DNA of 64,000 nucleotides, taken from NCBI RefSeq assembly GCF_008298015.1, contig NZ_VTPX01000007.1:1-64000 (forward strand). The letters are read 5' to 3'. The DNA is from Salinicola corii (GTDB taxonomy: Bacteria > Pseudomonadota > Gammaproteobacteria > Pseudomonadales > Halomonadaceae). The notes under the pieces were generated by a model. The model saw nothing but the letters and a program-made list of their open reading frames with translations, ran no database searches and had not been told where the DNA came from. Shown piece after piece: positions 1 through 64,000 of this stretch (position 1 is its first letter; each line of letters begins with the position of its first letter). The position numbers and the translations under genes are program-made.

Positions 1-60
1 CAGCTGTGCTGCTTCCTGTTTGAACTCAGGGCTGAAGGATCGTCGTTGTCTTCTTGCCAT
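1..60 (-). CDS. IS3-family transposase OrfA, N-terminal fragment
   Basis: Only the first 20 codons lie in the window; they read MARRQRRSFSPEFKQEAAQL. A basic start followed by the SPEFK-x-EAA pattern is the hallmark N-terminus of IS3-group OrfA proteins, which hold the helix-turn-helix that binds the IS ends; in the full element OrfA is joined to the DDE-type OrfB by frameshifting. The start codon is the ATG at 60, a short distance inside the IS end at 127. The rest lies beyond the window, so whether the transposase is intact is unknown. Confidence 0.75.
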   Translation of the reverse strand, partial: MARRQRRSFSPEFKQEAAQL

Positions 61-127
61 ATGACACCTCGCTCAAGGTGGGAAGAATACCACCTACGCT
101 GGTGTCCGGTTTCATTGAACCACTACA
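1..127 (-). mobile_element. Partial IS3-family insertion sequence, one end
   Basis: The leftmost bases carry the start of an IS3-type OrfA and about 65 bases of leader up to a terminus reading TGTAGTGGTTCAATG on the minus strand. The TGT start and the leader-OrfA layout fit IS3-family elements. The element runs off the left edge, so its length, second end and target duplication cannot be seen. It sits directly against codon 17 of a small gene starting at 178 and appears to have interrupted it. Confidence 0.7.
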
Positions 128-178
128 CTCAGCTCGCAGGTCTTCGATCTCTTCGGGTGTCAAGCGCCGGTAGCTCAT
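128..178 (-). pseudogene. Start of a conjugation-operon gene cut by an IS3 element
   Basis: An ATG at 178 overlaps the stop of the upstream gene (ATGA, stop at 177-175) and opens a frame reading MSYRRLTPEEIEDLRAE before running into the IS terminus at 127. The four-base overlap and the shared strand make it the next gene of the virB operon. I do not recognise the product from 17 residues; in P-type T4SS operons a small protein or VirB8 commonly follows VirB6. The frame beyond the insertion is outside the window, so complete loss of function is likely but not proven. Confidence 0.55.
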
Positions 179-468
179 GAGGTCTCCTTCTGAGATGGAT
201 CACGCCGAAGCTCGGGATATATCGTTGCGCGCCATAGCCACTGGAGAACACACACAGCAATACCGGCCACGCAGACAAACAGGGTACGAGCAGCCTCGCC
301 ATCGCCAGTAAGAGCGACGCTGACCAAACCAGGCAGTTCAGGGAGCAACGCCACAGACAACAGGATACCCACCACCAGTAACAGGCCCGAGATGACCAGC
401 CCCATCCCACGCTTTACCCGCGCCACGCGGACGCGCCAGGTATCTAACCACTTGATATTGGTATTCAT
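175..468 (-). CDS. Small two-helix membrane protein in T4SS operon
   Basis: A 97-residue protein with a basic N-terminus (residues 1-20), two hydrophobic stretches (about 21-53 and 62-84) and a charged tail, so an inner-membrane protein. I do not recognise a named family. It follows virB6, separated by only 3 bp from its stop; the AGGAGG ribosome-binding site lies inside the last codons of virB6, so translation is probably coupled. Its stop overlaps the start of the next, IS-interrupted gene. Position after VirB6 suggests an accessory mating-pair or exclusion function; this is inference from context only. Confidence 0.55.
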   Translation of the reverse strand: MNTNIKWLDTWRVRVARVKRGMGLVISGLLLVVGILLSVALLPELPGLVSVALTGDGEAARTLFVCVAGIAVCVLQWLWRATIYPELRRDPSQKETS

Positions 469-471
469 GAC

Positions 472-1467
472 TTATCCTCCTGTCATCGTGTTGCCAGCAC
501 CGAAACGCTTCTGGTAGGCACGATAGGCAGACTTGGCGCCACGGTAAGGAGAGGTTGCCGCACTGCCTGCTAAGCGTGCATCACGTTGAACGCCGCGATA
601 CTGACGGCGGATGGCTGAGGGACGCATCGCGGACATAGCAGAGCCCAGAGCGCCCTGAGTTGCCAATGCCACACCACCGCCCAATGCAGAAGCAATGGCC
701 GGCACCTGCTTCAGCACAAGGATGCCAAGGGCGAAAAAAGCAATCAGATAGGCGCTTGTGGTCATACTGGCCATGCTGCTTGCCGACGACTCCACAATGT
801 TCATGAACGCCTCGCTGACATCGATGACCATGCGCCCAATAGCTGAACCTAAAACCAGCAGCATGCCGAAATTAATCACCATGCCCAGCCAGCTCTCGAA
901 AAAGCGTTGGGTGCTGTTAAACAGCAGGCCGATGATACAGAGCGGACCAATCGCTAGCAGCACTGTCGTTGCCACCTTGCTGGCCAGCAGGAGAAACGCC
1001 ACTACGATGGCAACACCACCACCAAACACCATGATCAGAATTGCCACCAGATACATGCCGAAATCACCACTCATGACTCCCGCTTTATCCCAGGCCTGAT
1101 CAGCTACGGCGAGAACGCGGGAGAATAGGCTATCCAAAATGGCCGCTGCGCCTCCATTGGAGCCAGTGATGACTGCAGCTACCTTTTCCGGGCCGTGAGC
1201 CAGTACGTCCACCACGACGCCCATATAGGTACCGACCGTCAGCCCCAAAGTCATGATGAAGCCGATGCGAAGGATGCGAAAAACGCCCTCCTGCAAGGGC
1301 TCACTGACCTTGCCAAACATCATCAAATAGCCCCAGATGGCGATCCAGACGATCAACATGCTGGTGAACATCGGAGTGATATAAGCGATGAGGTCAGTAG
1401 CCGTGTTGACGATGTACTGGTCCAGTGCCTGATCAACGACGGAGAACATGCCTTCAAACAGGTTCAT
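472..1467 (-). CDS. virB6: VirB6/TrbL-type T4SS inner-membrane protein
   Basis: A 331-residue polytopic protein with about six hydrophobic segments (near residues 25-50, 65-88, 138-160, 162-186, 195-216 and 240-258) and a basic, glycine/arginine-rich C-terminal tail (about 275-331). Size, topology and the position right after VirB5 and an EexN-like lipoprotein are those of VirB6, the inner-membrane channel subunit of P-type conjugative type IV secretion systems. An AGGAGG site precedes the ATG at 1467, which overlaps the end of eexN by 4 bases. No VirB4, VirB8-11 or VirD4 is in the window, so a functional apparatus cannot be asserted. Confidence 0.75.
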   Translation of the reverse strand: MNLFEGMFSVVDQALDQYIVNTATDLIAYITPMFTSMLIVWIAIWGYLMMFGKVSEPLQEGVFRILRIGFIMTLGLTVGTYMGVVVDVLAHGPEKVAAVITGSNGGAAAILDSLFSRVLAVADQAWDKAGVMSGDFGMYLVAILIMVFGGGVAIVVAFLLLASKVATTVLLAIGPLCIIGLLFNSTQRFFESWLGMVINFGMLLVLGSAIGRMVIDVSEAFMNIVESSASSMASMTTSAYLIAFFALGILVLKQVPAIASALGGGVALATQGALGSAMSAMRPSAIRRQYRGVQRDARLAGSAATSPYRGAKSAYRAYQKRFGAGNTMTGG

Positions 1468-1757
1468 GAGTCCTCCTCGCTTTTGAGGCTAGACAGGTCG
1501 AGCTCGAAGGGCTCACCGCTAGACAGTGCCCGCTCCGCCTGGAGTGCATTAATGCAATTCGGCGCCTCCTGGAGTTCGCCAGGGTTGTTGCCACACGTCT
1601 CCAGTGTCACCTTGCGCTCGTCGTCATGCGCTTTGTACCAGTCCACGGTCTGCACCGGGCCAGTATCCGGGGTGTCATCAAAACACCCAGTCAGCGCAAC
1701 GCTGATCAGAACCACAATGGCAATATTTCGTGCGCACGAAATTTTCCTGACATCCAT
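1464..1757 (-). CDS. EexN-like entry-exclusion lipoprotein
   Basis: A 97-residue protein with a short charged start, a hydrophobic signal segment (about 12-22) and a lipobox LTGC at residues 22-25, so C25 would be lipidated. A CFDD start of the mature part and two further cysteines in the TCGNNP and PNCINA segments resemble EexN/TraN-type lipoproteins that block entry of a second related element. It sits between virB5 and virB6, the usual place for this gene. Start chosen behind AAGGAGGT. Oddities: codons 6-11 lie on an 18-bp palindrome also found in virB5, and the C-terminus contains SSGEPFELDL, nearly the same as the VirB5 C-terminus. Confidence 0.65.
   Translation of the reverse strand: MDVRKISCARNIAIVVLISVALTGCFDDTPDTGPVQTVDWYKAHDDERKVTLETCGNNPGELQEAPNCINALQAERALSSGEPFELDLSSLKSEEDS
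1725..1742. promoter_or_regulatory. 18-bp palindrome in eexN signal-peptide codons
   Basis: ATTTCGTGCGCACGAAAT is a perfect palindrome, inside the first codons of eexN. Its 16-bp core recurs exactly at 2389-2404 in the same relative place in virB5. Operator function is inferred only from symmetry and repetition. Confidence 0.45.
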
Positions 1758-1766
1758 AAGACCTCC

Positions 1767-2417
1767 TTACCAATCAAGTTCGAACGGTTCCCCTGATGAC
1801 GCGACGCGCATCTGCTGCACGCGCTGGTTGTGCATCGCCTGATTGGCCTCGGCCTGCGAGCGGAGCATGGACAGCTTGGCCATCTCGTTTTGCAGCATGA
1901 CCTGTTCGGCGCCGATACGAGCCTGGAGGTCCAGAACGTCTTTCTGGTCAGGGCTGTTGTTGACCTCGGTCACCAAGCCGGTCAGCTCGCTGAAACGCTC
2001 CTGCGTCTGTTCCAGCGACTTTTGGGACTGGCCAAGCCAGGTCGCCGTGTTCTGGTTGCCGCTGTCGTACAGGTCCGCCACGTCGCCGGTCAGGCCGTGT
2101 TCGCTCGCTCCCCTGATGCCGGCGTCATTCAGCACCTGGTTAAGATCGACGTTCACGGCGGTGTCATAGGCCGAGTCGATGACATTACCCAGGCCACGAA
2201 CGCCGCTCATGCTGTCCAGCTCCTTGTTGGCCGTTTCGAGCTGGCTTTTCAGTTGCTCAATTTGGTTAAGCATGTGCTGGACCTGCAAAATCTGCTGAGT
2301 CAGATTCGACACGTCGATCACGGGAATCCCGCCCGCCATGGCGGGCTGCGATAGAGCGACGGTGGCCGCGAGAGCGACACCAGCGATTTTTCGTGCGCAC
2401 GAAATTGTGATGCTCAT
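1767..2417 (-). CDS. virB5: P-type DNA transfer protein VirB5
   Basis: A 216-residue exported protein: signal peptide about residues 1-28 ending in AMA, then a mostly helical, coiled-coil-prone chain (QQILQVQHMLNQIEQLKSQL near the N-terminus; a second helical stretch from about 150). This layout and the GGIPVIDVSNL mature start match VirB5/TraC/TrbJ, the minor pilus-tip adhesin of conjugative T4SS. The ATG at 2417 was chosen over an upstream TTG because AGGAGG lies 7 bases before it; the previous gene stops 2 bases upstream. The C-terminus reads SSGEPFELDW, mirrored in the downstream EexN-like protein. Confidence 0.75.
   Translation of the reverse strand: MSITISCARKIAGVALAATVALSQPAMAGGIPVIDVSNLTQQILQVQHMLNQIEQLKSQLETANKELDSMSGVRGLGNVIDSAYDTAVNVDLNQVLNDAGIRGASEHGLTGDVADLYDSGNQNTATWLGQSQKSLEQTQERFSELTGLVTEVNNSPDQKDVLDLQARIGAEQVMLQNEMAKLSMLRSQAEANQAMHNQRVQQMRVASSGEPFELDW
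2389..2404. promoter_or_regulatory. Second copy of the TTTCGTGCGCACGAAA palindrome
   Basis: This perfect 16-bp palindrome lies in codons 5-10 of virB5 and is identical to the core at 1726-1741 in eexN. As it falls about 15 bases inside the coding start, bound protein or a hairpin there could affect both transcription and translation. The function is inferred. Confidence 0.45.
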
Positions 2418-2419
2418 GA

Positions 2420-2743
2420 TCAAACCTCCTTTTGACGATTCTGGCGGGTCTCTTTGGCCTCCAGACGCCGTTTTGTCCTCTGGAGAGTGAGCGACCGTTT
2501 TTCAAAATCCAGACTTTTCAGGTCGATGGACTCCATGACCTCTTTCATCTCCTCGATGCAGGTGAAGAAGTCTTCGGGAAGGGCTTCCAGCCCTTCGGTG
2601 AGAAAATCGCAAGCGTAACCGGCGATGATCACCAGAGTTTGAATCTCACTCTGGATGGCGTGCTGTTCGACAGCGTGTGATCGGTACAGCCGTGACAGGC
2701 CACTGCCGGTGAAGACGGGTGTGATACCCTGTCTGTTAGCCAT
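2420..2743 (-). CDS. Hypothetical protein preceding virB5
   Basis: A 107-residue soluble protein with no signal peptide or membrane segment; the second half is rich in charged residues and likely helical (from about residue 75, ending in a strongly basic KRRLEAKETRQNRQK-type tail). I do not recognise the family. The start is supported by AGGAGG 6 bases upstream of the ATG at 2743. The stop lies 2 bases before the virB5 start, so both are almost surely cotranscribed. A basic tail would suit nucleic-acid or partner binding, but no function should be assigned. Confidence 0.5.
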   Translation of the reverse strand: MANRQGITPVFTGSGLSRLYRSHAVEQHAIQSEIQTLVIIAGYACDFLTEGLEALPEDFFTCIEEMKEVMESIDLKSLDFEKRSLTLQRTKRRLEAKETRQNRQKEV

Positions 2744-2773
2744 GTATGCCTCCTATGCAGGCAGTCGTGGTTA

Positions 2774-2809
2774 GGCGCGGCCGGGGCCATCCCCCCCGTT
2801 CCGCGCCGT
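2774..2809 (-). terminator. GC hairpin between replication-like gene and virB operon
   Basis: The arms GGCGCGG and CCGCGCC pair across a C/G-rich loop directly downstream of the gene ending at 2817. There is no clear T tract, so it may be a weak or factor-dependent terminator or an attenuator for the virB genes that follow. Confidence 0.35.
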
Positions 2810-2816
2810 TTGAATC

Positions 2817-3503
2817 CTACGTGCGAAGGGTTCTACGCATTTCTTCTACTGCAGGAGCTCCAACTTTGTCGCTGCCGTAGTTTCTGGCTATGAGGTCTGC
2901 TCTTTGCTGGCCCAATAACTCAGCCATCTCCGCCCGCGTTAATTTTGATTCGGACCCAATATGACTCTTGGCATTGGCCGCCTCGCTTTTATTTCTTGAT
3001 GTACTCTGTGTTGTATTCTTTGTAATAGATTTGCCCTTTGGTCGATTCAAGGTTTGACCATCCTGATCACCAGATTGGCCAGAAGGGATAGTAGAATCGA
3101 CCAAAGGGAAAAACTGGGAATTACAATCACTTCCAGAAGGGTCGTCGTCGAATTTCTCCGCCAGAAGCTCAAGCAAGCGCTCGCAGTTCACCCGATACCA
3201 CATTTTTGCAGGTACATCTCTCCTTTCCTCTTCCAATACGCCAATTTCCACTAGCGATTTCCTAGCATTAGCCTGCTGCTTTGGAGAAAGCCCTGTTTCT
3301 GACTCCCAACTATCTCTGCCACGCTGATTTTTATAAAACCACCCGCCTCTTTCCTCCGCCTTGGTGTTACGCGTCCAGTAAAATGCTTGGCTGAGAAAAA
3401 CTGCACCAGGAACTGAAACGCCGGGAAGAAGCGTAAATGCGGCATGATAAGCAACTACCCTACCTAGGATCTTCTGTACTACCGAGGGACTAACACGCGC
3501 CAT
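2817..3503 (-). CDS. Winged-helix protein, phage/plasmid replication-like
   Basis: A 228-residue protein whose first 110 residues look like the helix-turn-helix module of replication-associated phage and plasmid proteins: it opens with a conserved-looking VVAYHAAFTLLPGVSVPGAVF stretch, then SQAFYWT, GWFYK and a W-x-x-ETGLSPKQQANARKSL recognition-helix region. Residues 120-190 are a polar, probably disordered linker rich in S, T, Q and N; a short helical tail follows. The start at 3503 overlaps the end of the small HTH gene, suggesting coupling. I infer a role in replication or control of the integrated element; no catalytic motif is visible. Confidence 0.5.
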   Translation of the reverse strand: MARVSPSVVQKILGRVVAYHAAFTLLPGVSVPGAVFLSQAFYWTRNTKAEERGGWFYKNQRGRDSWESETGLSPKQQANARKSLVEIGVLEEERRDVPAKMWYRVNCERLLELLAEKFDDDPSGSDCNSQFFPLVDSTIPSGQSGDQDGQTLNRPKGKSITKNTTQSTSRNKSEAANAKSHIGSESKLTRAEMAELLGQQRADLIARNYGSDKVGAPAVEEMRRTLRT

Positions 3504-3723
3504 ATTCAGAAGGCTCCAAATCCAGAGCGTCTTTTACTTGGAGCGTCCGGAAATAGACACGACGCCCTACCTTCACCATCGTCGGCTTCAGCTTTCGAGA
3601 GACCTCAGTATCTGAATAAAGAGAAACTCGCACACCATCGGGCGAACGACCAAGAAGATCCGCCAGGTCTGTTATGCTCATCAGTAGGCCGAACCGATCA
3701 ACAAGATAGTCTTCGACTTTCAT
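3490..3723 (-). CDS. Small helix-turn-helix regulator/excisionase-like protein
   Basis: A 77-residue protein: MKVEDYLVDRFGLLMSITDLADLLGRSPDGVRVSL forms a helix-turn-helix, followed by a short beta wing (MVKVGRRVYFRT) and an acidic tail. Such small proteins near integrase genes are AlpA/excisionase-type DNA binders or repressors. I chose the ATG at 3723 because GGAG lies about 11 bases upstream; a GTG at 3744 would add seven residues. It overlaps the downstream replication-like gene by 14 bases. The intergenic region to its right carries repeated ATCAAT elements that could be its operators. Confidence 0.5.
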   Translation of the reverse strand: MKVEDYLVDRFGLLMSITDLADLLGRSPDGVRVSLYSDTEVSRKLKPTMVKVGRRVYFRTLQVKDALDLEPSEYGAC

Positions 3724-3807
3724 GGCTAGCACTCCATCAATCACATATCGATGTAATCAATGCTAACCAAGCAAAGCCAAAGCTCAAGCGCACGCTTCTT
3801 TCACAGC

Positions 3808-3830
3808 AATCAATGCACTATATATTGATT
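3808..3830. promoter_or_regulatory. AATCAAT-N9-ATTGATT dyad, candidate operator
   Basis: A perfect 7-bp dyad with a 9-base AT-rich spacer, about 85 bases upstream of the small HTH gene. Further ATCAAT copies lie between it and that gene. Spacing and symmetry suit autoregulation by the HTH protein; this is inference. Confidence 0.35.
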
Positions 3831-3951
3831 ATCAAGGTGTATTATTTTGAAGAAATTACGCGCGCAAATATCAATAAATTTCAGAGACTTAAATAATTAA
3901 CAAAATTTAACAAATACCACAGCAATGAGGCAAAGGCAACCGAAACGGGGC

Positions 3952-3993
3952 AATAATAATAAGAATAATAATATCATTATTCTTATTATTATT
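3952..3993. repeat. Perfect 18-bp AT-only inverted repeat
   Basis: Arm AATAATAATAAGAATAAT (3952-3969), loop AATATC, exact complement at 3976-3993. A 42-bp A+T-only hairpin or cruciform in the control region. It has too little GC to be a typical intrinsic terminator; it may be a DNA-unwinding element, an origin component or a binding site. Confidence 0.6.
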
Positions 3994-4288
3994 GATGGAT
4001 ATCTGCATCATTAACGGACTGCTCGCTGGTTCCTTAACCACTGGCAACGAAGCACCAGCATCAGCGCAGCCAACTATAATCAAGGAATTTTTCTATTGGC
4101 TTTGAATTCGGTCTAGCTTCGAGACAAGGTCTTCCAGCTTTCAAGAAAGGGCTCTCCAAGACGACAAAATCCAGGAAAATGGCAGAAAATGATGCTTAAC
4201 TATAGTGAACCCATGAGGCATGTGTCAGGTAAATATCATCACTGTAAAGATGAACAATCAGAGGAAAATTTCCCGACACATCTTTATA

Positions 4289-5014
4289 TCACATCCTCCT
4301 ACGAATTTCTTTCATGGAGATATAAACCGGAAGCGCCTTTATAAAAAAACCATGAACTTCACCTTGAATCTTATCTAAATGAGCATTGAAGTTTACTTTT
4401 TTCTCTTCAATAGCTTTGTTAGTGAAATGGTCAATCACGTCTTGTCCAAACGGTGGCTCTGCCCCATTACTAACAGAAAGCTGATTAGCCTTGTGAACTG
4501 CAGATACAGTCAAGAAGGATTCATCATTGTAGCTCCCATGATGAATGATTTTGTTTCGCTCAGTAGAAAACTCTTTACATGCTTTACTTATCCTTTTTAA
4601 AGCCTTACAAAGACCATTGTTTTTCACATGTTCGTTAGTAACAACAACATTATGAGTAACACTTTCATTGGCAACCCCCAAGTCGAGCAGCTTTACCGTG
4701 AATATTAGACATCTATCATACAAACAAGAGCTTCTTATGAAGTAATTTTCAATAGCATACTCTATGTGCTCGGCCTCATTATATGGAGAATCTTTCGGCA
4801 GCAAATCTCTAGAGTTTTCGAGCATTATTATTGATATCTTAACCTTATCAACGGCCGAGCTAATTGCTGACAGCGCCTGCGAGCAACCATATATATATTT
4901 ATCAAGCTCACTATTGATTGGCACTTGATTACTTCTTGTGTCGATATTTTTTAAAGGATTCTCTTCATCAAGAATAATAGCTCTTTCAATTTCCAATGGT
5001 TCATCATCACCCAT
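4289..5014 (-). CDS. HEPN-domain protein (Cthe_2314-like), AT-rich cargo gene
   Basis: A 241-residue soluble, largely helical protein. Residues 150-160 read STERNKIIHHG, containing R153-x4-H158, the R-x4-6-H signature of HEPN nucleases, in the RN...H form typical of the Cthe_2314-like HEPN families. HEPN proteins with this motif often act as RNases in abortive-infection or toxin-antitoxin systems, but some are inactive. The ATG at 5014 follows GGAGG. The gene is markedly AT-rich compared with its neighbours and lies alone between the element control region and the integrase, a classic cargo or defence position. No obvious antitoxin partner is visible. The family call is moderately sure; the role is inference. 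Confidence 0.5.
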   Translation of the reverse strand: MGDDEPLEIERAIILDEENPLKNIDTRSNQVPINSELDKYIYGCSQALSAISSAVDKVKISIIMLENSRDLLPKDSPYNEAEHIEYAIENYFIRSSCLYDRCLIFTVKLLDLGVANESVTHNVVVTNEHVKNNGLCKALKRISKACKEFSTERNKIIHHGSYNDESFLTVSAVHKANQLSVSNGAEPPFGQDVIDHFTNKAIEEKKVNFNAHLDKIQGEVHGFFIKALPVYISMKEIRRRM

Positions 5015-5112
5015 GACTCATCCTCCATACCTTAAAAACCGAACTTCGTATTCCACTACCTTATCAAATCCAAACAACAGCACTAAATATTATATCACGC
5101 GCTATCTACCCG

Positions 5113-6168
5113 TTAAGTAATCATATCCAGCTTCGCTACCAAATCCTCCGCCCTCAAATGCGTATACCGCCGGAGCATCTGCATGGATTTGTGCCCACTG
5201 ATCGCGGCGACCTCCTGATCGGATAGCCCCGCCTCCACCAGCCGGCTGACGGCTTCATGACGTAGGTCGTGGAAGCGGAAGTCATCCAGTCGAGCTTGCT
5301 TCTTTGCCTGGTTCCAGAGCTTGGTGTACGCATAGGGGCCGCGCTTTCCATCCCTGCCAGGCTCACCGAAGAACACCAGCTCGCAGTCGAACGGTCGTAC
5401 TGGGTTGTTCAGCGCCTGCTTGAACACCTCTGTGGCGGCCTGGGTCAGCGGTACCAGGCGGGCTTCGTTGTTTTTGGTGTCGGTGAGACGCACCACGCGG
5501 CGTTTTACGTCAACCTGGGAGCGAGTGAGGGTCAGGATCTCCGAGGAGCGCATGCCCGTCTCCAGAGCGATTCTGGCGATCCAGGCCAGCATCGGGTTGC
5601 TGTGCTGCCGGAGCACGGCGAACAGGCGCTTCTCCTCGTCGGGGCTCAGGCGCCGGTCGCGTCCCTCTCCAGGGCTGGGCTTGCGAATGTTCTGAACGGG
5701 GTTGTAAGTCAGGCCCAAGCCCCATTCCTGGATAGCCACGGTGTAGAGGTGGCCAAGCAGGGCGAGCTCGAGGCGCACGGTATTAGGGCTGATGGGCTGC
5801 CCCCGGTGCCCCAGACTGTTCAGCCGCGTGTCGCGGAATTTCGCAATTAGCTCCGGCGTCAGGGCCGCGAGGGAATATTTGCCCAAGTGCTCGATGAGCG
5901 TAGTGGCTTTATGGCGCTCACTCTTCTGGGTGCTGGGCTTCTTGGTGGGAGTAACGTCGGCCAGGTAACGCTTGAGCGCCGCTTCAAGCGTCATACGTTC
6001 GGAAGCACTGCGCTGGATATAGACACCACGCACCATTTCATCTTCGGTGCGGCGGCTCCAGTCCTGAGCGTCACGTTTGGTACGAAAGGTCTTGGCGGTG
6101 GTCGGCCAGCCGGTCTTGCGAATGACGGCTTTCCAGCTACCTGAGGGGGTCTTGACGATGGTGGCCAT
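5113..6168 (-). CDS. int: Tyrosine recombinase integrase of the element
   Basis: A 351-residue phage/ICE-type tyrosine integrase. The N-terminal third is an arm/core-binding region with a SAM-like fold (from about residue 60); the catalytic domain shows ALETGMRSSEI (first catalytic Arg), HDLRHEAVSRL (H-x-x-R box), GHKSMQMLRRYTH (GH box with the nucleophilic Tyr close behind). The ATG at 6168 follows GGAG. The gene starts about 100 bases from the 3' end of the CAU tRNA at 6266 and points away from it, the standard arrangement for an element integrated in a tRNA gene. It should catalyse integration and, with an excisionase, excision. G+C is close to the chromosome, unlike the adjacent cargo gene. 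Confidence 0.9.
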   Translation of the reverse strand: MATIVKTPSGSWKAVIRKTGWPTTAKTFRTKRDAQDWSRRTEDEMVRGVYIQRSASERMTLEAALKRYLADVTPTKKPSTQKSERHKATTLIEHLGKYSLAALTPELIAKFRDTRLNSLGHRGQPISPNTVRLELALLGHLYTVAIQEWGLGLTYNPVQNIRKPSPGEGRDRRLSPDEEKRLFAVLRQHSNPMLAWIARIALETGMRSSEILTLTRSQVDVKRRVVRLTDTKNNEARLVPLTQAATEVFKQALNNPVRPFDCELVFFGEPGRDGKRGPYAYTKLWNQAKKQARLDDFRFHDLRHEAVSRLVEAGLSDQEVAAISGHKSMQMLRRYTHLRAEDLVAKLDMIT

Positions 6169-6265
6169 GAAAATCTCCAGGGGGCTGAAGGATCGGCACT
6201 GTACCGAAACTGTACCCTTGGAACATGGGACTCACCAGAGAAGATTGCTAAGTCACTGTTTTAAA

Positions 6266-6342
<77 letters not shown>

Positions 6343-6426
6343 TGAAACGCGGGAGCCGTATGATAACCAAAGCGGTTGGCACAGGCCAGCCGCTATTGCA
6401 GGCCATGAATGTCCAGGGAGGACACG

Positions 6427-7035
6427 ATGTCACCGAAACCGATCATTCGCCGCGTCATGGGTATCGGCCTGGCCGCCGGGCTGACCCTGTCCTGCGGCCT
6501 GGCCCAGGCGGCGTGGCAACTCGACCCCGTTCAGTCCCGCGTCACGGCCACGGTGACCGAGATCACCAGCGGAGGCGAGTCGATCACCCACGAGCACGCC
6601 CTGCGCCGCATGGAGGGCCAGATCAGCGCGGACGGCACGCTGAAGCTGCCCATTCGGCTCAACCAGACCGACGTGCTGGATCGCCTCGGCGATCTGCCAC
6701 CATGGATGTCCTCGCTCACCAACACCACCCTGGTGACGATCGTCACTCACCTGCCGCCGGAGCGGATCAACTCGCTGGCCGTCGGCCAGTCGACGGTCGA
6801 GATACTGACGCTCCGTACCGATTCCAACGGCGAACAGCGCCAGGAGAAGCTGCCGGTGCGGTTTACCCGCGAGGCGGCCGACGTCGTGCGCGCCCGCAAT
6901 GCCGAACCGGTGTCGCTGGACGGCAGGGAACTGATGAAGAACCAGACCGTGCGTTCGATTCTCTCGTTGATGGGATACCAGCAGATTGGCGACGAGGTGC
7001 CGGTCGAGCTGGATGCCGTGCTGGTCGATCGCTGA
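6427..7035 (+). CDS. YceI-like periplasmic protein
   Basis: A 202-residue exported protein: signal peptide about residues 1-28 (ending GLAQA), then AAWQLDPVQSRVTATVTEI, the typical opening of YceI-like beta-barrel (lipocalin-like) proteins that bind isoprenoid-type lipids. The chain is beta-rich and lacks cysteines beyond the signal. The ATG at 6427 is preferred over one 18 bases upstream because AGGGAGG lies directly before it. The next gene starts 3 bases after the stop, so both are likely cotranscribed. Its role beside a phosphopantetheinyl transferase is unclear. Confidence 0.6.
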   Translation: MSPKPIIRRVMGIGLAAGLTLSCGLAQAAWQLDPVQSRVTATVTEITSGGESITHEHALRRMEGQISADGTLKLPIRLNQTDVLDRLGDLPPWMSSLTNTTLVTIVTHLPPERINSLAVGQSTVEILTLRTDSNGEQRQEKLPVRFTREAADVVRARNAEPVSLDGRELMKNQTVRSILSLMGYQQIGDEVPVELDAVLVDR

Positions 7036-7038
7036 GCG

Positions 7039-7785
7039 ATGTCCGGATTCGAAGCCGCCGCCACTGCACTGCCGCCGGGGTGCCACTCGCCACTGAGCGA
7101 ATGGCCCTGGCGGGAGGCTTGGCCCTGGGCGAGGTTCAGTGCCCTGCGTTTCGATCCCGGGATGCTATGCGAAGCCGATCTCGATGCCTGGCACCTCTCG
7201 CTACCGGATCGTCTGGCAACGGCAGCGGCCAAGCGTCGGGCCGAATTCCTGGCTGGCCGCCTGAGCGCCCGCCACGCGTTCGCCGAGCTGACAGGTTCAC
7301 CGGCGACGCCGGCGCAGGATCCCGAGCGGCTCCCCCGCTGGCCAGCGGGTACCGTCGGCTCGATCACCCACAGCCGGGGGTTGGCGGCGGCGGTGGTCGC
7401 CGGACAGGAAGCGTGTCGCGGCATCGGCCTGGATGCCGAGGTGGAGATGACCGCTGAACGCGCGCGACGTCTGGCGCCACAGATCCTGGTGGCATCGGAA
7501 CGCGCCTGGTTCGACGACCTGCCCGGTGAGCGACAGGGGGAGTTCCTCACCGTGGCGTTCTCGCTCAAGGAGAGCCTGTTCAAGGCGCTCTACCCGCTGG
7601 TGCGTCGGCGCTTCTACTTTCCCCATGCCCAAGTGACCGCCTGGAACGCCGACGAAGGAACCGTCGCGATCGAACTGCTGGAGACACTGTCGCCGGAGTG
7701 GCGGGCCGGCGCTCGGCTGACCGGGCAGGTGGCGAAAATCGACGACTATCTCTTGACGCTGATCGCGATCTCGCGAGAATCGTGA
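7039..7785 (+). CDS. 4'-phosphopantetheinyl transferase, EntD type
   Basis: A 248-residue Sfp/EntD-superfamily enzyme that moves phosphopantetheine from CoA to carrier-protein serines. Motifs seen: KRRAEFLAGR (65-74), GSITHS (107-112), GLDAE (130-134, Mg-binding acidic residues) and FSLKESLFKAL (about 174-184, the W/F-S-x-KE-s-x-x-K box). EntD-type enzymes usually serve NRPS siderophore synthases, yet the siderophore genes downstream are NRPS-independent, so its carrier-protein client must lie elsewhere (possibly fatty-acid or another NRPS). It starts 3 bases after the YceI-like gene. No good ribosome-binding site, which suggests coupling. Confidence 0.85.
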   Translation: MSGFEAAATALPPGCHSPLSEWPWREAWPWARFSALRFDPGMLCEADLDAWHLSLPDRLATAAAKRRAEFLAGRLSARHAFAELTGSPATPAQDPERLPRWPAGTVGSITHSRGLAAAVVAGQEACRGIGLDAEVEMTAERARRLAPQILVASERAWFDDLPGERQGEFLTVAFSLKESLFKALYPLVRRRFYFPHAQVTAWNADEGTVAIELLETLSPEWRAGARLTGQVAKIDDYLLTLIAISRES

Positions 7786-7852
7786 GCGACCAAACTAATT
7801 TCACTGAAGCGCGATCGCCCGTGCGATCGGCTCGCCAGCGGAACCTGATCCC

Positions 7853-8749
7853 ATGATCAAGTGGATACTGATACTGCTTTTCGTCGCCAGCGTGCTCTAT
7901 ACGCACTATCGCGGGCGCGTGCGTCACAAGCCGTTGCGCCAGCTCTCCGATCACTCGACCTTCATGTCGCCGATCAATGCGCTGATGACGCTGTTCGGGC
8001 GCGACAAGGATCGCCCCTACCACGACCTGCGGAACTACCCGGAGCTCGAACGCCTGACCGGCAACTGGGAGACGATCCGCGACGAGGCGATGGCGCTGCA
8101 GGACCACATCAAGGCCTCTTCCCGCTACGACGACGCCGGTTTCAACTCCTTCTTCCGCCGCGGCTGGAAGCGCTTCTACCTGAAGTGGTACGGCGAGAGC
8201 CACGCCTCCGCCGAGCAGCTCTGCCCGCGGACCACGCAGCTGTTGGCAGGCATTCCCAACGTCAAGGCCGCGATGTTCGCCGAGCTGCCGGCGGGCAGTC
8301 ATCTGACCCTGCACCGGGACCCGTATGCCGGCTCCCTGCGCTATCACCTGGGCCTGATCACACCCAACGACGATCGCTGCTACATCGATGTCGATGGCGA
8401 GAAGTACAGCTGGCGCGACGGCGAGGCCGTGATGTTCGACGAGACCTATCTGCACCGCGCCGAAAACGGCTCCGAGCAGAACCGCATCATCCTGTTCTGC
8501 GACATCGAACGTCCGATGAAATATGGCTGGGCCCGCAGTCTCAACCACTTCTTCGGGCGTACCGTGATGGCCGCCGCCAGCTCGCCCAACGACGACAGCG
8601 ACCGCACCGGCGGGCTGAATCGCGCCTTCAAGTACATCTACGCGGTGCGGCGCCAGGGCAAGGCGCTCAAGAAGCGCAACAAGTCGCTCTACTACGCCAT
8701 CAAGTGGGCACTGTTCGCCATCGTGATCATCGCCATCATTGCCTGGTGA
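7853..8749 (+). CDS. lpxO: LpxO-like lipid A 2-hydroxylase
   Basis: A 298-residue Fe(II)/2-oxoglutarate-dependent oxygenase of the aspartyl/asparaginyl beta-hydroxylase fold. An N-terminal membrane anchor (about 3-18) and a C-terminal hydrophobic segment (about 278-298) put it in the membrane. The iron ligands are visible in SHLTLHRDPYAG (H-x-D) and in DETYLHRAEN (second His), with R downstream (NRIILF) for 2-oxoglutarate. LpxO adds a 2-hydroxyl to a secondary acyl chain of lipid A. It stands alone between the PPTase and the TonB receptor. Substrate assignment rests on family resemblance. Confidence 0.75.
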   Translation: MIKWILILLFVASVLYTHYRGRVRHKPLRQLSDHSTFMSPINALMTLFGRDKDRPYHDLRNYPELERLTGNWETIRDEAMALQDHIKASSRYDDAGFNSFFRRGWKRFYLKWYGESHASAEQLCPRTTQLLAGIPNVKAAMFAELPAGSHLTLHRDPYAGSLRYHLGLITPNDDRCYIDVDGEKYSWRDGEAVMFDETYLHRAENGSEQNRIILFCDIERPMKYGWARSLNHFFGRTVMAAASSPNDDSDRTGGLNRAFKYIYAVRRQGKALKKRNKSLYYAIKWALFAIVIIAIIAW

Positions 8750-8775
8750 GCGGCCGGGCCGGCACACCCCGGCCC

Positions 8776-8809
8776 TTCCCTCTTCCCTCTTCCCTCTTCC
8801 CTCTTCCCC
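8776..8809. repeat. TTCCCTC heptamer tandem repeat
   Basis: Four exact TTCCCTC units (8776-8803) followed by a partial fifth, 27 bases after the lpxO stop. A simple-sequence repeat of this kind is prone to slipped-strand copy change; here it lies outside any gene. Confidence 0.8.
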
Positions 8810-8857
8810 GGATCGTCCGGCACTCGCCGCCCTCACCGTATCGTTCTTCTCTTTTTT

Positions 8858-8876
8858 GAAAATAATTGTCATTGCG
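8858..8876. promoter_or_regulatory. Fur-box-like sequence upstream of TonB receptor
   Basis: GAAAATAATTGTCATTGCG matches the classical 19-bp Fur consensus (GATAATGATAATCATTATC) at 12 positions, about 85 bases upstream of the receptor start. It suits iron repression of the receptor. Confidence 0.5.
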
Positions 8877-8926
8877 GTTCAGAAACCGGACGCCCCTACG
8901 TCTTCTTATTGGCAACACTCATGGAT

Positions 8927-8945
8927 AAGAACGATTTTCATTCAA
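8927..8945. promoter_or_regulatory. Second Fur-box-like sequence upstream of receptor
   Basis: The core AACGATTTTCATT (8930-8942) matches 10 of 13 central Fur-consensus positions and lies 20 bases before the receptor ATG. Together with 8858-8876 it would give a tandem Fur site. Confidence 0.5.
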
Positions 8946-8961
8946 GGGGAGTCTGTCGTTC

Positions 8962-11097
8962 ATGCATTACGTTCTGCGCTACCCAGCAAGTGCACTGGCC
9001 TGCGCCTGCCTGTCGCTTCCCGTCTGGGCCCAGCAGACGGGCGACAACACCGTCGCCACCCCGGCGTCGGCTGAAACCGCCAACCTCGATACCGTCACGG
9101 TGACCGGGCAGTCGGCCGCGACCAAGACCGAAACGCCCATCGTCGAGACGCCGCAGACCGTATCCAACGTCGACCGTGCCGAGATGGACGAACGCGGCGT
9201 GCGCACGGTGCGCGAAGCGGCGCAGTACACGCCGGGGGTCTATACCAACCAGGTCGGCGCCTCCAATCGGTACGACTATCTGGTCATGCGGGGGTTCTCC
9301 GACGGCAGCCTGAGCAACACCTATCTCGACGGGCTCAAGGTGATGGGCGACGCCAACGGCTACAGCTCGATGGTGATCGATCCGTGGTTCCTGGATAACG
9401 TCGAGATCGTCAAGGGGCCGGCCTCGGTGCTCTACGGGCGCTCGTCTCCCGGTGGCCTCGTGGCCTTGACCAGCAAGAAGCCGCTGTTCGAGAACCGCAA
9501 CGAGCTCCGTTTCAGCACCGGCACCAATAGCCAGCGCAGTGCCGCGTTCGACTTCTCCGGCCCGCTGGACGACGAGCGTCGCGTCGCCTATCGCCTGGTC
9601 GGCATCGGCAGCAAGGCGGACACCCAGTTCGATCATGTCGAAGAGGAGCGCTACGCCATCGCGCCCTCGATCACCTGGGACGCCACCGACGACACCAGCA
9701 TCACCCTGATGGCCTACCTGCAGAAGGATCCGGAAGGCGGCTATCACTCCGGCGTGCCCTACGAGGGCGCCGTCAGCCGCCACAACGGCCGCCATATCAG
9801 CAACGACTTCTTCGACGGCGAGGCCGACTACGACAAGTTCGAACGCACCCAGCGCATGTTCGGCTACAACCTCGAGCACCGCTTCAGCGACAACGTCACC
9901 GGTCGTCAGAAACTGCGCTACCTGAACTCGGACGTCGAGCTGAACCAGGTCTACGGCTTCGGCTGGGTATCGCCGGACTCCAACGAGCTGAACCGCTACT
10001 ACTCCGGCGGACGCGAGTCGCTGCAGGCGTGGACCGTCGACAACCAGGTGGAAGCGAAGCTCAAGAGCGGTTTCATCGACCACACCGTGCTGGTCGGCGT
10101 GGATTATCAGAAGCGCAAGAATGACGTCACCTGGACCTACGGCTCCTTCCCCAATCTCGATGCTTTCAACCCCAGTTATGGTGCGGACCCCGAAGTGCCG
10201 GGTATCTACACGTCGGCCGATGAGCGTCATGAACTCAGCCAGACCGGGATCTACCTGCAGGATCAGATGGCGATCGATCAGTGGCGCCTCACCTTGGGCG
10301 GCCGCTACGACTGGGTCGATATCAAGAACAAGAACCATCTCAACGATAGCGAAAGCACACTCGACGACACCCAGTTCAGCGGTCGTGCCGGCGCGCTCTA
10401 CCTGCTCGACAATGGCCTCGCGCCCTACCTGAGCTACAACACCGCCTTCACGCCGACCAGTTTCGTCGATGCGGAAGGCGATCTACTGGAACCCATGGAA
10501 GGCGAACAGTGGGAGACCGGGCTCAAGTACCAGCCGCCAGGAAGCCGCGATCTCTATACCTTGTCGCTATTCCGGATCAATCAGGAAAACGTGGCCACCA
10601 AGGAGCAGCCCAACGACCCTTATCGCTCCGTAGGCGAGATCCGCTCCCAGGGCATCGAGCTGCAGGCCCGGGCCTGGATGACCGACAACTTCCGACTGCA
10701 GGCCGGCTACAGCTATACCGACATTCGCTACACCAAGAGCGACGACCCGGAAGAGGACGGCAACTACGCCATCTATGCGCCGCGCCACCAGGCCAGCCTG
10801 TGGGGGCACTATGCCTTTGATCGCGGTGCGCTCGACGGGCTCGATGCCGGCCTGGGCGTGCGCTACTACGCGGATGTCTATGCCGATCGCGCCAACACCG
10901 AAACGGTGCCCGACTACACCCTGGTGGATGCCGCGGTGGGTTATGACCTGAGCCAGGTCGGTCTGCAAGGGGTCAGCGCCCGGGTCAACGTCGGCAACCT
11001 GCTCGACAAGGAGTACGTGGCGTCGTGCAACTCCCTCGAGTACTGCTACTTCGGCGCGGAGCGTAACGTCACCGCGACCGTTTCCTATCAGTTCTGA
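8962..11097 (+). CDS. TonB-dependent ferric-siderophore receptor (FoxA/FhuA type)
   Basis: A 711-residue outer-membrane receptor: signal peptide (1-23, ending VWAQ), TonB box LDTVTVTG near residue 46, plug domain (about 60-170, with VRTVREAAQYTPGV and VEIVKGPASVLYGRSSPGGLV), then a 22-strand barrel ending in the aromatic terminus VSYQF. The plug motifs are those of hydroxamate receptors (FhuA/FoxA/FoxR). There is no N-terminal secretin/TonB signalling domain, so it is not a surface-signalling transducer. Fur-like boxes precede it and GGGGAG is before the ATG. Placed next to DfoJAC-like genes it probably takes up the ferric form of the siderophore made there; ligand is inferred from context. 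Confidence 0.85.
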   Translation: MHYVLRYPASALACACLSLPVWAQQTGDNTVATPASAETANLDTVTVTGQSAATKTETPIVETPQTVSNVDRAEMDERGVRTVREAAQYTPGVYTNQVGASNRYDYLVMRGFSDGSLSNTYLDGLKVMGDANGYSSMVIDPWFLDNVEIVKGPASVLYGRSSPGGLVALTSKKPLFENRNELRFSTGTNSQRSAAFDFSGPLDDERRVAYRLVGIGSKADTQFDHVEEERYAIAPSITWDATDDTSITLMAYLQKDPEGGYHSGVPYEGAVSRHNGRHISNDFFDGEADYDKFERTQRMFGYNLEHRFSDNVTGRQKLRYLNSDVELNQVYGFGWVSPDSNELNRYYSGGRESLQAWTVDNQVEAKLKSGFIDHTVLVGVDYQKRKNDVTWTYGSFPNLDAFNPSYGADPEVPGIYTSADERHELSQTGIYLQDQMAIDQWRLTLGGRYDWVDIKNKNHLNDSESTLDDTQFSGRAGALYLLDNGLAPYLSYNTAFTPTSFVDAEGDLLEPMEGEQWETGLKYQPPGSRDLYTLSLFRINQENVATKEQPNDPYRSVGEIRSQGIELQARAWMTDNFRLQAGYSYTDIRYTKSDDPEEDGNYAIYAPRHQASLWGHYAFDRGALDGLDAGLGVRYYADVYADRANTETVPDYTLVDAAVGYDLSQVGLQGVSARVNVGNLLDKEYVASCNSLEYCYFGAERNVTATVSYQF

Positions 11098-11152
11098 TCT
11101 CACCGGAAGGAAACCCCACACAGACCATTCGACCACGCGGGCGCCTGGCTAA

Positions 11153-11275
11153 GCTCTGTCTGAAAAATCGGCGAAAGAGGACCGGGCTGGCGCTCCAGTT
11201 TACAGGGTGTAAATGAGCATTTTGAGCCGATTTTTAACACCGTATGGTTAAGCGCAGACATTTTTCAGACAAAGC
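11153..11275. repeat. 123-bp inverted-repeat element (MITE/REP-like), copy 1
   Basis: Terminal repeats GCTCTGTCTGAAAAAT (11153-11168) and the complement of GCTTTGTCTGAAAAAT (11260-11275), 15 of 16 matching. An inner pair AAAAATCGGC (11163-11172) and GCCGATTTTT (11226-11235) also matches exactly. It shares AAATCGGCGA and GCGCAGACATTT, in the same order, with the element at 41399-41541. No coding capacity. Confidence 0.6.
11199..11213. promoter_or_regulatory. TTTACA-N3-TGTAAA palindrome
   Basis: TTTACAGGGTGTAAA lies within the interspersed element and shares TTACA-N3-TGTAA with the palindrome at 31585-31599. Binding function is only suggested by symmetry. Confidence 0.3.
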
Positions 11276-11522
11276 GTAGCGCCCGCCAGGCGAACCGGGA
11301 GGCAAGGACGCCTTCCCGTCTCGACTCGCCACGCGACAATCCGGCCCGGCAGTCTCTGGCGGCAACGCCACCGGGCCATCAAGTACGCATCAACGCACTC
11401 GAGGTTCATCGACGCGCGCCCACGGCGTCGCGTAGGCCGCGCCTTTGTCCGATGGAACGTCATCTCGGCGATTCCGGCCATCGGCTCAGGCGCCCGAAGA
11501 GAGGCAATCAGGAGGATCTGCC

Positions 11523-13106
11523 ATGCGATACGACACGGAGCTTGCTCCCGCCATTGTGCTACCACGCTCCCGGCCCGACGGCCGGAACGACCCGCTGGCC
11601 CTGTTCAACGAGCAGTCGCTGGACGCCTACCGCAGCGGCATGCAGCGCTGCGTCGAGCTGGTCCGGCACACCCTGACCCGCGCCCGGAATCCCTGCAGCG
11701 GCATCGAGCCCCAGGAGCTGCAGCCCGCCTTCCAAGCGATCGACCTCGACCGACCGCTCGACGATCTCGAGGCCAGTCTCGAGGAGCTGCAGCGGCTCTA
11801 TCTCGATCACGCCGTGTATTTCCACCACCCGCGCTACGTCGCGCATCTCAACTGCCCGATCACGCTGCCATCAATCCTGGCCGAGGCGATCGCCACGCCG
11901 CTCAACACGGCGGTGGAGACCTGGGACCAGAGCGCCGGCGCGACCCTGATCGAACAGAAGCTGATCGACTGGACCGCCGCCCGCGTCGGGCTCGGCGAGG
12001 ATGCCGACGGCGTGTTCACCAGCGGCGGCACCCAGTCCAACCTGATGGCATTGAGTATCGCCCGCGACAGTGCCTGCGAAGCGATGCCCGGACACGCCGG
12101 CAATCGCCATCACGGGCTCCCCTCGAACTTCCGCCAGCTACGCATCCTCACCTCCGAGGTCAGCCACTTCAGCGTGCAGAAGGCCGCCGCGCTGCTGGGT
12201 CTCGGCTATGACGCCGTGATCGCCGTGCCGAGTGATGCCAGCAAGCGCATGGATATCGCCGCGCTGCAGGCGGCGCTGAAGGAATGCGACGAGGCGGGGC
12301 TGATCCCGTTCGCGATCGTCGCCACCGCGGGCACCACCGACTTCGGCAGCATCGACCCGATTCCCACCATGGCCGAACTCTGCCGCCAGCGCGGCATCTG
12401 GCTGCATGTGGATGCGGCCTACGGCGGCGGGCTGCTGCTCTCCCGCCGGCACCGTCACTGGCTCGCCGGGATCGAGCAGGCGGACTCGGTCAGCATCGAT
12501 TACCACAAGACCTTCTTCCAGCCGGTGAGCTGCAGCGCCTGCCTGGTTCGCGATCGCCGCCAGCTGCGCCACATCACCTACCACGCCGACTACCTCAATC
12601 CCCGCGATCAGGCCGAGGGAGGTACCCCGGACCTGGTCAACAAGAGCCTGCAGACGACCCGGCGCTTCGACGCCCTGAAGCTGTGGATGAGCCTGCGCAC
12701 GCTGGGCGCCGAGCGCCTGGGCGACCATCTCGACCAGGTGATCGAACTGGCGCAGCAGGCCTACCGGGCCATGCGCCAGCGGGACGACATCGAGGTGTTG
12801 CTGCCGCCGGCGTTGAGCACGCTGGTCTTCCGTTACCGTCCCGACGACGTGGACGACGACGGCGATCTCGACACGCTCAATCAGCAGATCCGCCAGACAC
12901 TGTCGCGACGCGGCGAGGCGGTCGTCGCCGGCACCCGGGTCGACGGCCGCTTCCATCTCAAGTTCACGCTGCTCAACCCCATGACCCGCCTCGCGGAGCT
13001 GGTGGCGCTGGTCGCGGAGATCGCCCGGATCGGCGAATCGCTGGCACCGTCCCTGACATCGCCGTCCGCTCGTCCATCCCCCGTCTGGAGCCAGTCATCA
13101 TGCTGA
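11523..13106 (+). CDS. dfoJ: PLP decarboxylase for siderophore diamine (DfoJ/DesA-like)
   Basis: A 527-residue group II pyridoxal-phosphate decarboxylase. The PLP lysine is K329 in DYHKTFFQPVSCSAC; the HVDAAYGGG segment binds cofactor. In hydroxamate siderophore clusters this family makes the diamine (cadaverine from lysine, or putrescine/1,3-diaminopropane from ornithine/diaminobutyrate). The downstream hydroxylase and acyltransferase-synthetase fusion match the Erwinia DfoJ-DfoA-DfoC order, so lysine to cadaverine is the favoured reaction; the exact substrate cannot be read by eye. The ATG at 11523 follows AGGAGG; a longer frame upstream lacks support. The stop overlaps the next start by 7 bases. 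Confidence 0.75.
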   Translation: MRYDTELAPAIVLPRSRPDGRNDPLALFNEQSLDAYRSGMQRCVELVRHTLTRARNPCSGIEPQELQPAFQAIDLDRPLDDLEASLEELQRLYLDHAVYFHHPRYVAHLNCPITLPSILAEAIATPLNTAVETWDQSAGATLIEQKLIDWTAARVGLGEDADGVFTSGGTQSNLMALSIARDSACEAMPGHAGNRHHGLPSNFRQLRILTSEVSHFSVQKAAALLGLGYDAVIAVPSDASKRMDIAALQAALKECDEAGLIPFAIVATAGTTDFGSIDPIPTMAELCRQRGIWLHVDAAYGGGLLLSRRHRHWLAGIEQADSVSIDYHKTFFQPVSCSACLVRDRRQLRHITYHADYLNPRDQAEGGTPDLVNKSLQTTRRFDALKLWMSLRTLGAERLGDHLDQVIELAQQAYRAMRQRDDIEVLLPPALSTLVFRYRPDDVDDDGDLDTLNQQIRQTLSRRGEAVVAGTRVDGRFHLKFTLLNPMTRLAELVALVAEIARIGESLAPSLTSPSARPSPVWSQSSC

Positions 13107-14422
13107 GCCGCATCTACGACTTCATCGCCGTCGGCCTGGGGCCGTTCAACCTCGGCCTGGCCTGCCTGACCGATCCCATCGACGATCTCGACGGCCTGTT
13201 CCTCGAGCGCCGTTCGAGCTTCGACTGGCACCCCGGGCTGCTGCTCGAGGACGCCACCCTGCAGACGCCCTTCATGGCCGATCTGGTCACCCTGGCCGAC
13301 CCGACCAGCCGTTTCAGTTTTCTCAATTATCTGAAATCCCAGGGGCGACTCTACAACTTCTACATCCGCGAGGACTTCTTCCTGCTGCGCAGCGAGTACA
13401 ACCGGTACTGCCAGTGGGTCACCACGCAGCTCGAGTCGCTGCGCTTCAATCGCGATGTCCAGAGCATCACCTACGACGACGCCGAGCAGTGCTATCGCAT
13501 CCGCTGCCGCGATACTCGAAAGAACGAGAATCGTATCTACCGCGCCCGCCGACTGGTGCTGGGCACCGGCAACGAGCCGATGATTCCGACGTGCTGCCAG
13601 CCGGTGGCGGAGCGCGTGGTGCACTCCTCCCGCTATCTCGATCACAAGGCCGCGCTGCAGGCGAAGTCGGCGATCACGATCGTCGGCAGCGGCCAGAGCG
13701 CCGCCGAGATCTATCTCGACCTGCTCGAGGAGATCGACACCCACGACTATACCCTGAGCTGGGTCACCCGCTCGCCGCGCTTCTTCCCGCTGGAGTACGG
13801 CAAGCTGACGCTCGAGATGACCTCGCCGGATTACATCGACTATTTCCACGCCCTGCCCGAGGCGACCCGGGACGAGCTGATGCGCCAGCAGAAGGGGCTC
13901 TACAAGGGCATCAATCTCGAGCTCATCAACACCATCTACGACCGCCTCTACACCAAGAGCCTGCAGGGCAAGGTGGATACCCACCTGCTGACCTGCGCCC
14001 AGCTCGAGAGCTGCCGCTTCGATGCCGCCCATCGCCGCTTCGACCTGACCTTCACCCACACCGAGCAGGACCGGCGCTTCGAACACCAGACGGAGGGCGT
14101 GATCCTGGCCACCGGCTACGCGGCGCAGACACCCGCCTTCCTCGCTCCGATCGAGCAGCGGATCCGCCGCGACGGCGCCGGACGCTATGCGGTCAGCCGT
14201 TACTACGGCATCGGCATCGACGACGACATCTTCGTCCAGAACGCCGAGCTGCATACCCACGGCCTGGTCGCCCCCGATCTCGGCATGGCGTGCTACCGCA
14301 ACGCCTGCATCATCCGCGAACTCGCCGGCCGCGAGGTCTATCCCGTGGAGCGCGGCTTCACCTTCCAGGACTTCGGCGCACCCGACGACCGCGTGTTCCA
14401 GCCGCAGCGAGCCACGGCATGA
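13100..14422 (+). CDS. dfoA: Diamine/lysine N-hydroxylase (DfoA/DesB/IucD family)
   Basis: A 440-residue FAD- and NADPH-dependent N-hydroxylating monooxygenase. Motifs: GLGPFNL (12-18, FAD), IVGSGQSAAE (194-203, NADPH) and ATGYA near the C-terminus. It hydroxylates a primary amine of the diamine (cadaverine in the desferrioxamine pathway) before acylation. Its ATG overlaps the decarboxylase stop by 7 bases and the fused acyltransferase-synthetase follows 52 bases later, so the three form one operon. In aerobactin-type clusters the homologue acts on lysine; the adjacent decarboxylase argues for the diamine here. Confidence 0.8.
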   Translation: MLSRIYDFIAVGLGPFNLGLACLTDPIDDLDGLFLERRSSFDWHPGLLLEDATLQTPFMADLVTLADPTSRFSFLNYLKSQGRLYNFYIREDFFLLRSEYNRYCQWVTTQLESLRFNRDVQSITYDDAEQCYRIRCRDTRKNENRIYRARRLVLGTGNEPMIPTCCQPVAERVVHSSRYLDHKAALQAKSAITIVGSGQSAAEIYLDLLEEIDTHDYTLSWVTRSPRFFPLEYGKLTLEMTSPDYIDYFHALPEATRDELMRQQKGLYKGINLELINTIYDRLYTKSLQGKVDTHLLTCAQLESCRFDAAHRRFDLTFTHTEQDRRFEHQTEGVILATGYAAQTPAFLAPIEQRIRRDGAGRYAVSRYYGIGIDDDIFVQNAELHTHGLVAPDLGMACYRNACIIRELAGREVYPVERGFTFQDFGAPDDRVFQPQRATA

Positions 14423-14474
14423 CCGCTGTCGCGCGCCAGTTCGCCATTACCGTTTGCCGTCAGGAGAGAGACGC

Positions 14475-17012
14475 ATGAATCTACCGCAGAGCCGGCTGCC
14501 CGCCGCCAGGATGGGCGACGCCACGGGCAGCGTGAGCGACCTCGAGACGAAGGCCACATCGCCCAGCAGCCTCTATTCGCCCGAGGTTCGCTTTCGTCGC
14601 GACTGGCCGGGCATCGGCACCCTTGCCCTTCGCCCCCTCGCGCTGGATCAGGATCTCCCGCTCGTGTACGACTGGGTCAGCAGCGACCGCGCCCGTTTCT
14701 GGGGCATGAACGGCGACACCCGGGATCAGGTCGCCGCCTTCTACCGGGACATGCAGCAGAGCGAGGGCGCCCAGGCGTTCATCGGCCTCCATAACGGCCA
14801 GCCGGCGTTTCTGGTCGAGTGCTACGATCCCCGCCAGGACCCGGTCGGCGAGCAGTACACCGTCCAACCCGGCGACCGCGGCATGCACTTCCTGGTCGCG
14901 CCGAAAGCGCCGGCGGCCACGCCGATCCACGGCTTCAGTCAGGCCGTGATCGATACCATCGTGGCCTTCCTGTTCAGCGATCCGGGGACGCGCCGCATCG
15001 TCGTCGAGCCAGACGTCACCAACGACAGGATCCACCCGCTCAACCGCCGGGCGGGCTTCGTCTACGCGGGTGAGATCCGACTGGCGGAGAAGACCGCCCG
15101 CCTGGGCTTCTGCACCCGCGAGCGGTTCGAGTCGCTGCACGCCTCGCGGCGCCGTGATACCGCCACGGGCGAAGCCAGCGCCCATCTGCGGCCCGATCGC
15201 TGGCGCCGCGCCAATCGCGATCTGCTGTGCAAGGCTATCAGCGAGTTCGCCCACGAGCGTCTGCTGCAGCCGGTACCGGAAACCGAGATCGACGCCGACG
15301 GCTGGGCCGATTACGCCCTCGCCACCGACAGTGACGGCATCCGCTACCGGTTCCGCGCGCGCCGGATGGCACTGGATCACTGGTGGATCGACAAGAACAC
15401 GCTGGCCAAGATGCGCGACGGCGCCTCCCAGCCGCTGGACGTGACGCAGTTCCTGCTCGAGTGCCGGGCGCGGCTGGGCATCGACCCCGCCAACCTGCCG
15501 ACCTACCTGGAGGAGATCGCCAGCACCCTGGCCGGCATGGCGTACAAGTTCGGCCGTGACGTACCGCCGGCCGCCGAACTCGCGCTGGCCGACTTCCAGA
15601 CCCTCGAGACGGCGATGAGCGAAGGTCACCCCTGTTTCGTCGCCAACAGCGGCCGGATCGGCTTCGATATCGAGGACTATCACCGCTACGCGCCGGAAGC
15701 CGGTGCCGCGATCCGTCCGCTGTGGCTGGCCGCCGCGCGCCAGTGCACCGAGTACAGCGCCATCGAGGGCCTCGATGCCGAGACCCTGTTTGCCGAAGAG
15801 CTGGACGCCTCGGTACGGGAGCGTTTCGCCGGCCGCCTGCGGGCGCTCGGGCTCGATCCCGATGACTACCTGTTGATGCCGGTCCACCCGTGGCAGTGGC
15901 GCCACAAGCTGGCGATCACCTTCGCCGGCGAAGTGGCCGAACAGCGCCTGGTGCTGCTCGGCGAGGCGGACGACGATTACCTTGCCCAGCAGTCGATTCG
16001 GACCTGGTTCAACGTCTCGCGGCCCCAGCGTCGCTACGTCAAGTTCGCGCTGTCGATCCTCAACATGGGTTTCATGCGCGGGCTTTCGCCCCACTACATG
16101 CGCGGCACGCCGGCCATCAATGCCTGGGTCGAGAACCTGGTCGCAGGCGACCCGGAACTGCAGGCGCAGGGTTTCAGCGTGCTGCGTGAAGTCGCCACGC
16201 TGGGCTATCACCATGCCGGTTTCGAGGCCGCTACCGACAAGCAAAGTCCGTATCAGAAGATGCTGGCGTGCCTGTGGCGGGAGAGCCCCTATACCCGCAT
16301 CGCACCCCATCGGCGGCTGACGACCATGGCTGCGCTGCTGCACCGGAACGCCGATGGCGATGCGCTGCTGCCGGCACTGATCGACGCCTCCGGCATCGGC
16401 GCACGCAACTGGATCGAGCGCTATCTAGCGGCCTACATGACACCGCTGCTGCACTGCTTCTACGCCCATGACCTGGTGTTCATGCCCCACGGCGAGAACC
16501 TGATCCTGCAGCTCGAGGATCACGTGCCGGTCGGCGCGATCCTCAAGGATATCGGCGAGGAGACCGGCATCTTCGACAACGGCCAGTCGCTGCCGGAAGC
16601 GGCCCGCCGCATTGCGGTGGAGGTGCCGGAGCACCTCAAGATCCTGTCGATCTTCACCGATCTGTTCGACTGCTTCTTCCGTTTCCTCGCCGAGATCCTG
16701 GTGGCCTCGAACCAGCTCCAGGAGGACGATTTCTGGCAGTTGGTGGCGGCGTGCGTGATCGATTACCAGCGGCGGCATCCGAAATTCGCCGACAAGTTCG
16801 AACGCTTCGATCTGTTCGCGCCCGACTTCACGCTGTCGTGCCTCAACCGTTTGCAATTGCGCAACAACCGCCAGATGATCGACCTCGCCGATCCGTCGAA
16901 GAACCTGCAGTTCGCCGGTACGCTGGTCAATCCCATCGCCGCCTGCCGACCCACTCCCGCCGCCTCGGGCGGAGACAACGGCGAGCGCGAAGTGCGGGTG
17001 GTATCGACCTGA
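14475..17012 (+). CDS. dfoC: Acyltransferase-NIS siderophore synthetase fusion (DfoC-like)
   Basis: An 845-residue two-domain enzyme. Residues about 45-235 are a GNAT-type acyltransferase (RPLALDQDLPLVYDWV; VEPDVTNDRIHPLNRRAGF), as in IucB/DesC. Residues about 245-830 are an IucA/IucC-type NRPS-independent synthetase: EGHPCFVANSGRIGF (near 382), LLMPVHPWQW (near 465), the FNVSRPQRRYVKF region (near 511) and MPHGENLIL (near 669), with a FhuF-like C-terminal part. The same fusion is known in Erwinia DfoC, which succinylates N-hydroxycadaverine and joins units into desferrioxamine E/G. CAGGAG precedes the ATG. Product identity is inferred. Confidence 0.8.
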   Translation: MNLPQSRLPAARMGDATGSVSDLETKATSPSSLYSPEVRFRRDWPGIGTLALRPLALDQDLPLVYDWVSSDRARFWGMNGDTRDQVAAFYRDMQQSEGAQAFIGLHNGQPAFLVECYDPRQDPVGEQYTVQPGDRGMHFLVAPKAPAATPIHGFSQAVIDTIVAFLFSDPGTRRIVVEPDVTNDRIHPLNRRAGFVYAGEIRLAEKTARLGFCTRERFESLHASRRRDTATGEASAHLRPDRWRRANRDLLCKAISEFAHERLLQPVPETEIDADGWADYALATDSDGIRYRFRARRMALDHWWIDKNTLAKMRDGASQPLDVTQFLLECRARLGIDPANLPTYLEEIASTLAGMAYKFGRDVPPAAELALADFQTLETAMSEGHPCFVANSGRIGFDIEDYHRYAPEAGAAIRPLWLAAARQCTEYSAIEGLDAETLFAEELDASVRERFAGRLRALGLDPDDYLLMPVHPWQWRHKLAITFAGEVAEQRLVLLGEADDDYLAQQSIRTWFNVSRPQRRYVKFALSILNMGFMRGLSPHYMRGTPAINAWVENLVAGDPELQAQGFSVLREVATLGYHHAGFEAATDKQSPYQKMLACLWRESPYTRIAPHRRLTTMAALLHRNADGDALLPALIDASGIGARNWIERYLAAYMTPLLHCFYAHDLVFMPHGENLILQLEDHVPVGAILKDIGEETGIFDNGQSLPEAARRIAVEVPEHLKILSIFTDLFDCFFRFLAEILVASNQLQEDDFWQLVAACVIDYQRRHPKFADKFERFDLFAPDFTLSCLNRLQLRNNRQMIDLADPSKNLQFAGTLVNPIAACRPTPAASGGDNGEREVRVVST

Positions 17013-17038
17013 ACCGCCCCAGGCGGACGCGTTGCCAC

Positions 17039-17067
17039 GGCCGGGCGCGCCCTCGCGGCGCCCGGCC
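17039..17067 (+). terminator. GC-rich hairpin after siderophore operon
   Basis: Perfect 10-bp arms GGCCGGGCGC (17039-17048) and GCGCCCGGCC (17058-17067) with a 9-base loop, 26 bases after the dfoC stop. There is no T tract, so termination may be factor-aided or the hairpin may protect the 3' end. Confidence 0.45.
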
Positions 17068-17124
17068 AGCGACGGCTGCAATGCGACTTGCTGCCGATAC
17101 GACTTAACGCCAATGCCCCTTATT

Positions 17125-17143
17125 GATAACGATTCTCATTTTT
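17125..17143. promoter_or_regulatory. Fur box upstream of FecI-like sigma gene
   Basis: GATAACGATTCTCATTTTT matches the 19-bp Fur consensus at 14 positions and lies 50 bases before the sigma-factor start. This is the best Fur site in the window. Confidence 0.65.
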
Positions 17144-17192
17144 GCCATGATCGCGGCACTTCATTTGTCGTCTTGCCCTCGGGGCCGTCATC

Positions 17193-17705
17193 ATGCGCGA
17201 AGCAATGTTCGAATTCCTCTATCGTCAGCACCACCACGAGTTGCTCGGCTTTCTCGATCGCCAACTGGGTTCACGGGACCAGGCCGCCGATCTTTGCCAT
17301 GACGCCTACCTGCGTCTGCTCGACGCGCCCGTGCGCCGGGTGCTCGACAATCCCCGCGCCTATCTCTTCCGTATCGCTCGCAACCTGCTGATCGACCATC
17401 GGCGCCGCCAGCATCCCGAACTGATCGCCATCGACGCACTGGAGCCGGTACTGGTCTGTCCGCGCGTCTGCCCGGAGGCCGATGCCTGCCAACGACAGTG
17501 TGTCCATCAGCTCACGCGGACGTTGGATGCACTCCCGGCACGGCTGCGCCAGGCACTGATCTGGCACCGGCTGGAAGGGTTGACGCAGCGCGAAATTGGC
17601 CAGCGCCTCGGCGTCTCGGAGCGCATGGCGGGACGCTATATCGCCCAGGCGATGACCCGCTGCCAGGACGAGCTGGAGGCGCTGGACGGCGAGCCACGGC
17701 ACTGA
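17193..17705 (+). CDS. FecI-like ECF sigma factor without anti-sigma partner
   Basis: A 170-residue extracytoplasmic-function sigma factor of the iron-starvation group. Region 2 covers about 5-75 (FLYRQHHHELLGFLDRQL; LCHDAYLRLL; NPRAYLFRIARNLLIDHRRR), region 4 about 105-160 (LDALPARLRQALIWHRLEGLTQREIGQRLGVS). FecI-type factors normally come with a FecR anti-sigma gene and a receptor bearing a signalling domain. Here neither is present: the next gene is a convergent acetyltransferase, and the nearby receptor lacks the signalling domain. A strong Fur-like box precedes it, so it probably works as an iron-starvation-induced regulator. Targets are unknown. Confidence 0.8.
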   Translation: MREAMFEFLYRQHHHELLGFLDRQLGSRDQAADLCHDAYLRLLDAPVRRVLDNPRAYLFRIARNLLIDHRRRQHPELIAIDALEPVLVCPRVCPEADACQRQCVHQLTRTLDALPARLRQALIWHRLEGLTQREIGQRLGVSERMAGRYIAQAMTRCQDELEALDGEPRH

Positions 17706-17723
17706 TTGCCGGTGATCGGCCAG

Positions 17724-18197
17724 TCAGCCTTCGGCCGACCGATGGCCGGCTCGGTCGGGATACCACGCCATGCCGATGGCATGAGGCGCGGTGGGCTCGA
17801 AACCGAACTGGGCGTAGAGCCGGTGGGCCTCGCCGTCCGCCAGCAGGCTGACGAAGGCGTTATCCGGCGCCTCGCGCAGGATATAGGCGCGGATCTCTCC
17901 CATGATCCGCTTGCCCAGGCCACGCCCTTGGTGCGCCGGCTGCACGGCGATATCCACCACCTGATAGAAGCAGCCGCCGTCGCCGACGACGCGGCCCATG
18001 CCCACCGTCTCGCTCCCCTGTGCGCCCTCATGAACGACCTGCACGGCGAATAGGCTGCCGGGCAGGCCGCGCTCGGCACCGGCGGTACTGCGCGGGTTCA
18101 TGCCGGCCTCGCGGCGGAGCCGCATATAGGTCTCGATATCGGGCGGCTCGAGAACCAGGCGATAGGCTTCTTCATCATCGCAGGCGTCGTGTTTCAT
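17724..18197 (-). CDS. GNAT-family N-acetyltransferase
   Basis: A 157-residue single-domain GNAT enzyme. The acetyl-CoA loop is seen in DIAVQPAHQGRGLGKRIMGEI (Q/R-x-x-G-x-G/A), with a FYQVVDIAV beta strand before it and a C-terminal ADGEAHRLYAQFGFEPT segment. Substrate unknown; it resembles small-molecule acetyltransferases of the YjdJ/YitH-like group. The start at 18197 overlaps the stop of the upstream membrane-protein gene (ATGA), so the two are translationally coupled. It converges on the sigma-factor gene with an 18-base gap and no clear terminator. Confidence 0.75.
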   Translation of the reverse strand: MKHDACDDEEAYRLVLEPPDIETYMRLRREAGMNPRSTAGAERGLPGSLFAVQVVHEGAQGSETVGMGRVVGDGGCFYQVVDIAVQPAHQGRGLGKRIMGEIRAYILREAPDNAFVSLLADGEAHRLYAQFGFEPTAPHAIGMAWYPDRAGHRSAEG

Positions 18198-19429
18198 AAC
18201 GTGGGATCCACTCTCGCATCGTTTTCCGGTCGAGCCTGCAGTGTGCCATCGCCAGGCGAGCGCTGCCTGTTCGTCAGCCAGCGCGGCGTTCTCGAGGTCG
18301 CTTTCAGCAACGGCATCAACAGCCACAGCAGCGGCGCCAGCACCCAGCGATAGACGAACCTGGCAACGATCAACAGCGGCAATAGCACCATCACCCAGAT
18401 CAGGAACTGCCCCAGCCACACCGGCCAGCCAAGCCACCGCGAGACGTTGGCCCCCAGCGCGCTGACCAGACTGGGATGACGCACGACCACGTAGGCGGTG
18501 CCGGTGATCGCCGCAACCTTGGCTGCCCGCGAGAGATTGACGAAGCGTCCGCCACCGACCAGCATGCTGCGCCCAGTTGCCCGCACGCCCTGCCCTTCGG
18601 CGGCGGCGCCCACACGAGCCGTGCGTCCGGCCCGCAGCACCTTGACTGCGCTGGTCATCACCAGCAGGTCGACACCCGCCCAGCCGATATCGGCAACCCC
18701 GATCGCCTCGCCGCGTCGCCACTGGCTCTCCAGATCGCGCAGGCCGCTGGTGAAGAGATCACCGAGGTCGCTCACGACGCGCTCACTCTGCAGCCATTGC
18801 ACCTCGCCGTCGGGATCGACCACGAACTGCTGCAGGAAAGCGTGGCCCTTGGCGTCGAGAATGGCAATGGCGACCTGGCCGCGGCGCACGGGCGTCAGCG
18901 ATGTGTCGGCCTTGTCGCTTTCCTCTGGGATCGCGTTTTCGGCCTGACTCGCGTTTTTGGCCGCACCGGACGAGTCTCGAGACTCGCTCTCCTCGTCCTC
19001 GCCCCACCAGCGGTCGAGCTGCTCGCTGGCCTGACGATAGCGGGTTCCCAGCCAGTGCTGCGCCCGCAGCGTGGCGATGTCGTGATCGCGGTAATAGACC
19101 AACGGCAGGACCGCATCCGCACCGTAGCGCACCAGCACCCGCTGGAACGCCGGATCGAGTCCGTAATCGAGCAGTGCCTTGCGGGCCAGATCACCGTGGT
19201 TCTGGATCGCCAGCCAGGCGCTGGCCCACAGCGCCGGCTCGTCGGCGTAGCCCAGGAAGAGCGCATTGATCTCCGCCGACTCCTCGGCCAGCCCATCCGC
19301 CAGCGACGGCAGCGCCCGCTGGGTCTCCAGCCTCACCAGGCGTGGCTCGAACGGTTCATGGGAGGCCACGGCGGAGAGCACGCCCGCACCGACGAGCGCG
19401 AACAGCGCAATCGACGACCACACTTTCAT
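18194..19429 (-). CDS. Unrecognised membrane protein coupled to GNAT gene
   Basis: A 411-residue protein I cannot assign. It starts with a signal-anchor-like segment (about 5-23), then a mostly soluble helical part with an acidic, low-complexity stretch (about 140-175, rich in E, S, D), a moderately hydrophobic region (about 250-330) and two close membrane spans near 340-385, followed by a basic tail. This suggests a periplasmic domain tethered at both ends. Its last codons overlap the GNAT start. Upstream, the divergent FhuC-like gene shares its promoter region. No catalytic motif stands out. Confidence 0.5.
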   Translation of the reverse strand: MKVWSSIALFALVGAGVLSAVASHEPFEPRLVRLETQRALPSLADGLAEESAEINALFLGYADEPALWASAWLAIQNHGDLARKALLDYGLDPAFQRVLVRYGADAVLPLVYYRDHDIATLRAQHWLGTRYRQASEQLDRWWGEDEESESRDSSGAAKNASQAENAIPEESDKADTSLTPVRRGQVAIAILDAKGHAFLQQFVVDPDGEVQWLQSERVVSDLGDLFTSGLRDLESQWRRGEAIGVADIGWAGVDLLVMTSAVKVLRAGRTARVGAAAEGQGVRATGRSMLVGGGRFVNLSRAAKVAAITGTAYVVVRHPSLVSALGANVSRWLGWPVWLGQFLIWVMVLLPLLIVARFVYRWVLAPLLWLLMPLLKATSRTPRWLTNRQRSPGDGTLQARPENDARVDPTL

Positions 19430-19505
19430 GGGTTCATGCTCCTCGAACAGGGTTATTCGGCAGTCAACGGACGCTGCCAGACGATAAACAGCGACAACCG
19501 CCTTT

Positions 19506-19524
19506 GATAACCGTTCGTATTTGA
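19506..19524. promoter_or_regulatory. Weak Fur-box-like sequence before FhuC-like gene
   Basis: GATAACCGTTCGTATTTGA keeps both outer parts (GATAA, ATT) of the Fur consensus but only 9 of 19 positions. It lies 56 bases before the ATPase start. Listed because of context only. Confidence 0.3.
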
Positions 19525-19579
19525 ATTAGGATTGCATTCCATCACGTGACCCACCACTCACCGCGAGGTTGCCCCTGCC

Positions 19580-20347
19580 ATGTTCGAAGTCCAGTCGGCG
19601 AGCTTCGAGATTGCGGGCAAGACACTGCTCTCGCCTATCGATCTCACCTTCGGTGAAGGCCGGGTCTACGGCCTGATCGGGCACAACGGTTCCGGCAAAT
19701 CGACCCTGCTGAAGCTGCTCGCGCAACAGCAGCCGGTCAGCCAGGGCGGCATCCGGCTCGATGGCCGACCGCTGTCGCAGTGGAAACCCCGCGAGTTCGC
19801 CCGCCACGTCGCCTACCTGCCGCAACATCTGCCCAGCGCCGAGAACCTCACCTGTCGCGAGCTGATCGGTTTCGGCCGCTACCCCTGGCACGGCCTGCTG
19901 GGCCGCCTCAACGGCCATGACCATCAGCAGATCGAACGCGCCATCGCCCTGACCCATACCGAAGCCTTCGCCGACCGCCTGGTCGACACCCTCTCCGGCG
20001 GCGAGCGCCAGCGCGTGTGGCTCGCCATGCTGCTGGCCCAGGGCAGCCGCTACCTGCTGCTCGACGAGCCGCTGGCCGCGCTGGACATCGCCCATCAGGT
20101 CGAGGTGCTGGCGCTGGTGCGCAAGCTCTGTCGCGAGCTGGGGCTCGGCGTGATCATCGTGCTCCACGACGTCAACATGGCCGCACGCTACTGCGATCAC
20201 CTGGTCGCCCTGCACAGCGGCAAGCTCCTCGCCGAAGGGGCGCCCGCCAGCATGATGAACGATATCAACCTGGAAGCCATCTACGGCATTCCGATGCGGG
20301 TCATGAACCACCCCGCCGACGCCTGCCCCATCGCGGTGCTGCAGTAA
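19580..20347 (+). CDS. fhuC: FhuC/FepC-type ABC ATPase, orphan
   Basis: A 255-residue ATP-binding subunit of the ferric-siderophore/cobalamin importer family. Walker A GHNGSGKST (34-42), signature LSGGERQR (about 138), Walker B RYLLLDEP (about 157-164) and the H-loop in IIVLHDVNMAARYC are all intact. It would energise an inner-membrane FhuB/FepDG-type permease, but no permease or periplasmic binding protein is in the window. It presumably pairs with subunits encoded elsewhere. The gene stands alone between a divergent membrane-protein gene and the MFS exporter gene. Confidence 0.8.
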   Translation: MFEVQSASFEIAGKTLLSPIDLTFGEGRVYGLIGHNGSGKSTLLKLLAQQQPVSQGGIRLDGRPLSQWKPREFARHVAYLPQHLPSAENLTCRELIGFGRYPWHGLLGRLNGHDHQQIERAIALTHTEAFADRLVDTLSGGERQRVWLAMLLAQGSRYLLLDEPLAALDIAHQVEVLALVRKLCRELGLGVIIVLHDVNMAARYCDHLVALHSGKLLAEGAPASMMNDINLEAIYGIPMRVMNHPADACPIAVLQ

Positions 20348-20505
20348 CCGCAACGCCGACACCTATCCCTGATCGACATATGGCTTGCCGGTAAGCGATA
20401 GCACTGGACGCTCGCTATCATAGACAGGATGCTAACCTTTAGCGCTGGGCCTTGTCCGCTCGCCCGGTCGTGCCTTCCGATTCGCCTCCTGTCTGCGAGC
20501 TTGTC

Positions 20506-22257
20506 ATGCTGCAACCCGTTTCCCGCCAGAGCGACCTGACCCTCGAACCCGAACAGACGCCGCCACGCCCGGCGGATGTCAGCACCTTCGCCCCGCTGGG
20601 CGTCCCCGCCTTCCGCATGATCTGGATCGCCAACCTGTTCGCCAACCTCGGGTTGTGGGCGCAGTCGGTGGCGGCGGCCTGGGTGGTGACCTCGAACGAC
20701 GGCGGCGCGGTGGCGGTGGCGATGATCCAGGTCGCGGCGGCGCTGCCGCTGGTGCTGATGTCGATCGTCACCGGCGTGATCGCCGACAACTACGATCGCC
20801 GCAAGGTGATGCTGTTCGGGCTGGGCATCGAAGTGCTCGGCGGGCTGTTCGTCACCGCGATCGCCTTTCTGGACCTGCTCTCGCCGGCACTGCTGATCGC
20901 CTCGATTCTGTGCGTCTCCATCGGCGGTGCGATCACCACGCCGGCCTGGCAGGCGGCGGTCAACGAACAGGTACCGCGCAATCTGGTCTCGAGCGCGGTT
21001 CTGCTCAACAGCGTCAACTACAACGCCGCCCGCGCCATCGGCCCGGCCATCGGCGGGCTGCTGCTGGCCGCGGTGGGTCCGGCGTGGATCTTCCTGCTCA
21101 ACGTGCTCTGCTTCTGCGGGCTGATCGCCGCGCTGTGGCGCTGGAAGCGTGCCGTGCTGCCCAAGTCGCTGCCGCCGGAAAGGATCTGGGAAGGGGTCAA
21201 GGCGGCGCTGCATTTCGTCCAGTACTCCAGCGTCACCCGGCTGGTGATGATGCGCTCGTTCATCTTCGGGATCTCCGCCAGCGCACTGTGGGCACTGCTG
21301 CCGCTGCTGGCCCATCAGCATCCCAGCGGCAGTGCCTCGCTCTACGGCTATATGCTCGGGGGCCTCGGCATCGGGGCCATCGCCGGCAGCACGCTGGTCA
21401 ACCGGGCGCGCCAGCGGGTCGGCAGCAGCCGCCTGATCAGTTTCTCCGCCATGCTGCTGGGTCTGGTGATGCTGGCACTGGGCGGTCTCGATACATTGTG
21501 GGTGCTGTTCCCGGCACTCATCGTCGGCGGCAGCTGCTGGATCGCGGCGGTGGCATCCTACAACTCCTCGGTACAGATCCTGGTACCGGACTGGGTCAAG
21601 GCGCGGGCGCTGGCGCTGTATCAGACCGCGCTCTACGCCGGGCTGACGCTGGGCTCGCTGCTGTGGGGGCAACTGGCCGACGGGCTGGGGGTCCAGATGG
21701 CGCTGATGCTGGCCGGCACGCTGCTGATCGTTTCGGCGCTGCTGCTGCTTCCCTCCAGGCTGCCGAACCTGGACGCCGGCGATCTGGTCGAGGCGCCGGA
21801 AGCCCACACCGATCGCCCCGATTTCGAGTTCGACCCGGCGCGGGGCTCGGTGATGGTGACAGTCGAGTACCGCATCGACGGTGACCACCTGCGGGAATTC
21901 GCCCGCGCGGTCCGCCCGCTTCGCCGGCTGCGGCTGCGCAATGGCGCCAAGCGCTGGTCGCTCTATCGGGATGTCGTCGATCGCGACCTGTGGCAGGAGG
22001 TCTTCCTGGTGCCCAACTGGCTGCAGCATCTGCGCATGCTGGATCGGTTGACCCTGGCCGACCGCGCCATCATCGATCGGGTCACGGCGCTGCACAGCGG
22101 CCCGGAGGCGCCCCGCCTGCGTCACGGCGTCAGCTATCGCTCGTCGCGGCACGCCCAGCCTGCCTTGACGCCACACCAGACCGAACCGCCCACCGACGAG
22201 TCGGCCGCAGACCGTTCGCTGGATACGACCGCGCCGTGGCCCCAGGAGAGAACATGA
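20506..22257 (+). CDS. MFS exporter with C-terminal ABM-like domain, EntS type
   Basis: A 583-residue protein: an MFS domain with about 12 membrane spans (residues 35-425; DNYDRRKVMLFG between helices 2 and 3 is the MFS A-like motif), followed by a soluble tail (about 445-560) resembling an antibiotic-biosynthesis-monooxygenase ferredoxin-like fold (VMVTVEYRIDGDHLREFARAV). MFS_3/EntS-type carriers export siderophores such as enterobactin; here export of the hydroxamate siderophore is a reasonable guess. The ATG at 20506 was chosen over a TTG 54 bases upstream. Its stop overlaps the recQ start (ATGA). Confidence 0.7.
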   Translation: MLQPVSRQSDLTLEPEQTPPRPADVSTFAPLGVPAFRMIWIANLFANLGLWAQSVAAAWVVTSNDGGAVAVAMIQVAAALPLVLMSIVTGVIADNYDRRKVMLFGLGIEVLGGLFVTAIAFLDLLSPALLIASILCVSIGGAITTPAWQAAVNEQVPRNLVSSAVLLNSVNYNAARAIGPAIGGLLLAAVGPAWIFLLNVLCFCGLIAALWRWKRAVLPKSLPPERIWEGVKAALHFVQYSSVTRLVMMRSFIFGISASALWALLPLLAHQHPSGSASLYGYMLGGLGIGAIAGSTLVNRARQRVGSSRLISFSAMLLGLVMLALGGLDTLWVLFPALIVGGSCWIAAVASYNSSVQILVPDWVKARALALYQTALYAGLTLGSLLWGQLADGLGVQMALMLAGTLLIVSALLLLPSRLPNLDAGDLVEAPEAHTDRPDFEFDPARGSVMVTVEYRIDGDHLREFARAVRPLRRLRLRNGAKRWSLYRDVVDRDLWQEVFLVPNWLQHLRMLDRLTLADRAIIDRVTALHSGPEAPRLRHGVSYRSSRHAQPALTPHQTEPPTDESAADRSLDTTAPWPQERT

Positions 22258-24266
22258 CCCAGGCGAACATCGAAAGCGCCCGCAAGACCCTGCTCGACGT
22301 ATTCGGCTTCCCGGCCTTTCGCGGCGGCCAGCAGGCCGTCGTCGAACGCGTCATCGCCGGTCGCTCCACCGCGGCGATCTTCGCCACCGGCGCCGGCAAG
22401 TCGCTCTGCTATCAGCTGCCGGCGCTTCACCTGCCGCATCTCACCCTGGTGGTCTCGCCGCTGCTGGCCTTGATGCAGGATCAGTTGGCCTTTCTCCAGC
22501 GTCACGGCTTGGCGGCCGCGAGCCTCGACTCCACCCAGGATCGCGACACCGCCCGCGAGATCATGGAGCGCGCCCGCAGCGGCGAGTTGAAGATCCTGAT
22601 GGTGTCGGTGGAGCGGCTCAAGAACGAACGCTTTCGCCACTTCCTGCGTCAGGTGGCGATCTCACTGCTGGTCATCGACGAAGCGCACTGCATCTCCGAG
22701 TGGGGACACAATTTCCGGCCCGACTATCTGAAGCTACCGGATTACCAGCGCGAGTTCGGCATCCCCCAGGCGCTGCTGCTGACCGCCACCGCCACGCCCG
22801 CGGTAATCGACGACATGCGCGCCAAGTTCGCCATCGCCGAGGAGGATGTCGTCACCACCGGCTTCTATCGCGACAACCTGGAGCTGCTGGTGCAGCCGGT
22901 AGAGGCCGATAACCGCCTGCCGGCACTGGTCGACTGGCTCGTCCCGCAGCAGCAGCCTGGCCGTGAAGCGCCCACCATCGTCTACGTCACGCTGCAGCAG
23001 ACCGCCGAGTCGGTGGCCGGGGCGCTGGCGAGCCGGGGCCTTTCGGCCCGCGCCTATCATGCCGGCCTCGACAGCGAGACCCGGGACCGGATCCAGCAGG
23101 GCTTCATGGACGGCGAGATTCCCTGCATCGTCGCCACCATCGCCTTCGGCATGGGGATCGACAAGGGCGATATCCGCAACGTCATTCACTACGACCTGCC
23201 CAAGTCGATCGAGAACTACAGCCAGGAGATCGGGCGCGCCGGGCGTGACGGCAAGCCGTCGCGCTGCCTGATGCTGGCCGGTCGGGACGGCCTGCGCGTG
23301 CTCGAGAACTTCGTCTACGGCGATACCCCGGAGCGCGAGGGTATCCGCCACGTGCTGAGCGAGATCGCCGACGCCGGCCGCCAATCGGCGCGCCAGTGGC
23401 CGGTGCTGCTCAACACGCTCTCCCGCGACAGCAACGTCCGTCTGCTGCCGTTGAAGACGCTGCTCGTCCGGCTCGAGATGCATGGCGTCATCGTACCCCG
23501 CTTCGCCTACCTGGCCGAGTACCGGCTGCGCTATCTCGACGAGACCGCCAACCTGGTCGTGCGCTTCGAGGGCGAGCGCGCCGACTTCGTACGCCTGCTC
23601 GTCGACAACATCGCCATCGCCAAGACCTGGGGCACGGTGGATTTCGAACGACTCCATCGGGCCGGCGAAGCGGCGGGGCTCGACGCCTCGCGCGCGAGGG
23701 TCATCACCGCACTGGAGTATTTCCAGGACAAGGGCTGGGTGGTGCTGGAAGGCAAACGCATGACCGACGTCTACGAGGTGCGCCAGCCCAAATTCGACAT
23801 CGACGCTCTGACCGATCGACTGCTGGCGGAGAGCCAAGCCCGGGAGCAGGCGGAGATAGACCGCCTCCAGGCCATGCTGGACCTGTTCGAATCGGACACC
23901 TGCCTGACCCGACGGCTCGCCGCTTACTTCGGCGACACGCGATTCGAGCACGATGACGCGCCAATGGACTGCGGCCATTGCTCGGTCTGCCATGGCCATA
24001 TCGCGCGTCTGCCGGGGGCGCCGTCCTTGCCCGAGCTAACCGATGCCGACTTCGCCCGCCAGGCCGGGCCGTTCATCGAACGCCACCGCGAACAGCTCGG
24101 GACGTTGCCCGGCGCGCAGCGCATCGCCCATTTCCTGTGCGGACTGTCGATGCCAGTGTTCACGCCGCTCAAGGCGCGGCAGTTGAACGGGTTCGGCGTC
24201 CACGAGCAGCGACCCTACCCCGAAGTCAGGGCGTGGGTCGAGGAACAGATAGCCCAAGCAGGCTGA
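22254..24266 (+). CDS. recQ: RecQ-family ATP-dependent DNA helicase
   Basis: A 670-residue 3'-5' DNA helicase. Motif I ATGAGKS (44-50), DEAH (142-145), HNFRPDYLKL just after, QEIGRAGRDG (motif VI) and a C-terminal zinc site with CGHCSVC (C573, C576, C579) and an earlier C in SDTCLTRR. Motif I has A for the usual G (TGAGKS rather than TGGGKS). A C-terminal helical extension (about 585-670) may be a divergent HRDC region. CAGGAGAG precedes the ATG, which overlaps the MFS stop by 4 bases, an unexpected coupling of exporter and helicase. The SOS-type box follows 44 bases after its stop. Confidence 0.85.
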   Translation: MTQANIESARKTLLDVFGFPAFRGGQQAVVERVIAGRSTAAIFATGAGKSLCYQLPALHLPHLTLVVSPLLALMQDQLAFLQRHGLAAASLDSTQDRDTAREIMERARSGELKILMVSVERLKNERFRHFLRQVAISLLVIDEAHCISEWGHNFRPDYLKLPDYQREFGIPQALLLTATATPAVIDDMRAKFAIAEEDVVTTGFYRDNLELLVQPVEADNRLPALVDWLVPQQQPGREAPTIVYVTLQQTAESVAGALASRGLSARAYHAGLDSETRDRIQQGFMDGEIPCIVATIAFGMGIDKGDIRNVIHYDLPKSIENYSQEIGRAGRDGKPSRCLMLAGRDGLRVLENFVYGDTPEREGIRHVLSEIADAGRQSARQWPVLLNTLSRDSNVRLLPLKTLLVRLEMHGVIVPRFAYLAEYRLRYLDETANLVVRFEGERADFVRLLVDNIAIAKTWGTVDFERLHRAGEAAGLDASRARVITALEYFQDKGWVVLEGKRMTDVYEVRQPKFDIDALTDRLLAESQAREQAEIDRLQAMLDLFESDTCLTRRLAAYFGDTRFEHDDAPMDCGHCSVCHGHIARLPGAPSLPELTDADFARQAGPFIERHREQLGTLPGAQRIAHFLCGLSMPVFTPLKARQLNGFGVHEQRPYPEVRAWVEEQIAQAG

Positions 24267-24310
24267 ACGCTTCAACCATTCCAACTTGTCGATCTCGGCG
24301 TTCTCGAATA

Positions 24311-24326
24311 CTGTATATTCAGACAG
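24311..24326. promoter_or_regulatory. LexA (SOS) box
   Basis: CTGTATATTCAGACAG fits CTG-N10-CAG with a TATAT-like left half, the LexA consensus of gammaproteobacteria. It lies 29 bases before the radical SAM start, overlapping the expected promoter, so the next two genes are probably DNA-damage induced. Confidence 0.7.
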
Positions 24327-24354
24327 TATTCGAGACGGGCCACAGGATTGCCGC

Positions 24355-25614
24355 ATGGAACTGATCGACAAGCTCTCCATCCTCGCCGATGCCGCCAAGT
24401 ACGATGCCTCTTGCGCCAGCAGCGGCGCGCCCAAGCGCTCGTCTCGCGGCAAGACGGGGCTCGGTTCGTCGAACGGCATGGGGATCTGTCATAGCTTCAC
24501 CCCGGACGGGCGCTGCGTGTCGCTGCTCAAGGTGTTGCTGACCAACTTCTGCCTGTTCGACTGCCAGTACTGCGTCAACCGGCGCTCGAGCAACGTGCCG
24601 CGAGCACGCTTCACGCCGGAGGAAGTCGTCCGCCTGACGCTGTCGTTCTACCGTCGCAATACCATCAGCGGGCTGTTTTTGAGTTCCGGGATCATTCGCT
24701 CCAGCGACTACACCATGGAGCAGCTGATCCAGGTGGCCCGGCTGCTGCGGGAGACGCACCAGTTCCGGGGCTACATCCATCTCAAGGCGATCCCGGAGGC
24801 GGATCCCAGGCTGCTCGAGGAAGCCGGGCGCTACGCTGACCGGCTCAGCGCGAACATCGAATTGCCGACCCTGACCGGCCTGAAGACGCTGGCCCCGGAA
24901 AAGGAGCTCGACACCATCCACTCGGCCATGAGCCACATGCGCCAGCGCATCGATGCCGCCAACGACGATGCCGAGCGGGACGCGAAGCGTCTGCCGCGCA
25001 GCGCCAACCCCAAGCGCATGGCGCCACGCTACGCACCCGGCGGCCAGAGCACGCAGATGATCGTCGGTGCCGATGCCACCGATGACCGCACCATCCTCCA
25101 GTCCGCCCAGCACCTCTACCGCGACTTCCGCCTCAAGCGCGTCTACTACTCGGCGTTCAGCCCGATTCCGGAGCGCCCCGCAGGGCTGCCCCAGGCCGCG
25201 CCGCCGTTGCTGCGCGAGCACCGGCTCTACCAGGCCGACTTCCTGATCCGTGGCTACGGCTTCCGGGCCGAGGAGTTGCTGAACGCACCGGGCAACCTGG
25301 ACCTGGAGATCGATCCCAAGCTGGCCTGGGCACTGGCACACCGCGACGATTTTCCGGTCGACCTCAACCGCGCCGAGCCGGCGATGATTGCCCGCGTTCC
25401 GGGCATCGGTCTGCGCAGCGTGCAACGGCTGGTCGATCTGCGGCGGCTGCGGCGCATCCGCTATCAGGACCTGGTGGCGCTGCGGTGTCGCCTGGAGACC
25501 CTGCGGCCATTCGTGGTGACCCAGGACTATCGCCCCACCGATGCCCAGCGCGACAGCTCGCGCCTGCGCCAGAGCCTGACCCAACCCCAGCCGGCGCAGA
25601 TGGCGTTGTGGTAG
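24355..25614 (+). CDS. Radical SAM protein, putative DNA repair/modification
   Basis: A 419-residue radical SAM enzyme with the cluster motif C66-x3-C70-x2-C73 (CLFDCQYC), a SAM-binding SSGIIRSS stretch (about 116), and a C-terminal helix-hairpin-helix-like segment (IARVPGIGLRSVQRLVDLRRL, about 344-364) of the kind that binds DNA. This is the family annotated as putative DNA modification/repair radical SAM protein (TIGR03916), always paired with a TIGR03915/DUF4130 protein, here the next gene 26 bases away. The LexA box upstream supports a role in damage repair. The lesion or base acted on is unknown. The ATG at 24355 gives the usual family start MELIDKL. Confidence 0.8.
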   Translation: MELIDKLSILADAAKYDASCASSGAPKRSSRGKTGLGSSNGMGICHSFTPDGRCVSLLKVLLTNFCLFDCQYCVNRRSSNVPRARFTPEEVVRLTLSFYRRNTISGLFLSSGIIRSSDYTMEQLIQVARLLRETHQFRGYIHLKAIPEADPRLLEEAGRYADRLSANIELPTLTGLKTLAPEKELDTIHSAMSHMRQRIDAANDDAERDAKRLPRSANPKRMAPRYAPGGQSTQMIVGADATDDRTILQSAQHLYRDFRLKRVYYSAFSPIPERPAGLPQAAPPLLREHRLYQADFLIRGYGFRAEELLNAPGNLDLEIDPKLAWALAHRDDFPVDLNRAEPAMIARVPGIGLRSVQRLVDLRRLRRIRYQDLVALRCRLETLRPFVVTQDYRPTDAQRDSSRLRQSLTQPQPAQMALW

Positions 25615-25640
25615 CGCCGCCTTCCGCAGGAGATACCGCC

Positions 25641-26561
25641 ATGCGCAATGCCTCGCCGCTTCCGCCGTCCTGCGCTGCCTGGGCCAACGATTTCGACGAG
25701 TGGCGCGCCCAGGCGCGCCGACTGCTCCACGCCGGGGTGCCACCGGCCAGTGTGACCTGGCACGACGGCAACGACGGTCATGACGATCTCTTTTCCTCGC
25801 TGGAGCTGCCGCCGACGTTGCCAGGCTCCACGCCGGCAGCGATCCGGATCGGTCGCGACCAGCTGACGCTGCTGGGTAACGCCGCGCGCTATCGTGCGGA
25901 CGGCCACGACCAGCCGCGCTGGCCATTGCTGTACCGGGTGTTGTGGCGATGGGCCCGGGGCGACGCCGCGGCCATGCATCCCGCCGATAGGGATGGCCGC
26001 GTGCTGCATCAGCGCTGGCACGCGGTCAAGCGGGAAGCCCACCACATGCATGCGTTCCTGCGCTTCCATCGCCGCGACGAGGCCCGAGGTGAACGCTACG
26101 TGGCATGGTTCGAGCCCGCCCATGACGTGCTCGACCTGGCCGCGGAGCACTTTGCCGACCGCATGGGCGGTTCACGCTGGATCATCGCCACGCCCCACGG
26201 TGGCGTAGGCTGGGATGGCTCGGCGCTGGACTATCGCGCTCCCTGCCCGGCGGCCTGGACCGAGGAGGCCAGGACGGCCGCCGAGCGCGCCAACGCCGAC
26301 GAGGAGCACGACCTGTGGCGAACCTATTTCGTCAGCACCTTCAATCCCGCACGCCTCAATCACAGGGTGATGACCCAGCACATGCCGCAGCGGTTCTGGC
26401 GTCATCTCAGCGAGGGCGATCTGATTCCGGAGTTGGAGGCCAGGGCGCGCCATGGTGGGCAACGCCTGGCCCAGGAGAGCAGCGTGGGCCGGCGCAAGGG
26501 CAAGGCGCTCCCGGACGCCAGGACCACCCTCTCCCAGCCATCGCCGGACGACGAAGGCTAG
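25641..26561 (+). CDS. DUF4130/TIGR03915 partner of radical SAM protein
   Basis: A 306-residue soluble protein. It contains the family features LYRVLWRWARGD, HAVKREAHHMHAFLRF and YVAWFEPAHDVLDLAAEHFADRM (middle third), then a WRTYFVSTFNPARLNHRVMTQHMPQRFW block before a basic, variable tail. In other bacteria this domain is found alone beside the radical SAM partner or fused to a UdgX-like uracil-DNA glycosylase; here no glycosylase domain is attached. AGGAGA precedes the ATG at 25641. It shares the SOS-controlled operon. Biochemical activity is not established. Confidence 0.75.
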   Translation: MRNASPLPPSCAAWANDFDEWRAQARRLLHAGVPPASVTWHDGNDGHDDLFSSLELPPTLPGSTPAAIRIGRDQLTLLGNAARYRADGHDQPRWPLLYRVLWRWARGDAAAMHPADRDGRVLHQRWHAVKREAHHMHAFLRFHRRDEARGERYVAWFEPAHDVLDLAAEHFADRMGGSRWIIATPHGGVGWDGSALDYRAPCPAAWTEEARTAAERANADEEHDLWRTYFVSTFNPARLNHRVMTQHMPQRFWRHLSEGDLIPELEARARHGGQRLAQESSVGRRKGKALPDARTTLSQPSPDDEG

Positions 26562-26586
26562 ACGGCGAGCGACACCGTCCAGCCAG

Positions 26587-28263
26587 TCAGGATGTACCGG
26601 TCCGCGCCACCGCATCTCGACTGGCCAGCTCGCGCTCGTCGCCGGTCAGCTCGCGCAGATGACCATCGCGCATCTCCAGCAGCCGGTCGGCGTGGGCGAA
26701 ATAGTGATCGTCGTGGCTGATGGCAAAGACGGTGATGCCCAGTTCCCGGAAACACGGCATCAGTTCACGGTAGAAAGCGCGCCGGAACTGCGGGTCCTGA
26801 TCCGCGGCCCACTCGTCGAGGAGCAGGATCTGGCGCTGTTCGACCAGCGCCATCAGCAGCGCCAGGCGCTTGCGCTGCCCCTGGGAGAGTTCGGTATCGA
26901 GCACCTTGCCGTCGTCGAGCTGTAGCTTCTTCGCCAGTTGCAGGGTCTGCAGCCAGTTGTCCAGCAAGGCGGGATCGGCACTGCCGCCACGTGGCCCCAT
27001 CAACCGATCGAACTGATGGAAGTCGGTATAGACCGCCGAGAAACGCTGACGATAACGGTGCCAGTCCGACTCGCCGATGATTTCGTCGTCGAGACGGATT
27101 TCCCCCGAGTGAGGTCGATAGAGCCCAGTCAGCAGCTTGGCCAGCGTCGACTTGCCGCTGCCGTTGCCACCGATCAGGTAGACCTGTTCGCCACGTTCCA
27201 GACGCAGGTTGATCGGCCCGACGGCAAATCCTTCCCGCCCCGCCTTGGCCGGATAGCGATAGCTGATATCGCGCATCTCGAGCACCTGCCACTCGCTGTG
27301 CGTCTCGACCAGATCGAACGCCTCGCGATACTCCACCAGTGACAGTTCGCGCAGCTTGTCGAACGACACCTGCGCGGTGATCAGCGTTGGCGTCGCACCG
27401 ACGGCCTGGATCAGCGGCGAGCGCAGGAACAGCAGCGTCAGCGAGAACGTGGCGGCGACGGCCGTGTTGGACCAGCCCAGGCCATTGGCGAGGAAGAACA
27501 CCACGCCGATGGCGCCGAGCATCATGATGTTGGTCCAGTTGCCGGCGCTCAGGTGATAGGTATCGGCGCGAATGATGTGATCCCGGTAGGTTCGGGCGTC
27601 GGCGCCGTAAACCTCTTCGAGCAGGTGACGGGCGCGATCGCGATTGAGCGCCAGCTCCTTGCGGCCGTGGATGATCGTCTCGTAGTCCTGATAGAGCCGG
27701 CTGTCGGTGGCGCGGGTGATCCGAATATGGTGGTAGACCTTCGAGACCAGCCACCACCCGACCAGCATGGTCACGGCGATCCAGATGGCGGTCACCAGCA
27801 GCAGCGGCGGCGATAGCCAGAACAGATAGCCGACGGAGGCCAGCGTGATGACGATCCCCTGGACGAGTTCCGGCAGGCGCACGAAGGCGATGGTCACGTT
27901 GCGAATGTCGCTGGAGAGGCACGACAGCAGATGCGCGCTGCCAAGCTGCTCGAGACGTTCGATATCGGTGTCGAGGATGCGCTTGATCAGCCGGCCGCGC
28001 AGGCGGTAGACGAAGTGGTGCCCCAGGGTCGTCAACGCCAGCTGCGACCCCAGCGTCACCGCCAGCAGCAGTGCCACCAGCCCGATGAACGGCAGCAGGG
28101 CGGTGACCGCACTGATTTCACCGCCACCCGGATCGGTGACGATCAGGTAGTGGTTGATGAAGGCGATGACGCCGATCCCCAGCGCCGCGCTCAGAAGGCT
28201 GAGCAGCATGACGCCGATGAACGGCCAGCGATAGTGACGAAAGACGACGCGCAGTAGTTCCAT
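26587..28263 (-). CDS. Cyclic-peptide/siderophore ABC exporter, PvdE/SyrD type
   Basis: A 558-residue fused permease-ATPase: six membrane spans in the first 330 residues, then an ATPase domain with Walker [15 protein letters not shown] (about 365-373), signature [15 protein letters not shown] and Walker [14 protein letters not shown]. The DEWAADQDP form and Q-x-R-x-x-F-Y motif are typical of the cyclic-peptide transporter family (PvdE, SyrD). PvdE moves a pyoverdine precursor to the periplasm. Here no NRPS is in view; export of the hydroxamate siderophore or of another peptide is possible. A Fur-like box lies 150 bases upstream. I took the ATG at 28263, which gives the usual length; an ATG 75 bases upstream is possible. 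Confidence 0.75.
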
Positions 28264-28411
28264 TCGGGTTCCGTAGCCGGCGATGGGGTTCGTTGTTCGC
28301 CGCAAGCATGACGCACTCGCCGCCGTATTTCGCGGCAACAGCCAGGTCGGAAGCGCTTGTCGGGCGTCGAACGAGAGAGACGGCGCCGATGATCGACGGC
28401 GAACCGCAGGC

Positions 28412-28430
28412 GCGAATGATTCTAATCTTC
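28412..28430. promoter_or_regulatory. Fur-box-like sequence upstream of ABC exporter
   Basis: GCGAATGATTCTAATCTTC matches 12 of 19 Fur-consensus positions. It lies between the LysR gene end (28479) and the exporter start (28263) and suits iron control of the exporter. Confidence 0.5.
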
Positions 28431-28478
28431 ACTAACGAAGTCAAGCCGCAGCGAACACACCCCGAGGTCGGGGCGTGC

Positions 28479-29390
28479 TCACGCCTCGTCGTCGGCAAAC
28501 ATCATCTGAATGCGTGAACGCAGCCAACGCTCCGCGGGGTCGTTGTCGTAGACGCTCTGCCACACCATGCTCAACGGTGACGGGGGTCGTTCCAATGGCA
28601 ACTCGTCGACCCGCAGCCCGCCCTGCGCCGCCAGCACGTCGGCGGCGTAATCGGGTACGGTGGCGACCATGTCGGTATCCCGCAGCAGCGAGGCCAGACT
28701 GTTGAACTGTGGCACGGCCAGCACGATACGACGCTTGCGCCCTTTCTCGGCGAGCAGATCGTCGACATAGCCGTTGAGATCACCGTCGAACGAAACCAGG
28801 GCATGGGGCCGCTCGCAATAATCGTCGAGGGTCAGCGCGCCCGGACGACTATCCGCCCGCAACACCCGGGCGTGACTGTGGCGCAGGATCTTCTGCTTGG
28901 CGTTGGCCGGCAAATCTCGCGCATACCCGGCGGCGACGGTCACCTCGCCGGTATTGAGCAGTTGCGGCATCAGGTGGAAATCGGCGCGTCTCACCACCAG
29001 CACGATACCCGGCGCCTCGGTCCGCAGCCGTTTGAGCAACGCCGGAAGCAGGGCGAACTCGATGTCGTCGCTGAACCCGACCCGAAATACCGCTTCGCTG
29101 GTCGCCGGGTCGAATTCGCTGGTACGGCTGAGGACGTTGGAAATCGCATCGAGAGCCGGCTGCAGCTGTTCGTAGATCTGCTCCGCGCGGGCGGTAGGCA
29201 CCATCTGGCGGCCGGTGCGCACCAGCAACGGATCACCGAGGACATCCCGGAGTCGCGACAGCGCGGCGCTGGTCGCAGGCTGCCCCAGAAACAGCCGCTC
29301 CGCGGCACGCGAGACACTGCGCTCCTGCATCAGTGTCTCGAACACCACCAGTAGCTTGAAATCCACCCCTCGCAGGTCACTACGATTCAT
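28479..29390 (-). CDS. LysR-family regulator, NodD/LeuO-like subgroup
   Basis: A 303-residue LysR-type regulator. The N-terminal winged helix is DFKLLVVFETLMQERSVSRAAERLFLGQPATSAALSRLR (about 10-48), followed by the substrate-binding domain (from about 95). The DLxLLxVFxxLMxExSVxRAAxRL pattern places it near the NodD/PnbR group. It is divergent from the oxidoreductase gene at 29538, with 147 bases between, and most likely controls that gene and the AEC carrier. The inducer is unknown. Confidence 0.8.
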   Translation of the reverse strand: MNRSDLRGVDFKLLVVFETLMQERSVSRAAERLFLGQPATSAALSRLRDVLGDPLLVRTGRQMVPTARAEQIYEQLQPALDAISNVLSRTSEFDPATSEAVFRVGFSDDIEFALLPALLKRLRTEAPGIVLVVRRADFHLMPQLLNTGEVTVAAGYARDLPANAKQKILRHSHARVLRADSRPGALTLDDYCERPHALVSFDGDLNGYVDDLLAEKGRKRRIVLAVPQFNSLASLLRDTDMVATVPDYAADVLAAQGGLRVDELPLERPPSPLSMVWQSVYDNDPAERWLRSRIQMMFADDEA

Positions 29391-29537
29391 TCATGTCTCC
29401 CATTGGCGGGTGGCGTCGACCCTCGGCGCGAATGCTGTATCGATAAGCGTTATAACCACTATCGATCCTCGAGCATAGTGTTTGTCCGCCATCGTCGATA
29501 GAGTCGGGGACAAACCCTGGATACATTGAGGTGCACA

Positions 29538-30557
29538 ATGTTACGTGCGATACAGTTTCAACGTTTCGGCGACGCCGACGTTCTGGAAATCATTGAGCGC
29601 GACGATCCGCACCCCGCCACCGGGGAGGTTCTGATCGAGACCGAGGCGCTCGGCATCAATTGGCAGGATGTCATGTGGCGGCGCAACATGGCACCAACGC
29701 TGGCCAGGCTGCCGGCCGGCTCGGGCAGCGAGATGGCCGGCACGGTCATCGCCGTTGGCCCGGACGTCACGGCGTTTTCGCCAGGCGATCGCGTCGCCTC
29801 GATTCCCGCCTTCGACCCCAACCAGTATACGGCACACGCCGAACGCGCGCTGCTACCGGCGGAGGCGCTCATCGCCTACCCCGACTGTCTGTCGTCAAGC
29901 GAAGCCAGCGTCCATTACCTGCCGTCGTTGGTCTCCTGGCTTGGATTTCGCGAGGTCGCCAACCTCGAGCCCGGCGAGACGGTGCTGATCACCGGCGCTT
30001 GCCATATCGGGGGGCCTTACGCCGTGCAGGTCGCGCGGGCGTTGGGCGCCCGAGTGATCGCGGCAACCCCTCACGAGGCCGCCGTCGACTATCTGAAATC
30101 CCTCGGCGCCTCGGCAGTGGTGCATACGGAAACCCAGGATCTTGCCACTCGGATCGACAAGCTGACCGATCACCACGGCGTCGACATCGTGCTGGACGCC
30201 CTGGGTGGCCCTCAGATGAACCTGCTGGGCGATGTCCTGGCGCCTCGCGGCCGACTGATCCTCTATGACATGCTGGACGGCAACCAGACCACGTTCCCGG
30301 CCCAGGCGGTGTTCCGCAAGAACATCCAGTTCCATGTGCACTGCCTCTCCAACTTCAGCGGCAAGCCCGAGTTGGGAATTCCCCAGAATCGCGAAGCGCT
30401 GGACCGCGCCATCGCCGATGTCGAGCGGATGACCCGGGGTGGCGAACTCAAGCCTCAGATCGACTATCGATTCCCGTTCGAAGAGATCGCCGAAGCGCAT
30501 CGCTACCTGGAAACCTGCGCCAATCACCATGGTCGGATCGTGGTCGAGATGGCTTGA
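29538..30557 (+). CDS. Zinc-type/quinone oxidoreductase (MDR superfamily)
   Basis: A 339-residue medium-chain dehydrogenase/reductase. N-terminal GroES-like domain (about 1-120), then a Rossmann domain with ETVLITGACHIGGPYAVQVA (about 150-170). The structural-zinc cysteine cluster of classical alcohol dehydrogenases is absent and the chain fits NADPH:quinone reductase-type (QOR) members. The ATG at 29538 is preferred over an upstream TTG as it gives the standard MLRAIQF start. The LysR gene is divergent; the AEC carrier follows 109 bases later. Substrate unknown. Confidence 0.75.
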   Translation: MLRAIQFQRFGDADVLEIIERDDPHPATGEVLIETEALGINWQDVMWRRNMAPTLARLPAGSGSEMAGTVIAVGPDVTAFSPGDRVASIPAFDPNQYTAHAERALLPAEALIAYPDCLSSSEASVHYLPSLVSWLGFREVANLEPGETVLITGACHIGGPYAVQVARALGARVIAATPHEAAVDYLKSLGASAVVHTETQDLATRIDKLTDHHGVDIVLDALGGPQMNLLGDVLAPRGRLILYDMLDGNQTTFPAQAVFRKNIQFHVHCLSNFSGKPELGIPQNREALDRAIADVERMTRGGELKPQIDYRFPFEEIAEAHRYLETCANHHGRIVVEMA

Positions 30558-30666
30558 TCGCCCGGTCTGGAACCTGATCGACAGGCAATCGTGCATTGCC
30601 AGCCCCATGACGGATTGACGACAATACCACTTCAACTTTCGTCGCAATCACGATCAAGGACACCCG

Positions 30667-31542
30667 ATGCTCGCTCAACTGTTCGCCGTCATGGCCCCTG
30701 TCCTGGTTGGCGCGAGCATCGGGTTCGGCTGGATCCGTCTGGGCTACGGCTACCCCACCGAGTTTGTCACCAAACTCGTCTTCAACATCGGCACACCGGC
30801 GCTGGTACTGGCCTCCCTGGCCGACGCCGAGGTCGATCCAGATGCCTTCGGGCGCACGCTCGCGACGACCTTTCTAGTGCTCGCGGGGATGGCGCTGGCA
30901 AGCTTCGGTGTCGCCAAGCTGCTGCGCAAACCCTGGCAGGTCATCATTTCGCCGATGATGTATCCGAACGCCGGCAATATGGGCCTGCCCGTCGCGCTTT
31001 ACGCCTTCGGCAAGGAAGGTTTCACGTTTGCCATGACGGCCTGGGTGGCGAACGCATTGATCCAGTTCACCGTCGGCATGATGATGGCGACGCGTGGCAA
31101 TCCCTGGAAGGCGCTGATACGCAACCCCACGCTCTACAGCATCGCGATCTCGCTGACATTGATGCTGACCAGCGTGTCTCTGCCGGCGTGGCTCGGCAAC
31201 ACCGTGCATCTGCTCTCCGGCTTGACGATCCCGTTGATGCTGATCACGCTCGGCGTCTCGTTGGCCAGTATCCAGGCTCGCAACCTCTCCTCCGGCTTCC
31301 TGTTCACGCTCTGCCGCGTGCCCATTGCGCTGGCCCTCTCTTTCGCCATTGCCGCCTGGCTCGGCCTGCCACCGGTTGCCGCCAGCGCCGTGGCGCTGCA
31401 GATGAGCATGCCGGTGGCCGTCTACAATTACCTGTTCGCCCAGCGTTCACGCCGTGAACCGGAGTACGTCGCCGGCCTGGTCTTCTGCTCGACGCTGCTG
31501 GCCTTCGTCTACCTGCCGCTGGAATTGGCTTTCATGCTGTAG
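30667..31542 (+). CDS. AEC-family transporter
   Basis: A 291-residue integral membrane protein with about ten hydrophobic segments in two halves, typical of the auxin efflux carrier family. Bacterial members (e.g. malonate or malate carriers) move small organic acids; nothing here fixes the substrate. Family-like features are SMxxPNAGNMGLP (about 95-110) in the first half and the VALQMSMPVAVYNYL stretch (about 240-255) in the second. AAGGA precedes the ATG. It follows the QOR-like gene on the same strand and may share LysR control. Confidence 0.75.
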   Translation: MLAQLFAVMAPVLVGASIGFGWIRLGYGYPTEFVTKLVFNIGTPALVLASLADAEVDPDAFGRTLATTFLVLAGMALASFGVAKLLRKPWQVIISPMMYPNAGNMGLPVALYAFGKEGFTFAMTAWVANALIQFTVGMMMATRGNPWKALIRNPTLYSIAISLTLMLTSVSLPAWLGNTVHLLSGLTIPLMLITLGVSLASIQARNLSSGFLFTLCRVPIALALSFAIAAWLGLPPVAASAVALQMSMPVAVYNYLFAQRSRREPEYVAGLVFCSTLLAFVYLPLELAFML

Positions 31543-31584
31543 CGTGGCCTCCCGCTCGCTTGCAAATGCGCACCGAGCAGCTAC

Positions 31585-31599
31585 ATTACAAAGTGTAAT
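31585..31599. promoter_or_regulatory. ATTACA-N3-TGTAAT palindrome
   Basis: A perfect 6-bp dyad around AAG, 65 bases upstream of the PRC-barrel gene and followed by a further ATTACA at 31616. A candidate operator; the bound regulator is unknown. Confidence 0.35.
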
Positions 31600-31663
31600 C
31601 TTTAAAAGTTAATGGATTACAGGTAGTTGCACGCCATAGAAGCCATGAGTCAAGGAGACGTAA

Positions 31664-32197
31664 ATGCAAAATCTGTCATGGAAGCAGACACTCGGCGTGG
31701 CCACGCTGGCAGCCGGCAGCATGATGATGAGCCAGGCCGCGACGGCCCAGGAAACGCAGGACCCGCAGGGCCTCTACTCCGCCGATGAGCTGATGGACGC
31801 CGACGTGTTTCTGTCCAGCAAGCCCGACGAGGATGTCGGCGATGTCGAGGACATCCTGCTGGGCGAAGACATGAGCGTCCAAGCACTGGTGGTCGAAGCC
31901 GGTGGCGTGCTGGATATGGGCGACAAGAACTTCGTGGTCCAGAAAGGCGACTTCACCGTCGAGACCAATCATGACGAAAGCCTCGACGATATCGAATACC
32001 GCATCGTCCTCGACATGGACGAAAGCGCGCTGAAACAGCAGCCCGAGTACACCAACGACTGGTGGCGGAATGCCAAGACCCAAGCCGCCGAGGCCTGGGA
32101 AAACACCAAGCAAGGCGCCTCCAGCGCCTGGGAAGACACCAAGGCCGCCACGTCCGACCTGCTGAATGACGCCAGCGACGCGATCGACAACAACTGA
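31664..32197 (+). CDS. Secreted PRC-barrel domain protein
   Basis: A 177-residue exported protein: signal peptide about 1-28 (ending TAQE), then a PRC-barrel-like fold (about 35-105: GLYSADELMDADVFLS...DVGDVEDILLGEDMSVQALVVEAGG), and a C-terminal helical tail rich in W, A, T and K repeats (NTKQGASSAWEDTKAATSDL). Acidic overall, as expected in a halophile periplasm. Extracytoplasmic PRC-barrel proteins of this type are common in halophilic gammaproteobacteria but have no defined function. AAGGAG precedes the ATG. A strong bidirectional terminator follows. Confidence 0.7.
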   Translation: MQNLSWKQTLGVATLAAGSMMMSQAATAQETQDPQGLYSADELMDADVFLSSKPDEDVGDVEDILLGEDMSVQALVVEAGGVLDMGDKNFVVQKGDFTVETNHDESLDDIEYRIVLDMDESALKQQPEYTNDWWRNAKTQAAEAWENTKQGASSAWEDTKAATSDLLNDASDAIDNN

Positions 32198-32223
32198 GTT
32201 CGTTTCGCGTTGGTCAATGGCAA

Positions 32224-32255
32224 AAAAACCGCCGACCCTGGGGTCGGCGGTTTTT
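32224..32255. terminator. Bidirectional intrinsic terminator
   Basis: Arms CCGCCGACCC (32229-32238) and GGGTCGGCGG (32241-32250) flanked by A5 and T5, so it works on both strands. It separates the convergent PRC-barrel and DUF4168 genes. Confidence 0.9.
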
Positions 32256-32292
32256 CGTTCATGGGCGATCCTCGAGATCGCCCTGTCGATGC

Positions 32293-32676
32293 TTACTGCT
32301 GGGGCTGCTGCACCATACCCTTCACACGCTGCATCAATTGCGGATCCTGCTGGATGGCCTGGCCGATCGAGTTGAACTGCTCGACGCTCATGCCGCTCTC
32401 CTGAACCGCCTGGACCATTTCATCGTTGGCCTGCTGGCGAATCTTCTGCTGCTCACCTTCATCGGAGGCGTTCTGCAGCTGCTCGGTGTAATCCTGGGAG
32501 ATCATCGCGATGTCCTGCGATGCGTCAGCGAACTGCTGGAGCTGGTCATCGGAGAAGTTTTGCGCCGGAGCCTGCGCCTGCGAACCGCTGTCGGCGGACT
32601 CCTGGGCCAAGACAGGCGCACTGGCGAGACCGGTCGTCATCATTGCCGCCGCGAGAAATGCAGTGATCCTTTGCAT
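32293..32676 (-). CDS. Secreted DUF4168 protein
   Basis: A 127-residue exported protein: signal peptide about 1-25 (ending VLAQE), a Q/A/S-rich spacer, then the DUF4168 pattern (NFSDDQLQQFADASQDIAMI...MVQAVQESGMSVEQFNSIGQAI). Small, acidic and helical; known members are periplasmic or surface proteins without assigned function. It converges on the PRC-barrel gene across the shared terminator. An AGG-containing site precedes the ATG at 32676. Confidence 0.75.
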   Translation of the reverse strand: MQRITAFLAAAMMTTGLASAPVLAQESADSGSQAQAPAQNFSDDQLQQFADASQDIAMISQDYTEQLQNASDEGEQQKIRQQANDEMVQAVQESGMSVEQFNSIGQAIQQDPQLMQRVKGMVQQPQQ

Positions 32677-32834
32677 GAATACCTCCAGATATCGATTTTA
32701 TGCGTGTGCCCTAGTGGGATGCCGCGTGGGAAGGAGAGTTCCCTCCGAAATGTTTCTCTCGGCAATTTAATGTTTCGCCGGGAAACATCGGCACGCCCGG
32801 TGCTGGCGATCTCCCACCGTCACTCGCCCGTCGG

Positions 32835-34130
32835 TCATGGTAACCATTCCACGATGGCCTGAATACCGGCACGGACCTTGTCCAGGGTCGGCAACCCCAT
32901 GGGGTCGTCGTAGCGTTGCGGGCAGTGCTCCAGTAGCACTCCGCCATCGAAGTCGACGTAGGCCAGGCGCACCGTGAGCTGCAAGGGGTCGCAGCCGAAT
33001 GCACTCCCCGGCAGCAGGGCCACGCCGGTCTCTTTCAGCAGCCGGGCGGTCAGTTCGGCGCTGGTGGTGATGCCGCGCCGGACCAGGGCCTCCCGGTGAG
33101 CGTCGAAATCGGGAAACAGATAGAAGCCACCATCCGGTAGCTGCGTGCGAACGCCGGCCGCCTGCAGCCGCTCGGCGCACCAGTGTCCGATCAGGCCCAA
33201 CCAGGCCCGTTGGCGCTCGAGATAGTTCGCCAGTTCGGGACTCATCCGATAGGCGACGCAGGCCGCTTCCTGGACCGGGCTGGCGACACTCGACCACGTC
33301 TCCGAGGCGATGCCGAGCAGGCGTGCGAACAGCTCACCGCCCAGCGCTTCAGGAACGTGCATCACGCCCAGTCGCCAGCCGCCAGCGCCACACCACTTCG
33401 AGAGCCCGCTGGTGGTCACCGTGCCCTCGGGATAGTCGCGGGCGAAGGCGCGGTGCGAGCCGTGATGGTCCAACGGGCCGTAGATCTCGTCCGCCAGCAC
33501 GATCACGCCATGGCGCCGAGCCACCTCGGCCAGCGCGCGCTGAGTCTCGGCATCGGGCGACAACCCGGTCGGATTGCCAGGTGCATTGAGAATCAGCAGC
33601 CGCGTGCGGCTCCCGCCTTCTCGGCAATGCGCCTCGAGCTGCTCCGGCGTGATCTGCCAGCGCGTCTCGAAGCTGGCCGCCAGCTTGACCGCCGTCTGTC
33701 CGGCCAGACGCGCCTGCGGCGCATAGGAGACCCAGGCTGGCGCCGGGATCAGGACCTCCGCCCTGGGCAGCGCCTTGATCAAGGCGAACAGCAGCAGTTT
33801 ACTGCCGGGTCCCACCAGGACCCGCGATGCCTGCCAGGGCGTGCCATCGATCTCGCTGTGAAAACTCGCGACCCCGTCCCGCAGTGCCGGCAGCCCCTGC
33901 ACGGGCAGATACGCTTTGCGGTCCGCGTGGCGGGCCAGCGCCTCCACCGCCGGGCCGTAGACCGGAAACGGCGACTGGCCGAAGCCGAACTTGATGACGC
34001 GCTCGCCACGAGACTCCAGCAGTCGCGACTGTTCGTTGATCAACAGGGTATCGGATGGCGGTGTGGCATCGAGGTCATCGGCGTAGGCACGATTCAACAG
34101 GGCGGTGGCAAGCCCCGGGCAGGCGGTCAT
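32835..34130 (-). CDS. Class I/II PLP aminotransferase
   Basis: A 431-residue fold-type I aminotransferase. Seen: ILNAPGNPTGLSP (about 178-190), LADEIYGPLDHH (cofactor Asp/Tyr), the PLP lysine in TTSGLSKWCGAGGWRLGVMH (about 240-258) and the substrate-carboxylate Arg near LTVRLAYVDFDGG. The family includes aspartate, aromatic and alanine aminotransferases; the substrate cannot be assigned. It is preceded on the same strand by an RpiR-type regulator ending 45 bases before its start, so the two likely form an operon. Confidence 0.8.
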   Translation of the reverse strand: MTACPGLATALLNRAYADDLDATPPSDTLLINEQSRLLESRGERVIKFGFGQSPFPVYGPAVEALARHADRKAYLPVQGLPALRDGVASFHSEIDGTPWQASRVLVGPGSKLLLFALIKALPRAEVLIPAPAWVSYAPQARLAGQTAVKLAASFETRWQITPEQLEAHCREGGSRTRLLILNAPGNPTGLSPDAETQRALAEVARRHGVIVLADEIYGPLDHHGSHRAFARDYPEGTVTTSGLSKWCGAGGWRLGVMHVPEALGGELFARLLGIASETWSSVASPVQEAACVAYRMSPELANYLERQRAWLGLIGHWCAERLQAAGVRTQLPDGGFYLFPDFDAHREALVRRGITTSAELTARLLKETGVALLPGSAFGCDPLQLTVRLAYVDFDGGVLLEHCPQRYDDPMGLPTLDKVRAGIQAIVEWLP

Positions 34131-34175
34131 GACAACTGGTCTCCTGGGTTCGATGGGGTCGTCGGGGTGGAAAGG

Positions 34176-35093
34176 TCATTCGATCTGCCAGCGGGCGATC
34201 AGGGCTTCACGACGGCGGATCGAGGCGACGGCGTCGCCCCCCATCTCGTGGGCCATGTGCGACAGCAGCATCTCGATGGTCACGAACAGACTGCTCATGG
34301 GGTTGAAGAAGAACGGTCCTTCGGCGGACGCCAACAGCGTCATGTCAGTCATCGTGGCCAATCGCGCGGTCTCCTGGTTGGTCAGCGCGAGCAATCGAGC
34401 GCCCTGGTCCAGCGCCTGGCGGCAGTAATCGACACTGACCCGGGTTTCCGGGCGATAGCTGATGCCCACCACCAGATCGCCCTCCCCCAACTCGCGCCCC
34501 GTCTCGAGGTTGATTCCACCGAGAGAGTCGATCAGGCGCACGTCGCTGCGCAGGTAGCCCAGGTAGTAGGCCAGATAGTGCGCCCCCGCGAAGCAGGCAC
34601 GCTGGCCAACGACGTGGACCCGCCGGGCATCGATCAGCGCCCTGGCGGCACGCGCCAGCATCGCCTCATCGAGCCTCTCCGCGGTTCGCGAGAGATTGCC
34701 CATCTCCTCCTGCCACAGCGTCTGGCGCTGGACGGGATAGTCGCCGTCACTCGGAATCTGACCGAGATCGAGCAGGCGTTCCGCACGGGTGGAGTAGAAG
34801 GCGCCGGTGGTGGCATCGGCGCGAAACAGCGCCTGAAACGCCTTGAATCCCGTCAGGCCCAAGGCGTGCGAAAGCCGGGTCAGGCTGGAAGCATTGACGT
34901 CATGCTGCTTCGCCAGCGCCGAGATACTGAGCGTGGCCGCGAGCTCCGGAGCGGCGAGCAGTTGCTCGAGCAGTTTGAGCGCCCCCGGCGTCAGTTTCGG
35001 TGCCCGGGGCTCTCCTCGACGCGCGGCGATCGAGAGCGCCTGCAAGGCGGCTATCGATGTCGGCGGCATATCGAAACCATCGCGATCGGCCAT
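34176..35093 (-). CDS. RpiR/MurR-family regulator
   Basis: A 305-residue regulator: N-terminal HTH_6 domain (about 15-90; ALAKQHDVNASSLTRLSHALGLTGFKAFQALF) and a SIS domain (about 135-270; ARRVHVVGQRACFAGAHYLAYYL), which senses phosphosugars or related small molecules. It lies just upstream of, and probably controls, the aminotransferase. Its own promoter region (35094-35311) has an inverted repeat and paired AAATATTTTT repeats. The effector is unknown. Confidence 0.8.
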   Translation of the reverse strand: MADRDGFDMPPTSIAALQALSIAARRGEPRAPKLTPGALKLLEQLLAAPELAATLSISALAKQHDVNASSLTRLSHALGLTGFKAFQALFRADATTGAFYSTRAERLLDLGQIPSDGDYPVQRQTLWQEEMGNLSRTAERLDEAMLARAARALIDARRVHVVGQRACFAGAHYLAYYLGYLRSDVRLIDSLGGINLETGRELGEGDLVVGISYRPETRVSVDYCRQALDQGARLLALTNQETARLATMTDMTLLASAEGPFFFNPMSSLFVTIEMLLSHMAHEMGGDAVASIRRREALIARWQIE

Positions 35094-35199
35094 GCCTCAT
35101 CCCTCCGTTTCAGTTTTGCAAGGTTATACCGAGGTCTCACTACCTGCAAATATTTTTACGAACTTAGAAATATTTTTGCTATTGGTGTCCGTTATATTA

Positions 35200-35234
35200 G
35201 GAGTTCCCGTTATAACAGCGCCAGCGGGAACTCC
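35200..35234. promoter_or_regulatory. GGAGTTCCCG-N15-CGGGAACTCC inverted repeat
   Basis: Perfect 10-bp arms at 35200-35209 and 35225-35234, between the divergent RpiR-type gene and the DUF4174 gene. Candidate operator or leader hairpin. Two AAATATTTTT direct repeats lie just left of it (35139-35180). Confidence 0.4.
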
Positions 35235-35311
35235 AGCCAGCTTGAACCCCCTGCAGCCTTCGGAGTCACAATGAACGGCGGACTCGCTAACGACACTCGG
35301 AGGAGATCCCC

Positions 35312-35764
35312 ATGAAACACTGGTTGATGACCGGAGTACTGATGGCCGGGGCTTCGTTCGCGACGGGGGCTTCGGCCCAGGCGAACGGCAACGATCCAGC
35401 CAATCCGCTGATTACCGACAAGTGGAACTTCCGCCCGCTCATCGTGGTGACGCCGGATGCCGGGCAGCCCGCCTACCGGCACCTGCGCCAGCAGCTCGAC
35501 CGCACCCAGGCGCAGTTCGATGATCGCGACATGCTGCTCTACACGATCGAAGGAGAGAGCGGCACCCGTCATGGCCGTCCGATGACCGCTTACGAGACCA
35601 AGGCGCTGCTCGATGCCGTGGACGTCAGCCCCGAACAGGGCGTGACCACGATCCTGATCGGCAAGGATGGCGGCAAGAAAGTACAGCTCCAGGGCGAGGT
35701 CGACCTCCAGGAGATCTACGCCACCATCGACAGGATGCCGATGCGCCAGGCGGGCGACGACTGA
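35312..35764 (+). CDS. Secreted DUF4174 protein
   Basis: A 150-residue exported protein: signal peptide about 1-22 (ending ASAQA), then the DUF4174 layout: WNFRPLIVVTPD near the start, ALxLDR-like helix (HLRQQLDRTQAQFDDRDMLLYTI), and a thioredoxin-like strand pattern ending in VTTILIGKDGGKKVQLQGEVDLQEIYATIDRMPMRQ. The IGKDGG and final PMRQ are typical of this family. It has no CxxC, so it is not a redox thioredoxin. AGGAG precedes the ATG. Function unknown. Confidence 0.7.
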   Translation: MKHWLMTGVLMAGASFATGASAQANGNDPANPLITDKWNFRPLIVVTPDAGQPAYRHLRQQLDRTQAQFDDRDMLLYTIEGESGTRHGRPMTAYETKALLDAVDVSPEQGVTTILIGKDGGKKVQLQGEVDLQEIYATIDRMPMRQAGDD

Positions 35765-35843
35765 AGGGGCGACAGCGCGCCTCGACGGACGCCCTTCGGT
35801 TCAGGCGCCCGCCGGCAAACGATGGCGGAGAACCGGTTCGCGA

Positions 35844-36794
35844 TCAGCGCCATAGCGCGAGTTGACGCAGATAGGCTCGCCGCGCTTGATGCGGAGAGAC
35901 CGGGGAGAGTCTTATCGAGGTGCCGGGAGCGCACTGCCCCAGGCGCGCGCAGGCAATCGGCGATAACGCCCCGAGACGCGGATAGCCACCGATGGTCTGC
36001 CGGTCGTTGAGCAGAATGATCGGTTGGCCATCCGGCGGAACCTGGACCGCGCCCAGCGGAATTCCCTCCGAGATCATGCCCTCCAACCGACAATGCAACG
36101 CCGGGCCTGTCAGGCGAACGCCCATGCGATCGGCTCGGCTGTCCACCTGCCAGGCCTGATTGAAGGCCGCGTACAGACTGGCACCATCGAAGTGCGCGAT
36201 CTGCGCCCCGGTGACCAATTCGAGCGTGGCTTCGTCCTGCGGCATGGCCATCGCGCATGGCATTTCGCGGGTCTCGGCGGCCACCGAGGCCGCGGTCAAC
36301 CGATCGCCGACCCGAAGCGCGCTTCCCCGCCCGTCGAGACCGCCCAGCTGTTCGCGGGCGACGGTCGAGAGGCTCCCCATGAACGGCTCGGCATCGATCC
36401 CGCCCGGCAACGCCAGGTAGGCACGCAGCCCCGCCCTGGGCTGGTCGAACGCCAGCACCTGTCCCGGTTCGAGAACGAAACTGCCATTGGCGGGCAGCGT
36501 CTCGCCATCCCGCGTGGCGCCGAGATCGGCACCCGCGATGGCCACCGCCATCCTGCCCGTGGCCTTCAGCGTCAGCCCACCCATGGCGATCTCGATGCCG
36601 GCGGCATCCGGGGCGTTGCCGAGCAGCCAGTTGGCCCAGCCCAGCGCGATCCAGTCCAGCGCTCCCCCCTGAGTCACGCCGAGATGGCGGGCCCCGAAGC
36701 GACCGGCATCCTCTACCAGCGCCAGCGGCCCCGTGCCCTCGACGACCAGAGCGGCATTGCCACTCGCCGCCCGGGAGATTTCCGGCGTCGCCAT
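35844..36794 (-). CDS. pxpC: 5-oxoprolinase subunit PxpC
   Basis: A 316-residue protein of the biotin-dependent carboxyltransferase/KipA family. Typical blocks: VEDAGRFGARHLGVTQGGALD (15-40), AYLALPGGID (about 130), MGVRLTGPAL and EGIPLGAVQVPPDGQPIILLNDRQTIGGYPRLG (about 235-275). With PxpA and PxpB it forms the ATP-dependent prokaryotic 5-oxoprolinase, which opens pyroglutamate to glutamate. Its ATG at 36794 overlaps the pxpB stop. Some genomes fuse B and C; here they are separate. Confidence 0.85.
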   Translation of the reverse strand: MATPEISRAASGNAALVVEGTGPLALVEDAGRFGARHLGVTQGGALDWIALGWANWLLGNAPDAAGIEIAMGGLTLKATGRMAVAIAGADLGATRDGETLPANGSFVLEPGQVLAFDQPRAGLRAYLALPGGIDAEPFMGSLSTVAREQLGGLDGRGSALRVGDRLTAASVAAETREMPCAMAMPQDEATLELVTGAQIAHFDGASLYAAFNQAWQVDSRADRMGVRLTGPALHCRLEGMISEGIPLGAVQVPPDGQPIILLNDRQTIGGYPRLGALSPIACARLGQCAPGTSIRLSPVSPHQARRAYLRQLALWR

Positions 36795-37525
36795 CAGCGC
36801 TCCTCCAGCGGCGTGGTGTCGCCGCCCTGTTCGATGAAAGCCTCGCGGCTGATCGGTTCGAATCGCACCCGATCGCCCGGGCGAAACAGGCTGATTTCGT
36901 CGCGCTCGCGATCGAACAGCTCGACGGCGGTGCGGCCCAGGATGTTCCAGCCACCCGGCGAGCGCATCGAATAGATGGCGGTCTGGCGTTCGGCGATGCC
37001 TACGCTGCCCGCCGCTACCTTCCGTCTCGGCGTCTTCAGCCGCGGCGTGGCCAGCGCCTCCTCGACCATGCCCATGAACGCGTAGCCTGGCGAAAAGCCG
37101 AGGGCGAAGGCGCAATAGTCGCGACCGGCGTGGCGACGCACGATCTCGTCGGTATCGACGCCGAGGCGCTCGGCGATCCTGGTGAGTTCGGGGCCGACAC
37201 TGTCGTCGTACCACACCGGGATGCGATGCTCCCGCCCGGTCTCGGTGGAGGCCGGCTTCAATCCCCGCAGGGCGTCGTCGATCCACTGCCTGGCCTCGCG
37301 CTGGGAGAGCCGGGCCACGTCGTAGTGCACCAGCAGCGTGGTGTAGGACGGCACCAGGTCGATCAGCGCCTCGCCGAAGCGTTCCCGCAGCGCGTTGTCG
37401 GCGGCCAGGATCCAGGGCATGTGGGCCTCGTCGATGGCGGCGAACAGCCTGACGATCAGGGCGTCCATGCCGACCGTTTCCATTCGAAAAGAGGGCGCAG
37501 TAGAGAGGGAAGGAGACTGACTCAT
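36794..37525 (-). CDS. pxpB: 5-oxoprolinase subunit PxpB
   Basis: A 243-residue KipI/allophanate hydrolase subunit 1-type protein. Family signatures: [11 protein letters not shown] (about 65), [13 protein letters not shown] (about 110), [13 protein letters not shown] (about 150), [37 protein letters not shown] (about 170-206). It carries the ATP-dependent part of 5-oxoprolinase with PxpC. The ATG at 37525 overlaps the pxpA stop, so all three genes are translationally coupled in the order A-B-C. Confidence 0.85.
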
Positions 37526-38274
37526 GCGTCGGCCAACTGCTGGAAGGCTTCGCGAATGGCTTTCACCGCAGCCACGGATTCGGCGTTGTCGCCGTGAACG
37601 CACAGCGTATCGGCGGGCAGGCGTAGCTCGCTGCCGTCGTTGGCGATCAGCGGCTCGCCCCTGGCCAGGGCCACGGCCTGCTCGACGATGGCGCCGCGAT
37701 CGTGATGCACGGCGCCCGGAAGGCGTCGCGAGACCAGGCGTCCCCTGGCGTCGTAGGCGCGGTCGGCGAACGTCTCGAACCACAGCGTCACGCCCATCTC
37801 CGCGGCCAGTTCACGCACCGGCTCGGGATTGGCGGTCGACATCACCAGCAGCGGCAGCTCCCGATCGTAACGCACCACCGCCTGCATTGCCGCCTGCAGC
37901 AGATCGAAGTCGCCGGCCATGTCGTTGTAGAGCGCGCCGTGGGGCTTGACGTACTGGATACGGATGCCCTCGGCGCGACAGAACGCTTCCAACGCGCCGA
38001 TCTGGTAGAGCATCAGGTTCTCGACTTCCTGCGGCGAGCAGGCCATCGAGCGGCGACCGAACCCCATCAGGTCCGGATAGCCCGGATGCGCGCCGACTTT
38101 CACCCCATGGGCCACTGCCAGCGCCACGGTCTTGCGCATGACGTCGGGGTCGGAGGCGTGAAAACCGCAGGCGATATTGGCGCAATCGACGAAGGGCATC
38201 GCCTGTTCGTCGAGCCCCAGCGCCCAGTTGCCGAAACTTTCACCCATGTCGCAGTTGAGCAGGGGCGCGCGCAT
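37522..38274 (-). CDS. pxpA: 5-oxoprolinase subunit PxpA (LamB/YcsF)
   Basis: A 250-residue LamB/YcsF-family protein: [13 protein letters not shown] at the start, [16 protein letters not shown] (about 28-43), [18 protein letters not shown] (about 58-75), VKPHGALYN (about 113) and [11 protein letters not shown] near the end. These are the metal-binding His/Asp patches of PxpA. First gene of pxpABC. The ATG at 38274 follows GAGG; longer frames upstream lack this. A LysR gene is divergent across a 352-base gap. Confidence 0.85.
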
Positions 38275-38626
38275 CGCATTACCTCGTATCGTTGTTGTAG
38301 GGAGTCCGGCACGGGAATCCAGCGGACGAGTCCGTCGGAGGAGCCATTCGGAAAAGCCGTCACGAAAGCTTTTCACCAGCGTGCCGTGGACAGTGGGCAT
38401 CCCGAAGACGCCTTACCGCACTTTAAGAAACCGCCAGCCGCAGGGTCCAATCGTTTTTCGCGATGCGCAGTATCGGCACAATCTTTCATTCCCATGGCAC
38501 GATGCCGGTGGATGGATGCCGGAGAGTTGACGTTCACGACGCCGCGCCGAAGAATCGGCCATCCCCGTTCAAGTGCGCAGCGCCTTTTGAATACCTAGCG
38601 CTTTTTGAATACCTAGAGAGAACCCC
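38275..38626. other. Divergent pxpA-lysR promoter region
   Basis: 352 bases without a convincing gene. It should hold both promoters and LysR sites. The only clear structure is the 18-bp tandem repeat at 38581-38616 next to the LysR start. Confidence 0.5.
38581..38616. repeat. Two tandem 18-bp repeats in lysR leader
   Basis: CGCCTTTTGAATACCTAG followed directly by CGCTTTTTGAATACCTAG (one difference), ending 10 bases before the LysR ATG. Looks like a recent tandem duplication in the 5' leader. Confidence 0.75.
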
Positions 38627-39595
38627 ATGTTCGACTTCAAGGAGCTCGAAGCCTTCGTCTGGGTCGTCAGGCTGGGCTCGTTTCGCAAGGTGGCAGCGCG
38701 CCTACACCTGACCCAACCCTCGATCTCCGACCGCATCACCCGGCTGGAGGCGGCGGTCGGAGAGTCGTTGCTGGACCGCAGTGCCCGGCCGGTGCAGCCG
38801 ACGCTGCGCGGCCGGGAGTTCTACGCCCATGCAGAACGCCTGCTGGACAGCCGCGAGGAGGCGCTGCAGCTGTTCCAGAACCAGGAGGACTTCTCCGGCA
38901 CGCTGCGGCTCGGGGTCATCGAGACCATCGCCCACAGCTGGTTCAGCACCTTCCTGACCCAACTGGCCGAACGGCACCCGCAGCTCACCATCGAACTGAC
39001 CGTCGACATCTCGCCGTTTCTTCACCAGCGCCTGGCGGACAACGATCTCGACATGATCTTCGCCATGGATGGCGTCGCCCCCGGCCTCTCGGTGACGCAG
39101 CTACCGCTGGCCACCTACGAGATGGGCCTGTTCGTGGCACCGCAGCATGCCGATCGCCTGCGACAGGGTGGCGTGTCGGCGCTATCCCGCCTGCCGTTCG
39201 TCTCGTTCAGCAAGTTGGCTCGCCCCTATGGCGAACTCGTGGCCTATCTGGCCGAACTCGGCATCGACGATCCCAAGATCCACTGCGCCACCACGCTGAT
39301 GACCATCGTCCGCATGAGCATCGACGGCGTCGGCATTGGCTCGCTGCCGGTCTCCACGGTGTCGGACGCCTGCCAGCGCGGCGAGCTGTTGCGGTTGGCG
39401 CTGCCCACGCCACTGCCGGCGATGTTCTACGACGCGATCTGGCGCACCAGCAGCTATCCCAGCTTTTGTCGGGGAGTCACGCGACTCGCCCAGGAGTGCG
39501 CTGCCCGCTATGCCACGGAGCACCCCCGCGACCCCGTCGGTGACGGACAGTGGGAGGAGGTGAAAGTCTGGCCCGATAGTTTGGATAAGAATTAA
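38627..39595 (+). CDS. LysR-family regulator of pxp/TRAP module
   Basis: A 322-residue LysR regulator: winged helix MFDFKELEAFVWVVRLGSFRKVAARLHLTQPSISDRITRLE (1-45) and an effector domain from about 90. It lies between the divergent pxpABC operon and the TRAP transporter genes on its own strand (120 bases downstream), so it probably controls one or both in response to 5-oxoproline or a related acid. That ligand is inference from context. Confidence 0.8.
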   Translation: MFDFKELEAFVWVVRLGSFRKVAARLHLTQPSISDRITRLEAAVGESLLDRSARPVQPTLRGREFYAHAERLLDSREEALQLFQNQEDFSGTLRLGVIETIAHSWFSTFLTQLAERHPQLTIELTVDISPFLHQRLADNDLDMIFAMDGVAPGLSVTQLPLATYEMGLFVAPQHADRLRQGGVSALSRLPFVSFSKLARPYGELVAYLAELGIDDPKIHCATTLMTIVRMSIDGVGIGSLPVSTVSDACQRGELLRLALPTPLPAMFYDAIWRTSSYPSFCRGVTRLAQECAARYATEHPRDPVGDGQWEEVKVWPDSLDKN

Positions 39596-39715
39596 CGATT
39601 TGACGCCGTCGCCGGCCGACTTGAAGAATGCAGGGGTGCCATGTCCCGGTCACGACCCCTGTCAATAACAAGCGGCGTGCAGGAAGACCTTCTCAATAAC
39701 AAACGGAATCCAACG

Positions 39716-40714
39716 ATGCGCATATTCCATGTTCAGCTGTCGACGATCGCCGTGGCGGGATCGCTCGCCGTCGCGACGCCGGCACTCGCCGACCAGTGGA
39801 ACCTCGCCTCTCCCTACGGCGATGCCAGCTTCCACACCCAGAACACCAAGCAGTTCGCCGAGGATGTCGCCGACGCGACGGATGGCGAGCTGACCATCAC
39901 CGTGCACAGCGGCGGCTCGCTGATCAGCCACGCGGAGATCAAGCCATCGGTGCGCCGCGGCACGGTACAGGCCGGCGAGATATTCCTCTCCACGCTCTCC
40001 AACGAATCGCCGATCTACGAAGTCGACACCCTGCCCGGCCTGGCCGGCAGCTATGCCGACGCCTACGACCTGTGGCAGGCCTCCAAGCCGATCATCACCG
40101 AGCTCTTCGCCAAGGAAGGATTGATGCCGCTGTACGCCGTGCCGTGGCCGGCGCAGGGTATCTACACCGATTTCGAACTGACCGATGCCTCCCAGTTCGA
40201 GGGGCTACGGGTCCGCGCGCCGAACATCAACACCCAGCGCTTCGTCGAGAACCTGGGCGGCATCCCGACCCAGACCGAGGAGGCGGATATCCCCACCGCG
40301 TTCAGCACCGGGCGCGTCGACGCCATGATCACCTCGGTCTCCACCGGCAAGTCGATGTCGGCGTGGGATTACGTGTCCAACTACAGCGATGCCAACCTGT
40401 GGCTGCCGAAGAACATCGTCTTCGTCAACAAGCGCGCCTTCGATCGTCTCGATGACGCCACGCAGAAGGCCGTTCTCGACGCCGCTGCCAAGGCCGAGCA
40501 GCGCGGCTGGCAGATGAGCAAGGAAGACAGCGCCGAGAGTGCCAAGGCCCTCGAATCCCACGGTATCACCGTCAGCGAACCCAGCGATGCCCTCCAGCAG
40601 CAGTTGAAAGCCGCCGGACAGAAGCTGTTCGAAGACTGGCAGGCGCGCGCCGGCGATCAGGCCCAGCAGCTGGTCGATCGCTACCGCGAACGCCAGGCCA
40701 AGCAGAGCCAGTGA
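39716..40714 (+). CDS. dctP: TRAP transporter solute-binding protein DctP
   Basis: A 332-residue periplasmic DctP-family protein: signal peptide about 1-25 (ending ALADQ), ligand-binding blocks ELTITVHSGGSLISHAEIKPSVRRGTVQAGE (about 55-85), the key Arg in FEGLRVRAPNINTQRFV (about 160-178) that binds the substrate carboxylate, and GRVDAMITSVSTGK (about 200). TRAP importers use a sodium gradient to bring in organic acids. DctP6/DctP7 of Bordetella bind pyroglutamate, and the position beside pxpABC favours that ligand here. The ATG at 39716 gives a proper signal peptide; the longer frame does not. Confidence 0.85.
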   Translation: MRIFHVQLSTIAVAGSLAVATPALADQWNLASPYGDASFHTQNTKQFAEDVADATDGELTITVHSGGSLISHAEIKPSVRRGTVQAGEIFLSTLSNESPIYEVDTLPGLAGSYADAYDLWQASKPIITELFAKEGLMPLYAVPWPAQGIYTDFELTDASQFEGLRVRAPNINTQRFVENLGGIPTQTEEADIPTAFSTGRVDAMITSVSTGKSMSAWDYVSNYSDANLWLPKNIVFVNKRAFDRLDDATQKAVLDAAAKAEQRGWQMSKEDSAESAKALESHGITVSEPSDALQQQLKAAGQKLFEDWQARAGDQAQQLVDRYRERQAKQSQ

Positions 40715-40727
40715 CGTTCGGTGCGAC

Positions 40728-40747
40728 GGCCCGTCTCGCCGCGGGCC
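40728..40747 (+). promoter_or_regulatory. Intra-operon hairpin between dctP and dctQ
   Basis: GGCCCG (40728-40733) pairs with CGGGCC (40742-40747), just after the dctP stop. Such hairpins often stabilise or partly terminate the mRNA so that the binding protein is made in excess. Confidence 0.35.
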
Positions 40748-40793
40748 TCGTACGCTGCAGACTTCCTTCACTCGCACCCGGTGAGTCTCCGCC

Positions 40794-41375
40794 ATGATCT
40801 TCAGACTGAATCCGCTCTACCGGCTGGGCGCCTGGGGCGCCGCGGCCTGCATGCTGGCGATCTGCGCCATGGTCACCTTTCAGGTACTGCTGCGCTGTCT
40901 CGATGCCGTGCTGGTACTGGTCGGCGCCAGCCGCCTCGGCTACGAGATCAGCGGCGTCTCGGAGATCGCTTCCTACCTGCTAGTCGGCGCGACCTTCCTG
41001 AGCCTCGCCTACACCTTCACCCATCACGCCCATATCCGCGTCACGCTGGTCATCGCCCGTCTGCCGGCGGCGATCCGGGTCTGGTGCGAAGTGGCGTGCC
41101 TGGCGATCGCCCTGGCACTCAGCGCCCTGCTCAGTTGGGAAGTGATCGGCCTGATCCAGGAGAGCCTCGACTACGGCGACGTCTCCTCGGGGCTGATGGC
41201 GATTCCGCTGTGGATCCCGCAGACCGTCCTGGTCGTCGGCCTCGCGCTGCTGTGTCTGGCCATTCTGGAAGCGCTGCTGACAACGCTGAGGCAAGCCATG
41301 ACGGCCCCCTCGCGCTACGTGGCGCCCGGCGGCGACGATGGCGTTGGCGACAACGACAGCTTCGGCGGCGAGTGA
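40794..41375 (+). CDS. dctQ: TRAP transporter small permease DctQ
   Basis: A 193-residue membrane protein with four hydrophobic segments (about 12-34, 50-70, 90-112 and 135-160), the standard DctQ topology, with a polar C-terminal tail. It pairs with DctM to form the membrane part of the TRAP importer. Family-typical block: ISGVSEIASYLLVGATFLSLAYTFTHHAHIRVTL. The gap of 187 bases to dctM is unusual for this operon type and is filled by an interspersed repeat. Confidence 0.85.
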   Translation: MIFRLNPLYRLGAWGAAACMLAICAMVTFQVLLRCLDAVLVLVGASRLGYEISGVSEIASYLLVGATFLSLAYTFTHHAHIRVTLVIARLPAAIRVWCEVACLAIALALSALLSWEVIGLIQESLDYGDVSSGLMAIPLWIPQTVLVVGLALLCLAILEALLTTLRQAMTAPSRYVAPGGDDGVGDNDSFGGE

Positions 41376-41398
41376 CTTTTCGCTCCAACAACCAGCGA

Positions 41399-41541
41399 GG
41401 AAGCGCTGAATAAATCGGCGAGCGGGATGAAGAGCAAGGCGCACGGAGCGCAGAAGACGAGACATAACATGGGGTTAGGCGAGTCTTCCAGCACCGCGTA
41501 ATGCAGCACTTCGCCCGCGCAGACATTTATACGCTGCTTCC
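41399..41541. repeat. 143-bp inverted-repeat element (MITE/REP-like), copy 2
   Basis: Ends GGAAGCGCTGAATAAAT (41399-41415) and the complement of GGAAGCAGCGTATAAAT (41525-41541) form imperfect terminal repeats. AAATCGGCGA near the left end and GCGCAGACATTT near the right end match the element at 11153-11275 in the same order. It sits between dctQ and dctM and probably entered the operon as an insertion. Confidence 0.55.
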
Positions 41542-41561
41542 CTGAACCGAGGACTCGACTC

Positions 41562-42863
41562 GTGCTCACGCTCAGTCTTGCAACGCTTTTTACCCTGGCG
41601 ATTCTGCTCGGCGGCGGCGTGTGGATCGCCTTCGCCCTGCTCGGCACCGGCTGGATCGCGCTGACCTTTTTTACGAGCTTCGAGGTCGGCCCCATTCTCG
41701 CCTCCGACTTCTGGGGCGCCAGCTACGGCTGGGATCTGACCGCCCTGCCGATGTTCGTGTGGATGGGCGAAATCTTGTTCCGCTCCGGCCTGGCCGACAA
41801 CATGTTCCGCGCCCTGTCGCCCTGGCTCAACCGTCTACCCGGCCGGCTGCTGCACTCCAACATCATCGGTAGCGGCCTGTTCGCCGCCGTCTGCGGCTCC
41901 TCCGCCGCGACCTGCGCCACCGTCGGCAAGATGACCCTGCCCGAGCTCGAGCGCCGCGGCTACGACGAAACCCTGGCGATCGGTACGCTGGCCAGCGCCT
42001 CTACCCTGGGCCTGCTGATTCCGCCGTCGATCATGATGATCGTCTACGGCGTGGTCACCGAGCAGTCGATCTCGCGCCTGTTCATGGCGGGCATCGGCCC
42101 TGGCCTGCTGCTGCTGGCACTGTTCATGATCTACCTAGTGATCTGGTCGCTGACCGCCGGCAGGAATGGCGGCGCGGGTCATGCCGAGGCGCCGATGCCG
42201 TTTCTCGACAAGGTCAGAAACAGCTGGCGGCTGATTCCGCTGCTGGTACTGATCGGCGGCATTCTCGGCAGCATCTACGGCGGCGTCGCCTCCCCCACCG
42301 AGGCGGCCGCGGTGGGCGTGGTGCTGTCGATGGTGATCGCGCGATGCAACGGCCATTTCGACAGGTCGACCTTCCTGGAGTCGATGTTCGCCGGGCTGCG
42401 CACCTCGTGCATGATCGCGTTCATCATCGCCGGTGCCTCGTTCCTGTCGTCGGCCATGAGTTTCACCCAGCTGCCGACGCAGCTGGCCAGCGCCATCGCC
42501 GCCATGGGGCTCTCGCCCAACGTGCTGCTGGTGATGCTGACCCTTTTTCTGCTGGTGCTGGGCTGCTTCCTCGACGGGATCTCGCTGATCCTGCTGGTGA
42601 CCTCGATCATCATGCCGCTGATCAACGCCGCCGGCATCGACCCGATCTGGTTCGGCATCTACCTGGTGATCGTGGTGGAGATCTCGCAGATCACGCCACC
42701 GGTGGGCTTCAATCTGTTCGTGATCCAGGGGCTGACCGGCAAGAATATCTTCACCATCGCCAAGGCGACGCTGCCGTTCTTCCTGCTGATGCTGTTCGCC
42801 ATCGTTCTGATGCGGACCTTCCCGGAGATCGTGCTCTACCTGCCGCAGGCGATGAACCGCTAG
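41562..42863 (+). CDS. dctM: TRAP transporter large permease DctM
   Basis: A 433-residue protein with about 11-12 hydrophobic segments, the sodium-coupled transport subunit of the TRAP importer. Typical DctM blocks: PMFVWMGEILFRSGLADNMF (about 62-82), GSSAATCATVGKMTLPELERRGYDETLAIGTLASASTLGLLIPPS (about 113-157) and EISQITPPVGFNLFVIQG (about 375-392). Third gene of the DctPQM operon, displaced from dctQ by an interspersed element. An inverted repeat terminates the operon at 42903. Confidence 0.9.
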   Translation: MLTLSLATLFTLAILLGGGVWIAFALLGTGWIALTFFTSFEVGPILASDFWGASYGWDLTALPMFVWMGEILFRSGLADNMFRALSPWLNRLPGRLLHSNIIGSGLFAAVCGSSAATCATVGKMTLPELERRGYDETLAIGTLASASTLGLLIPPSIMMIVYGVVTEQSISRLFMAGIGPGLLLLALFMIYLVIWSLTAGRNGGAGHAEAPMPFLDKVRNSWRLIPLLVLIGGILGSIYGGVASPTEAAAVGVVLSMVIARCNGHFDRSTFLESMFAGLRTSCMIAFIIAGASFLSSAMSFTQLPTQLASAIAAMGLSPNVLLVMLTLFLLVLGCFLDGISLILLVTSIIMPLINAAGIDPIWFGIYLVIVVEISQITPPVGFNLFVIQGLTGKNIFTIAKATLPFFLLMLFAIVLMRTFPEIVLYLPQAMNR

Positions 42864-42902
42864 ATCTGCCGCAGACAATGAACGGACGCGGACCTTGGGT
42901 CC

Positions 42903-42932
42903 GGTCAATCCGGCGTTACTGCCGGATTGACC
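42903..42932. terminator. 12-bp perfect hairpin between convergent dctM and gntR
   Basis: GGTCAATCCGGC (42903-42914), loop GTTACT, exact complement to 42932. It overlaps the last codons of the GntR-type gene and lies 40 bases after the dctM stop. No T tract on the plus strand, but the symmetry and convergent setting favour a terminator. Confidence 0.6.
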
Positions 42933-43648
42933 GCTGCCAGCGCGACTTCGAAGGAAAATCGAATGTGGTCTTCCATCAACGTGATCGCCGCCGACTGGTC
43001 GCGTTCGATGCTCAGCGCCGCGAGTTGATAATGCTGATCGTCGCGCCTGCTGCGGATCTTCGCATTGGTAGGCGCCTGGCGCCGGTAACGATCGAACTGA
43101 TCATGCAATTGGTCGATAAAACGCAACAGCCATCGCGATCCACACGGGCTGATCAGCGTACGATGAAAGGCTCGGTGCAGCACTTCCCACTCATGCAGCG
43201 GTAGCTGATTCGCTTCGGCCCGCCGGAGTCGATGCACGGCCGCCAACAGCCGAGATTCCCACTCGGTATCGCCCCGCTCCATGGCCCGTCTCAAAGCCAT
43301 ACATTCCAGTTCCAGGCGCATCTTGGCAATCTCTTCGAGATCGTCCTGCATGAGGGCCGGTACGCGAAACCCACGCTGGTGTGTCTGCTCCAACAAGCCG
43401 TAGGCCGCCAACCGGTTCAACGCTTCTCGAAGCGGGCTCAGGCCCACACGGTAGCGATCCTTCAGAACGCTGATGACAAGTTTTTCCCCCGCCACGAAAT
43501 GACCATCGATCAGATCGCGTCGCAGCGATTCGAACAGGCTACCGGCGGCCAACGGGCTGTCGAGTGGATCAACGCGGATATCGGGCGCATCGTCACGTTT
43601 ATCTTCAGACGCAGCCTCGATTTGAAAGCCGGGCGTCGGTCGAGGCAT
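42905..43648 (-). CDS. GntR/FadR-family regulator
   Basis: A 247-residue regulator: winged helix (SLFESLRRDLIDGHFVAGEKLVISVLKDRYRVGLSPLREALNRLAAYGLL, about 38-90) and an all-helical FCD effector domain (about 105-235) with metal-ligand-like D/H residues. The ATG at 43648 follows AAGGAGG. It is divergent from tctC (gap 212 bases), so it most likely controls the tctCBA-ggt operon. The intergenic DNA has TTGAC-N11-GTCAA (43686-43706), a candidate operator. Confidence 0.8.
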   Translation of the reverse strand: MPRPTPGFQIEAASEDKRDDAPDIRVDPLDSPLAAGSLFESLRRDLIDGHFVAGEKLVISVLKDRYRVGLSPLREALNRLAAYGLLEQTHQRGFRVPALMQDDLEEIAKMRLELECMALRRAMERGDTEWESRLLAAVHRLRRAEANQLPLHEWEVLHRAFHRTLISPCGSRWLLRFIDQLHDQFDRYRRQAPTNAKIRSRRDDQHYQLAALSIERDQSAAITLMEDHIRFSFEVALAAVNPAVTPD

Positions 43649-43685
43649 GGCAGTCCTCCTTGGGATTACGGTTAGCACATCGCTC

Positions 43686-43706
43686 TTGACAACGGATATG
43701 GGTCAA
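43686..43706. promoter_or_regulatory. TTGAC-N11-GTCAA dyad, candidate GntR operator
   Basis: A 5-bp dyad in the divergent gntR-tctC promoter region; its left arm is also a TTGACA -35-like hexamer. Assigned by position and symmetry only. Confidence 0.3.
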
Positions 43707-43860
43707 TTTAGGTTCGAATACAGAAAATCGATTTTTTACAAAAAAAACGACAAACCTGCGATCCTTTGTAACAAGCTCTCTTTGCAATGATCCGGCTACC
43801 CCCTGGCTCGTCGCAATCGCACTCGATTCCCAATGACAACTCACAAAAGGGTTACGACTG

Positions 43861-44838
43861 ATGAAGCGTTCAATCTCGGCTTTGGCGCTGGGCGCCACCT
43901 TGCTGCTATCGCCTTTCTCTCTGATGCCGGCGGCCGCCGCCGATGACTTCCCCGATCAGGATGTGCGCCTGATCATCCCCTTCGGCCCTGGCGGCGCTAC
44001 CGACGTGATCTTTCGCCTGGTTTCACGCCAGGCCGAGCAGTCCCTCGGCCAATCGATCGTGCCCGTCAACATGGCAGGTGCCGGTGCCACCCTTGGCTCT
44101 CGTGAAGTCAAGAATGCCAAACCGGATGGCTACACGCTGCTGGGTAGCCACCAATCGATTCAGCTATCCTACCTCGCCGGCATGGCGGACTACTCCTACG
44201 ACGCCTTCGAACCCATGGCACTGCTGACGCAAACCATAAATATCCCTTCGACCAACAGCGATCACGAGGTACAGACCGCTGCCGATATCGCTGCCTATGT
44301 CGAGGCCAACCCCGGTGAAGTCAGAGTCGGCATGATTCCCAGCTCGACGGACCACTTCTTCTGGGTGCAGTTCTTCGAAGCCGCCGGCATTCCAATGCAG
44401 GACGTGCGCATGATCAGCTACCCGGACACTGGCTCCCAGGTATCGGCGCTACTGGCCAACGAAATCGACTTCACGCTGCTCAACATGCCTTCCGGCGCAT
44501 CGTTCTATGAAGATGGCGCCTTCCGTCCGCTGGGTGTTGCCGGTGAAGAACGCCTGGCCGCCCTGCCGGAAGTCGCCACGCTTCGCGAACAGAATATCGA
44601 CCTGGTCAACACAACGGCGCGCGGCGTTTTTGCTCCTAAGGAGACGCCCAAGGAAAACATCGAGGTGATCGCCAGCGCATACGAACAAGCCTTGCAGGAA
44701 AAGGAAGTCGCCAACCGCATCGAGAAAGAGTTTGGTTCGGTGGTCAGTTACATGGGGCCTGAAGCTTACGCCGCTTACCTGGAAGAGAACTCGACTGCAC
44801 TAGAGCGTGTCGCGGGAAACATTGATTTTTCACGCTGA
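43861..44838 (+). CDS. tctC: TTT substrate-binding protein TctC (Bug family)
   Basis: A 325-residue periplasmic Bug-type receptor: signal peptide about 1-27 (ending AAAAD), then the family start DFPDQDVRLIIPFGPGGATDVIFRLV (about 28-53), followed by VNMAGAGATLGSREVKNAKPDGYTLL (about 74-99). Bug proteins bind carboxylates such as citrate, glutamate, aspartate or nicotinate between two domains. The GPGGATD loop contacts the ligand carboxylate. First gene of tctCBA-ggt; the association with gamma-glutamyltransferase makes glutamate or gamma-glutamyl compounds attractive ligands. Confidence 0.85.
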   Translation: MKRSISALALGATLLLSPFSLMPAAAADDFPDQDVRLIIPFGPGGATDVIFRLVSRQAEQSLGQSIVPVNMAGAGATLGSREVKNAKPDGYTLLGSHQSIQLSYLAGMADYSYDAFEPMALLTQTINIPSTNSDHEVQTAADIAAYVEANPGEVRVGMIPSSTDHFFWVQFFEAAGIPMQDVRMISYPDTGSQVSALLANEIDFTLLNMPSGASFYEDGAFRPLGVAGEERLAALPEVATLREQNIDLVNTTARGVFAPKETPKENIEVIASAYEQALQEKEVANRIEKEFGSVVSYMGPEAYAAYLEENSTALERVAGNIDFSR

Positions 44839-44895
44839 GCCGGTCGCTCGCTAGTGTGCCGATGTATGGGTACCAACATCGGGCTTCGTCTCCAC

Positions 44896-44915
44896 GGGTG
44901 ATCCAGGGATCACCC
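44896..44915 (+). promoter_or_regulatory. Intra-operon hairpin between tctC and tctB
   Basis: GGGTGATCC and GGATCACCC form a perfect 9-bp stem with a 2-base loop, 20 bases before tctB. It probably tunes downstream expression or protects the tctC mRNA end. Confidence 0.45.
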
Positions 44916-44934
44916 TTGCCCTGTAGGTAATGTC

Positions 44935-45453
44935 ATGTCCACGATCCGAGATCGTATTCTCGCGACCGTCGTCCTAGGGATGGTCGCCATCCTCGCCGTC
45001 GAATCGGGCAATATTCCCGACAAGACCAGCTGGCAGATGTTCGATTCAGCGATCTTTCCCCGCCTACTGCTGGGGGTCATCGGGATACTGGCCACGTTGC
45101 TGTGGATTCAGTCACTGTTGGCTTCCCGGCGAGCCACGCCCCTTCAGGAGACACGAGAAGACAGTGCCCTGACAGAGGCGCAGACCATCGAGCCTACCCC
45201 TGAAGAATATACGGCCAGACCGCGCTTCCATTATCAGGTTCCGAGTCTTTTCGTGCTCTTCGGGCTCTACACGTGGTCTCTTCCCCTGCTCGGCTATCTG
45301 ATCGCCACGCTTGCATTCCTGATCATCGCCCAGGCACTGCTGCTGGGCGTCGATACGCCGAGAAAATGGCTGATCAACCTGGTGACGGCCGGCATCTTGG
45401 CGCCGCTGATCTTCGTCATTTTCGAATACGGCCTCAACGTCTGGCTGCCTTGA
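44935..45453 (+). CDS. tctB: TTT small permease TctB
   Basis: A 172-residue protein with four hydrophobic segments (about 7-24, 40-62, 103-125, 130-165) around a polar loop (about 66-100), the standard small membrane subunit of tripartite tricarboxylate transporters. Lies between tctC and tctA (15 bases before tctA). It has only a weak ribosome-binding site, consistent with lower expression than TctC. Confidence 0.8.
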   Translation: MSTIRDRILATVVLGMVAILAVESGNIPDKTSWQMFDSAIFPRLLLGVIGILATLLWIQSLLASRRATPLQETREDSALTEAQTIEPTPEEYTARPRFHYQVPSLFVLFGLYTWSLPLLGYLIATLAFLIIAQALLLGVDTPRKWLINLVTAGILAPLIFVIFEYGLNVWLP

Positions 45454-45468
45454 CCCGGGAGTTCTCTC

Positions 45469-47001
45469 ATGAGTGAATTTTTTCTACAGGGCCTAGCCGA
45501 AGTCTCCAATCTCTATACCCTGGCCATGATCACGCTGGGGGTCATCTTCGGCATCATTGGCGGGAGTATCCCGGGTTTCACGGTCACCATGGCCATTCTG
45601 GTGGTGTTTCCGTTCACCTTCTCCATGGACCCGGTAGACGGCATTGCACTGATGATCGGCGTGTTCGTCGGTGGCTACTCCGGTGGCATCATATCGGGTG
45701 TCATGCTGGGTATTCCGGGGACGCCTTCCTCGATCACCACCGTGTACGATGGCTACCCCATGGCTCAGCAGGGAGAGCCGGGGCGCGCGCTCGGCATCGG
45801 TATGCTGTCATCGTTCTTCGGTACCTTGATCAGCGTATTGATGTTGATCTTCCTGGGCCCGCTCATTGCGCAGTTCAGCATGAACTTTCGCCCGTGGGAA
45901 ATTACCGGCCTGATCGTCTTCGCATTGACCCTAGTCGCCAGTATGTCCAGCGGCGCCATGCTCAAGGGCTTAATGGCGGCAGCGATCGGCCTGCTGATCA
46001 CCACCTTCGGGTACGACCGTAACAGCAATCTACGCTTTGATTTCGGCCTCCCCGCGCTGGAATCCGGTTTCGAGATCCTGCCGGTGATGATAGGCGCGTT
46101 CGCCTTTTCGCAGTTGATGAACAACCTTGAGCAGCTCTCGAGTCGCGGCCGATCGACGGACACCCCATCGAAGCAGGCGCCAGCCCAAGGCTCGGTATCC
46201 ATCCCCTACCGACGCATCCTCAAGGATATTGCCGGACAGAAGATCAACACTCTGCGCTCCTCCATCATTGGCGGTCTGGTCGGCGCCCTGCCAGGCACCG
46301 GGGGCAGCGTCGCCAACTTCCTGAGCTACGATCAAGCACGCAAGTTCTCTCGTCATCCCCAGCGCTTCGGCACCGGCATTACGGACGGTATCGTCGCTTC
46401 GGAGTCATCCAACAATGCAGTTCTGGGTGGCGCCTTCATTCCCACGCTGGCTCTCGGAATTCCCGGCGATCTCCCCATGGCCATCATGATGGGCGTATTG
46501 ATTCTGCATGGCATCACGCCGGGACCGTTGATGTTCGAACAGAACCCGGTACTGATAGGCGGAATCTATGTCAGCCTGATGGTGGCCGCGTTCGCCATGG
46601 TGCTCGTGCAACTGCTGCTGATTCGCTGGTTTGCGCAAATATCGCGTGTCCCCCAGCAGATCTTGGTCCCGGTGGTTCTGGTGCTGTGTGCGGTGGGCTC
46701 GTTCGCCCTCAACAACAATCTGTTCGATGTCTGGGTACTGTTCCTGTTCGGCATCGTCGGCTATCTGCTTTGGAAAGCCGGTGTGCCTCTGACACCGATG
46801 ATTCTGGGCGTGGTACTGGGCAAGAACCTGGAGAACCAGTTCTTCCGAGCGCTGGAACTCGACCCCAGCTGGACCACGTTCTTCACCCGACCACTGTCGG
46901 CGGCATTTTTGGCTCTGGCACTGGCTTCCGTGGTGTTCTCTCTGATCCAGAACCAGCGCATCGCCCGCGCGTCGAAAGCGTCCCGGACACCGCCTTCGTG
47001 A
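45469..47001 (+). CDS. tctA: TTT large permease TctA
   Basis: A 510-residue protein with about 11-12 membrane spans. Diagnostic blocks: IFGIIGGSIPGFTVTMAILVVFPFTF (about 23-50), YSGGIISGVMLGIPGTPSSITTVYDGYPMAQQGEPGRALG (about 70-107) and a second half repeat GALPGTGGSVANFLSYDQARKFS (about 272-294). These PG-rich loops are typical of TctA, the sodium-coupled transport subunit. Same operon as tctC and tctB; ggt follows 95 bases after its stop. Confidence 0.9.
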   Translation: MSEFFLQGLAEVSNLYTLAMITLGVIFGIIGGSIPGFTVTMAILVVFPFTFSMDPVDGIALMIGVFVGGYSGGIISGVMLGIPGTPSSITTVYDGYPMAQQGEPGRALGIGMLSSFFGTLISVLMLIFLGPLIAQFSMNFRPWEITGLIVFALTLVASMSSGAMLKGLMAAAIGLLITTFGYDRNSNLRFDFGLPALESGFEILPVMIGAFAFSQLMNNLEQLSSRGRSTDTPSKQAPAQGSVSIPYRRILKDIAGQKINTLRSSIIGGLVGALPGTGGSVANFLSYDQARKFSRHPQRFGTGITDGIVASESSNNAVLGGAFIPTLALGIPGDLPMAIMMGVLILHGITPGPLMFEQNPVLIGGIYVSLMVAAFAMVLVQLLLIRWFAQISRVPQQILVPVVLVLCAVGSFALNNNLFDVWVLFLFGIVGYLLWKAGVPLTPMILGVVLGKNLENQFFRALELDPSWTTFFTRPLSAAFLALALASVVFSLIQNQRIARASKASRTPPS

Positions 47002-47096
47002 TCGGCAACGCCCGATAGCGACCACTTCGAATGCCCAGTTCGATCATTAGATTTTCCGACACCCTATCAAGACTGACGCTGCTGACGGACGCTCCA

Positions 47097-48701
47097 ATGA
47101 CACAAGATCCGCTTTATTATCCTTTCCCTTCACAACGCAACGTCACGCTGGGGCGTCGTGGAATGGTGGCCACTTCTCAATCACTGGCGTCCCAGGCTGG
47201 CCTGGACATCCTCAAGCAAGGCGGCAACGCGATAGATGCCGCCATTGCCACCGCCGCCGCCTTGACGGTGGTCGAGCCCACTTCCAACGGTATCGGCAGC
47301 GATGCTTTCGCGATTGTCTGGATCGATGGCAAGCTTTACGGCCTCAATGCCAGCGGGCCTGCACCGCGAAGCTTGACGCTGGAGGCGGTCCAAGCGCTCG
47401 GCCACGAGAGCATGCCGGCCTATGGCTGGGTACCCGTTACGGTGCCTGGCACCCCGGCCGGATGGGCAGCGCTCTCCAAGCGCTTCGGCAAACTGCCCTT
47501 TGCCGAATTGTTCCGCCCCGCCATCGAGATTGCCGAACAGGGCTATGCCATCACACCGACTCTGCATCAAATGTGGGCGGAAGCCTTCGAGATCTACAGC
47601 GTCGATGAGGCTGCCGTGTTCGAATCCTGGCATGCCACCTTTGCCCCACGCGGTCGGGCTCCGCAAATCGGAGAGATCTGGCAAGCACCTGATCATGCCG
47701 AGACGCTACGGAAGATTGCGGATAGCCACGCCGAGGCGTTCTATCAGGGTGGATTGGCAGGCCGTATGGCGGATCATGCGGCAGCACACGGCGGCTTCTT
47801 GACGCGCGAGGATCTCGCCGGCTATCGACCAGAGTGGGTCGAGCCGGTTGGCGTGCGCTATCGCGACCACGATATCTGGGAAATTCCACCCAACGGTTCC
47901 GGCATGATTGCACTGATGGGGCTCAACATTCTCGCGGGATTCGATCCTGATCGTGCCGAGGTGGAAACCCTACATCGCCGTATCGAAGCCTTGAAACTCG
48001 CCTACATCGACGGTTTCCATTACATCAGCGAACAAACACACATGCATGTGGATGTCGAAGCGCTGTTGAGTACCAGCTACGCCGACAGCCGTCGAGCATT
48101 GATTGGAGAGCGCGCGCTGCTGCCTGCTCCTGGCGAACTGCCTCGCGGTGGAACCGTTTATCTCGCCACGGCCGACAGCGAAGGCAATATGGTGTCGTTC
48201 ATCCAGAGCAACTACAAAGGTTTCGGTTCCGGTGTGGTCGTGCCGGGTACCGGTATCAGCCTGCAAAATCGCGGCTGGTCATTCTCTCTTGATCCGAACC
48301 ACGTCAACGCCCTGGTTCCAGGTAAGCGCCCTTATCACACCATCATTCCTGGGTTCATCACGCGGGGTGACCAAGCGATCGGGCCGTTCGGCGTGATGGG
48401 CGGTTTCATGCAACCCCAAGGACATATGCAGGTAATCACGAGCCTGCTCGATGATCACCTCAACCCCCAGGCGGCACTGGATGCACCGCGTTGGAAATGG
48501 GTCTCGCAGCGCAAGATCGAGGTCGAGCCGCATTTTCCCAACCACCTCGTTCAAGCGCTGGAACGCCGCGGCCACCAAGTGATCAAGCGCACCGACGGTC
48601 TGACTTTCGGGCGCGGGCAGATCATTCTTCGTGATCTCGAGACTGGTGTACTGACGGGTGGCACCGAGCCACGGACCGACGGCGCCGTGGTCAGTTGGTA
48701 A
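47097..48701 (+). CDS. ggt: Gamma-glutamyltransferase family protein
   Basis: A 534-residue Ntn-hydrolase of the gamma-glutamyltransferase family: GGNAIDAAIATAAALTVVEPTSNGIGSDAF (about 42-71) in the large subunit, and the autoprocessing site before the Thr of RGGTVYLATADSEGNMVSF (about 352-370); later GTGISLQNRG and a GGFMQPQGHMQV block. GGTs cleave gamma-glutamyl amides such as glutathione. The TVYLATAD nucleophile region differs from the classic TTHxSV form, as in many GGT-like acylases. No obvious signal peptide is present, so it may be cytoplasmic. I chose the ATG at 47097 (MTQDPLYYPFPS start); one 66 bases upstream is possible. It closes the tct operon. Confidence 0.8.
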   Translation: MTQDPLYYPFPSQRNVTLGRRGMVATSQSLASQAGLDILKQGGNAIDAAIATAAALTVVEPTSNGIGSDAFAIVWIDGKLYGLNASGPAPRSLTLEAVQALGHESMPAYGWVPVTVPGTPAGWAALSKRFGKLPFAELFRPAIEIAEQGYAITPTLHQMWAEAFEIYSVDEAAVFESWHATFAPRGRAPQIGEIWQAPDHAETLRKIADSHAEAFYQGGLAGRMADHAAAHGGFLTREDLAGYRPEWVEPVGVRYRDHDIWEIPPNGSGMIALMGLNILAGFDPDRAEVETLHRRIEALKLAYIDGFHYISEQTHMHVDVEALLSTSYADSRRALIGERALLPAPGELPRGGTVYLATADSEGNMVSFIQSNYKGFGSGVVVPGTGISLQNRGWSFSLDPNHVNALVPGKRPYHTIIPGFITRGDQAIGPFGVMGGFMQPQGHMQVITSLLDDHLNPQAALDAPRWKWVSQRKIEVEPHFPNHLVQALERRGHQVIKRTDGLTFGRGQIILRDLETGVLTGGTEPRTDGAVVSW

Positions 48702-48827
48702 TCTGGCGAGAAATGTATGACGAAGTGGCCAGGCCAAGCAACAAGTGACAGGAGGTCAAGGAGACGCCATTGGACGCCCTTTCACTTTTATAACGCGGCC
48801 TCGTCCACTTCGCCTCGCGATTCGCGA

Positions 48828-49757
48828 TCACTCGATGAAATCCTCCACCGTATGGCGGTATCCCAACATCAGCGAGTCGGCGACATGCCGGAATGGACTG
48901 ACGTCGACGTCGGAACGGCCCTCGGCGATCAGTTCGGCGAAACGCGCATAGAGTCCGGCGTACTCCGCGTCTGGGCCTTCTTGCTGCAGCTTGCCGTCGA
49001 TCAGCAGCCGTCTGCCGCCCGCTTCCAGTGTCATCCGCCCGGCATCGGTCTCGACATGGATCTCCCAGATCGGCGGGGTGCCCTGCTGGCGGAAATCGAA
49101 CTCGGCGTGGATCGGCACGTTTTCGCCGTCGACGAAATCCAGCGAGGCGGCGATCGGCGTCTGGCAGTTGCCGGGCACCTGCAACTGGGCATCGACCAGG
49201 TGAAACGGGCGCGGCAGGATCGCGGTGGCGATCGACAGCGCGTTGATGCCGGGGTCGAACACGCCCATGCCGCCCGGCTGCCAGATCCAGGCCTGCCCCG
49301 GGTGCCAGACCCGCACGTCCTCCTTCCATTCGATATCGACACGGCGAACCTGACGTTCCGCCAGCCAGCGCTTCGCACCCGCCACCCCGTGGGCGTGACG
49401 GGAGTGCCAGGAGGCGAACAGCGTGACGCCATGGCGTTCGGCGTCTTCGCGCAGGGTTTCGATCTCGGCCAGCGTGGCGCCGGGCGGCTTCTCCAGCATC
49501 ACGTGCTTGCCATGAGCCATGGCCAGCCGCGCCTGCTGGGTACGAACCCCGGCCGGCGTGCACAGCGAGACCGCGTCGATCTCGGGGCCCTGCTCCAGCA
49601 GCGCCTCGAGGCTCTCGAAATTTGCCACTTCGGGTACGGAGGCGTTGCGACTGGCAACGGCCGTCAGTCGATGGCGGGGATCATTGGCAATGGCCGGATG
49701 ATGCTGATCGCGAGCGATCTTGCCGTAGCCCACGATCGCGAGACGAAGGGTGTCCAT
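48828..49757 (-). CDS. Gfo/Idh/MocA sugar dehydrogenase, D-galactose 1-DH-like
   Basis: A 309-residue NAD(P)-dependent oxidoreductase: Rossmann motif LAIVGYGKIARDQH (5-18), EKPPGATLAEIETL (about 93-106; catalytic Lys in EKP), and DPGINALSIAT (about 170-180) in the C-terminal domain. Features match bacterial D-galactose/L-arabinose 1-dehydrogenases, which oxidise the free aldose to its lactone. AAGGA precedes the ATG. The sodium/solute symporter gene lies upstream on the same strand (97 bases away), making a sugar uptake/oxidation pair. Confidence 0.75.
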   Translation of the reverse strand: MDTLRLAIVGYGKIARDQHHPAIANDPRHRLTAVASRNASVPEVANFESLEALLEQGPEIDAVSLCTPAGVRTQQARLAMAHGKHVMLEKPPGATLAEIETLREDAERHGVTLFASWHSRHAHGVAGAKRWLAERQVRRVDIEWKEDVRVWHPGQAWIWQPGGMGVFDPGINALSIATAILPRPFHLVDAQLQVPGNCQTPIAASLDFVDGENVPIHAEFDFRQQGTPPIWEIHVETDAGRMTLEAGGRRLLIDGKLQQEGPDAEYAGLYARFAELIAEGRSDVDVSPFRHVADSLMLGYRHTVEDFIE

Positions 49758-49793
49758 GACAGGTCCTTGTGAATAGCAGCCTTGAAATCAAAA

Positions 49794-49849
49794 GCCGCCC
49801 CGGCGTTGGCATACCGAGCGACCCTGGAAAGGGAAACGGCCCCGGCGGC
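49794..49849 (-). terminator. Possible terminator after symporter gene
   Basis: GCCGCC/GGCGGC arms (49794-49799, 49844-49849) enclose a long loop, and on the minus strand the stem is followed by TTTT. The stem is short for its loop, so support is limited. Confidence 0.3.
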
Positions 49850-49853
49850 GCCC

Positions 49854-51413
49854 TCAGCGCAGCAGATAGACGATGATGGCGGTGAGCACCGAGACGATGA
49901 CGATGCCGATCATGACATCACGAGGTACCCGCTCCAATCCCTCTTTGGCGATGACCGCGATCCGTGCATCTTCGCCATCGGGTCGGTCGCCGGCGCCGAG
50001 TTGCACCTTCCAGAGCCAGGTGAAAAGCGCCGTGGCCGCGAACAGGATGCCGCCGATGATGGTGAAGTGGATCGGCAGCACGCCGGTTTCCACCAGCACG
50101 AACAGCACCGCGCTGAGCGCATGGCCGCTGGCTAGCCCCCGCAACGCCGCCGACGAGCCCAGCGACTTGACCCACAGTCCCATCAGGAAGGTCGCCACCA
50201 GCGGCGAGGCGACGAAGGCGAACACTTGCTGCAGATACGACCACAGCCCCGAGAAGTACTGGATCATCGGCCCCCAGAGTGCGGCGATGGCGGCCAGGAT
50301 GAAGGTACAGATTCGCCCCCATTTGGCCAGCTGGGCATCGCTGAGATTGGGTCTGGCCGGTTTGATGAAATCCAGCGTCAGCAGCGTCGCCGAGGAGTTG
50401 AGCGTCGAGGAGAGCGTCGACATCAGCGCCGCGATCAGGCCGGCCAGGATCAACCCGGTAAGCCCGGTCGGAGTGAACTCCTGCACCATTTTCGGATAGA
50501 CCTGATCGGGATGCTCGAGCCCCGGCAGCAGCGGTATCACCATCGCCCCGGGAATGGTCATGATGAAGATCGGCAACAGCTTCAGCGCCGCGGCGAAGAT
50601 CGAGGCCCGCCCCGCCGCCTGGATGTCCCGCGCGCCCAGCAGACGCTGAACCACGTACTGGTTCATCGACCAGTAGTAGAAGCCGACGATCGGGACCCCG
50701 GTGATCAGGCCCAGCCACGGCACACTGGGGTCGTCCAGCGGCCGAATCAGCGACAGCTTCTCCGGGCTGACCGCCTCCTTGACCGTCGACCAGCTGTAGT
50801 CGAAGTGGCCGAAGATGATCCAGGTCATCGCCGCCGACCCGCCGATCAGCACGCAGGCCTGCATCACGTCGGTGTAGACCACCGCGCGCAGCCCGCCGAA
50901 GGCGGTGTAGATGCTGGTGAACAGCGCCAGCAGCGCGCACACCTCCCACAGGTTGGTGCCGGGGATGAAGGTGGTGACGATCAGGCCACCGGCATAGAGC
51001 GTGCCGGCGGTATCGAGGATGATCGACAGGAACAGCGTGATCACCGAGAGATACTTGCGCAGCCGGGAGTCGAAGCGGCGCTCCATCAGTTCCGGCATGG
51101 TGGTGATACGGGCCCGCATCAGTACCGGCAGCACGAAGATGGCGGTGAACATCAGCACCACGCCGGCCATCCACTCGTAGTTGGCGGCGGAGATGCCGTG
51201 CTGGTAGGCGGCCCCGGGCAGGCCGATCAGCGTGTCCGAGGAGATATTGGAGGCGAACAGCGAGAAGCCGATCGCCAGCGGGCCCAGGCTTCTCCCCGCC
51301 AGGAACAGCTCCTCCGGCGTGGTCTTGCCCCGGGCCATCTTGTAGCCGATGAAGGTGACGATCAGGAAATAGGCCGCGATGACCGCAAAATCCCAGAATT
51401 GAAGATCATCCAT
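49854..51413 (-). CDS. Sodium/solute symporter (SSS family), sugar type
   Basis: A 519-residue membrane protein with 13-14 hydrophobic segments. SSS-family features: EELFLAGRSLGPLAIGFSLFASNISSDTLIGLPGAAYQHGIS (about 32-75), the sodium-binding AALMSTLSSTLNSSATLLTLDF region (about 330-352) and YTDVMQACVLIGG (about 173-185). SGLT-type members carry galactose, glucose or myo-inositol with Na+. The adjacent Gal-type dehydrogenase suggests an aldose substrate. The ATG at 51413 was chosen as it gives the family start MDDLQFWDFAVIAAYF; a longer frame has no support. Confidence 0.85.
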   Translation of the reverse strand: MDDLQFWDFAVIAAYFLIVTFIGYKMARGKTTPEELFLAGRSLGPLAIGFSLFASNISSDTLIGLPGAAYQHGISAANYEWMAGVVLMFTAIFVLPVLMRARITTMPELMERRFDSRLRKYLSVITLFLSIILDTAGTLYAGGLIVTTFIPGTNLWEVCALLALFTSIYTAFGGLRAVVYTDVMQACVLIGGSAAMTWIIFGHFDYSWSTVKEAVSPEKLSLIRPLDDPSVPWLGLITGVPIVGFYYWSMNQYVVQRLLGARDIQAAGRASIFAAALKLLPIFIMTIPGAMVIPLLPGLEHPDQVYPKMVQEFTPTGLTGLILAGLIAALMSTLSSTLNSSATLLTLDFIKPARPNLSDAQLAKWGRICTFILAAIAALWGPMIQYFSGLWSYLQQVFAFVASPLVATFLMGLWVKSLGSSAALRGLASGHALSAVLFVLVETGVLPIHFTIIGGILFAATALFTWLWKVQLGAGDRPDGEDARIAVIAKEGLERVPRDVMIGIVIVSVLTAIIVYLLR

Positions 51414-51678
51414 GAGCGCGTTCGCTTTTGATCTGTGGTTGTTTTGGCGAGCGATGTCGGCGCGATGGCACCAATGGCCATCCGTCGCGATGACGCCCAT
51501 TCAGGCGTTCACGATCCAAAGGTTAGTCAGCACACGGTCGAAATTCCATTCCCGGACAGCGGGTTGCATGACTCGGGAGTGCAAAAGGCGCCCGCCGCAT
51601 GGTCGACGAGCGCCTTGGCATTGCCAGATCACCAGGGACGATTGGCCCTTTCAGTCATACGAAAGATACGACCAATGT
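51414..51678. other. Intergenic region with a terminator
   Basis: 265 bases between the FAD/FeS gene end and the symporter start. Apart from the terminator at 51583-51616, it should hold the symporter promoter; I see no gene. Confidence 0.5.
51583..51616 (-). terminator. Intrinsic terminator after FAD/FeS dehydrogenase
   Basis: On the minus strand AAGGCGC pairs with GCGCCTT (51585-51591, 51610-51616) and the stem runs into TTTT. It lies 63 bases after the dehydrogenase stop. Confidence 0.65.
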
Positions 51679-54600
51679 CTAATGCGGATTGCCGGGTAAA
51701 GACGCCTCCAGCACTCTTGCCACGTGCAGCGCCTCGCGTCCGGCGCCGTCGAGAATCTGATGGCGGCAGCTGGTGCCGTCGGCCACGATCCAGGCGCCCT
51801 CGCCCGCTTCACGAACCGCCGGCAGTAGCGAAAGCTCCGCCATCTGTTGCGAGGCTTCGATATGCTCCGCCTCGTAACCGAAGCTGCCCGCCATGCCGCA
51901 ACACGAAGAGACGATCGCCTCGACCTCGAGCCCGGGAATCCAGTTCAGCACCGTCATCACCGGCGTGAAGGCCTCGAAGGCTTTCTGGTGGCAGTGACCG
52001 TGGACCTTGGCTCGACCGACCGCCAGCGGCTCGAGTGCCAGGTTCAGCCGCCCCGCCTGCTTCTCCGCGACCAGGAACTCCTCGAACAGCATGGCGGCCT
52101 CCGCCAGCCGCGTCCCCTCATCACCAAAACCATAGTGCAGAAACTCGTCGCGCAACGTCAGCAGGCACGAGGGCTCGAGCCCGACGATCTTGACGCCGCG
52201 TTCGACGTAGGGCATCAGGGTCTCGAGGGTGCGGCGTGCTTCTTCCTTGGCCCGATCCACGCGCCCTGCCGCCAGGTAGGTTCGTCCGCAACAGAGTGGC
52301 CGCTCGCCCTCATGGACGTTGAAATGGACACGGTAGCCCGCGGCTTCCAGCACGCGCCGCGCCGCGGCGGCGTTGTCGCCCTCGAAGTAGTTGTTGAAGG
52401 TATCGACGAACAGCAGCACCTCACCCGTTGGGTTTGCTGCCGGGTGATGAGGCTCAGCGCTAGCCGTCCTCAGATAATCTCCACTGAAAACCGGGAGCGA
52501 GCGCGCCTCGGCGAAGCCCAGCCAGCGCTTGCCGCGCCCGCCCAGCCAGGAAATCCCTTCGAAGCGCGCGGCGATCTTGCCCACATGGCGCATCCAGGGG
52601 GCGTAGCGCGGCAGCTCGGAGACCAGCTTGTCACGCCAACTCAGACCCTGTGCCCTGACCCGCGCCGCTCGCGCCTCGATCTTGAACTTGGCCATGTCGA
52701 CACCGGTCGGGCAGTCGCGCTTGCAGCCCTTGCAGGAGACGCACAGATCCAGCGCGTCGGCGACTTCATCGCTGGCAAGGCCCCGGTCGCCGACCTGGCC
52801 CGACAGCACCAGCCGCAGGGTATTGGCGCGCCCCCGGGTCAGATGTCGCTCGTCGCGGCTGATCCGGTAACTGGGGCACATGGTGCCAGCGTCGAACTTG
52901 CGGCAGTGGCCATTGTTGTTGCACATCTCCACCGCCTTGGCGAGGCCGTGGGCCGGATCGCCGCCGCTACCGGGCTCGCCCAGGGCACCGCTCAGCGGAT
53001 CGCGGGTCACGTCCCAGGCCGACCAGTCGAGCTCGGTGGCCACCGTAATGACCTGGTGATCGGCGGGAAAGCGAAACAGTCGCGCGTCATCCATCTTCGG
53101 CGTGTCGACGATCTTGTTGGGGTTGAAGCGGTTGTCCGGATCGAACAGCCGCTTGATCTCGCCGAAGGCGGCGTTGAGCCCGGCGCCGAACTGCCACGCC
53201 ACCCATTCGCCACGGCAGATGCCGTCGCCGTGTTCTCCCGAGTAGGCCCCCTTGTAGCGGCGGACCAGTTCGGAGGCCTCCTCGGCAATCGCGCGCATCT
53301 TGGCGGCACCGCCGCGACGCATGTCGAGAATCGGCCGCACGTGCAGCGTACCGACGCTGGCATGGGCGTACCAGGTGCCCTCGGTGCCGTGGCGATGGAA
53401 GACTTCGGTCAACCGTTCGGTGTATTCGGCCAGGTGCTCCAGCGGCACCGCGCAATCCTCGATGAACGACACGGGCTTGCCGTCGCCCTTCATGCTCATC
53501 ATGATGTTGAGCCCGGCCTTGCGCACGTTCCATAGCGCCGATTGCTCCGCGCCGGCGGTCAACCCGACCACGCTGCCCGGCAGCCCCAGATCGCCCATCA
53601 GCGTCTCGAGCGCCTTCAACTGGCGCAACTGCGAATCGAGATCCTCGCCGGCGAACTCCACCAGCAGCAGCGCATCCGGACGCCCGATCAGCGACTTCTC
53701 CACCGTGGGCCGAAACGCCGGATTCTCCAGCGCCAGTTCGATCATGGTGCGATCGACCAGCTCCACCGCGGCAGGGCCCAGCTCGACGATGTGCTGGGTC
53801 ATGTCCATCGCCTGGTAGAAGGTCGGGAAGTTGACCACGCCGAGCACCTTGTGTACCGGCAGCGGCGACAGCTTCAGGGTCAGCTTTCGCGTGAACGCCA
53901 GCGTCCCCTCCGAGCCGATCAGCAGGTGGGCGAAATTGGCCCGGCCTTCGGCGTCGTAGGGAATCGGATTGCGGCAGTCGAACAGGTCCAGGTTGTAGCC
54001 GCCGACCCGCCGCAGCACCTGCGGATAGTGCTCGCGGATCGCCGCCGCCTCGCGCTGGATAATGGCCGACACCGAACCGGCCAGCCCCGCCAACGCCGAG
54101 CCGGGCGCGATCTCGTCGAAGCGGCCGAACACCGCCTCGCGGCCATCCGCCAGCGCCGCCTCGAGCCCCAGCACGTTGTGAACCATGTTGCCGTAGCGGA
54201 TCGAGCGCGAACCGCAGGAGTTGTTGCCCGCCATGCCGCCGAGCGTGCACTGCGCCGAGGTGGAGACGTCCACCGGAAACCACAGCCCATGGGGCTTGAG
54301 CCAGGCGTTGAGATGGTCGAGCACCACGCCGGGCTCGACCGTGACGGTGCGGGCCTCGAGGTCGAGGTCGCCGATGCCGGTCAGCCAGCGGCTGGTGTCG
54401 ATCACCAGCGCCTCGTTGACGGTCTGCCCGCACTGGCTGGTGCCGCCGCCTCGCGGCAGCACCGGTGCGCCGAACTCGCGGGCGATATCCAGCGCCAGGG
54501 AGAGATCCTGCTGGTCCCTCGGCACCACGACGCCCAGCGGCATGATCTGATAGATCGAGGCGTCGGTGGCGTAGCGCCCGCGCGATCCGGCGTCGAACGC

Positions 54601-54699
54601 CACTTCGCCTTTCATTTCACCCCGCAGCCGACGCTCGAATTCGCTCATGGCGGCTTGTCGGGGCCGTCTTGCGACCGGACTTTTCGGCATCACGCTCAT
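51679..54699 (-). CDS. FAD- and Fe-S-containing 2-hydroxyacid dehydrogenase, YdiJ type
   Basis: A 1006-residue fusion of a D-lactate/glycolate oxidase-like flavoprotein and an iron-sulfur/CCG subunit. N-terminal PCMH FAD domain: VLPRGGGTSQCGQTVNEALVI (about 75-95) and GGMAGNNSCGSRSIRYG (about 153-169); FAD-linked oxidase C domain (about 280-550); 4Fe-4S pair with CVSCKGCKRDCPTGVDMAK (about 655-673); then CCG-type domains with CCGRTYLAAGR (about 800) and SCCGMAGSFGYE (about 930). YdiJ-like enzymes oxidise D-2-hydroxyacids such as D-2-hydroxyglutarate. AGGAGA precedes the ATG. It lies 12 bases after the class V aminotransferase gene, so both form an operon. Confidence 0.85.
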   Translation of the reverse strand: MSVMPKSPVARRPRQAAMSEFERRLRGEMKGEVAFDAGSRGRYATDASIYQIMPLGVVVPRDQQDLSLALDIAREFGAPVLPRGGGTSQCGQTVNEALVIDTSRWLTGIGDLDLEARTVTVEPGVVLDHLNAWLKPHGLWFPVDVSTSAQCTLGGMAGNNSCGSRSIRYGNMVHNVLGLEAALADGREAVFGRFDEIAPGSALAGLAGSVSAIIQREAAAIREHYPQVLRRVGGYNLDLFDCRNPIPYDAEGRANFAHLLIGSEGTLAFTRKLTLKLSPLPVHKVLGVVNFPTFYQAMDMTQHIVELGPAAVELVDRTMIELALENPAFRPTVEKSLIGRPDALLLVEFAGEDLDSQLRQLKALETLMGDLGLPGSVVGLTAGAEQSALWNVRKAGLNIMMSMKGDGKPVSFIEDCAVPLEHLAEYTERLTEVFHRHGTEGTWYAHASVGTLHVRPILDMRRGGAAKMRAIAEEASELVRRYKGAYSGEHGDGICRGEWVAWQFGAGLNAAFGEIKRLFDPDNRFNPNKIVDTPKMDDARLFRFPADHQVITVATELDWSAWDVTRDPLSGALGEPGSGGDPAHGLAKAVEMCNNNGHCRKFDAGTMCPSYRISRDERHLTRGRANTLRLVLSGQVGDRGLASDEVADALDLCVSCKGCKRDCPTGVDMAKFKIEARAARVRAQGLSWRDKLVSELPRYAPWMRHVGKIAARFEGISWLGGRGKRWLGFAEARSLPVFSGDYLRTASAEPHHPAANPTGEVLLFVDTFNNYFEGDNAAAARRVLEAAGYRVHFNVHEGERPLCCGRTYLAAGRVDRAKEEARRTLETLMPYVERGVKIVGLEPSCLLTLRDEFLHYGFGDEGTRLAEAAMLFEEFLVAEKQAGRLNLALEPLAVGRAKVHGHCHQKAFEAFTPVMTVLNWIPGLEVEAIVSSCCGMAGSFGYEAEHIEASQQMAELSLLPAVREAGEGAWIVADGTSCRHQILDGAGREALHVARVLEASLPGNPH

Positions 54700-54711
54700 G
54701 GCGATCTCCTG

Positions 54712-55983
54712 TCAGGCGCGAACGGCACCGGCCTGTGAGTGACCCGCCGATTCGCGAGTCGCCAGCTTGCGGGCCGCCGGCGTGCCGGGCGCCGGGTTCT
54801 CGGCGAAGAAGTCCAGCGCGGCCTGCACGCCGCTGCCGAACAGCTCGACCCCGCAGAGCTTGAGCCCGGCCTCGCAACCGCCAAGGGTGGCGATCAGGGT
54901 GAGGTCGTTGCAGTCGCCGAGGTGGCCGATGCGGAACATTCGCCCCTTGGCCTTGCCGAGCCCGGTCCCCAGCGACAGGTCGAACCGGTCGTAGATGGTG
55001 CGCCGGACCTCGTCGGCATCGATGCCCTCCGGCGTCACCACCCCGGTCAACACCGGCGAATAGAGCGCCGGCTCCTGGCACTGGATCTCCAGTCCCCAGG
55101 CGTTGACGGCGCGCCGCACGCCTTCCCCCCAGCGCTCGTGGCGAGCGAAGACCTGCTCCAGCCCCTCCTCCAGCAGCATTTCCAGCGCCTCGTTGAGACC
55201 GTAGAGCAGATTGGTGCTCGGCGTGTAGGGCCAGTAGCCATTGGCGTTGGCGGCGAGAATCTCGTCCCAGGCCCAGAACCCCCGGGGCATGGTCGAGCGC
55301 TGGCTGGCTTCGATCGCCTTGGGCGACAGCGCGTTGAAACTGATTCCGGGGGGCAGCATCAACCCTTTCTGCGATCCGGAAACGCTGACGTCGACGCCCC
55401 ACTCGTCGTGACGGTAGTCGGCGCTCGCCAGCCCCGAGATGGTGTCGACCAGCAGCAGCGCCGGGTGATCGGCGGCGTCGATGGCGCGGCGCACGGCGGC
55501 GATATCGCTGGTGACCCCGGTGGAGGTCTCGTTGTGCACCACGCACACCGCCTTGATTCGATGCTCGTGGTCTTGCCGCAGGCGCTCCTCGATCAGCTTC
55601 GGCTGCACGCCATGACGCCAGCTCTGGGACGCTGGCAAGGAGAGGAACTCCGGCTGGATCCCGAGACGCAGCGCCATCTGCTTCCACAGCGTGGCGAAAT
55701 GCCCGGTCTCGAACATCAGCACCGCGTCGCCGGGACTGAGCGTATTGGAGAGCGCCGCTTCCCAGGCGCCAGTACCCGAGGCCGGGTAGATGATCACCGG
55801 GTGCCGGGTCTGGAAGATCTTCTGGATGCCTCCCAGCACTTTCAGACCCAGCTCACCGAACTCCGGGCCTCGATGATCGATGGTCGGCAGACTCATGGCC
55901 CGCAGGATGCGATCCGGCACGGGCGACGGCCCCGGGATCTGCAGAAAATGGCGGCCGGAAGGGTGTTGGTCGAGCTCGAGCAT
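54712..55983 (-). CDS. Class V aminotransferase, serine/alanine-glyoxylate type
   Basis: A 423-residue fold-type I PLP enzyme: FLQIPGPSPVPDRILRAM start, HRGPEFGEL (about 40), the VHNETSTGV block (about 150) and the PLP lysine in SVSGSQKGLMLPPGIS (about 200). This is the serine-glyoxylate/alanine-glyoxylate aminotransferase group, which makes or removes glyoxylate by transamination. GGAGAT precedes the ATG at 55983. It is cotranscribed with the FAD/FeS hydroxyacid dehydrogenase and divergent from a GntR regulator, suggesting a small pathway for a 2-hydroxy or 2-oxo acid. The exact amino donor is not resolved. Confidence 0.8.
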   Translation of the reverse strand: MLELDQHPSGRHFLQIPGPSPVPDRILRAMSLPTIDHRGPEFGELGLKVLGGIQKIFQTRHPVIIYPASGTGAWEAALSNTLSPGDAVLMFETGHFATLWKQMALRLGIQPEFLSLPASQSWRHGVQPKLIEERLRQDHEHRIKAVCVVHNETSTGVTSDIAAVRRAIDAADHPALLLVDTISGLASADYRHDEWGVDVSVSGSQKGLMLPPGISFNALSPKAIEASQRSTMPRGFWAWDEILAANANGYWPYTPSTNLLYGLNEALEMLLEEGLEQVFARHERWGEGVRRAVNAWGLEIQCQEPALYSPVLTGVVTPEGIDADEVRRTIYDRFDLSLGTGLGKAKGRMFRIGHLGDCNDLTLIATLGGCEAGLKLCGVELFGSGVQAALDFFAENPAPGTPAARKLATRESAGHSQAGAVRA

Positions 55984-56257
55984 GGCGGCATCTCCAGAGG
56001 TAAACCAGAAGTGAAGCCAACGGCACGCCTCACATCGTTTTGTGGCACTCATATGGTTTTTTGCATTCATTACGCAATATGCCGAATAATCGCCCTCCGA
56101 CAAACCACGACATAAGTCGCAGGGCCCGACCGATAGCTCGGCGGCGGAACGCGGAGGCCGTTGGCGGGGTCGAAGATCGGTCGGTCGACCGCCGATGCGC
56201 AGTAGCCACGATCGAACGCTTGCGATAGAAAGAAGGGAAACCAACAGGGTTCAATGC

Positions 56258-56953
56258 ATGCAGACATCCGACGATACGGCGCTCGGCCTCGACGCACGAC
56301 CACTGCGCATCGAGCGCGCCGCGCTGCACGACAAGATCGTGGAGCGGCTACACGACCTGATCACCGAAGGCGGCCTGGAACCCGGCGAACGTATCAACGA
56401 ACGCGAACTGGCCGAGCGGCTGGCGGTGTCGCGCACGCCCCTACGCGAGGCGCTGCGCGTGCTGGCCGCCGAGAAGCTGGTGACGATCTCGCCTAACTAC
56501 GGCACTTTCGTGACCCGCATGACCCGCCAGGAGATTCGCGACACCTTCGAGCTGATGAGCGCGCTGGAGCGTTTCTCCGGCGAGCTGGCATCCCTCAGGA
56601 TCACCGTGGAAGAGCTGGCGGCCGTGCGTGAAGCCCATGAAGCGATGCTGGGCCACTGGCAGCGCCATGACCTGCCCGCCTACTACCATGCCAACCAGCG
56701 GATTCACGACCTGATCAACCGCGCTGCCCGCAACGACGCCCTGCGCCAGACGTACCTGTCGCTCAACCGGCGCCTCCACCCGCTGCGGCTCTCCTCCAAT
56801 CGCTCGGAAGCCAAGTGGCGCAAGGCGGTGGAGGAACATCGCGACATGCTGCGCGCGCTGGAAGCGCGTGACGGGCCTGCGTTGGGAGCGTTGATGGAGC
56901 GCCATCTGCTGGAAAAACGCGACGCGGTGCTGGCCGATTGGACGGACGAGTGA
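56258..56953 (+). CDS. GntR/FadR-family regulator
   Basis: A 231-residue regulator: winged helix (LHDKIVERLHDLITEGGLEPGERINERELAERLAVSRTPLREALRVLAAEKLV, about 23-75) and a helical FCD domain (about 90-220). It is divergent from the aminotransferase/dehydrogenase operon (gap 274 bases) and is its likely regulator. The ATG at 56258 was preferred to one 63 bases upstream, which lacks a ribosome-binding site; neither has an ideal one. The converging mtgA gene ends 14 bases after its stop. Confidence 0.75.
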   Translation: MQTSDDTALGLDARPLRIERAALHDKIVERLHDLITEGGLEPGERINERELAERLAVSRTPLREALRVLAAEKLVTISPNYGTFVTRMTRQEIRDTFELMSALERFSGELASLRITVEELAAVREAHEAMLGHWQRHDLPAYYHANQRIHDLINRAARNDALRQTYLSLNRRLHPLRLSSNRSEAKWRKAVEEHRDMLRALEARDGPALGALMERHLLEKRDAVLADWTDE

Positions 56954-56967
56954 GCAGGCCGGGGGGA

Positions 56968-57675
56968 TCAGTCGAGGCGCTGCAGGAAGGCGGTGCCGCC
57001 GAGCTGACGCATCTGACGCTGGATCCATGCCGCCCGCTGCTGGACGTGCGCCGAGGGTTGGGAAGCGCTCCAGCCGCGGGGGTTGGGCAGTATCGCGGCG
57101 AGTCGGCTGGCCTGGGACACGCTGAGATTGGCGGCGGAAGTGCCGAAATAGTGCTGCGCCGCCGCCTCCAGCCCGAACACGCCGGTATCCCACTCGGCGA
57201 TATTGAGATAGACCTCGAGGATGCGCTGCTTGGGCCATAGCGCCTCGAGCAGCAGCGTGAACCAGGCTTCCAGCCCCTTGCGGATCCAGCTGCGCCCCGT
57301 CCACAGGAACAGGTTGCGGGCGGTCTGCTGGCTCAGCGTGCTGGCGCCGCGCAGGTCGCCGCCGTCCGACCAGCTGGCGAGCGAGCGCTTGATCTGGGCC
57401 ACGTCGAAACCCCAGTGTTCGGGGAAGCGCTGGTCCTCCCCCGCCATCACCGCCACCTTGGCGTTGTCCGATAGCCGGGACCACGGCTCCCACTGCTGTT
57501 CGATGGTCAGGTTGTCTCCATGGAACCAGGAACTCACCTTGCGCTCCACCATCACCATCGAGCCGAACACCGGCACGAAGCGAAAGACCAGCGCGAACAG
57601 CACCGACAACCCCACGAAGGCCGCGATGGCGATCACCAGATAGCGAAGGAACGTGCGCGGCCAACCTGACGGCAT
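56968..57675 (-). CDS. mtgA: Monofunctional peptidoglycan transglycosylase MtgA
   Basis: A 235-residue family GT51 enzyme: N-terminal membrane anchor (about 8-33), then the glycosyltransferase motifs AGEDQRFPEHWGFD (catalytic Glu, about 82-95), GASTLSQQTARNLFLW (about 112-127), RKGLEAWFTLLLE (about 134) and RILEVYLNIAEWDTGVFGLEAAAQHYFG (about 155-182). It polymerises lipid II into glycan strands at the inner membrane. Length is normal for MtgA. The chosen start (57675) gives MPSGWPRTFLRY; longer frames run into intergenic DNA. Confidence 0.9.
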   Translation of the reverse strand: MPSGWPRTFLRYLVIAIAAFVGLSVLFALVFRFVPVFGSMVMVERKVSSWFHGDNLTIEQQWEPWSRLSDNAKVAVMAGEDQRFPEHWGFDVAQIKRSLASWSDGGDLRGASTLSQQTARNLFLWTGRSWIRKGLEAWFTLLLEALWPKQRILEVYLNIAEWDTGVFGLEAAAQHYFGTSAANLSVSQASRLAAILPNPRGWSASQPSAHVQQRAAWIQRQMRQLGGTAFLQRLD

Positions 57676-57841
57676 GAACGAGAGCTCGTGTTCGAAGAAG
57701 TAGGCGCCCAGTATAACAAGGGCTTGCTGGTATGGGTTCGTCTCGATCGCCTCGTCGCAACTCGTGCGCCGGCGAGCGTGCTGGCATGGTGCCATTCGGC
57801 CGATTACCGTGGTAGGCGCAGCCACCGACAGAGGATACCCG

Positions 57842-58666
57842 ATGCGAATCGACGACTTCATCCACCAGTTCAGCCTCGCCGATGCCGCCGCCGAGGCGCC
57901 GGTGACGGCGAAACGCCGTGCGTATGAAGCCCTGCATGCGCGACGCCGCGCTGTCGATCCCGCCGGGATGCAGGTTCGCAACGAACGTATCGCCGACGTG
58001 AAAGTCCGCCGATTCCAGCCCGCTCACTGCCGGACCGGCGTTGTCGTCTATCTGCACGGGGGCGGCTGGAACCTGGGTTCGGTCGACAGCCACCACGGTA
58101 TCACCGCCGATCTGGCCGAGCGCCTGCGGCGCGAGGTCATCAGCGTCGACTATCGGTTGCTGCCGGAAGCGAGCTACGCCGAGGCGCTGGCCGATTGCCA
58201 GGCCGTGGTCGAGACGACCGCGCCCGTCGCCGTCATCGGCGATAGCGCCGGCGGCCGGCTGGCGATCGATGTCGCCCATACCGGTGAATGGCAAGGCGTC
58301 CTCGGCCTGATCTATCCGGTGGTGGGAACACCTACCCTGGATACGCTGGGCGCGGATGCCCCGTTGCTGTCACGAGCGGACGTGCTCTCGCTATGGCAAG
58401 CGGCGGCACCTGACGTGCCGGCCATCGACACCGAGCGTCCGCCGGCCATGACCATCGAAGCCCTCGCGGTGGAGCGAGATCCGCTGACCCTGCCGTTGGA
58501 GCGGACCATCGGGAGCTGGCGCCAGGCCGGCGCCTCGGTGGGCTATCGCTGCGCGCCCGACATGGTGCATTCGGCGCTGCATGGTCACGCGGAACTACCG
58601 CTAATGCAGATCGCCTGGCAGGATTTCTGCCAGGCGATCGAGGGACGGCTCGACGACGGGGCCTGA
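57842..58666 (+). CDS. Alpha/beta hydrolase, HSL-type esterase
   Basis: A 274-residue alpha/beta hydrolase: oxyanion-hole motif YLHGGGWNLGS (about 70-80), nucleophile elbow AVIGDSAGGRL (about 130-140) and a late His in MVHSALHGH (about 241-249) with an acid near ERDPLTLPLERT. These are hallmarks of the hormone-sensitive-lipase-like carboxylesterases. Substrate unknown. AGAGGA precedes the ATG at 57842; the frame upstream is out of the usual length. It stands alone and converges with the betaine-binding protein gene (15-base gap). Confidence 0.8.
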   Translation: MRIDDFIHQFSLADAAAEAPVTAKRRAYEALHARRRAVDPAGMQVRNERIADVKVRRFQPAHCRTGVVVYLHGGGWNLGSVDSHHGITADLAERLRREVISVDYRLLPEASYAEALADCQAVVETTAPVAVIGDSAGGRLAIDVAHTGEWQGVLGLIYPVVGTPTLDTLGADAPLLSRADVLSLWQAAAPDVPAIDTERPPAMTIEALAVERDPLTLPLERTIGSWRQAGASVGYRCAPDMVHSALHGHAELPLMQIAWQDFCQAIEGRLDDGA

Positions 58667-58681
58667 ATCGTCCCCCTGGGT

Positions 58682-59623
58682 TCAGCCGTCCAGCTGCGCC
58701 TTGACGGCGTCGATGGCGGGCTCGCCCTCCTTGGTCTTCACGCCATCCAGCCACTCGCCCACGGTATCGTAGTGGTTGCGAATCCATTCGCTGGCCACCT
58801 CGTCGGCGGGGCGCTCTTCGTGACTGTACTGGTAGACCCAGTCGTTCTGGTCGGCGATGGCGACCTGATACTGCGACAGGAACCGGTAGAGGTTGGCGTC
58901 CTCCGCCTCCAGCCCCGCCGGCACCACGCTCCAGACGGTACTCTCGATCTGGGCCACGCCGCTATCGTCGGAGTCCTCGAGGTAATAGAGATCGTAGCTG
59001 ACGTTCATCCAGTGCGGCTCCCAGCCCACGAACGTCACCCACTGCTTGTCGCTGATCTTCTGGTCGGCGTAGGCCAGCATCGCCGAGGTCGAACTTTCCC
59101 GTAGCTGCCAGTCGCCAAGCCCCGCCGAATCCTCGTCGATCGCCGCCAGGATCGCATCGTTGATGCCGGTGCCCGCCTCGATGCCCTGGATCTCGCCGTC
59201 GAAGCGATCCTTGTAGCGATCGAGATCGGCAACGCTGTTGACGCCCGCTTCGTGGACGTACTCGGGCACGACCAGGCCGGAATTGGCGTTGCTGATGTTC
59301 TTGGCCACCTTGTCGACCTTGTCGTCGGCCACCAGCGGATCGATCATCTCCTGCTCGATCGGGTACCAGCCGCCCAGGTAGACGTCCAGATCGTCGTTGG
59401 CCAGGCCATTGAGAATGACGCCGACTGCCAGCTCGCTCTGCTGGGTCTGATAACCCATGGCCTCGAGAATCTGCGAAGCGACCTCGGACTTCACCGTCAC
59501 GCCCGGCCACGGCGGCACACCGAAACGCACGGTGTCGAGATCGGCCTGCGCCGATCCCGCCGTCAGCAGAGCCAGCGGCAGCGCGGCGGTGATGAGGTGA
59601 CGTTTCAGGCTGGAATGATCCAT
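58682..59623 (-). CDS. Glycine betaine/choline ABC substrate-binding protein, orphan
   Basis: A 313-residue periplasmic protein of the ProX/OpuAC family: signal peptide about 1-27 (ending AQADL), then VRFGVPPWPGVTVKSEVASQILEAMGY (about 32-58) and DVYLGGWYPIEQEMIDPLV (about 79-97). The W/Y residues in PPWPGVT, GGWYP and VGWEPHWM form the aromatic cage for trimethylammonium in this family. No permease or ATPase gene is adjacent, so it must work with subunits encoded elsewhere. AGGGAG precedes the ATG. The divergent neighbour is a CysB-type regulator. Confidence 0.8.
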   Translation of the reverse strand: MDHSSLKRHLITAALPLALLTAGSAQADLDTVRFGVPPWPGVTVKSEVASQILEAMGYQTQQSELAVGVILNGLANDDLDVYLGGWYPIEQEMIDPLVADDKVDKVAKNISNANSGLVVPEYVHEAGVNSVADLDRYKDRFDGEIQGIEAGTGINDAILAAIDEDSAGLGDWQLRESSTSAMLAYADQKISDKQWVTFVGWEPHWMNVSYDLYYLEDSDDSGVAQIESTVWSVVPAGLEAEDANLYRFLSQYQVAIADQNDWVYQYSHEERPADEVASEWIRNHYDTVGEWLDGVKTKEGEPAIDAVKAQLDG

Positions 59624-59828
59624 GGGTTATCTCCCTTGACTTGTTATCGAATGAAACACTTCTACTGTGACGGTCCCGCTGGCCGATGATTGACCCCAGA
59701 CGACACCCACTACACACCAAGCGGCAACAGCAGTGCCGGCTGGTCGATATGGATATGAGCAATATGTATTAAAGAGAATAAAAAACCTGATTTATATTCC
59801 ACGATAACGACCACCACCGGCCCTGCCC

Positions 59829-60755
59829 ATGAACTTCCAGCAACTACGCATCGTCCGCGAGACCGTGCGCCAACGCTTCAACCTGACCGAGGCATCGAAC
59901 GCGCTCTTCACCTCGCAATCCGGTGCCAGCAAGCATATTCGCGACCTCGAGGACGAGCTCGGCGTCGAGCTGTTCGAACGCCGCGGAAAGCGGATACTCG
60001 GATTGACGACCGCAGGCGGCACGCTGCTCGAGACGATCGAACGCATCCTTCTCGATGCCGAAAACCTCAAGCGCTCGGCCCACCAGCTGGCGAACCAAGA
60101 CCAGGGCCGGCTGGCAATAGCCACGACGCACACCCAGGCGCGCTATTCCCTGCCGCCGATCATCGCCCGATTCAAGGAGAGGTTTCCAAAAGTCCATCTC
60201 GAGCTCCACCAGTGCAGCCCCGGGGAGATCGTCTCCCTGTTGAAAGCCGGGACGGTGGATGTCGGCATCGCCACCGAGGCCGTCAACGAGGATGGCGCGT
60301 CGTTCGTGCGCTTCCCGTTCCATCACTGGCATCACAGCGTCATCGTGCCTGACGACCATCCGCTGACCAGAGCCTCGCCCCTGACCCTGGAGGACGTGGC
60401 CGACTATCCCGTCGTGACCTACCACGAAGGCTTCACCGGCCGCGTCAGAATCGATCAGGCCTTCGAGAAGGCCTCGCTGGTACCCAATGTCGTTCTGACC
60501 GCGCTGGATGCCGACGTGATCAAGACCTACGTCGAGCTCGGCCTGGGGATCGGAATCATCGCGTCATTGGCTTACCACCCCGATCGCGACCGTGGATTGG
60601 AACTGCTGTCGGGAGAGTCGTTGTTCCCCCGCAATACCACCTATCTCGCCCTCAGGCGAGGGCATTTCCTGCACGCCTTCGCCTACGAATTCCTCCACCT
60701 CTGCAGCGCCGCGCTGGACGAAACGACCGTGCAGCAGGCGCTCGGTGCGCGCTGA
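59829..60755 (+). CDS. cysB: CysB-type LysR regulator
   Basis: A 308-residue LysR regulator of the CysB/Cbl group: NFQQLRIVRETVRQRFNLTEASNALFTSQSGASKHIRDLEDELGVELFERRGKRI (2-57) is the family DNA-binding start; TTHTQARYSLPPIIARFKERFPKV (about 98-121) and NVVLTALDADVIKTYVELGLGIGIIA (about 220-245) contain the T/Q residues that bind sulfate or N-acetylserine. It precedes sbp-cysTWA by 119 bases and is probably their activator. CysB and Cbl cannot be separated by eye. Confidence 0.85.
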   Translation: MNFQQLRIVRETVRQRFNLTEASNALFTSQSGASKHIRDLEDELGVELFERRGKRILGLTTAGGTLLETIERILLDAENLKRSAHQLANQDQGRLAIATTHTQARYSLPPIIARFKERFPKVHLELHQCSPGEIVSLLKAGTVDVGIATEAVNEDGASFVRFPFHHWHHSVIVPDDHPLTRASPLTLEDVADYPVVTYHEGFTGRVRIDQAFEKASLVPNVVLTALDADVIKTYVELGLGIGIIASLAYHPDRDRGLELLSGESLFPRNTTYLALRRGHFLHAFAYEFLHLCSAALDETTVQQALGAR

Positions 60756-60874
60756 CCCGCTAAGTTAAAAATGCGATAACCAATTCATTTTTTATTACTT
60801 TTTCAATAGATAGCAGCTCACTTAGAGTCATCGGACAGAAACTCCTACCGATCGACTCCAGGGGACCGAAAACA
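60756..60874 (+). promoter_or_regulatory. AT-rich promoter region of sulfate transport operon
   Basis: The stretch from about 60765 to 60830 is strongly AT-rich (runs such as TTTTTTATTACTTTTTC) in a GC-rich chromosome, as expected for a CysB-activated promoter, whose binding sites are degenerate and AT-rich. AGGGGA at 60860 serves the GTG start of sbp. Confidence 0.45.
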
Positions 60875-61945
60875 GTGAGAAAATTGACTTCTTGGGCATT
60901 GGCCAGCGCATTGGGGCTTTCCGCACTGGGCGCCACGGCATTCGCACAGGCGGAAGACATCGGGCTACTCAATGCCTCCTACGATCCGACGCGTGAGCTT
61001 TATCAAGCCTATAACCCTTTGTTCAGCAAGTGGTACAAGGAACAGACCGGTGACGACGTTACCATCGAACAGAGCCATGGAGGCTCTGGCAGTCAGGCGC
61101 GTTCCATCATCGACGGCCTGCCAGCGGATGTGGCGACGCTGGCGCTGGGTTACGATATCGACGCGATTGCCGATCGCACCGGCAAGATACCCGAGGACTG
61201 GCAGAGCGCGTTTCCACACAACAGTGCACCCTATACGTCGACGATCGTCTTTCTGGTTCGCAAGGGCAACCCCAAGGGCATCCAGGATTGGGACGATCTC
61301 ACCCGCGATGGCGTCGAGGTGATCACCCCTAACCCGAAGACATCGGGTGGCGCGCGCTGGAATTTCCTCGCCGCCTGGATCTACGTCCTCAAGCGCGAGC
61401 TGGGCGATCTCGGCAAGCTGGACGACCCGCAGTATGCCGATGAGGTGAAGGCCGCCAAGGTCGCCGCCGAGGAATATGTGGGCAATCTCTACCGCCATGT
61501 ACCGGTGCTCGACTCCGGTGCTCGCGGCGCCACCAACACCTTCGTACAGCGCGGCCTGGGCGATGTGCTACTGGCGTGGGAGAACGAGGCGTTTTTAGCC
61601 ACTCAGGAACTCGGCAAGGATCAGTTCGATATCGTCGTGCCGTCGGTCAGCATCCTCGCCGAGCCGCCGGTCGCCGTGGTCGAGGGCAACGTCAAGAACA
61701 AGGGCGAGGCCGCCGAGAAAGCCACCCACGCCTATCTCGAACATCTCTACTCGCCCGAAGCACAGGCCCTTGCAGCGGCCAATTACTACCGCCCGGTCAA
61801 TCCTGAATCCGCCGCGAAAGAAGATTTGGCACGCTTCCCCGATCTGGAACTGCACACTGTCAATGAAGTCTTCGGTGGTTGGCGCAACGCGCAGGAAACC
61901 TACTTCGACGATGGCGGCGTGTTCGACCAGATCTATCAACCCTGA
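60875..61945 (+). CDS. sbp: Sulfate-binding periplasmic protein
   Basis: A 356-residue sulfate/thiosulfate-binding protein: signal peptide about 1-27 (ending AFAQAE), then [20 protein letters not shown] (about 33-52), [34 protein letters not shown] (about 67-100), [12 protein letters not shown] (about 155-166) and AGNL-like [37 protein letters not shown] (about 207-243). The SGSQAR and SGGARW loops bind the anion. GTG start at 60875 behind AGGGGA. First gene of the importer operon sbp-cysT-cysW-cysA. Confidence 0.9.
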
Positions 61946-61980
61946 AGATTCCCTTTCGACGACAGGACATCACGATCGCA

Positions 61981-62808
61981 ATGAGCCAACGCCGATCACT
62001 GCTCCCCGGCTTCGGACTGAGTCTGGGCGTCACCGTCTTCACCGTCTCGCTGCTGGTGCTAATCCCGCTGCTGGCTCTGGTTACCAAGTCCGCCGAGCTC
62101 AGTCTCGGCGAACTCTGGCACACGCTGGCGGATCGCCGCGTCCTCGCGGCGTTCCGGGTCAGCTTCTCCACCGCGTTCGCCGCGGCCTTTCTCAACCTCT
62201 TCCTCGGGCTGATCGTCGCCTGGGTGCTGGTCCGATACCCGCTACCGCTGAAGCGTGCATGGGATTCGCTGATCGATTTGCCGTTCGCGCTGCCGACGGC
62301 CGTCGCCGGTATCGTGCTGACCACCCTCTACTCGCCCAATGGCTGGTTGGGCCAGTTCTTCGCCGAGCTCGGCATCCGCGTGGCCTTCACGCCGCTGGGA
62401 ATCACCATTGCGCTGATCTTCATCGGCCTGCCCTTCGTGGTCAGAACCGTGGAACCGGTGCTGCAGGATCTTGATCGCCAGCAGGAAGAGGCCTCGACCA
62501 GTCTCGGCGCCTCTCGCTGGCAAACGTTTCGTCGTGTGCTGCTGCCGCCGCTGGTGCCAGCGTTGCTCACCGGATTTTCGCTGGCGTTCGCCCGCGGCTT
62601 GGGCGAGTACGGCTCGGTCATCTTCATCGCCGGCAACATGCCGATGAAGTCGGAAATCGTGCCGCTGCTGATCGTGACCAAGCTGGAGCAATACAACTAT
62701 CCGGGGGCCACCGTCATCGCCCTCGCCTCGCTGGTGGTTGCCTTCGTCATGCTGCTGATCATCAACGGGCTGCAGCAGTGGACACGCCAACGCACCGGAC
62801 GCGACTGA
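61981..62808 (+). CDS. cysT: Sulfate/thiosulfate ABC permease CysT
   Basis: A 275-residue permease with six membrane spans and the EAA-type loop [23 protein letters not shown] (about 171-193) that contacts Cys[20 protein letters not shown] (about 98-116) is a CysT/ModB-type block. It starts 36 bases after the sbp stop. The ATG at 61981 gives the standard start, [16 protein letters not shown]. Pairs with CysW in the membrane. Confidence 0.9.
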
Positions 62809-62818
62809 GGAACGAGTC

Positions 62819-63697
62819 ATGAGCACGACCCAGAATATCCTGCGACCGGCGCAGCGAACCGATATGGCGCCCGCCGAATCGATCCCGTGGGTGCGCTACG
62901 CCTTGAGCACGCTTGCGCTGCTGATCATCGCGCTGTTTCTGATTCTGCCGCTGGTGGCCGTACTGTTCGAGGCGTTTCGCGAAGGCGTCGGCGCCTACGT
63001 GGACGCCATCACCGATCCCTATACCGGTCACGCCATCCTGCTGACGCTGATCACCGCCTTGATCTGCGTGCCACTCAACACGCTGTTCGGCATCGCCGCG
63101 GCCTGGTGCATCGCCCGTTTCCAGTTTCCGGGGCGCAGCCTGTTGACCACGCTGATCGATCTGCCCTTCTCGGTATCGCCGGTCATCGCCGGCCTGGTGT
63201 TCATTCTGATCTTCGGTAGCCAGGGCTGGTTCGGCGGCTGGTTCGCCGGCCATGGATTTCCGATCATCTTCGCCCTGCCCGGCATCGTGCTGGCGACCAT
63301 GTTCGTGACACTGCCCTTCGTCGCCCGCGAGTTGATCCCGCTGATGCAGGAACAGGGGGCCGAGCAGGAAGAGGCCTCGATCATGCTCGGCGCCAGCGCC
63401 TGGCGCATGTTCTGGACGATCACGCTGCCGCGCATCAAGTGGGGGCTGCTCTACGGCATCATCCTCTGCAACGCCCGCGCCATGGGCGAGTTCGGCGCCG
63501 TCTCGGTGGTCTCCGGTCATATTCGCGGTGCCACCAATACCCTGCCGCTGCACGTCGAGATCCTCTACAACGAATATCAATTCAGCGCCGCCTTCGCCGT
63601 TGCCACGCTGCTGGCCGGGCTCGCGATCGTCACACTGATCATCAAGTCGATCGTCGAGTGGCGCCAGCAACGTCAATGGGAGAACGCCTCGTCATGA
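62819..63697 (+). CDS. cysW: Sulfate/thiosulfate ABC permease CysW
   Basis: A 292-residue permease, six membrane spans, EAA loop [23 protein letters not shown] (about 181-203) and [20 protein letters not shown] (about 115-134). Starts 10 bases after cysT (GAGGAACGAG before the ATG); the stop overlaps the cysA start (ATGA), so the transporter subunits are coupled. Confidence 0.9.
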
Positions 63698-64000
63698 GCA
63701 TTCAGGTCAATCATCTCACCAAACGCTACGGCGACTTCACCGCGCTCGACGACATCGATCTCGCCATCGACGACGGCGAGCTGGTCGCGCTGCTCGGCCC
63801 CTCCGGTTGCGGCAAGACGACGCTCTTGCGCAGTATCGCCGGCATGGAGTTCGCCGACAGCGGCAATATCCTGCTCGAGGGTCGCGACATGACCTTCGAA
63901 CCGATCCGTCATCGCCAGGTAGGCTTCGTCTTCCAGCACTACGCGCTGTTCAACCACATGAGCGTATTCGAGAACGTGGCCTACGGACTGCGCGTCAGAC
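63694..64000 (+). CDS. cysA: Sulfate/thiosulfate ABC ATPase CysA, partial
   Basis: The first 102 codons of the ATP-binding subunit; the rest is beyond the right edge. It reads [20 protein letters not shown], then Walker [18 protein letters not shown] (about 36-52), and [14 protein letters not shown] (about 77-90) with the Q-loop, a typical CysA stretch. It overlaps the cysW stop by four bases. Energises CysTW sulfate import. Confidence 0.9.

What the first reader, a model, noticed from the sequence alone, without database searches (positions are those of the whole stretch)
24311..26561. SOS-box-controlled radical SAM / DUF4130 pair next to RecQ
Seen: CTGTATATTCAGACAG at 24311-24326 (CTG-N10-CAG), 29 bases before a radical SAM gene with CLFDCQYC and a C-terminal helix-hairpin-helix, followed by a DUF4130 gene; RecQ ends 44 bases upstream of the box. 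Known: TIGR03916/TIGR03915 proteins are paired and only predicted to act in DNA repair or modification; DUF4130 can be fused to UdgX-type glycosylases. Inference: this is a damage-induced repair module whose lesion is unknown, and the LexA box is direct sequence support for that.
Basis: partly seen in the sequence, partly recalled or inferred. Interest (0 to 1): 0.75.

Follow-up and report, generated by a model that had tools for sequence, protein, structure and literature searches.

The report
SOS-controlled, clamp-tagged radical SAM repair pair
A pair of bacterial genes of unknown repair chemistry carries the control switch of the DNA-damage (SOS) response in several bacterial groups, and its radical enzyme ends in a short tag that looks like the docking signal for the replication sliding clamp, which suggests where in the cell it works.

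Summary
A LexA-type box (TACTGTATATTCAGACAGTA, 24309-24328) lies 28 bases before a TIGR03916 radical SAM gene followed by a TIGR03915/DUF4130 gene. The genome holds four perfect TACTGT-N8-ACAGTA sites: recA, imuA, a PA0069-family radical SAM gene and this operon (reversed control 0). Orthologues carry their own lineage's box: CTGT-N8-ACAG in 63 of 85 gamma/beta loci (80 of 85 with one mismatch; controls 1 and 29 of 822), the alphaproteobacterial repeat in 19 of 22 (controls 4 of 322). SOS control is not new: a UDG-COG4277 operon, very probably this kind, is reported as SOS-regulated elsewhere. RecQ adjacency was seen only in this genus. New here: the radical SAM protein ends in a clamp-binding-like peptide (QMALW; Q in 67 of 67 aligned; strict motif 61 of 80, other ORFs 2 of 1094), and the PA0069 family ends alike (30 of 30). 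The partner lacks UDG in this genus, though UDG fusions exist in sister genera. Best reading: an SOS-induced, sliding-clamp-tethered lesion-processing complex; lesion and clamp contact are untested.

The parts
24309..24328 (.). LexA (SOS) box TACTGTATATTCAGACAGTA
   Evidence: exact match, 1 of 4 such sites in the genome; conserved upstream of orthologues
24302..24335 (.). extended perfect dyad, 13-bp arms around an 8-base centre; function unexplained
   Evidence: RNA fold z-score -7.15; outward pairing above shifted control across 83 loci; no terminator pattern
24355..25614 (+). TIGR03916 radical SAM protein (419 aa): CX3CX2C at C66/C70/C73, further invariant C20, C45, H46, C54, C-terminal helix-hairpin-helix
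   Evidence: 538.8 bits; invariants in 67 sequences; AlphaFold2 model pLDDT 87.6
25597..25611 (+). C-terminal beta-clamp-binding-like peptide QMALW (residues 415-419)
   Evidence: Q415 67/67, L418 64/67; strict motif in 61 of 80 tails; other ORFs 2 of 1094
25641..26561 (+). TIGR03915 / DUF4130 protein (306 aa), no UDG domain here
   Evidence: 188 bits, 127.9 bits; a DUF4130 relative found downstream in 116 of 118 loci, the other 2 cut by contig ends
22254..24266 (+). RecQ-family helicase, neighbour only (not judged part of the module)
   Evidence: TIGR00614 363 bits; 403 bits to TIGR01389 recQ, below that model's cut-off of 640; adjacency seen only in this genus

Best explanation
The operon is a LexA-repressed, DNA-damage-induced two-protein DNA-lesion-processing unit that works on the sliding clamp. 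After damage LexA is cleaved and the pair is made (inferred from the conserved boxes). The radical SAM protein binds DNA through its helix-hairpin-helix and docks on the beta clamp through its C-terminal QMALW peptide (inferred from sequence), as the SOS polymerases Pol II, Pol IV, Pol V and ImuB do. There, with DUF4130, it performs 5'-deoxyadenosyl-radical chemistry on a base or backbone lesion met at or behind the fork (inferred; lesion unknown). UdgX, fused to DUF4130 in many lineages but absent here, is an optional front end and not the core activity.
For: Shown: four perfect 20-base boxes in the genome, at recA, imuA, a PA0069-family radical SAM gene and this operon, reversed control 0. 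Lineage-matched boxes upstream of orthologues against control ORFs in the same loci. A DUF4130 relative downstream in 116 of 118 loci; among 75 complete named partners 58 overlap the radical SAM gene with automatically chosen starts, 8 of the 75 not read as M. C-terminal Q-[LM]-x-L-[FWLI] in 61 of 80 named proteins, at most 5 in 2000 shuffles, 0 of 80 elsewhere in the same proteins; Q415 invariant next to a mostly variable linker; similar tails in single Bacteroidota, Bacillota and Gemmatimonadota records and two Acinetobacter records. DinB of the same genome has QLGLF near its end. Published consensus QL(S/D)LF (passages) and ImuB QLPLWG (passage). ImuA co-occurs: 9 of 11 against 104 of 358 class genomes, Fisher p 0.0006, not corrected for kinship. 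UDG-less partners: 15 of 15 complete ones of the genus (L023, a second copy, apart), 9 of 9 of other loci of the family, 24 of 24 named Gammaproteobacteria outside Xanthomonadales, 22 of them Pseudomonas or Stutzerimonas; no UdgX passes the cut-off in this genome.
Against: No binding, induction or phenotype data. Clamp peptides are short and loose, and binding is inferred from sequence alone. 19 of 80 named tails miss the strict pattern and 7 of 80 even the loose one; in the four Verrucomicrobia the motif is internal and of QLEFDF type. UDG fusions occur in the window's own family (3 of 3 readable partners of two sister genera, L066, L067, L069), so UDG is not foreign to this lineage. The radical SAM model's best fold matches are, as I recall them, enzymes acting on small molecules, RNA or proteins, not DNA. 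The DUF4130 fold has no solved relative at E <= 0.001. Xanthomonadales lack all three LexA-type boxes tested (0 of 7) and have another palindrome instead in 5 of 7; 3 of 9 unnamed class loci also lack the gamma box. Many loci are congeners, so counts are not independent.
Confidence: 0.7

Rival explanations
1. A base-excision module: the pair serves a UDG, as proposed in print for the UDG-COG4277 operon (there: base excision, perhaps addressing ribonucleotide misincorporation by SOS polymerases).
For: 41 of 75 complete named partners are at least 440 aa long, all 41 with a GEQPG-type UDG motif and 36 with a KxRxH loop; TIGR03914 matches of 271 and 242 bits in the two tested; UDG fusions in two sister genera of the window's family; published proposal.
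Against: The box and the pair are conserved where no UDG is fused: this genus, other loci of the family and 24 of 24 named Gammaproteobacteria outside Xanthomonadales; no UdgX over the cut-off in this genome. Uracil excision alone needs no radical SAM enzyme.
Confidence: 0.18
2. An SplB-like direct-reversal photoproduct lyase for UV lesions, working without any clamp.
For: PMC3765255 (passage) associates DUF4130 with SplB-like radical SAM photolyases; another radical SAM family (PA0069) shares the SOS box in this genome.
Against: No SplB family is matched at E <= 0.001; the best fold matches are HydE, with BioB and LIAS among the next, and SplB is not among the 50 rows shown; the clamp-like tail would be unexplained.
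Confidence: 0.15
3. A DNA-modifying enzyme pair (for example damage-induced base modification) and not a repair enzyme.
For: Family name 'DNA modification/repair'; radical SAM enzymes often alkylate or thiolate (general knowledge); HHH for DNA contact.
Against: No PADLOC match for either protein; SOS control in several classes favours repair or tolerance. Recurrent neighbours were clustered but not annotated, so a modification partner is not excluded.
Confidence: 0.1
4. The LexA box is a chance or inherited sequence without function.
For: CTGT-N8-ACAG alone is common (20 in the genome against 39 for the reversed pattern).
Against: 20-base form 4 against 0; conservation and change of box type across lineages.
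Confidence: 0.02

Closest known systems
SOS-regulated UDG-COG4277 (COG1573-COG4277) two-gene operon, reported in Bacteroidetes and cited there for Verrucomicrobia and Alphaproteobacteria (PMC8565304, passages seen)
   Same: Very probably the same gene pair (COG4277 = radical SAM/HHH protein is my recall, not a tool result); SOS control.
   Different: Here no UDG domain and no UdgX over the cut-off in the genome; gammaproteobacterial box; published as base excision, whereas the conserved core here is radical SAM + DUF4130; no clamp peptide is mentioned in the passages I saw.
PA0069-family radical SAM protein (NF033668)
   Same: Radical SAM, SOS box of the same 20-base form in this genome, C-terminal clamp-like peptide (30 of 30 relatives fetched).
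   Different: Different family; not beside a DUF4130 gene in this genome, whose only DUF4130 match is the window's; box within one mismatch in only 2 of 30 relatives (3 of 18 with another anchor).
ImuA-ImuB-DnaE2 mutasome and Pol IV
   Same: SOS control (imuA box here); clamp-binding motif (QLPLWG in mycobacterial ImuB, passage; QLGLF near the end of this genome's DinB).
   Different: Polymerase-based tolerance, no radical chemistry.
Spore photoproduct lyase (SplB)
   Same: Radical SAM DNA repair as a way of working.
   Different: No family match, not among the fold matches shown; partner DUF4130.

Membership tests
TIGR03916 / TIGR03915 pair | Both models over curated cut-off in adjacent genes | tested here: met
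   538.8 (343.5) and 188 (112.25) bits, 26-base gap
LexA-regulated (SOS) gene | Lineage-type LexA box close to the start codon | tested here: met
LexA-regulated (SOS) gene | LexA encoded in the genome and same box at known SOS genes | tested here: met
   LexA, recA and imuA boxes
LexA-regulated (SOS) gene | LexA binding and induction by damage | not testable with these tools
   needs bench work
Beta-clamp-binding protein | Peptide near QL(S/D)LF in a flexible, usually C-terminal position | tested here: met
   QMALW at the C-terminus, last block of residues pLDDT 56; consensus
Beta-clamp-binding protein | Physical binding to DnaN | not testable with these tools
   needs bench work
UdgX-fused DUF4130 (TIGR03914) | UDG domain with the covalent-histidine loop | tested here: not met
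   protein is 306 aa with only DUF4130 matched; TIGR03914 in genome 27.9 bits, cut-off 189.95
Spore photoproduct lyase (SplB) | Match to an SplB family model | tested here: not met
   only TIGR03916 matched at E <= 0.001 in NCBIfam
RecQ as module partner | Conserved adjacency | tested here: not met
   1 of 80 named loci, 14 of 40 unnamed, all of these in this genus

The most novel reading that the evidence does not exclude
Bacteria have a class of SOS-linked, sliding-clamp-tethered radical SAM DNA-repair enzymes, comprising at least two families (TIGR03916 with DUF4130, and PA0069). They bring 5'-deoxyadenosyl-radical chemistry to the replication fork to reverse or release a lesion, or a protein-DNA crosslink such as a UdgX-capped abasic site, that no known pathway handles.
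Probability: 0.3. Interest if true: 0.88.

Novelty: new variant of a known kind. Interest (0 to 1): 0.63.

Why it matters
The TIGR03916/TIGR03915 pair has been called a putative repair system without a lesion or place of action. A clamp-binding-like tail found in 73 of 80 named members (loose pattern) and in the few sequences seen from other phyla gives it a probable place, the sliding clamp, and an immediate test by a five-residue deletion. SOS control without any UDG in this genus argues that uracil excision is not the core job, unlike the printed proposal. A second SOS-boxed radical SAM family with the same tail hints at a general principle: radical enzymes recruited to replication.

Tried and rejected
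Rejected: RecQ as partner. Not found: a terminator or simple sigma-70 promoter pattern at the dyad. Led nowhere: the fold of DUF4130 (Foldseek best E 0.056, TM 0.19; the top rows are mostly DHH-type phosphoesterases, not credible); phage family library (one weak hit); PADLOC (no match for the pair; the RecQ hits there I take as generic helicase matches). Recurrent neighbours were clustered but not annotated. My first box pattern had the wrong spacing and was replaced. Sequence search of solved structures gave nothing below E 0.1 for the radical SAM protein and nothing up to E 1 for DUF4130. Other phyla could not be sampled systematically; four plasmid records and one phage record of other groups, a Phaeobacter plasmid and viral contigs stand in for them. 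The two papers cited for SOS control in Verrucomicrobia and Caulobacter are not held, so I know them only through PMC8565304. That the clamp peptide is not in print rests on listings (15 of 41 papers shown, none of those 15 with 'radical SAM'; 25 of 30 shown; 9 papers, listing only), which cover open-licence papers only. On checking, an earlier wording that the gammaproteobacterial form has no UDG was too wide: sister genera have it; I lowered the main confidence from 0.72 to 0.70 and raised the UDG rival from 0.15 to 0.18.
Full report
What is there. The window comes from a Salinicola-like gammaproteobacterium: the nearest named orthologue returned is Salinicola acroporae at 97% identity. After a RecQ-family helicase (22254-24266) and before a minus-strand gene lie two plus-strand genes: a 419-residue TIGR03916 radical SAM protein (24355-25614) and a 306-residue TIGR03915/DUF4130 protein (25641-26561). 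A 20-base site TACTGTATATTCAGACAGTA lies at 24309-24328; its 16-base core ends 28 bases before the first start codon.

Is the box real? In the 4.66 Mb genome CTGT-N8-ACAG occurs 20 times and its reversed control 39 times, so the 16-base form alone proves little. Extended by two bases on each side, the site occurs four times and the reversed control never. The four places are recA, imuA (NF033429, 201.8 bits), a PA0069-family radical SAM gene (NF033668, 473.4 bits) and this operon (recA was recognised by reading its sequence). LexA itself is present, with a CTG-N10-CAG site before it (read).

Do orthologues keep it? I took orthologues from the same genus (16 of 18 genomes have a match, 15 over the cut-off), the family (28 of 275 over the cut-off), the class (11 of 369) and 80 named loci (the best 80 of at least 586). 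In a 150-base stretch at the start, an exact CTGT-N8-ACAG was found in 14 of 16 same-genus loci (the window among them), 11 of 13 loci of other genera of the family, 5 of 9 further class loci, 14 of 25 named Gammaproteobacteria and 19 of 22 Burkholderiales. That is 63 of 85 exact and 80 of 85 within one mismatch, against 1 of 822 and 29 of 822 in stretches before other stop-to-stop ORFs of at least 200 codons in the same loci, many of which are not genes. In Alphaproteobacteria the site is instead GTTC-N7-GTTC or its complement, exact in 19 of 22 and within one mismatch in 22 of 22 (controls 4 and 36 of 322). Two of four Verrucomicrobia have TGTTC-N4-GAACA within one mismatch (controls 0 of 26). 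That these are the LexA motifs of those groups, and the grouping of the records by title, is my recall. None of the seven Xanthomonadales loci has any of the three within one mismatch; five have GTCTCA-N5-TGAGAC instead, as does one unnamed class locus. Left out of the table: L023 (a second, UDG-fused copy in one same-genus genome, with an alphaproteobacterial-type box) and L040 (a second view of a broken copy). Many loci are congeners, so the counts are not independent, but the change of box type between classes is hard to explain without selection for SOS control.

Prior art. PMC8565304 (passages seen) describes, from comparative motif analysis, a two-gene UDG-COG4277 operon in the SOS network of Bacteroidetes and cites Verrucomicrobia and Alphaproteobacteria for the same; it calls it a putative base excision system and suggests a role against ribonucleotide misincorporation by SOS polymerases. 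That COG4277 is this radical SAM/HHH protein is my recall.

What is conserved and what is not. A DUF4130 relative follows in 116 of 118 loci examined (two of the 80 named loci, L135 and L150, had been missed by my parser and were not examined here); the other two are cut by contig ends. In six loci the chosen start lies more than 200 bases downstream. Of 75 complete named partners, 58 overlap the radical SAM gene with automatically chosen starts (8 of the 75 not read as M), which suggests translational coupling. A RecQ relative is found in the fetched flanks of 1 of 80 named loci (the Salinicola) and otherwise only in the same genus. A UDG domain is fused to DUF4130 (partner of 440 aa or more, all with a GEQPG-type motif) in 41 of 75 named partners (19 of 22 Burkholderiales, 15 of 19 Alphaproteobacteria, 6 of 7 Xanthomonadales, 1 of 3 Verrucomicrobia) and in 0 of 24 other named Gammaproteobacteria, 22 of which are Pseudomonas or Stutzerimonas. 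In the window's own family the picture is mixed: no UDG in 15 of 15 complete partners of the genus and in 9 of 9 of the loci L048 and L070-L077, but UDG in 3 of 3 readable partners of two further genera. Of the 41 named fusions 36 have the KxRxH loop that I recall as the covalent loop of UdgX. This genome has no UdgX over the cut-off (27.9 bits, cut-off 189.95). The SOS-controlled core is therefore radical SAM + DUF4130.

The clamp-like tail. The C-terminus of the radical SAM protein is QMALW. In an alignment of 67 (the window and 66 of the 80 named loci; 12 near-duplicates and the two missed by the parser were left out), Q415 is invariant, position 416 is M or L in 55, 418 is L in 64 and 419 is F or W in 51, while most of residues 395-412 vary (L404, 66 of 67, is an exception). 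In all 80 named proteins the strict pattern Q[LM]xL[FWLI] is present in the last 30 residues of 61 and a looser pattern in 73; shuffled tails give at most 5 and 13 in 2000 trials, and the strict pattern occurs in 0 of 80 elsewhere in the same proteins. In other stop-to-stop ORFs of at least 250 codons from the same loci and the window it occurs at the end of 2 of 1094. One of the two ends in QLGLF, the Pol II motif, and may be Pol II (not checked); the other is an ORF of the window (35844-37286, minus) that I did not identify with a tool. The seven without the loose pattern are four Verrucomicrobia with internal forms such as QLEFDF or QMELNF, two with near variants (QPDLF, QIELPF) and one (L121) with none. 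Records from Phocaeicola (QLILEF), Acetoanaerobium (QLSIF), Acinetobacter (QLSLGF) and Phaeobacter (QLALF) carry similar peptides at or near the end, and in Gemmatirosa QLSLW lies near the end of the ORF under the match. The bacterial clamp-binding consensus is QL(S/D)LF, usually C-terminal (passages); mycobacterial ImuB uses QLPLWG (passage); DinB of this genome has QLGLF starting 13 residues before its end. No listing I saw joins radical SAM repair enzymes and the sliding clamp (listings only).

A second case in the same genome. The PA0069-family radical SAM gene with the same 20-base box ends in QQDLFG. Of 30 relatives from the class (30 loci fetched of 44 genomes over the cut-off in 143 searched), 30 end in a loose motif (Q, two residues, L or M, then F, W, L or I) and 27 in the strict one, shuffles reaching at most 7 and 2. 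Its box is within one mismatch in only 2 of the 30 (3 of 18 with another anchor), so SOS control of PA0069 is not general in the class by this test.

Structure and mechanism. The radical SAM model (pLDDT 87.6) matches the radical SAM fold of HydE best (E about 1e-7, TM-score by target about 0.5), with BioB and LIAS among the next, and SplB is not among the 50 rows shown. Three cysteines and a histidine upstream of the CX3CX2C motif (C20, C45, H46, C54) are invariant in 67 of 67; I infer a second iron-sulfur cluster, though that stretch of the model is of low confidence. The DUF4130 model (pLDDT 82.8) has no solved relative at E <= 0.001; its invariant residues include D116, H134, R141, W156, E158 and the FNPAR stretch (57 sequences), suggesting an active or nucleic-acid-binding site. 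Putting this together: LexA-controlled synthesis (strongly supported), clamp tethering (well supported by sequence, untested), DNA contact by the HHH (family knowledge), radical attack on a lesion with DUF4130 (inferred). The co-occurrence with ImuA (9 of 11 against 104 of 358; p 0.0006, not corrected for kinship) fits a role beside SOS polymerases; two of the 11 genomes with the pair have no ImuA over the cut-off, so it is not obligatory.

Verdict. Observation confirmed; interpretation right on SOS control, not supported on RecQ, not new on regulation. The added value is the clamp-like tail, its recurrence in a second radical SAM family, and the showing that the SOS-boxed form can lack any UDG.

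Noticed in passing
own genome G000:C30:160272-161300 (minus), box at 161352-161371; loci L160, L022: A PA0069-family radical SAM gene carries one of the four perfect SOS boxes of the genome and ends in QQDLFG, a clamp-binding-like peptide.
   Followed up: yes
24302-24335 and loci: The dyad around the box extends to 13-bp arms here, and is long in several other loci (e.g. L047, L080, L084, L092, L095) with different outer letters; outward positions 3-10 pair in 43% of cases against 23% in shifted controls over 83 loci. No terminator pattern found; meaning unknown.
   Followed up: partly
L042, L123, L124, L127, L134, L156, about 39 to 23 bases before the radical SAM start: Xanthomonadales loci (and one unnamed class locus, L042) share a different palindrome, GTCTCA-N5-TGAGAC, in place of a LexA-type box; a regulator unknown to me may act there.
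   Followed up: partly
L046, L049, L066, L068, L069, start of the DUF4130 protein: Some DUF4130 partners (UDG-fused where readable) begin with QxSLF, a second clamp-binding-like peptide at the N-terminus.
   Followed up: no
L023 (G016:C143): One same-genus genome has a second, UDG-fused copy with an alphaproteobacterial-type box: recent transfer or contamination.
   Followed up: no
G017:C1:319693-320738 (L038, L040); G010; G013: In the same genus one genome has a broken radical SAM gene and two have no match to the family at E <= 0.001.
   Followed up: no
L199 (record named Acinetobacter phage MD-2021a) and L197: A record labelled as phage holds the pair beside glyQ/glyS in the same order as an Acinetobacter record labelled plasmid, so the phage label looks doubtful there.
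   Followed up: no
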